Shown here piece after piece: positions 1 to 22,741 of a DNA stretch of 22,741 nucleotides (the first letter of the stretch is position 1; each line of letters opens with the position of its first letter). Origin of the DNA: a virus; the IMG/VR virus record IMGVR_UViG_3300021376_000375, positions 1 through 22,741 of that record; one strand, written 5' to 3'. Below the pieces are notes generated by a model. It made no database searches, was not told where the DNA came from, and saw only the letters and a program-made list of their open reading frames with translations. The position numbers and the translations under genes are program-made.

Positions 1-27
1 TAAAAAAAGAGGGGCGTCAAGCCCCTC
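1..27 (-). terminator. Rho-independent terminator ending the late operon
   Basis: A perfect 7-bp GC-rich stem (9-15 with 21-27) with a 5-base loop is followed on the minus strand by seven T residues (8-2). This is the standard intrinsic terminator layout and lies downstream of the porin-like gene and of the whole minus-strand late block. Confidence 0.9.
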
Positions 28-46
28 AAAATATATGTTAACTCAA

Positions 47-68
47 AAACCACCCCGAAGGGTGGTTT
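47..68 (-). terminator. Second hairpin terminator with TTCG tetraloop
   Basis: A 9-bp perfect stem (47-55 with 60-68) encloses the loop TTCG as read on the minus strand, an unusually stable RNA tetraloop. The T tail after the stem is short, so this hairpin probably works together with the one at 1-27, or protects the mRNA 3' end, rather than acting alone. Confidence 0.75.
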
Positions 69-90
69 CACTCATCTTATGAATAGGTTA

Positions 91-450
91 TCAGAAGGAA
101 TACTTCACACCTGCTTTCACATTACTGGTCAGTTTATCACCAGTCAGGAAGTAGTATTCACCATAGACGCTAACACGCTCTGCAGCAGCAACGGTAGCAC
201 CAACCTTACCAGACACCTTAGTCGTTGCACTACCACCATCGGGAGTGAGCAGAGCAGGACCAACTTGAGCATAACCACTAACGGTATCGCTCAGAGCAAA
301 ATCATAACCAACATGTGCTTCGGTGACTGTGCCAGTGTAGTTAGCGCCAGAAAGACCAGCATTAGCTTCTACATTTACATAAGGGCCAGCGAACGCAGCG
401 GTGGCAAGGAAAGGAGCAGCTGCAACAGCTGCGATTGCGGATTTAAACAT
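91..450 (-). CDS. Secreted porin-like small beta-barrel protein
   Basis: This 119-aa protein begins with a clear signal peptide (residues 1 to about 21: basic start, Ala-rich hydrophobic core, AFA-G cleavage site). The rest alternates polar and hydrophobic residues in short strands and ends with an aromatic residue (YSF), as outer-membrane beta-barrels do for BAM recognition. Similar short porin-like proteins are common in cyanophages; their function is unknown, and 119 aa is small for a complete barrel (perhaps 6-8 strands). It would be exported to the host outer membrane. A Shine-Dalgarno sequence (AGAGG) precedes the ATG. Base composition is richer in GC than the neighbouring tail genes, which may mark a different origin. 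It is the last gene before the paired terminators and is preceded by a structured leader and a late-type promoter. Confidence 0.75.
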   Translation of the reverse strand: MFKSAIAAVAAAPFLATAAFAGPYVNVEANAGLSGANYTGTVTEAHVGYDFALSDTVSGYAQVGPALLTPDGGSATTKVSGKVGATVAAAERVSVYGEYYFLTGDKLTSNVKAGVKYSF

Positions 451-470
451 AAGTGTACCTCTAAGTTTCT

Positions 471-513
471 CGCAGAGTAATACCTGCGGATGGAAGGAGT
501 TTCGACAAACTCC
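471..513 (-). promoter_or_regulatory. Two hairpins in the 5' leader of the porin-like gene
   Basis: Hairpin one pairs 496-502 with 507-513 (7 bp, 4-base loop). Hairpin two pairs 471-475 with 484-488 (5 bp, 8-base loop). Both lie in the leader between the late-type promoter (about 560) and the ATG at 450. They could stabilise the mRNA or control its translation. Neither has a T tract, so they are not terminators. Confidence 0.5.
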
Positions 514-558
514 GTGTTCAGTGAGTCAACGAGTAATTGAGGTCTCATCACTTGAATG

Positions 559-566
559 TATTTATT
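559..566 (-). promoter_or_regulatory. Candidate T4-type late promoter for the porin-like gene
   Basis: The minus strand reads AATAAATA, one base from the T4 late consensus TATAAATA, about 110 bases upstream of the start codon. The same octamer lies just upstream of gp26 (13761-13768). An 8-base AT-rich motif is weak evidence alone; position and recurrence support it. Confidence 0.45.
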
Positions 567-618
567 GTAACATATTACTATGATTATGTCAACTAAGATT
601 TGGCTAAGATTTAACCAA

Positions 619-707
619 CGGAAGTGGTTGGATTTGAACCAACGGATGCCCATAAAGACATCGGCGGTTTAGCAAACCGCTGCATTAAGCCGCTCTGCCA
701 CACTTCC
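619..707 (-). tRNA. tRNA-Ser (anticodon GCT)
   Basis: The minus strand folds as a class II tRNA of 89 nt. The acceptor stem pairs 701-707 with 620-626, the anticodon stem GCGGT/ACCGC encloses the loop TTGCTAA (anticodon GCT, reading AGC/AGT), and there is a long variable arm followed by a T arm with GGTTCAAATCC. The discriminator base is G, as expected for serine. The 3' CCA is not encoded. Its sigma70-type promoter lies at 725-753. Cyanomyoviruses often carry a few tRNAs that supplement host codon supply. Confidence 0.95.
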
Positions 708-724
708 TATTAAAGATCTCATTC

Positions 725-753
725 AGTATAATATACTTTTGAAATTGTGTCAA
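725..753 (-). promoter_or_regulatory. Sigma70-type promoter for tRNA-Ser
   Basis: The minus strand has TTGACA (748-753), a 17-base spacer and TATACT (725-730): a perfect -35 and five of six at -10 with ideal spacing. The predicted start near 718 is about 11 bases upstream of the mature tRNA end. It lies directly after the stop codon of the spike gene, so the tRNA can be made by host polymerase independently of late transcription. Confidence 0.8.
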
Positions 754-758
754 GATTT

Positions 759-1991
759 TTAGTTAAGATAGATTTTGCCTGCAGTAGCTAAAATACTAAT
801 ATCTTTAGTAGTAGATTTTATGCTGATCTCTTTTACCGCCGCAATATTGATATCTGTTGTTGCATTAACATCAACTTTTGTTAAAGCTCTGATATTGACA
901 TCTCCTGCGCTAGGAGCTATTGATAATTTTGGCAAGTCTTTACCAGCAGAAATTCCAAGACTTGTTAAAGCTTGAATATCTAGAGATCCTGGTTTTATGG
1001 AATCTTTATCTGGAAATGCAAGACCACCAATTGCAATCAACGCACTTCCAGCAATTGTTGTTAAATTCATACTTCCAGCAGTAACTGTTAGCGAATAACC
1101 AACAGTTCTATTCTTAATTAAAGCATTAGTCGGAACTGGAGGTGGAGCACCTGCTACCGTGACCTCCATACATCCACCCACTGCCAATTTATAATCTCCA
1201 GTGATGTTTGAGTTTACATTATACCATCCAATAGTTGAGGTATTTGTACGTGGATCTATACCGTAAATAGTTGTTTCTGGTGTTCCCTCAATGATTTTAT
1301 TTGCTGAGATCTTTTCAGTATATGTGGCGGTATCAATTTTAATTTGACCACTTGTTAATGTTATATTACCACCGCCGCTTGGTCCACCTTGTATGTTAAT
1401 CTGCGTTCCCCCTATCAATGTTAGGCTGTCAACAGCGTCAAGTGTAATATTTCTTCCTCTAATATGAACATTTCCATGACATTCTTCAGTATGATCACCA
1501 TAATACGTGGCAGAACAAGCAACACCATTTGTTCCTGCGTTTGTTGTTGTGGTTTCGCCAGTGCTTGAGTTTTGTTTTTCTTGAGTTGAATCGGTGCCGC
1601 TAGCGCCGCCCTCAGTCGCAACAGCTTCTGTAACTATTGGACCACCTTTATACATGTGCCCGCCTTTGGCATTGACCATAAATCTGGCGCCGCAAGCCTT
1701 TCCGTTACCGCCCGCACCCGAGACAATAATTACATCTCCCTGCTTTGTTACGGAGAGACCATGCCCATCATCCTTATCAGCAAAGTGTATATCTCCATCA
1801 ACTTCAACGATTTGGAGAGTTTTACCATTAATATGGACCGTTATCTCTCTCTCAATTTTTTCTTCTTGAGTTTCATCTGGTTTCGTCGGTAAAGAATCTG
1901 GTGGATATGGCGGATTACTATCTCTTGGATAAGGTTTTGCGCCAGATGGAGTAATGTTACGCAGTACTTCTTGATCAAATTTATTAGACAT
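759..1991 (-). CDS. Baseplate central spike protein, beta-helical (gp5 C-terminal-like)
   Basis: This 410-aa protein has a proline-rich N-terminus (to about residue 45), a first block of short beta strands (about 50-120), a Ser/Thr/Gly linker (about 125-155) and a long run of short repeating strands alternating I/V/L with polar residues (for example NITLTSGQIKI and DVNIRALTKVDV) to the C-terminus. That pattern is typical of the trimeric beta-helix needle of T4 gp5 and VgrG. It directly follows the gp5-like hub gene by 12 bases with a good ribosome site (AAGGAG). I infer that the spike, which is part of gp5 in T4, is a separate polypeptide here. It would form the membrane-puncturing tip beneath the hub. 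No PAAR tip protein was recognised nearby. Confidence 0.65.
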   Translation of the reverse strand: MSNKFDQEVLRNITPSGAKPYPRDSNPPYPPDSLPTKPDETQEEKIEREITVHINGKTLQIVEVDGDIHFADKDDGHGLSVTKQGDVIIVSGAGGNGKACGARFMVNAKGGHMYKGGPIVTEAVATEGGASGTDSTQEKQNSSTGETTTTNAGTNGVACSATYYGDHTEECHGNVHIRGRNITLDAVDSLTLIGGTQINIQGGPSGGGNITLTSGQIKIDTATYTEKISANKIIEGTPETTIYGIDPRTNTSTIGWYNVNSNITGDYKLAVGGCMEVTVAGAPPPVPTNALIKNRTVGYSLTVTAGSMNLTTIAGSALIAIGGLAFPDKDSIKPGSLDIQALTSLGISAGKDLPKLSIAPSAGDVNIRALTKVDVNATTDINIAAVKEISIKSTTKDISILATAGKIYLN

Positions 1992-2003
1992 CTACAAAAC
2001 TCC

Positions 2004-4889
2004 TTATGGGCAATCAATATATTTTCCAGTACCAATCTTAGCAGATCCAACTGTAACTCTTTCGTCTGGACTTAGGCAACTAAATGAAGGTATTGCTTTA
2101 CCGCCATATCCCCCTCCACCAATAATTAATACTTCTGGATATCTATCAAAAGTTAATTCTCTATTTTTAATTCTAACACTAATAAGTAATCCCTTTTCAT
2201 TAATTTGTGCTTCAGCAATACTTGAATCTCCGTCAACATAAACTGTTGGCGGACTCGTGTAATTTCTTCCAGTATTCAACAGCGTAAAAGAATCTATGAT
2301 ACATTCTTTTACTGCTTTAGTTGGAGGATTTAATTTATATTTTCTTCCTGGATTTGTAATTCTGATTTCAGATAAAAATCCAGATTCATCAAGTAAAGCA
2401 ATAGCCGCTGCAGCAGTCCCATTTCCTGTAATAATAACAAATGGTGGAATTGTATATGGATCTCCTTTGTCTATAATTGGCAACTCAATAATTCCACCAC
2501 CGGGATCAGTAATTGGTTCACCAACGATTGGTTTATTAGGAATACCATTGTTTGGTTTAGGTTTAATATTTGACGAACTATCTAATGTTTTCAATTTATC
2601 TTCAAAACTTAAAGAATCAATTTCTCCTAAGATTATAACACTATCTTTCGCTCCTGTCCCTGGAATACCAAATATTAATATTTCATCAAATTCAATATCA
2701 GCGTCTGGTGCAATTCCAACGGTAACTTGCGCCATATTATTTGTGATAGTAAATGATCCAGCTAAAGATTTTGCTAATATATCGTCTGCCGTAATATTTT
2801 CACCAAAAATGTTATATAAAAGTGTTGTTCCATCAGGTACATTTTGTGTTTTGATTGTAAATTTAACAAACTCTCCTTCTTTTACAAAAATTTTATCTGC
2901 TTCAACAAGATAACTTGGTATTTTTTTAGATGGATCACGCTCTGTTCCAGAAATTCCATCAGAAACATCTGAAATTGGTGGGGAGGGATTTGTATTTAAT
3001 GGACTATTTGGATTGAATGTATTGGGGGGTATAAATGGTTGATTTTTAATATCATCACCGCCATCTCTATCACCAGTAACATTAGATGGAGATGAAGAAT
3101 CTTTTATAATACACTTACCAATATTTTTCTCTGCGGAAACTGTAAACCCCTGTGGTGTATCTTTAAAAATAGTGACATAAAAGGTTTCTGGGGATTCTTT
3201 TTCCAGATCAGCAAATGTTTGAATATCAATTGTTTTGGATGTTTCCCCAGCAACAAATCCAAGAATACCATCAGCTTTTCGATAATCCACATCTTCTTTA
3301 GCAGTTCCATCAGAAGTTACATACTCTACACTAGAAATAATATCAACATATCCACTTCTAGTAACAACAAACTTTGCTACACTTCCTTCTTGTACTACAA
3401 CATCATTAATAGAATAGGTAATCACTGGGTCAGAAGGAAATGGTTGAATTCCTCCCACAAAAGTTGTGTTTGTATTTGGTAAAGTAGTTCCTGTGTATGC
3501 GTCATCACATGTATATTGTGACCAATCTTCTCCAGTAACTGGGAAAAGTTCATCAGTAATTTTATCAAGTAAGTCGTCAAGGAAATCTTCTTTTTTTTCT
3601 GTTGCACAGTTAGTACATACAGTAGTTGTCTTTGAGCATTGTTTTGGTGGTCCACTGCACGAAATGCCAAGAATATCCATTACATATGCTAGGACATCTC
3701 CAATAATATCAATTGCGGATGCAATACTACCAAGAATAGCTTGAATTGGTCCAAGAATTTGATTTAAAATTTTATCTAATTCGCTTTGAATTTTATTCAA
3801 AATTCCTTCTACTAAAGCGTCAATTTGACACGCTGCTGCTTTATAAATTTCAAACAAATAACCAAACAACAAGTCTTGAATGAATGCTGCTAGTCTATCA
3901 CCAAGATCTGCCATTTGGCATCCAACTGCTGCTAAAATATCATTAAAGAACTTTGTTACTGGAGACAAACTATTTCCAGTTGGTGTTACCCCCAATAAGA
4001 AATTAGTAAGATCCTTAATACCCGCCTTTATCTTTTCAAGAATAAACCCCTTAATAGATGCTACAAGAGTTCTTACTACACGAATTCCTTTATCAATATA
4101 CCCCCGCGCTATCGTAACAGTATCATTTAATTCACCAGAAAGTTCTCCAACAAGATAAGTTCCAAGTTTTCCACCATTTCTTTGCGTTTCGTGTAACATC
4201 TCGCCAAGAAGACGTGTAAATGTTCCTGGTAGATCTTTTTCTTTTCCACAAGTATCAGCTACTTCAACACACCAGTTTATTCCAGCTGGGTTTGTATTAC
4301 TATTTTGCCCTTCTTTTGCTTTAATAAAATTAGTTACATCGTTCTCAATCTTGACCTCGCCCTTGCCGACTGCCCCTGCAGATGCAGTGCCGCCTGTTGG
4401 TGCGTGCCCTGCTCCGGTGTTGCTGCCGTTGCCCGGATCCGTGCCTGGAGTTTGATCGGCATTTTTTGTATTTGGACTTAAAAATGTCGTAAAAGATTTA
4501 CACCCACTTTCTCCTGGTGTTGGATCAGATTCCAGTTCTTTTGCTGTTGCTGCAGCAACTCGTCCGATAGATCCCATAATGACTGGTTGTTGCTTGTCAA
4601 CATCCAGAAAAAATCCAATAACCCAAACGCCTGGTTCAAGTTGATCACTAACTGAAGCTACACCTCCTGCAATATGAGGATTGGTAACTGGCATCATACA
4701 AATTGCCCAAGGCAAATCCACTGAATTTACAAAGTCACACGTTTTTGGATGTACCCCAACAATTCTGACTTTATAGCGACCAGATCTTTTTGGATCATCT
4801 TTTTTCTTCGATTCAATTTGTCCAATCCACCACTGAAATCCATCAGATCCAATTTGGTGTTTTGGATATAAACTACTCAATGCATCCAT
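2004..4889 (-). CDS. gp5: gp5-like baseplate hub protein with Calx-beta insertion and no lysozyme
   Basis: A 961-aa hub protein. Residues about 15-115 resemble the gp5/VgrG OB-fold (WWIGQIE, GRYKVRIVGVHP, PGVWVIGFFLD, PVIMGSIG). A Gly/Pro linker (about 135-175) and a long helical segment (about 200-415) follow, then a Cys cluster (CSGPPKQCSKTTTVCTNC). A Calx-beta-type domain lies at about 485-590 (EGSVAKFVVTRSG, DGTAKEDVDY, GETSKTIDI), with a second beta domain of similar flavour at about 655-760. The C-terminal segment (about 790-961) is rich in GRNYTSPPTVYV-like repeats seen in marine phage tail proteins. T4 gp5 carries a lysozyme between its OB-fold and spike; I see none here, and the spike is a separate downstream gene. 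The protein should sit at the centre of the hub under the gp27-like ring. The ATG at 4889 is 3 bases past the cp12 stop. Confidence 0.75.
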   Translation of the reverse strand: MDALSSLYPKHQIGSDGFQWWIGQIESKKKDDPKRSGRYKVRIVGVHPKTCDFVNSVDLPWAICMMPVTNPHIAGGVASVSDQLEPGVWVIGFFLDVDKQQPVIMGSIGRVAAATAKELESDPTPGESGCKSFTTFLSPNTKNADQTPGTDPGNGSNTGAGHAPTGGTASAGAVGKGEVKIENDVTNFIKAKEGQNSNTNPAGINWCVEVADTCGKEKDLPGTFTRLLGEMLHETQRNGGKLGTYLVGELSGELNDTVTIARGYIDKGIRVVRTLVASIKGFILEKIKAGIKDLTNFLLGVTPTGNSLSPVTKFFNDILAAVGCQMADLGDRLAAFIQDLLFGYLFEIYKAAACQIDALVEGILNKIQSELDKILNQILGPIQAILGSIASAIDIIGDVLAYVMDILGISCSGPPKQCSKTTTVCTNCATEKKEDFLDDLLDKITDELFPVTGEDWSQYTCDDAYTGTTLPNTNTTFVGGIQPFPSDPVITYSINDVVVQEGSVAKFVVTRSGYVDIISSVEYVTSDGTAKEDVDYRKADGILGFVAGETSKTIDIQTFADLEKESPETFYVTIFKDTPQGFTVSAEKNIGKCIIKDSSSPSNVTGDRDGGDDIKNQPFIPPNTFNPNSPLNTNPSPPISDVSDGISGTERDPSKKIPSYLVEADKIFVKEGEFVKFTIKTQNVPDGTTLLYNIFGENITADDILAKSLAGSFTITNNMAQVTVGIAPDADIEFDEILIFGIPGTGAKDSVIILGEIDSLSFEDKLKTLDSSSNIKPKPNNGIPNKPIVGEPITDPGGGIIELPIIDKGDPYTIPPFVIITGNGTAAAAIALLDESGFLSEIRITNPGRKYKLNPPTKAVKECIIDSFTLLNTGRNYTSPPTVYVDGDSSIAEAQINEKGLLISVRIKNRELTFDRYPEVLIIGGGGYGGKAIPSFSCLSPDERVTVGSAKIGTGKYIDCP

Positions 4890-4892
4890 ACA

Positions 4893-5105
4893 TTAATCCT
4901 CATAAATCTTGCACTCCGACGCGCTGGGATTAGAGTCACAAAAAAGTTCTAATGGTGTGGGATCATGATGATCATCAGGATGATTTGCATGATATATTTC
5001 AAGTTGTTCTAATTCACATTCAACATGACGACGACGTTGTGACGAAATAGTTGGATCACTTAATTCGTCTCTATCTTTTTCAATATGACTTTCAATACTT
5101 TCCAT
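4893..5105 (-). CDS. cp12: CP12-like Calvin-cycle inhibitor
   Basis: CP12 is a small disordered protein that, when oxidised, ties GAPDH and phosphoribulokinase into an inactive complex and shuts down the Calvin cycle. The C-terminal half here matches the family closely: PLELFCDSNPSASECKIYED, with the conserved cysteine pair C56 and C65 (C-x8-C) that forms the GAPDH-binding loop. The N-terminal half has one cysteine (C30), so the N-terminal disulfide used for PRK binding cannot form, and the AWD-VEEL core is degenerate (ELEQLEIYHA). The ATG at 5105 (70 aa) is chosen over one seven codons earlier because AAGGAG precedes it at good spacing and the earlier start would overlap the upstream gene. 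CP12 is a known auxiliary metabolic gene of cyanophages; here it lies between two baseplate hub genes. Confidence 0.88.
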   Translation of the reverse strand: MESIESHIEKDRDELSDPTISSQRRRHVECELEQLEIYHANHPDDHHDPTPLELFCDSNPSASECKIYED

Positions 5106-5115
5106 TTTAATCTCC

Positions 5116-6564
5116 TTACTGTCCAACTTTACTTTCTTTGTTAATAATCCCGCACGAATCTCTCATTAAATCAAGCACAGTATATACCTGTTTATTTTGA
5201 ATATCAAATTGATGATTCAATTTTTGAATCAAATAAGTTCCACTATGTTCTGGGTCCCATACTTCTTTTTTTCTGCTTTCATCATCTGTTTGATTTGGTA
5301 TTCTAATTTCAATTTTATCACCAGCGCATAATTCTAAATGACCTGTCAAAGAAATAATAAGTTGTTGGTTAAACATAACTCCTACTCTAGAAATACCTTG
5401 TGATAGATATTGCTTTTGCCAATCTGGATATTGATTATCATTTGTACTTTCTCCAGAATCTTCAGACTCATTCGATGCAATGCTGGTGCCATTATACCAA
5501 GTTTCATGACTAATAATAGTTGACATTACTCTAGATGGATATTCAGATAGTGCAGCTTGAGCGGATGGTAAATTTATTTGACTTCCTAAGTGAACCATAT
5601 TTTTCCAAACATCATTAAGAGAATAAACGTATTCAGTATACTTTCCAGTATTTATGTTGAAATAACAAACAATGGAAGAAAATACACCCTCTCTTAATTT
5701 TTCCATCATATTAATTTCTGAATCAAAAATAATTTCTTGTATTTTATTCAGTGATTCTGTATTGTCTTTACCATATGACAATACGAAAGGATTTTTGTTA
5801 ACAACTGCCTTGCCTCCAGATTTTGTATCAGTTGATGATAATAAATCAATTGACTTAAAGACATATCCCTTTCTAGTTTGGAAAAATAAATATCCTGCAG
5901 TTCCAGTTGCTTTCTCTGCTCCATTACCGACATCAGATGTGATACTAATATTAGCAGAGTTTGAAGTTTTAATTGATGCTGTTTTACTCGCTGGTCTAAC
6001 ATTTCCCGGAATAGTTTTAAGTTGTAAAGATCTAATCAAAGCAAATGGTGTTTTCTTTGTTGGTAATATTTTAACACTATTGGCAGATTTTTCAATATCA
6101 ATGTTAGTAACTAATAATTTATCACTTAATAGTTTTTGAACTTGCTCTGCAATATTACCCTCAAAAATTGTATTAACTCTAATTCCCTCATTAAGCAATG
6201 CTTCTTCGGATATTAATCCAAGAGTATAAAATTGACTTCTCTCACTAATGTTTCTGTTGCCAATTGTCCATACACGAAATGTGTACGTATACCTTTCTTT
6301 TAAAACATCTTCAACTTCAATTTCAACCTTTTCAAATCCTTGAATTGGCATTGTTGCTGGCAGATTTTCTTGATTATCTTTTACAACTATTACTCCGCTA
6401 TATGTTGGTACAAACATATCCTCATAATACTTGAAGATAGAAGTAATACTTGCCAGATTTGCATATGGTTTACCAGACTCTTCTCCAACTTTCCAAATAG
6501 AAATCCTAATTGGGGTGAAGCTAGAAGCATATGGTTTTTTTTGGAAATTGTCATTTGTTGCCAT
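5116..6564 (-). CDS. gp27-like baseplate hub protein
   Basis: A 482-aa protein whose N-terminal part (about 15-130) has the beta-rich character of the gp27/VgrG hub domain (motifs like SIFKYYEDMFVPTYSGVIVV, and FEKVEIEVED followed by YTYTFRVWTI). The C-terminal part (about 385-465) contains a short beta domain (QQLIISLTGHLELCAGDKIEIRI, then GTYLIQKLNHQF) typical of hub proteins that define a ring interface. In T4, gp27 forms the trimeric ring into which gp5 inserts. The order here, gp27-like then cp12 then gp5-like, supports that role. The assignment rests on pattern and context, since gp27 is poorly conserved. It starts 6 bases after the 807-aa gene ends, with no strong ribosome site, so translational coupling is likely. 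Confidence 0.6.
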   Translation of the reverse strand: MATNDNFQKKPYASSFTPIRISIWKVGEESGKPYANLASITSIFKYYEDMFVPTYSGVIVVKDNQENLPATMPIQGFEKVEIEVEDVLKERYTYTFRVWTIGNRNISERSQFYTLGLISEEALLNEGIRVNTIFEGNIAEQVQKLLSDKLLVTNIDIEKSANSVKILPTKKTPFALIRSLQLKTIPGNVRPASKTASIKTSNSANISITSDVGNGAEKATGTAGYLFFQTRKGYVFKSIDLLSSTDTKSGGKAVVNKNPFVLSYGKDNTESLNKIQEIIFDSEINMMEKLREGVFSSIVCYFNINTGKYTEYVYSLNDVWKNMVHLGSQINLPSAQAALSEYPSRVMSTIISHETWYNGTSIASNESEDSGESTNDNQYPDWQKQYLSQGISRVGVMFNQQLIISLTGHLELCAGDKIEIRIPNQTDDESRKKEVWDPEHSGTYLIQKLNHQFDIQNKQVYTVLDLMRDSCGIINKESKVGQ

Positions 6565-6570
6565 ATATTG

Positions 6571-8994
6571 TCAAATAGGCGGATAAAGTTTGGCTACTGG
6601 AGAAACCCCAGTAGTTTCTATTGCTCTAATTGGTGCTGCTGGCGGTGATGTGCGCCCAGCATTTTGTACATTATTTAGTATGATGGGGTCAAGTTTAATT
6701 TGCTGATGCCTTAATCTTGCTATAGCAGTATTTTTTGAATTTGTATTTAATGTATTTGAATTTGCCGTGGTGCTATTTACTTGTCGTGGAGGATTAAATG
6801 GTTTAGGACCTTTATAACCAGGAGCATTATAATATGCATTAGGACCAGTCAGTTGATCATATTGTGCTGTTCCTTCTGGAAATAAAGCATCACCAACTAC
6901 AGGTAAATTGAGAACACCTATAAATTTACTGAATAATTTAGCAAGACCCATTCCACTACGCTGTGCGGCTTGCAGCATAGTTGGTGTTTGCTGTGTCAAT
7001 AATGGAAGTAGTGATTGTGCTTTTGGTCCTGTATATTTACCAGACAATATACCTTCAGCCATTCTTAATCCTCTATTTGCTTGACGTGGGGAAACAACGG
7101 TAGCACCTCTTAATGTTCTTGCGCCTTGAGGAACTAACATATCTAATCTTGGACCTTGGCCAGGTAAAACACCTTTGAATTTACCAGCACCTCTGTAAGT
7201 GTCAGCAACCCAACCCTTCACACTACCATAAACACCCTCACCTAACATTCCCATTTGTCCTCTAAATCCGTTGTTACGAATTAAGTTTGGAACTCCTTCT
7301 CCAGTTCCGTGCATGATTCTTTTGAGATTAGTACCACGAAGTCCTTTAGCAGTTGTTCTGCGGTTTGATACTGGCGCCACCGCATTAATCATTCTTTCAA
7401 TTGGTGTTGCCATTCCAGTTACAAATCTACCAAATCCACCACCAGTTCCTCCTCCACTACCAGTAGTTCTTCTTCCATTGTTATTATTTCCTCTAAACCA
7501 AGAAAATGGATTCCACCATTGGAATCCAGATCCAGATGGACTTTGAGATCCAGATGTTGGTGTAGACATTGCTGGAGTAGATTGAGTTACCTTTCTTCTA
7601 GTTTTTTCCGCAGTTTCTGTTTCTTGTTGCTTGACAACCTTATCAGTAACTGTATTAGGAACTCCAAAAGAAGATGCAATTGGAGAAGATAAAGTTTTAA
7701 TTAATGGAGCGACTGCTCCTGCTAACGGACCCATCATTCCTAAAGAATTTTGTAATAATCCTAATGTTACAATACCAGTTGCTTTTGGAATCAATTCCAT
7801 TCCAGCATATAATTTTTCAGACTCGTCTTTTACTTCTTTTCTATCCTTGTCATTCATAACTACTGGAATGACTTTATTGAACATATCATCCATTGTTTTA
7901 ATATTACCTTTTTCTGGAGAGGTGCCCATTTCATACTTTGGTAGCATTGCCACTTCTGGTTTTGGACGTACCTTTCCGTCAACCGCACTAGGTTCTCCTT
8001 GGGTATAATTATTATCTAAAGGAATAATTTGTTCATTACCATGAAGTTTGGCATAGTATCCACTGTCTGGACCTGTTGCTATTCCCCCTCTTTCAAATCC
8101 ATCTTGATTATCATCTATAGGTAAAGATAATTGTTCTGCTCCTCTATCTTTATTGTCTTCTAAAAGATTTAATTGTCTAACATCGTTCTGATTGTCATTA
8201 ACACCAACATATCTCTGAGTTCCAGACATATCAGATTGTTCCTTCATGTCTTGAGATTTTTGTTTAATCTCTGATTTGTCGGTCTGTTTCTTGGCTTGCT
8301 GCATTTGCTCACGCAAGGTGGCAATAATTGCATCAAGTCTTTGCTCTAGACTATCTGCATTATATTCAAGTTTCTTGATCGTCCCAGCAATGCCCACCTT
8401 TGCTTCAATAACTCCAGATTGAGTTTCATCAAGTTTTTGATTAATACTTGTGATACTGGCATTGATAGACTCAGCAACAGCAGCTAAAAATACTCCGAGT
8501 TTTTGATCTTTTACTTTTATAGTTTTGTCTTTACCACCAAACATGTCCTCTGGTCTGGCAGTTTGAATCATCTTAGATTCTGACTTAAACTTTCTTTCCT
8601 CTGGACTCGCTATCCTTTGATATTCTGGTAAATTTCTGACATGAGCAGGAGTTCCAATCAATGGATCAACAACTGACTGCCCCCTTGCAAAACGATCAGG
8701 ATATTTAAACTGTGCTGAATATCTATTTTCTCTAGAAGATTTTCTATCAGTTTCTGGTTTTGATTTTCTAGGATCAAAAATTCCTAAAGTTCTGTTGTAT
8801 AAGTCTCCACCAAATTGACTCTGTAATGCTCTACCAAAAAATTCACCACGACGAAGTTTTGGATCTACATCGTATTTTTTCGCTTCTTCAATAGCTCGCT
8901 CTCTTTCCTCCTTTGCCATATTGGCAGCATCAAAGATCTTACCAGCAATATAACTGGTAAAATCTCCAGAAAAAGTAGCGGAATAGTTTGCCAT
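6571..8994 (-). CDS. Tape-measure-like tail protein with possible ADP-ribosyltransferase-like segment
   Basis: An 807-aa structural protein. Residues 1 to about 95 are a clear paralogue of the start of the preceding 1280-aa protein (MANYS, AGKIF-AAN-AKEE, FGGDLYNRT-GIFDPRK, PETDRKSS). A coiled-coil-like region follows (about 170-260). The motif GGIATGPDSGYYAKLHGNEQ near 300 resembles the HG-E-IPL element of tape-measure proteins. Residues about 558-640 contain H562-G-T, then NNGF, then G585-EGVYGS with Y589, and A597-DTY. This matches the His and Tyr motifs of PARP-like ADP-ribosyltransferases in order and approximate spacing; the third catalytic residue is not obvious. The C-terminus is Pro/Asn-rich. 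Its role is probably in the hub or tube lumen. It starts 4 bases after the previous stop. Confidence 0.6.
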   Translation of the reverse strand: MANYSATFSGDFTSYIAGKIFDAANMAKEERERAIEEAKKYDVDPKLRRGEFFGRALQSQFGGDLYNRTLGIFDPRKSKPETDRKSSRENRYSAQFKYPDRFARGQSVVDPLIGTPAHVRNLPEYQRIASPEERKFKSESKMIQTARPEDMFGGKDKTIKVKDQKLGVFLAAVAESINASITSINQKLDETQSGVIEAKVGIAGTIKKLEYNADSLEQRLDAIIATLREQMQQAKKQTDKSEIKQKSQDMKEQSDMSGTQRYVGVNDNQNDVRQLNLLEDNKDRGAEQLSLPIDDNQDGFERGGIATGPDSGYYAKLHGNEQIIPLDNNYTQGEPSAVDGKVRPKPEVAMLPKYEMGTSPEKGNIKTMDDMFNKVIPVVMNDKDRKEVKDESEKLYAGMELIPKATGIVTLGLLQNSLGMMGPLAGAVAPLIKTLSSPIASSFGVPNTVTDKVVKQQETETAEKTRRKVTQSTPAMSTPTSGSQSPSGSGFQWWNPFSWFRGNNNNGRRTTGSGGGTGGGFGRFVTGMATPIERMINAVAPVSNRRTTAKGLRGTNLKRIMHGTGEGVPNLIRNNGFRGQMGMLGEGVYGSVKGWVADTYRGAGKFKGVLPGQGPRLDMLVPQGARTLRGATVVSPRQANRGLRMAEGILSGKYTGPKAQSLLPLLTQQTPTMLQAAQRSGMGLAKLFSKFIGVLNLPVVGDALFPEGTAQYDQLTGPNAYYNAPGYKGPKPFNPPRQVNSTTANSNTLNTNSKNTAIARLRHQQIKLDPIILNNVQNAGRTSPPAAPIRAIETTGVSPVAKLYPPI

Positions 8995-8998
8995 TATT

Positions 8999-11900
8999 TT
9001 ATACTGTTGCTAGAATTGCTAGACTTGCTTCTTTTAAATTGACCGAATCAACAGGAGAAGAAGATGAAGGTTGAACCCCATTTTTATCTGATGTATCAGC
9101 GGTAGTACCGGTAGTGATTATAATGTATTGTATCGCAATTGATCCATTTTCAATTTCTTCAGCAGTAGAACTATCAGAAAGTAACTGAGATGGAATAAGT
9201 CCTTTCAATCCACCAGGAAGAATTTTTTGAATTTGATTAAAGATATTTTTCTCTTGCGCTTCTTTTTTTAGTCTTAATTTTTCTCTAAGTTCTTCCTGTC
9301 TCTTTTGTTCTTCTAATATTTGTTTAAGTGCGGAATTATATTGTTGTTGTAATGTTTTTTCGGATTTTACTGGTTGATCATAAAAACTTCCACCCCCTTT
9401 AGGAGCATATGGGAAAGAAGCAAATTCTGGTGCAATTTTACTCATAATTCCTCTGCTCAATCCCTGTTGCCTTAAATCACGACCAGAAACACCTCTAAAT
9501 GTTTCCAGTCTTTTCAGCGCCAAATAATCTTGTAGTTGATTTGTCATCTTTTCTGACCATTTAACATATCCTCCTTTAACAAGATCTGATAATGTATCTG
9601 GCATGAGTTGATATCTTCCAGTAGCATAAGATTCACCGCTTACATCATACCCAGCATTTCTTCCTCTGAGTCTACCCGTCTTCATCATATTCCATACCTC
9701 TCTAACGGTCATCTTGCCTTGTGCTAATTCTGGAACTATGTTTCCTCCATATACTACTCCATAACTCTTAGTTGTTCCTTCAGCATATGATATAGTTTTT
9801 AACAATGCCCTTTGCTCTGCTGTAAAATTGTAATTTCTATTAACAGTACCAGGACCACCAGTGCCACCACGAATTAATGATGTTTTGGAAGTAACTGCTC
9901 CACTATCATCCCCCCCAGTTCCTCCATTTCCATATCCTCTACTAGTAGGACCAGATGATGGCCTTCCATACATTGTTTGTATTTTTTCATTAATAGATAA
10001 GCGGAGTGCTTTGTTCTTACTAAGATCTATTTCTTCTTGATATCCAAGCATATTTTTTGGTTTAAATGCCTGTATTTTTCCAGGTCCAAGAACTTTAAAG
10101 AAAAATTGCTTTCCATCATGAGTAAATTCTATCATTCCTTTTTTCATTAATTGTTTAGTAATTGCTAGCTGACGAGCTGACTGGGCAGCTGCTGCCGCTG
10201 CTGCTGTGGTCGCTGGGTCTGGAGCTCCAGGCGTTGCTGGAGAATTGCTTCCTGGTTGAGTAGATACTGGCACATTTGATCCACCTCGTCCTGCAGCAGC
10301 TATTAATCCACTAACAAGAGTTCTCCAATTTGGATAAGGATGATTTCTGTCATATGGTCCACCAACAGGGAAAAAGTCCAAACTTGTGTGTGGTCCAGTC
10401 ATCCTCCCTGCTTCTGGAAATGGTTTATTCTTTGCATAGTCCCAACCAACTGGTCCCAAATGGGTGCCAGCGGTCACCGTGTCCCCAGGTTTTACTTTTA
10501 TAGAATCTTTGTTTGGGAAGTGGGCATAAAGGGCGTCAAAATAGGTTCCTGGGTTACTAGGATCTTCAGATCTAATAACAACATCCCAACCGTATCCCTG
10601 ATTTAAACCACCTGTATATTTACTACTAATAACTTTTCCTGGGAAAACAGCATAATTATTTTTAGAGTCAGCTGCACTAAAGTCTATTCCTGATTCTCCA
10701 GTTGCATCAATACCTTGACCACCAGCAATTACAATTCTAGCATCTCCAGTTGGAGGAGAAAAATTACCTAAATCGGCAACAATTGTACTTTCTTGTCGTG
10801 CCTTTTGAATTAAAGGCGCTACATTACTATCATAGAATCCTCTTGTAGTTACACCATTTGCATCTACAACATTCCCTCCAATCTTACCTGCATGAATAGC
10901 GGAATATATGTCATATCCGCTCATGCCTGGTTTTATTCCCGCTCCTTTTAGGTATTTTTTAACATATACCATCTGTTGTGCAATACTCATGCTTCTCAAC
11001 GAAGCAAGTGTAACTTTTTCCCCGCCAATTGTTTTATATGATCCGCCACGATCATCTGGGCAAAATTGAATCAATCCTGTGCAACCAAATCTGTTGGTCC
11101 TAGATGGATCCCCCGTGCTTTCCGCTAAAATAATACCAAGTAAATCTGGTGCTGGTACTCCTAATTCTGCAGCTGCTTTTTCTACTTCCGCTCTCAGTTC
11201 AGCACTTCCACCAGCATTGTCACCTAATTTATATCTTTGCCCTTCTGGCAATCCTGGTGGTGCCCCATCACCCGCTGCTTCCGCTTGTTCTCTAAGAACA
11301 AAAAAAGGATTTGTAAATAATGATATTAATTTATCATTTGAAGTTGGTGTTTTTTTGCCAATATCTGTTTTCAGCGATATTGGAATAATTTTATAATCTA
11401 GTCCGAGTTTTTTTGCTTCTGATCTGATTTGTCTTCCTTGTCCAGCAGATTCACCAAGAGTAACTGCAGTAGAAACCAATTGAGATCCCATTTTATCCAT
11501 TGAATCCACAAAAGCATTTTTAATTCCTTTTCTATCACCAGATCCTAAAATTAATTCTTTACCATGTAGCAATCCTGTTCCTTTTTTAGTTAGAGAAGTC
11601 CCAGTTTCATGGACACCAGTAACTGTATCAGCAATCTTGGCACCAGCATAGCCGCCAGCAGCACTGAATGCAGCACCAATCAAAAGACCAGCAAGAGTTC
11701 CCACACCTGGGAATAGCATAGTTCCTATTGCAGCACCAGCTGCAGCACCTGCTAAACCTCCACCAACACCAACTGTTGCTTGTAGATTACTTTGTCCTGC
11801 CGATTTTCTATCACCATATTCCCAAACAGCAAGTGCTTGTTTTAATCCAGGAACATTTTTACCAACACTTTTTATTTTAGATACTCCACCCATTCCTTGA

Positions 11901-12841
11901 GCAGCAGATCTAGCTGAAGCTATATTCTTTCCAAAATTTGCTGCTTTCGCAGGAAGTATTCTACCAATTTTACTAGCAGCAGAATTGCTAATTCTTCCTA
12001 CTGCTTTACCAGGAATTCTTTGAATGTTTCTAACTGTTGTTCTAGTTTGTCTAACAGATTTTGGTAATTTCCTGTATAATCTTCTTATTGCTCTATTCTT
12101 GTAAAATCTAGCGATTCTACTGGGGACAGAAGTACCACCTGTCATGGCACTAGTGTCAATTAATCCTCGTGTTGATGAAAGATCTTTTTGTTCTTCAATA
12201 ATTCTTTCTTTTTCTGCCGCCTCTGCTTTATCTTTTAGTTTTTCTTGAAATTCTGCTTGTTTACCAAAAATTTCCAGAATTTGATCAAATTTTGATAACA
12301 AAATATCATTTTGATTAATAATTAATTCTTGTGTGCTTTGCAGAGAATGATGTACATCTAGAACTTGAGCATTGATTTTAGAAATTTTTGCTTCAGCAGC
12401 AACCAATCTTGCGTCAACCCCTGCACCAAAAATTTTTGATATTTGTTTTCTTAAATCCTTATCTTTTACTGGCAAAGAATCATCATCAGACATCAACTCG
12501 CGTGTTGCTGCTGTTATTTTGTTTTTTCTTTTTTTAGTATCAGAATCATCGGTTTTTTCTTTCTGTGGAAACTGAGATGAAAATCTAGACTCTTTTGATG
12601 ATTTTCTGTCAGTTTCTGGGTGCTTTTTTCTTGGATCAAAAATACCAAATGTCCTATTATATAAGTCTCCGCCAAATTCATGTTGTAAAGCTCTGGCAAA
12701 GAGTGATCCTGGTTGTGCTTGCTCTATTCCCTCTTCTTTTCTTCTTTCTTTTTCTTCTTTTGCTAGATTTGCGGCACTAAAAATTTTCCCAGCAACATAA
12801 CTGGTAAGATCTCCACTAGATGTTTGGGAATAGTTTGCCAC
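8999..12841 (-). CDS. Tape-measure-like hub protein with three cell-wall-hydrolase-like domains
   Basis: A 1280-aa protein. Residues 1 to about 90 are shared with the 807-aa neighbour, followed by a coiled coil (about 145-220), a basic region (about 235-330) and a glycine-zipper hydrophobic stretch (about 350-400) suited to membrane insertion. Next are an SLT-type lytic transglycosylase-like domain (about 550-690; AES with E574, then GCTGLIQF), an M23-peptidase-like domain (about 710-840; GIDF with D720, YAH with H774, GPH with H818), and a third muramidase-like domain resembling lambda endolysin/GH104 (about 1010-1150; YAEGT with E1021, then ATGRYQLMPDT). A coiled coil ends the protein. The M23 site lacks two expected zinc ligands. 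It starts with GTG sharing one base with the gp51-like stop, and no clear ribosome site is visible. It lies where other tailed phages place the tape measure, right after a frameshifted tail chaperone. Confidence 0.75.
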   Translation of the reverse strand: MANYSQTSSGDLTSYVAGKIFSAANLAKEEKERRKEEGIEQAQPGSLFARALQHEFGGDLYNRTFGIFDPRKKHPETDRKSSKESRFSSQFPQKEKTDDSDTKKRKNKITAATRELMSDDDSLPVKDKDLRKQISKIFGAGVDARLVAAEAKISKINAQVLDVHHSLQSTQELIINQNDILLSKFDQILEIFGKQAEFQEKLKDKAEAAEKERIIEEQKDLSSTRGLIDTSAMTGGTSVPSRIARFYKNRAIRRLYRKLPKSVRQTRTTVRNIQRIPGKAVGRISNSAASKIGRILPAKAANFGKNIASARSAAQGMGGVSKIKSVGKNVPGLKQALAVWEYGDRKSAGQSNLQATVGVGGGLAGAAAGAAIGTMLFPGVGTLAGLLIGAAFSAAGGYAGAKIADTVTGVHETGTSLTKKGTGLLHGKELILGSGDRKGIKNAFVDSMDKMGSQLVSTAVTLGESAGQGRQIRSEAKKLGLDYKIIPISLKTDIGKKTPTSNDKLISLFTNPFFVLREQAEAAGDGAPPGLPEGQRYKLGDNAGGSAELRAEVEKAAAELGVPAPDLLGIILAESTGDPSRTNRFGCTGLIQFCPDDRGGSYKTIGGEKVTLASLRSMSIAQQMVYVKKYLKGAGIKPGMSGYDIYSAIHAGKIGGNVVDANGVTTRGFYDSNVAPLIQKARQESTIVADLGNFSPPTGDARIVIAGGQGIDATGESGIDFSAADSKNNYAVFPGKVISSKYTGGLNQGYGWDVVIRSEDPSNPGTYFDALYAHFPNKDSIKVKPGDTVTAGTHLGPVGWDYAKNKPFPEAGRMTGPHTSLDFFPVGGPYDRNHPYPNWRTLVSGLIAAAGRGGSNVPVSTQPGSNSPATPGAPDPATTAAAAAAAQSARQLAITKQLMKKGMIEFTHDGKQFFFKVLGPGKIQAFKPKNMLGYQEEIDLSKNKALRLSINEKIQTMYGRPSSGPTSRGYGNGGTGGDDSGAVTSKTSLIRGGTGGPGTVNRNYNFTAEQRALLKTISYAEGTTKSYGVVYGGNIVPELAQGKMTVREVWNMMKTGRLRGRNAGYDVSGESYATGRYQLMPDTLSDLVKGGYVKWSEKMTNQLQDYLALKRLETFRGVSGRDLRQQGLSRGIMSKIAPEFASFPYAPKGGGSFYDQPVKSEKTLQQQYNSALKQILEEQKRQEELREKLRLKKEAQEKNIFNQIQKILPGGLKGLIPSQLLSDSSTAEEIENGSIAIQYIIITTGTTADTSDKNGVQPSSSSPVDSVNLKEASLAILATV

Positions 12842-13029
12842 TATTTGTTTTTCGCTTGTTCTTGTTTTTGTTTAACCTCATCCAGATATTGCATAAGAAG
12901 AGTTGTATAAACTTCTCTTTCCCACGGCATTAAATTTTCAATCTCGGTCAAACTATATTTATGGTACTGCATCAAAGCGAAATTCATGCGATAGTACCCC
13001 TCCAAACTATTTTGAAAGAGTGCTATGCG
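12841..13029 (-). CDS. gp51-like tail assembly extension, probably a -1 frameshift of gp26
   Basis: An open frame, -1 relative to gp26, runs from the slippery site to the TAG at 12841-12843. Read through, it adds 62 residues to gp26: 14 residues (RIALFQNSLEGYYR) and then 48 from an internal ATG at 12987, including the segment LMPWEREVYTTLLMQYLDEV. The hydrophobic helical pattern with WERE and a short charged tail is typical of phage tail-assembly chaperone extensions. The fusion would be 298 aa. An alternative is a separate 48-aa gene started at 12987, since GGAGG precedes that ATG by 11 bases; both routes may be used. Position directly before a tape-measure-like gene matches the lambda G-GT/H arrangement. 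It is too short for ordinary gene finders to have caught. Confidence 0.7.
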   Translation of the reverse strand, partial: RIALFQNSLEGYYRMNFALMQYHKYSLTEIENLMPWEREVYTTLLMQYLDEVKQKQEQAKNK

Positions 13030-13035
13030 AAAAAA
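12988..13035 (-). promoter_or_regulatory. Programmed -1 ribosomal frameshift signal
   Basis: The minus strand at 13035-13029 reads T TTT TTC in the gp26 frame, a canonical X-XXY-YYZ slippery heptamer, two codons before the gp26 stop. Seven bases downstream an 8-bp stem with three G-T pairs forms between 13021-13014 and 13003-12996 (10-base loop). Outside it 13028-13023 can pair with 12994-12988 with one bulge. Spacer length and structure match known stimulators. The event itself is inferred. Confidence 0.72.
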
Positions 13036-13736
13036 TTCTGTAAACCCTCAATTGTATAATCAGATTCTTTCCCGGTGTTAGGATTAACAACGGTAAATTT
13101 ATGAGTTAGTTTTGGAGAAGTTTGATAGAATTTTTGAATTTGTTCAAATTGTTTTGTAGTCAATTTTTCAACAAATTCACGAAATTCTTTTTTTGAAGTG
13201 GTTGTGTTGTCGTAAACATCTTCTCCTTGAAAAATTTGTTCAATAGAATTTGAAATAAATTCATACACTTCCTCTGTTTGCATTTCTTTTTGTAAAAATT
13301 CTCTTTCAACAAATTCTTTCATACTTGGATACTTCATTACAATACCAAAATCATCTTCAAACATAATTTTTGAAGAATGCCCTTCTGGTTTTACAACATC
13401 AACTTCATTGATATTAATTTGTGCTTCAACTTGAGTTTCATTATCATCAAGACAAGTAACACTCAATGTAATTGTTTCTCCAATAGACGCTGCTCTAATT
13501 CTAAGAAACAAATACTCCAAATCAAAACTAGGAAGGGCATCTACTTTAATTCTTGTCAAAACACAATTTTGAAGCAAATCTTTAACTGCCTCAATAACTT
13601 GTTTTTCATCTTGAGATTCTAATGCAAGTAAGAGTACTTTTTCTTCTTTTACTAGAAAAGGTCTATATTTTAATTGTTTACCATTAGATGGTAATTCAAG
13701 TTCATATGTTGGATATCCAATTTTTGGCAAAGCCAT
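13023..13736 (-). CDS. gp26: gp26 baseplate hub assembly protein
   Basis: A 237-aa protein of the T4 gp26 baseplate family. The N-terminus (YELELPSNGKQLKYRPFLVKEEKVLLLA) is the family hallmark, followed by the segment with VLTRIKVDALPSFDLEYLFLRIRA. It acts in assembly of the central baseplate hub. Reading stops at TAG (13023-13025), two codons after the slippery site TTTTTTC, so a fraction of ribosomes probably makes a 298-aa fusion with the gp51-like frame. The start ATG has GAGG about 9 bases upstream and a late-type promoter at 13761-13768, making this the first gene of a promoter-proximal late unit. Confidence 0.88.
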   Translation of the reverse strand: MALPKIGYPTYELELPSNGKQLKYRPFLVKEEKVLLLALESQDEKQVIEAVKDLLQNCVLTRIKVDALPSFDLEYLFLRIRAASIGETITLSVTCLDDNETQVEAQININEVDVVKPEGHSSKIMFEDDFGIVMKYPSMKEFVEREFLQKEMQTEEVYEFISNSIEQIFQGEDVYDNTTTSKKEFREFVEKLTTKQFEQIQKFYQTSPKLTHKFTVVNPNTGKESDYTIEGLQNFFA

Positions 13737-13760
13737 AATATTTACCTCATATCGTATGTA

Positions 13761-13768
13761 TATTTATT
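13761..13768 (-). promoter_or_regulatory. Candidate T4-type late promoter for gp26
   Basis: The minus strand reads GCAATAAATATA, with AATAAATA one base from the T4 late consensus TATAAATA, about 25 bases upstream of the gp26 ATG and just past the repeat at 13771-13837. It would use the gp55-type sigma factor and the gp33 coactivator. Confidence 0.55.
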
Positions 13769-13770
13769 GC

Positions 13771-13837
13771 AACTTTTTTAGCATTTTTTTGGCAGAAAAA
13801 TTTTTCCCGAATTTATGAAATCGGGGTTTAAATTTTG
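13771..13837 (+). repeat. Copy A of a 67-bp imperfect intergenic repeat
   Basis: On the plus strand this copy and 17460-17526 share, in order, AACTTTTTTA, GGC-GAAAAATTTTT, CCCG, ATGAAATC and AATTTTG with a few small gaps. Both copies lie immediately after the stop codon of a minus-strand gene. Copy A can form a stem between 13806-13810 and 13821-13825 but has a weak T tail on the minus strand, so it is at best a leaky terminator between the tube-like gene and gp26. Confidence 0.6.
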
Positions 13838-13843
13838 AAATTG

Positions 13844-14515
13844 TTATTTTTTACGTCCTTCTTTTTCACCGTAAAGAATTGTATGTCTACTATAGTAAAA
13901 ATTTACCGACAATCTTGCAATTTGTGATGTTCCATATGATAATGGGACAGCATCTATTGAATATGGATAGCAGTTTTCTAAAATATATGTAATTGGAGCT
14001 CTTTCATTCGCAGATGTAGATCCTGGTTCTGTTTTTATAATTCTAGCGGTGCAAACATATGTGTTTGGATATTTCAGTCTATTGATACGATTTCTTAGTC
14101 TGGGTTTAGCTCCTAGGGCGCCTTCGAAAGTTCCATTAAAAATTCTTTGATCACCCTCTCCAAAAATGTAATCATACCATGCTGTAAAAAATTTCAATGG
14201 AATCATTTCGGCATCCAGCAAAAATGAAAGACTCACATCTGTAAAAAGTCTTGTGTGCGGATAATAAACTGCACCCTCCCCTAAGTATCTACCAGTTATA
14301 GTTGATACTGCTGATTGTACATTTGGTAATTGTGCCTCATCACAAAACATGTTTACTATACTTTTACTGTCGCTAGTATAATAGTTTTCAAATGGTTTTG
14401 GTTGATTATCTTTTCCGAGTGCAAAGTCAAACTGCACATCAAATCCAGTAGTCAGAGACATTCCTCCCTGAGCACCAATCTTTGACATAAATTCGCTAAT
14501 CTTTGTTACTGCCAC
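13844..14515 (-). CDS. Tail-tube or tube-initiator-like protein (gp19/gp54 type)
   Basis: A 223-aa protein with features of T4-type tail tube family members: an N-terminal beta segment (SLTTGFDVQFDFAL), a central PLKFFTAWYDYIFG motif, and a C-terminal beta pair (YPNTYVCTARIIK, then ITYILENCYPYSIDAVPLSYGTSQIARLSVNFYYSRH). These tube-like domains form hexameric rings stacked on the baseplate. Its place beside gp48 (tube cap) suggests the gp54-like tube initiator, but the main tube gp19 or a paralogue is also possible. The start is GTG at 14515, preceded by a late-type promoter 28 bases upstream; no strong ribosome site is visible. Confidence 0.6.
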   Translation of the reverse strand: MAVTKISEFMSKIGAQGGMSLTTGFDVQFDFALGKDNQPKPFENYYTSDSKSIVNMFCDEAQLPNVQSAVSTITGRYLGEGAVYYPHTRLFTDVSLSFLLDAEMIPLKFFTAWYDYIFGEGDQRIFNGTFEGALGAKPRLRNRINRLKYPNTYVCTARIIKTEPGSTSANERAPITYILENCYPYSIDAVPLSYGTSQIARLSVNFYYSRHTILYGEKEGRKK

Positions 14516-14523
14516 TCTAAATA
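14516..14523 (+). promoter_or_regulatory. Candidate late promoter for the gp4-gp53 operon
   Basis: The plus strand reads TCTAAATA, one base from the T4 late consensus, 24 bases upstream of the gp4 ATG. It abuts the GTG start codon of the divergent minus-strand gene. Confidence 0.4.
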
Positions 14524-14542
14524 TAACTGTGGGAACCTATAT

Positions 14543-14550
14543 TATTTATG
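14543..14550 (-). promoter_or_regulatory. Candidate late promoter for the tube-like gene
   Basis: The minus strand reads CATAAATA, one base from the T4 late consensus, 28 bases upstream of the GTG at 14515. It contains the complement of the gp4 start codon. Confidence 0.5.
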
Positions 14551-14979
14551 GCATATTCGGGACTGTATAAACCAGTAAATCCTGGTAAATATCGTGGCAA
14601 TCCAACCCGAGTAATTTATAGATCATTATGGGAACGAAAGTTCATGGTGTTCTGTGATAACAATCCCAGTATTATAGAGTGGGGCAGCGAAGAGGTAATC
14701 ATTCCTTATCGTGCTCCAGATGGTAAGGTGAGACGCTACTATCCTGACTTCTATATCAAGGTCCGCGAAAAGGATGGCAAGATCGCCAAGTATATTATTG
14801 AAATCAAACCCAAAAAACAAACACTACCACCAAATGAGAGAAATAAAAAAACTGTTGCCTATCGTAATGCTGCACTAACCTTTGTAAAGAACCAAGCTAA
14901 ATGGTCCGCCGCCCGTGAGTATTGTGAAGACAGGCAGATGAACTTCTTAATACTTACCGAAGACCACTTAGGAGTATAA
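14548..14979 (+). CDS. gp4: gp4 head completion protein (nuclease fold)
   Basis: A 143-aa protein matching T4 gp4 (gp50/4), which is needed to finish DNA-filled heads before tails attach. It has the PD-(D/E)XK/TnsA-like endonuclease pattern: SLWERKF (E29), YYPDFYI (D67) and IIEIKPKKQT (E85-x-K87). The residues needed for catalysis are present, so nuclease activity is plausible, for instance trimming DNA ends. It is the first gene of the plus-strand late operon and the next ATG is 2 bases beyond its stop. No clear Shine-Dalgarno sequence precedes the ATG, which lies within the divergent late-type promoter. Confidence 0.88.
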   Translation: MAYSGLYKPVNPGKYRGNPTRVIYRSLWERKFMVFCDNNPSIIEWGSEEVIIPYRAPDGKVRRYYPDFYIKVREKDGKIAKYIIEIKPKKQTLPPNERNKKTVAYRNAALTFVKNQAKWSAAREYCEDRQMNFLILTEDHLGV

Positions 14980-14981
14980 CA

Positions 14982-15668
14982 ATGGCAGAAGGATTTGGAT
15001 CTATTCAAAGAAACAAAGTAAATAAAGACTCTGGATATAAAACATTATTTGAAAAAATTACCGAAAAAACCAATGGAGAAACTAAATCATTCTCTTGGTA
15101 TAGAAAAACAGTAAAAGAAGAAGCAAACAAATTATCTAAAAATTTCAATAAGTATGTTTTGGATGAGAAAAAAGACAAAGCATCTAAGGTAGAAAAACAA
15201 GACAAAAATGAACTAAGAAAATATGTAGTAGAAGGTCACCTCTATATGTTTGAGTACAAAGCAAAGATGAAATGGTTACCTTACTACGATAGGTTTCCTC
15301 TCGTTTATGTTTTAAAATCATCAAAGCAAGAATTTTGGGGAGTGAATCTACACTATCTTTCAATGAAAAAAAGAATTATTGCCACAAAATATCTAATGAG
15401 CGGAAAAATTGACTTTCCTATGGCATGTTTCCATAAATATCTACACAATCATGTTGATGGTTTATACATAGATCTTGCAGCAGATGAATGGGATACTGCT
15501 ATCCTCTTACCAACAGAAGACTTTGTGAAAGATATTAATGGATCTGCTTTTCCTGTTAAAAAAGAAGATGTTTGGAAAGATACTCAAGAAAACTTCTATA
15601 ATAAATTAAATGCTCGCAGAGTAATCAAAGGATACGGAACTAAACAAAGTAGGGAGATGGCAAAATAA
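14982..15668 (+). CDS. Conserved T4-like phage protein of unknown role
   Basis: A 228-aa protein not firmly recognised. The N-terminal 75 residues are Lys/Glu/Asn-rich and probably helical. The core (about 83-140) contains GHLYMFEYKAKMKWLPYYDR followed by FPLVYVL, then GVNLHYL and further Arg/Lys, a pattern I associate with conserved T4-like virion or DNA-packaging proteins but cannot name. In T4 the gp4 gene is flanked by gene 2 (DNA end protector) and gene 53, so a gp2-like role is one option suggested only by position. A good ribosome site (TTAGGAG) precedes the ATG. It ends one base before gp48. Confidence 0.7.
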   Translation: MAEGFGSIQRNKVNKDSGYKTLFEKITEKTNGETKSFSWYRKTVKEEANKLSKNFNKYVLDEKKDKASKVEKQDKNELRKYVVEGHLYMFEYKAKMKWLPYYDRFPLVYVLKSSKQEFWGVNLHYLSMKKRIIATKYLMSGKIDFPMACFHKYLHNHVDGLYIDLAADEWDTAILLPTEDFVKDINGSAFPVKKEDVWKDTQENFYNKLNARRVIKGYGTKQSREMAK

Positions 15669-15669
15669 T

Positions 15670-16785
15670 ATGTCGTTATATAAGTACGGAGACTATTACA
15701 TCGGAAGGGATGGTAAAACTTACTATTACAATGGTACAAAATGGGAAGAATGGTTGCTAGGAGGATTGCCATTTGGAGGACAAGTAAGCATTCCTCCATC
15801 TGGAGCTCGGGCCATAGCGGTGCAAGCTTACGTGCCAGCTGCAGGTGCTACTAAGCAACAAACCGCTGCAGCAACAGCGTTAACAATAGGCCCAACAAGT
15901 GAGCCGGGGAAGCGACCGGCATTCAGATATCCTGATGATGTTAAAGAATTAGATAGTGATTATATATTTTTTGAATTTGGTAAATATAACCCACCATTTG
16001 CAGAAGAAGCTGGCACTGGTTTAAACCAATATAATAATTCAGCGGCAACTTTTAAAGTTCAAGGCATCTCAGTTATATTACCAATGCCACAAGATTTAGG
16101 ATCTGAAATGCGTCATGACTGGGAAGGAAAATCATTCACACGAGTTGGGGCATCTGCCATTGCAGCTCTGGGAGCAGGAAATATTGGAAAAGTTGGTAAT
16201 ACTCTAAAAGATTTTGGTGGAAATATTGAAGCACTAAAAACTGCTTTGATTACCGTTGGTTTAAACAATGTTCCTGGTGTTGGTGGAAATATTAGTATGA
16301 ATGACATTAGTGGATCTACAAAAGGAATTATACTGAATCCAAATGCAGAAGTTTTATATTCAAATCCCAATTTAAGAGAGATAGGATTTACTTTTAAAAT
16401 GGTTCCACATACAGATAAAGAAGCGAAAACAATTTATAGCATTGTCCATAGATTTAGATCTGCTGCGTCTCCTAAATATGGACTACCGAATGGGGGAGAT
16501 ACGGTGAAGTTTGGTGACAAAGATTTTTCTGGATCGGATAATTTTATTCAAGTTCCAGAATTATGCAAATTTACTTTTATGAAAGGACAGAACCCACACC
16601 CATGGATAACTCAATATAAACCATGTGCTATTACAAGAGTACAAGTTAATTATACACCCGATGGAACTTATGCAACTTACGAAGACGGGGCTCCTATAGC
16701 AGTTGAATTACAAGTCGGTTTTATGGAAACAAAACTATTATACAGCGAAGATATAAAAAATAAGTTTGGGGGCGGAACGTTCTAA
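15670..16785 (+). CDS. gp48: gp48 baseplate tail tube cap protein
   Basis: A 371-aa protein close to the 364 aa of T4 gp48, which caps the baseplate and starts tube polymerisation. The C-terminal half carries the diagnostic tube-fold pattern: NPNLREIGFTFKMVPHTDKE, SIVHRFRSAASPK, CKFTFMKG, ITRVQVNYTPDGTYATYEDG and VELQVGFMETKLLYSEDI. The first 40 residues contain an unusual aromatic motif (YYIGRDGKTYYYNGTKWEEW), and a GC-rich Ala/Pro/Thr linker follows at about 40-80. Neighbours gp53 and the divergent tube-like gene support a baseplate-tube junction role. The gp53 ATG overlaps its stop by one base. Confidence 0.85.
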   Translation: MSLYKYGDYYIGRDGKTYYYNGTKWEEWLLGGLPFGGQVSIPPSGARAIAVQAYVPAAGATKQQTAAATALTIGPTSEPGKRPAFRYPDDVKELDSDYIFFEFGKYNPPFAEEAGTGLNQYNNSAATFKVQGISVILPMPQDLGSEMRHDWEGKSFTRVGASAIAALGAGNIGKVGNTLKDFGGNIEALKTALITVGLNNVPGVGGNISMNDISGSTKGIILNPNAEVLYSNPNLREIGFTFKMVPHTDKEAKTIYSIVHRFRSAASPKYGLPNGGDTVKFGDKDFSGSDNFIQVPELCKFTFMKGQNPHPWITQYKPCAITRVQVNYTPDGTYATYEDGAPIAVELQVGFMETKLLYSEDIKNKFGGGTF

Positions 16786-17456
16786 TGTACTTTTCACTTA
16801 TCCCAGACATCAAATACGATAAAAAACCGATTAGTTATCCATTTTCGGAATCTAATTTTATAACTGCAAAGAATTTTTTTCGTAGATATCAAATTGATTC
16901 AAATATGTTTGACTACGCAGTTTTCTATAAAAAATATTCTGTTCAAGATGGAGAAAAAATTGAAGACATTGCAAATGATTATTATGGAAATCCATTTTAT
17001 GATTGGGTAATTATTCTTACAAATAATTTTATCAATCCACAATTTTCTTTTCCAGTAAACTCAGAAACTTTACGCTCAATTGTAGAAGAAAAATATGGAG
17101 AAACTGAAGCTTATTCAGGTATTCATCATTATGAAACTATCCAAACATTATCTGGATTCAAACAAGATGGTCAGGATGTTATTGCATTGGAAGGTGGATT
17201 AGTTGTAGATCAAAAGTTTTATACAAGTCAATTTAGTTATTGGAATGGATTAGATTATACAATTGTTCCTGGTAATACTGTATGTAATATAGTAACTAAT
17301 TATGAGTATGAAGTACTTGAAAACGAAAAAAAACGAGAAATTTTTATTTTAAGAAACCGGTACCTTGGAAGATTTGTTGAAGAATTTAAAATCAATAATT
17401 TATATTCAGAATCATCAGACTTTGTTTCAAAGCGTTTAAAAAAAACTTTCGGTTGA
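16785..17456 (+). CDS. gp53: gp53 baseplate wedge protein
   Basis: A 223-aa protein of the T4 gp53 wedge family (T4: 196 aa). Family hallmarks are the segment EKIEDIANDYYGNPFYDWVI followed by LTNN, a LysM-like wedge fold, and the late segment YEYEVLENEKKREIFILRNR. In T4 gp53 links neighbouring wedges into the six-sided baseplate. It is the last gene of the plus-strand operon and converges on gp32, with only 73 bases between the two stops. Confidence 0.88.
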   Translation: MYFSLIPDIKYDKKPISYPFSESNFITAKNFFRRYQIDSNMFDYAVFYKKYSVQDGEKIEDIANDYYGNPFYDWVIILTNNFINPQFSFPVNSETLRSIVEEKYGETEAYSGIHHYETIQTLSGFKQDGQDVIALEGGLVVDQKFYTSQFSYWNGLDYTIVPGNTVCNIVTNYEYEVLENEKKREIFILRNRYLGRFVEEFKINNLYSESSDFVSKRLKKTFG

Positions 17457-17459
17457 CTC

Positions 17460-17526
17460 AACTTTTTTAACAAAAAAATTGGCGGAAAAATTTTTTCCCC
17501 GCCAATGAAATCAGTTTTTAATTTTG
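17460..17526 (+). repeat. Copy B of the 67-bp imperfect intergenic repeat
   Basis: This copy matches 13771-13837 in the same orientation (shared AACTTTTTTA, TTGGC-GAAAAATTTTT, CCCG, ATGAAATC and AATTTTG). Here the sequence has become, or remained, a full terminator hairpin for gp32. Confidence 0.6.
17471..17506 (-). terminator. gp32 terminator between convergent genes
   Basis: An 8-bp stem (17478-17485 with 17499-17506) flanks an A/T-rich loop and is followed on the minus strand by seven T residues (17478 downwards). It ends gp32 transcripts. On the plus strand the trailing T run is weaker and farther away, so gp53 may use it less efficiently. Confidence 0.85.
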
Positions 17527-17529
17527 GTT

Positions 17530-18441
17530 TCAGTCTTCTTCAGCAAGACGTGCGAAGTAACTGAGAGCATCATCGTCATCAACAACTGCCTCTTCCTTGA
17601 CAAGAGTAGGAGCAACAGCAACACGAGAGCGGAATGAAGGCAGTTCCGGTGCCTCTGCTGCGGGTTCAAACTCTTCCTCATCCTCATCCACAACCTGACG
17701 AGCAGGACGTGAAGTAAGACCTAGCACGAGATTCAGGCGAGATTCAAGTTCCTCGTAGGTCTTGAAGTTGTCCTTGCCAGAGAATGCTTCCAGCGAGTAT
17801 TCACTCTTCCAGACTTTCTCCAGCGCAGTATCATCTGCCGAGAGAGCAGACACACTATCAAACTCAGAGCTATCGTAGTTCCAATAACCAGCAACTTTTT
17901 TGATCTTTAATTTGAAGTTAGCACCTTCCCAAAGATCAAACACATTCACAGGGGTTTCATCTTGAAACTCAGGTTGCATGGTAGCAAGAATTTTATCGTG
18001 AATTTTTTTGCCATACTTATACAGAAACACACGACCCTCGTTCTCGGGGTTCTTGGAATCTTTCACCACATAGATGTTGCTGTAGTAAGAGAGCTTACGC
18101 TTTTGCTTACGCGCAGTCTCTTTGTCTTCCTCACTACCACTGTTCCATAGACGACGGTTGATCTCACCTACGGGATCTTTCTCGTTCAGAGTAGACAGCG
18201 AGTTCTCGATATACCAACCACCAGGACCTTGGAAGGCGTGGGAATAGACTTTCGCCCATGGCACCGTCTCCCCTTCAGGAGCGGGCAGAAAGCGGATAAC
18301 AGCATAACCGTTACCAGCAGCGTCAACCTCGGGCTTCCAGAAACGTTCATCAACATTCTTACCGCTGGATGACTTTTCCAGTTCCTTTTGGAGGAACTCA
18401 AAGTTGTTCTGGGATTTACGCTTTAGATCAGCAAAGGACAT
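17530..18441 (-). CDS. gp32: gp32 single-stranded DNA-binding protein
   Basis: A 303-aa homologue of T4 gp32 (301 aa), the cooperative ssDNA-binding protein of replication, recombination and repair. It has the basic N-terminal cooperativity segment (SFADLKRKSQ), the OB-fold core (about 40-220: WKPEVDAAGNGYAVIRFLPA, then WYIENSLSTL and SYYSNIYVVKD), and an acidic C-terminal tail (DEDEEEFEP, VVDDDD, LAEED) that recruits partners. The zinc-ligand cysteines and histidines of T4 gp32 are not evident. The start is ATG 18441, which has GAGG in front; an in-frame GTG 14 codons upstream lies in the leader and is rejected. A consensus promoter at 18498-18526 gives a leader of about 50 nt. Codon use is more GC-rich than its neighbours, suggesting high expression. 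Confidence 0.93.
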   Translation of the reverse strand: MSFADLKRKSQNNFEFLQKELEKSSSGKNVDERFWKPEVDAAGNGYAVIRFLPAPEGETVPWAKVYSHAFQGPGGWYIENSLSTLNEKDPVGEINRRLWNSGSEEDKETARKQKRKLSYYSNIYVVKDSKNPENEGRVFLYKYGKKIHDKILATMQPEFQDETPVNVFDLWEGANFKLKIKKVAGYWNYDSSEFDSVSALSADDTALEKVWKSEYSLEAFSGKDNFKTYEELESRLNLVLGLTSRPARQVVDEDEEEFEPAAEAPELPSFRSRVAVAPTLVKEEAVVDDDDALSYFARLAEED

Positions 18442-18497
18442 AGGATTACCTCGGATTTGGTTTAGATTTGGTTTGTGTGACACCCTATCACTTAGTC

Positions 18498-18526
18498 ATT
18501 ATAACAGGCACAAAGTCGGGTGTCAA
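18498..18526 (-). promoter_or_regulatory. Perfect sigma70-type promoter of gp32
   Basis: The minus strand reads TTGACA (18521-18526), 17 bases, TATAAT (18498-18503). The -35 box overlaps the stop codon of the DUF1825-like gene. The predicted start is near 18491. The leader contains two direct copies of AACCAAATC just before the ribosome site, a possible autoregulatory operator, since T4 gp32 represses its own translation. Confidence 0.9.
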
Positions 18527-18867
18527 TTCCCCGTGCCATTTCTCAAATGGTTCTTAAAAGATTCAACTTTTTCTATTAAATCATTAAACATATCATTAAC
18601 ACTTAACTCTGAGTTGCCACCAAGAAGAATTACTGCTTGCTTAATGGTTTCAGCAACAGACTTTGCTTCTGGATCATCACTCAAATTAATTCTGGTATAA
18701 AAAATCTTTTGTTTTTCAACTAATTGTCCTAGAGCATCAAAATACTCCATCTTCTTTTCATCATTTAACAACGATAAATTCATGGCACATCGAAAACAAA
18801 ACTCCTGAAGTGCTGTCATCTCTTGGATTTCACCACGGACTAAATCTGACTGAAAAAAGTTACTCAT
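18523..18867 (-). CDS. DUF1825-family cyanobacterial/cyanophage protein
   Basis: A 114-aa protein that resembles the DUF1825 family, conserved in cyanobacteria and cyanophages and of unknown function. Recognisable parts are the N-terminal FFQSDLVRGEIQEM, the middle segment YFDALGQLVEKQKIFYTRINLSDDPEAK and the C-terminal MFNDLIEKVESFKNHL. It looks all-helical and cytoplasmic. Its ATG overlaps the gp33 stop (ATGA), indicating coupled translation. Its stop codon lies inside the -35 box of the gp32 promoter. Confidence 0.7.
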   Translation of the reverse strand: MSNFFQSDLVRGEIQEMTALQEFCFRCAMNLSLLNDEKKMEYFDALGQLVEKQKIFYTRINLSDDPEAKSVAETIKQAVILLGGNSELSVNDMFNDLIEKVESFKNHLRNGTGN

Positions 18868-19085
18868 ATTAACATTAATTTTGCTCTAGATGTTTTCTTA
18901 ATAAAATTAAGTTGCTGTGCTTCATATTTAATTTTTTCTTTTAATGGTTTTGAGATTAATTTAGGTACGGATTCTACTTCAATTTCATTAATTTCACAAA
19001 GGTAAAGGATAGCATCAATATAATTCATATTTGCATTATTTAATGCGATCTTTTCTACTTCTTGAGAAAACCTCGCGCTTGTCAT
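18864..19085 (-). CDS. gp33: gp33-like late transcription coactivator
   Basis: A 73-aa protein resembling cyanophage gp33, which bridges host RNA polymerase and the sliding clamp so that gp55-directed late promoters fire. Family-like segments are ARFSQEVEKIALNN, NYIDAILYLCEINEIEVE, and KLISKPLKEKIKYEAQQLNF near the C-terminus, which ends in hydrophobic residues (KLMLI) that could serve as a clamp-binding tail. The ATG at 19085 is chosen because AGGA precedes it and an earlier ATG at 19118 overlaps the upstream nuclease gene by 29 bases. Confidence 0.72.
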   Translation of the reverse strand: MTSARFSQEVEKIALNNANMNYIDAILYLCEINEIEVESVPKLISKPLKEKIKYEAQQLNFIKKTSRAKLMLI

Positions 19086-19089
19086 AAAT

Positions 19090-19788
19090 TTATCCTGTAA
19101 TAGATTCTTTTTTTCCATGTTTTGTTTGATATTCGTCTATGTAATTGATTAACTGAATGAGATATTCTTTTTTAGGTGGCATAATTTTTACTTGGGTTTC
19201 ACCAGTTTCACATGCAACAATTGTCACGAGTTGTTTAACGGTTAACCCATATAATTCTTGAAGGCAACATGCATATGCTGTTTCCTGTACAAAATAATCA
19301 TAAAGATAAATTTCTTTTTTAGGTTCTGCAGCAGTCTTGAAATCAATGATTGATAATACACCATCAAATTCGGCGATACAATCAACACGACCAGCAACCT
19401 CAAGATGATTTGAATATAGTGCTGCTTCTTGTAAGTAAATATTATTTATGCGGTCTAAAATATCCTTTGAGTGATGAAACATCAATACAGGAAGAGGAAA
19501 TTTATTATACTCTTTCAGGTCTAGACGATTGTTCAGATAGTCTTCGGTAATACTATGATATTTTGTGCCACGACCAGCAGAACGAGCAGAAATATTTGCT
19601 GCTTTTTCGGTGCCAACACGTTCTCTCCACTTAGCAAGACTAGCTTGCTTCTTAGAGTTATTGCTAATCACAGTAGTGATTGATGGGTAATGATTACCAG
19701 ATGGTGTGAGATAGACTCTCTTTCCTTCTATAATTTCGGCGGTCATCTCAACAGGTATCAGATCACCAACATGATTAAACAATTTCAT
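19090..19788 (-). CDS. PD-(D/E)XK exonuclease, RecB/Cas4-like
   Basis: A 232-aa nuclease. Motifs in order are GRGTKYHSITEDYL (H78), AGRVDCIAEFDG (D136), IIDFKTA (D149-x-K151) and VQETAYA (Q168-x3-Y172), the full set of a RecB/Cas4/MGME1-type active site. It likely degrades DNA ends or processes recombination and replication intermediates; host DNA breakdown is also possible. It has no iron-sulfur cysteine cluster as in Cas4. Its ATG overlaps the phoH stop (TGATG), and gp33 starts 4 bases after its own stop. Confidence 0.85.
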   Translation of the reverse strand: MKLFNHVGDLIPVEMTAEIIEGKRVYLTPSGNHYPSITTVISNNSKKQASLAKWRERVGTEKAANISARSAGRGTKYHSITEDYLNNRLDLKEYNKFPLPVLMFHHSKDILDRINNIYLQEAALYSNHLEVAGRVDCIAEFDGVLSIIDFKTAAEPKKEIYLYDYFVQETAYACCLQELYGLTVKQLVTIVACETGETQVKIMPPKKEYLIQLINYIDEYQTKHGKKESITG

Positions 19789-20540
19789 CAGAATCCCAAT
19801 GCCATTTTACTAATTAAATAAGACTTAACAAGTCCAGAACGAACGATATCATTTATTCCAAATTCTACCATAGAAAACTCTTCCATGTTCTCTAAGATTT
19901 TTTGAAAATCTAAGATACCGTTCCGTTCATTTGTTTTTTGTAGGTCGGATTGATTAGCATCTCCACAAAAAATAATTCTAGAATCTTGACCTAAGCGGGT
20001 AATGATTGAGTCTAATTCATGAAAGTTTAGATTTTGACATTCATCAACAATCACAATTGCGTTATCAAGTGTTGTGCCACGAAGGAACGAGGTAGACCAA
20101 AAAGAAATAGTTTCTTGTGCTTTGAGATTTTCATAAAGCATTTCAAAGCTATTATCGTCTGGCATCTCAAACATATGCTTTACCATATTTTTATATGGTA
20201 TTTGATATAGGGATGATTTATCTTCGTGCGTACCAGGGAGAAATCCAATCTCTCTCGTGGCAACAAGAGAACGAACAATATAGAGTTTCTCTACTACAGT
20301 ATTTTCATTCAGAATATCTTGCAACGCAAGATACAAAGCGATGAAAGTTTTGCCAGTTCCAGCTGCACCATATGCAAAAATATTTTTACCGGAAGCCCAA
20401 TCTTCAAAGAATAATTTTTGATTTTCTGTAAGTGGAGATATATCAAGAAAATATGATTCGTTAATTGGTTTTCTTCGTTTCAGTTGTTTTCTGGACATGC
20501 CAGGTGAAACTGGTACTTTGTTTGATCTTCCTCTTGTCAT
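19788..20540 (-). CDS. phoH: PhoH-like P-loop ATPase
   Basis: A 250-aa PhoH-family ATPase, common in cyanophages. Walker A is GAAGTGKT (58-65), Walker B is AIVIVDEC (161-168, with D166-E167), and the sensor region is FCGDANQSD (about 191-199). PhoH proteins are predicted ATPases or helicases linked to phosphate starvation in bacteria; the phage role is unproven. The N-terminal 30 residues are basic and may bind nucleic acid. The ATG at 20540 is preferred over a TTG three codons upstream, because that TTG lies before the stop of the preceding gene. It sits in a run with thyX and the nuclease. Confidence 0.92.
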   Translation of the reverse strand: MTRGRSNKVPVSPGMSRKQLKRRKPINESYFLDISPLTENQKLFFEDWASGKNIFAYGAAGTGKTFIALYLALQDILNENTVVEKLYIVRSLVATREIGFLPGTHEDKSSLYQIPYKNMVKHMFEMPDDNSFEMLYENLKAQETISFWSTSFLRGTTLDNAIVIVDECQNLNFHELDSIITRLGQDSRIIFCGDANQSDLQKTNERNGILDFQKILENMEEFSMVEFGINDIVRSGLVKSYLISKMALGF

Positions 20541-20542
20541 AA

Positions 20543-20785
20543 TTACCAACCTTGAATATTTGATCCTGGAACCTGTTTTACTTTATTCATAACATCCTTC
20601 CAACCAGGATGTGTTTTAGACATTTTATCACGCCAATCACCAACTTCCCCAGCAGTGGCGCAACCTTTAGACCAATCTTTATCCCAATCTGGATTTTCTT
20701 CTTTCCATTGAATGTAATCTTTCATTGTCATGTAGAGCTCTTGTGTCTCTCCTGTTTTTTTATTAATGACGGGATATGTTGGCAT
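20543..20785 (-). CDS. Small FmdB-like cyanophage protein
   Basis: An 80-aa protein starting MPTYPVINKKTGETQELYMT, the beginning typical of FmdB-type small regulatory proteins, followed by MKDYIQWKEENPDW and ending with a PGSN motif after a DVMNKV helix. The zinc-ribbon cysteines of cellular FmdB are absent (one Cys only). Similar proteins occur widely in cyanomyoviruses beside phoH or thyX; their function is unknown. The ATG at 20785 is used; an in-frame GTG four codons earlier overlaps the thyX stop. Confidence 0.7.
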   Translation of the reverse strand: MPTYPVINKKTGETQELYMTMKDYIQWKEENPDWDKDWSKGCATAGEVGDWRDKMSKTHPGWKDVMNKVKQVPGSNIQGW

Positions 20786-20793
20786 GATAACTC

Positions 20794-21471
20794 TCACTCA
20801 AGTGTAACATTAGATTGATCATAGCAAATCCAATTAAGTGCCTCAGCACAAATTGGAAATTGCCCAGCAAATATACATTGACATTCTCTAGCAATATCCA
20901 TGTGTTCTTTTTGTGTGCCATGAGCACTTCGCAGATTTATATAATGTATCCAAGAACGCACAGATCCGGTCATGTAAATACGAGTTGGTGTTGCTAGAGG
21001 AAGCACAAATCTAGCGCATTCTTTTGCCACACCGGCATCCAATAGATTTTGATAAAGAAAATTGGCTTCCTCAAAATGTTTCGCAATTTTATTTTTGTAA
21101 TCCAATACAATACCAGGAGGTAAATCATTGGTAGAGTTCTGGCGATTCTTTGTATCCTGACGACGAAGTTCTGGAACAGGAATTTCAGTATCAAGGAGTC
21201 CGATGTCAGCATAACGCTGAGAAAATTCTTGATATGTGAAAGACCTATGACGAAGAATCTGAGCTGCGATGCCACGACTAGTATTGATCTCAAGCGTCAT
21301 ATGTGCTTGCTCAAAGACGCTCCAGTGCCCGTGTTTAATGCAATAGGCAAGAAGACCAGCAATATTAGGATTCGGTTGATTCTGAGGATTGCTCACTCTC
21401 GCCACATACCCCATCGTCTGTTCCGCTTGAGGCGTTACTGATATCAACTTTACTTGTCCATGTTGTTGCAT
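20794..21471 (-). CDS. thyX: ThyX flavin-dependent thymidylate synthase
   Basis: A 225-aa ThyX, which makes dTMP from dUMP using FAD, NADPH and methylene-tetrahydrofolate, supplying thymidine for phage DNA. The signature RHR-x7-S-x-R appears as RHRSFTYQEFSQR (74-86), and a C-terminal dUMP-contacting region SVRSWIHYINLRSA (about 170-183) is present. The N-terminal VKLISVTPQAEQTMGYVARV is normal for the family, so the ATG at 21471 fits. That start lies 107 bases inside the upstream gene in another frame. Confidence 0.95.
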   Translation of the reverse strand: MQQHGQVKLISVTPQAEQTMGYVARVSNPQNQPNPNIAGLLAYCIKHGHWSVFEQAHMTLEINTSRGIAAQILRHRSFTYQEFSQRYADIGLLDTEIPVPELRRQDTKNRQNSTNDLPPGIVLDYKNKIAKHFEEANFLYQNLLDAGVAKECARFVLPLATPTRIYMTGSVRSWIHYINLRSAHGTQKEHMDIARECQCIFAGQFPICAEALNWICYDQSNVTLE

Positions 21472-21640
21472 TCTTTTTAAATCCTTTACTCAATCGTTCG
21501 CGTTTTGCTGCGAGATCTGCTTTGGCAGTAAGAAGTGCTCGCTTCATATACAGAATCTCTTCATCAGTATACAGCATCGGGTTCTTTTCCGCAAGCTTTA
21601 TTGCTTTTTTTGCTGCTTTAATAGTTGTTTTCAATCTCAT
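21365..21640 (-). CDS. Small helical cyanophage protein overlapping thyX
   Basis: A 91-aa protein, unrecognised. The first 55 residues are basic and helical (LKTTIKAAKKAIKLAEKNP, and MKRALLTAKADLAAKRERLS). The last 35 residues are read from the start of thyX in another frame and are low-complexity (Ser/Gly/Glu), so the functional part is probably the N-terminal helical region. A strong ribosome site (AAGGAGG) precedes the ATG, which overlaps the upstream stop (ATGA). Confidence 0.65.
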   Translation of the reverse strand: MRLKTTIKAAKKAIKLAEKNPMLYTDEEILYMKRALLTAKADLAAKRERLSKGFKKNATTWTSKVDISNASSGTDDGVCGESEQSSESTES

Positions 21641-21864
21641 TCATTAGCCTCCTTGTACTTCTTAAATTCTTCTAAGATTTGTCTATCAACTGTATGTAAA
21701 CATCCAAGATCAAATTGATATCCTTTATTGATGATGTGATCACAAAATTCATATACTTCCCTAGAGAGGGGTATGTTCATTCTTATAAAACCACTTAGAA
21801 CAAATGATCTTTTCTGGAAGTTTTCATTATCATATCTTGAACTTAACTTAATCGGGATATCCAT
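21637..21864 (-). CDS. Small conserved-looking phage protein
   Basis: A 75-aa protein without recognised domain (MDIPIKLSSRYDNENFQKRS, then REVYEFCDHIINKGYQFDLG). The ATG at 21864 is chosen from several in-frame ATGs because GGAG sits 9 bases ahead of it; it overlaps the upstream gene by 17 bases. Soluble, mixed alpha/beta by appearance. Part of the early operon leading into thyX. Confidence 0.6.
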   Translation of the reverse strand: MDIPIKLSSRYDNENFQKRSFVLSGFIRMNIPLSREVYEFCDHIINKGYQFDLGCLHTVDRQILEEFKKYKEANE

Positions 21865-22006
21865 CGTCATCGTCTCCATTGGAATATGGTTTGCTTGACG
21901 AAGGACTTGCTTTATAAGCATCCACATCAGAATATATTTCTGATTCCAACGAGTCCACCAGAAGTTTTAAGTTTCTTACTATAAGTTTTAATCTTTCCTT
22001 ATCCAT
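21848..22006 (-). CDS. Small acidic-tailed cyanophage protein, first gene of the thyX operon
   Basis: A 52-aa protein: an N-terminal helix (MDKERLKLIVRNLKLLVDSL), a Ser/Pro linker and the acidic C-terminal DDDDGYPD. Small proteins with this plan are frequent in cyanomyoviruses; function unknown. The ATG at 22006 is chosen because the longer frame (from 22081) would start upstream of the predicted promoter and read through the terminator hairpin. No clear ribosome site; the leader from the promoter at 22029-22058 would be only about 16 nt. Confidence 0.6.
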   Translation of the reverse strand: MDKERLKLIVRNLKLLVDSLESEIYSDVDAYKASPSSSKPYSNGDDDDGYPD

Positions 22007-22028
22007 GGTAGCATGACATATACTACTA

Positions 22029-22058
22029 ATTATAATAGAAAAAAAGAGGAGGTGTAAA
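22029..22058 (-). promoter_or_regulatory. Sigma70-type promoter of the thyX operon
   Basis: The minus strand has TTTACA (22053-22058), 18 bases and TATAAT (22029-22034). The -35 hexamer is exactly the six-base loop of the terminator hairpin at 22047-22064. Predicted start near 22022. Confidence 0.7.
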
Positions 22059-22064
22059 CCTCCT
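22039..22064 (-). terminator. Terminator overlapping the thyX operon promoter
   Basis: A perfect 6-bp stem AGGAGG/CCTCCT (22059-22064 with 22047-22052) with a 6-base loop, followed on the minus strand by C and seven T residues (22045-22039). It would end transcripts from the promoter at 22092-22120 or read-through from further upstream. Confidence 0.85.
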
Positions 22065-22091
22065 TTAAAGACTTCCTTCACACGGAAGTAT

Positions 22092-22120
22092 ATTATACCA
22101 CATTTTTAATACTTATACAA
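22092..22120 (-). promoter_or_regulatory. Upstream sigma70-type promoter giving a short leader RNA
   Basis: The minus strand has TTGTAT (22115-22120), 17 bases, TATAAT (22092-22097), just after the terminator at 22125-22148. Transcripts would start near 22086 and meet the terminator at 22039-22064, giving an RNA of roughly 47 nt unless read through. Confidence 0.55.
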
Positions 22121-22125
22121 CCATT
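22106..22125 (+). repeat. 20-bp direct repeat, copy 1
   Basis: The 20 bases starting TTAATACTTATACAAC are identical to 22445-22464. This copy supplies the -35 box of the promoter at 22092-22120. Confidence 0.8.
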
Positions 22126-22148
22126 AAAAAAGGGGGTTATGCCCCCCT
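22125..22148 (-). terminator. Terminator after the micro-gene cluster
   Basis: A 6-bp stem, almost all G-C (22131-22136 with 22143-22148), with a 6-base loop, followed on the minus strand by a T run (22131-22126). It lies 6 bases after the stop of the 56-aa gene. Confidence 0.85.
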
Positions 22149-22153
22149 ATGTG

Positions 22154-22324
22154 TTATTTAATTAATTCTCTACAAATACGTTTACAGGTTTGTTGCTTAT
22201 CATCACATTCAATTAGACAATTAAAGTAATCATTAATTAAATCGTTTTGTTTATTACATCGATCAATGGTGGTTTCAAATTGTTTCCATCCAGCTAGTTG
22301 ATTGTAAGAAATTATGTTATGCAT
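22154..22324 (-). CDS. 56-aa Cys-rich phage protein
   Basis: A 56-aa gene: MHNIISYNQLAGWKQF at the start, ending TCKRICRELIK. A near-perfect ribosome site (AGGAGG, 5 bases from ATG) and an immediate downstream terminator make it convincing. Five cysteines include C36-x3-C40 and C47-x3-C51, a twin CX3C pattern on what look like two helices, suggesting a disulfide-linked or metal-binding helical hairpin. I believe similar small proteins exist in other cyanophages, but no function is known. Confidence 0.8.
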   Translation of the reverse strand: MHNIISYNQLAGWKQFETTIDRCNKQNDLINDYFNCLIECDDKQQTCKRICRELIK

Positions 22325-22444
22325 AATAACCTCCTAATAAAAAACACATGGCAAAGAGTTTTTAAATCATCTTTTTAACCCATAGACATACTATCTATAA
22401 TACTTTGTGTTTATTCACTAACATTTGTATCTTTTACATATAAC

Positions 22445-22464
22445 TTAATACTTATACAACCATT
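22445..22464 (+). repeat. 20-bp direct repeat, copy 2
   Basis: Identical to 22106-22125. This copy encodes the last residues (QWLYKY) and the stop codon of the 29-aa membrane peptide. Confidence 0.8.
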
Positions 22465-22534
22465 GAATGTAGGTTGAAAGTAAGATTGTTCCTAGAGCTG
22501 CTGCAGCAGTTAGAGATATGATAGTTTGTATCAT
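22445..22534 (-). CDS. 29-aa predicted single-pass membrane peptide
   Basis: The peptide begins MIQTIISLTAAAALGTILLS and ends with YIQWLYKY: one hydrophobic span of about 20 residues followed by an aromatic/basic end. The ATG overlaps the upstream stop by one base (TAATG), and GGGAG lies about 9 bases before it, so it appears translationally coupled. Tiny membrane peptides like this could affect host membranes or photosystems, but no function is known. Confidence 0.55.
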   Translation of the reverse strand: MIQTIISLTAAAALGTILLSTYIQWLYKY

Positions 22535-22632
22535 TATTTTGCTCCCACTAGTTGTGCTAGTTGTGCTTGATAACGACGCTCCTCTTTTTGCTTTTGTTCC
22601 TTAATCAATTGTAAGAAGTTAAGTTTTTTCAT
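22534..22632 (-). CDS. 32-aa charged helical micro-protein
   Basis: The peptide begins MKKLNFLQLIKEQKQKEERR and ends QLAQLVGAK: a single highly charged amphipathic helix. A strong purine-rich ribosome site (GGAGGAGAAGAA) precedes the ATG. Its start overlaps the upstream stop (ATGA) and its stop overlaps the next start (TAATG), so the three genes form a coupled string. Confidence 0.6.
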   Translation of the reverse strand: MKKLNFLQLIKEQKQKEERRYQAQLAQLVGAK

Positions 22633-22741
22633 TTCTTCTCCTCCCAGTTCCAGTTGTTACAAGGACGATAAGCAACACCACGATATGTGTTTGATGGATG
22701 CGATGGAGCATGTGTTTCTGAATACCACTTACGATATTCTA
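22629..22741 (-). CDS. DUF4278-like small protein, N-terminus outside window
   Basis: The last 36 codons of a gene that runs off the right edge of the window. The visible part contains NTYRGVAYRP, matching the short YRGV-x-Y motif of the cyanobacterial DUF4278 family, then CNNWNWEEKK at the C-terminus. Function unknown. Its stop overlaps the start of the 32-aa gene. Confidence 0.6.
   Translation of the reverse strand, partial: EYRKWYSETHAPSHPSNTYRGVAYRPCNNWNWEEKK

Follow-up and report, generated by a model that had tools for sequence, protein, structure and literature searches.

The gp26 Locus

The window analyzed here is the whole 22,741-nt stretch of DNA given by positions 1 to 22,741 of IMG/VR virus record IMGVR_UViG_3300021376_000375, a fragment of a T4-like ocean cyanophage, and all features described below lie on its minus strand. 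It contains one PF12322 gene, the 237-aa gp26 ORF (13023..13736), whose product matches PF12322 with an E-value of 1.3e-70 (238 bits against a curated cut-off of 24.5) and phrog_150 with an E-value of 8.5e-76, and would be the short form of a tail assembly chaperone. The gene sits between a tail tube protein gene upstream (13844..14515; PF23849, E 4.9e-54; phrog_45, tail tube) and a gene for a 1280-aa tape-measure-like protein (8999..12841) with a Peptidase_M23 domain (E 1.3e-7) and weak matches to SLT and to phrog_167, tape measure (E 4e-4). Across 736 phage records gp26 was found in one place per record, a count in which paralogs as distant as those of T4 could escape detection.

The two large adjacent proteins that follow gp26 (8999-12841 and 6571-8994) have a common N-terminal region (35% over 264 columns, E 1e-35); the M23 peptidase domain is on the larger, and either is a candidate tape measure. 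In the annotations of HTVC008M and RHph_I1_18, the tail tape measure is two genes past the gp51 frame. Elsewhere in the window, a gp5-like baseplate hub protein (2004-4889) carries a Calx-beta domain (E 1.2e-13), with no lysozyme domain listed at the Pfam threshold used, and a 119-aa ORF (91-450) has, by eye, a signal-peptide-like start and an outer-membrane-barrel-like sequence.

The 3′ end of gp26 reads CAG AAT TTT TTC GCA TAG. It holds the slippery heptamer U UUU UUC (13029..13035), separated by the single codon GCA from the zero-frame stop TAG (13023..13025). A preliminary description of the window had noticed T TTT TTC in the gp26 frame ahead of the stop; we confirm the motif at 13035-13029, in the phase required for tandem -1 slippage.

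The -1 Frame and Its gp51 Domain

Read after a slip as CGC ATA GCA ..., the -1 frame runs from CGC (13029) to TAG (12843-12841), giving a C-terminal extension of 62 codons plus a stop (12841..13029) that shares 1 nt with the GTG start of the 1280-aa gene. Joined to 236 residues of gp26, the 62 codons would yield a predicted fusion of 298 aa with the junction QNFFRIALFQ. Both the 62-codon frame ending one base into the next GTG and the 298-aa fusion with its QNFFR junction had been put forward beforehand and are borne out by coordinates and translation. Upstream, the -1 frame meets a TGA stop five codons 5′ of the heptamer, and no start codon lies between the two.

The -1 peptide matches phrog_634 (E 2e-25), annotated as “baseplate hub assembly catalyst.” The hidden frame had been called gp51-like; it does encode a real domain, but its counterpart in T4 is no more than the C-terminal part of gp51. 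The peptide also gives a weak match (E 0.0024) to the end of the gp26 family's own profile, phrog_150, which suggests that fused forms exist. The gp51 domain occurs in 545 phage records, in one place each and directly after gp26 where examined, and its protein sequence is recognizable to ∼35–40% identity across them. Deposited annotations treat it variously: that of S-CAM1 (L213) leaves it out, and those of S-RSM4 (L214) and HTVC008M (L084) place the gp51 start inside the conserved domain.

The loci fetched provided 211 usable gp26 ends, which fall into 74 clusters at 80% nucleotide identity. Beyond the gp26 stop, the -1 frame stays open for 50 codons in 73 of the 74 clusters, and frames 0 and +1 do so in none; in shuffled sequences a 55-codon open -1 frame arises in 1.4%. 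The residues ahead of the internal ATG, which the preliminary description had proposed aligning, lie in a stretch between slip site and domain core that is conserved in the -1 frame. In one locus (L065, from position 2760 onward) the stem region appears to be duplicated in tandem within the -1 frame, which is still open.

Conservation of the Slip Site

An in-phase U UUU UU(C/U/A) is present in 69 of the 74 clusters. Conservation of the heptamer, and of the stem and the -1 coding as well, reaches well beyond the cyanomyoviruses in which a comparison had been suggested. Sixty-eight clusters have Phe-Phe near the gp26 end, spelled TTTTTTC in 63 and TTTTTTT in 5, with no other spelling among the 68. 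Codon usage of the same genes would lead one to expect the exact heptamer in ∼14% of clusters; the excess corresponds to a log10 P of about -54 assuming independent clusters, a value that overstates the significance since the clusters are not fully independent. The codon before Phe-Phe may stand for Ser (AGT, TCT), Asn, Asp, or Ala, but its third base is T in each case. RHph_I1_18 keeps U UUU UUA even though more than ten further codons, by a good margin, separate it from the zero-frame stop, so the heptamer is conserved independently of the stop.

Loss of the heptamer together with retention of the second frame as a free-standing gene, the observation that the preliminary description named as speaking against frameshifting, was not found in the Kyanoviridae. 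Three small groups, Kuttervirus (L194, L203, L205), Vibrio BX-1 (L210), and Vibrio K474 (L211), lack a canonical heptamer but retain the -1 frame. In its place their loci have R AUU UUC, C GUU UUU, and G CUU UUU, which recall slip sites of the T7 gene 10 type, and a TAATG overlap is present in BX-1, K474, and one Kuttervirus cluster (L205). These groups may have solutions other than a canonical heptamer slip.

Candidate Stimulatory Elements

An internal Shine–Dalgarno (SD)-like GAGGG (13045..13049) precedes the slip site by 9 nt, and GAGGG or GAAGG is found ∼9 nt ahead of the heptamer among homologs. Anti-SD pairing at this site is the strongest of the last 40 gp26 codons and exceeds that obtained by synonymous resampling (Wilcoxon P 3e-7), and its Glu codon is GAG in 37 of 50 clusters compared with 28% expected from the same genes.

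Downstream, after a 7-nt spacer, a putative stimulatory stem-loop (12996..13021) is formed by a 5′ arm at 13021-13011, a loop at 13010-13007, and a 3′ arm at 13006-12996, comprising 11 bp including G-U pairs, with a predicted folding energy of -16.6 kcal/mol (z -3.9 relative to shuffles). Fold prediction adds a lower stem extension (12991..13026) pairing 13026-13023 with 12994-12991; of 30 relatives, 5 and 10 do not preserve its two outermost pairs. The 8-bp stem noted earlier thus begins where it was said to, 7 bases after the heptamer, but is longer, at 11 bp plus the lower stem.

Over the 69 clusters the mean z of the fold after the heptamer is -1.96, against -0.64 to +0.07 at four control positions. 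Three clades form the stem in the same place from different arms, namely ACUCUUUCAAA/UUUGGAGGGGU in the window clade, UGUUCUAUAAUAAU/AUUAUUAUAGAACA in the S-PM2 clade, and AGUAUGGCUCA/UGAGUCAUACU in the P-SSM2 clade. In the window clade (30 relatives), 92.9% of cells are paired compared with 46–54% when the arms are slid; for the window, S-PM2, and P-SSM2 clades together the values are 92.9, 88.2, and 97.0% compared with 28–54%. Changes on both sides of the stem are confined to the window and S-PM2 clades; clades A and B show modest covariation, and clade C, with its nearly invariant stem, shows none. A synonymous-constraint test gave no significant drop, synonymous variability within the stem being no lower than downstream. 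We infer stimulating roles for both the SD-like site and the stem-loop.

Predicted Fold of gp26

The AlphaFold2 model of the window gp26 has a pLDDT of 87.5. VIA-align placed the HK97 tail assembly chaperone (2ob9) at the top with a Z of 7.0 (below 8) over residues 1–85, aligning 84 residues at 11% identity and leaving ∼140 further residues in gp26; 3fgx was second (Z 6.4), the two being the top two among three entries listed. Foldseek returned 2ob9 at rank 2 with a nonsignificant E-value of 0.75. A PDB sequence search with the gp26 profile gave no match, and a PDB fold search with a model of T4-type gp51, which did not return the chaperones 2ob9 and 3fgx, was uninformative. The modeled likeness of the gp26 N-terminal fold to the HK97 chaperone supports a chaperone fold without proving it.

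T4 and the Two-Gene Arrangement

T4 gp26 and T4 gp51 both belong to PF12322, and the C-terminal part of T4 gp51 matches phrog_634 (E 1.2e-23), placing PF12322 and phrog_634 in one ORF; aligned by eye, this part reads YSLNSISKMIPAER against YSLTEIENLMPWER in the window -1 frame. Because PF12322 is shared and phrog_634 is on gp51, T4 gp51 is the in-frame long form and T4 gp26 the short form. In gene 26 of T4 and its close relatives Phe-Phe is spelled TTC TTT and the heptamer is lost, in more distant two-gene phages Phe-Phe itself is lost, and in two-gene phages the -1 frame beyond the gene 26 stop enters gene 25. In the Tevenvirinae, which have lost the heptamer, gp51 is a second copy of gp26 to which the domain is joined in frame, and two genes make the same pair of proteins, gene 26 the short one and gene 51 the long, in-frame one. 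These results reproduce the T4-like two-gene chaperone arrangement that PMC10885494 credits to Vladimirov, Gautam and Davidson 2022. In one locus (L223:3001-3755), a T4-type gp51 gene is apparently split into two frames near residues 113–120, through sequencing error or in reality.

Compared with its T4 counterpart, the gp51 of cyanophages and vibriophages has been reported to “lack” ∼200 residues at the start, and gp51 has been called missing in Aeh1 (PMC3037559). A frameshift would explain this oddity, the “missing” ∼200 residues being gp26 itself; locus L187, probably Aeh1, has both the heptamer and the -1 frame. The gp51 annotation in several hundred marine T4-like genomes would be corrected accordingly, and an evolutionary contrast would emerge in which the short/long pair is produced by recoding in most of the sampled superfamily and by gene duplication in the Tevenvirinae.

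Frameshifting and Alternative Readings

Sequence comparison shows a heptamer, a coding -1 frame, a stem, and kinship with T4 gp26 and gp51, and on this basis a -1 frameshift in gp26 very probably yields short and long tail assembly chaperones. Most ribosomes would terminate at UAG to give the 237-aa short form. Contact between GAGGG and the anti-SD behind, and the stem-loop ahead, would hold ribosomes over U UUU UUC, and held ribosomes would sometimes slip back one base and continue into the 298-aa long form with its gp51 domain. Like lambda gpG and gpGT, the two forms would then act as chaperones of the tape measure protein. That frameshifting takes place, how efficiently it does so, and that the two forms act on the tape measure are what we infer from the conserved signal and reading frame.

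The preliminary description had itself raised a competing model, internal initiation at ATG 12987 with GGAGG in front. In this model gp51 would be a free-standing small protein started at that ATG (12985..12987) or, in other phages, at an ATG past or overlapping the gp26 stop. The window does contain both elements, GGAGGGG (12997..13003) preceding the ATG; a separate gp51 is annotated in deposited S-PM2, P-SSM2, HTVC008M, and other genomes, and TAATG/TGATG overlaps occur in QD01, PhiW-14, and Yut3. However, the ATG is not conserved, the residue there being M in the window's clade and T, I, V, or S in relatives elsewhere. No ATG at all precedes the core (-1 codons 2–19) in 27 of the 69 clusters, and 16 lack ATG, GTG, and TTG alike. 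A start codon with a plausible SD in front is found in just 11 of the 69, and in the eight that belong to the window's clade the SD is an arm of the stem: the GGAGG formerly read as a Shine–Dalgarno sequence is paired within the 3′ arm and forms part of Leu-Glu-Gly codons of the -1 frame. Residues 5′ of the annotated S-RSM4 and HTVC008M starts are conserved in the -1 frame, and internal initiation would leave the heptamer no reason for being kept. Internal initiation in place of frameshifting is thus very unlikely, and as a general route it is rejected because start codons are missing and the SD is buried in the stem. A start codon in the -1 frame 5′ of the heptamer, also considered, is present in only 3 of the 69 clusters. 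Within the window's clade both routes might operate, with some free C-terminal domain made from ATG 12987 alongside the frameshift fusion, given that all eight window-like 80% clusters keeping the ATG also carry the SD-like arm; yet this SD is base-paired in the predicted stem, and the nearest ATG-less relatives (S-CAM1, S-RSM4, and locus L036) retain all else, making a double route unlikely. A bolder and distinctly improbable idea is that one stem-loop in this clade both stimulates the -1 frameshift and masks the SD of ATG 12987, in which case read-through ribosomes would expose a third product, a 48-aa gp51 domain on its own, coupled to how often ribosomes shift frame.

The long form might conceivably arise by transcriptional slippage on the U6 run instead of by ribosomal frameshifting, and nearly all homologs do have a homopolymer of six or seven T. 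Six is short for slippage by a bacterial polymerase, however, and tandem tRNA slippage agrees with the codon phase, with C as the seventh base, and with the stem and the SD-like site, so that we rate this route as highly improbable. That the -1 frame is a decaying, untranslated remnant of a T4-like gp51 might be read into the report of cyanophage gp51 at ∼20% of the length of T4 gp51 (PMC3037559), but it is hardly credible for a frame that is uninterrupted in 73 of 74 clusters, with a protein sequence still recognizable over 545 records. A programmed -1 frameshift in gp26 is strongly supported, about as well as comparison permits.

Comparison with Known Frameshift Systems

In E. coli dnaX and IS911, frameshift cassettes consist of an SD-like site ∼10 nt upstream, a slippery heptamer, and a stem-loop a few nucleotides downstream. 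The heptamer of the window, together with the SD-like site and stem as putative stimulators, resembles these cassettes, but the heptamers of dnaX and IS911 are A-rich and their proteins unrelated.

Production of short and long tail assembly chaperones by frameshifting is known in many tailed phages. The lambda G/GT chaperones are the case to which the window was originally likened (Levin 1993; Xu 2004, 2013; review PMC5009743), and the parallel extends to gene order and to the proposed two-form product, with likeness in fold being tentative. Lambda differs in its slip site, which is not U UUU UUC, and the window has a larger N-terminal protein (237 aa) as well as predicted SD-like and stem elements; the profile searches used found no sequence similarity between the window chaperone and lambda G/GT. 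The HK97 chaperone (PDB 2ob9) is the best structural match of gp26 residues 1–85, yet at 11% identity. In the Vandenendeviridae/Andersonviridae, the chaperone uses a -1 frameshift at GTTTTT (phage Adele, PMC12846349), which likewise puts a conserved poly-T slip site ahead of the tape measure gene, the downstream ORF being misannotated as a separate gene, but the motif and the phage families are other than those of the window. The same source cites Vladimirov 2022 on frameshift signals of the poly-T kind in the chaperone genes of T4-like phages. The T4 hub assembly chaperones gp26 and gp51 are of the same family as the window protein, the last ∼50 residues of T4 gp51 being the window's -1 domain, but T4 has two genes and no heptamer, whereas the window phage has one gene and, as proposed here, a frameshift. 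The gp26/gp51 pair is a member of the known class of tail-assembly-chaperone frameshifts, to which we add how broadly the features are conserved, a signal in three parts, the case against internal initiation, and an explanation for the “short” cyanophage gp51.
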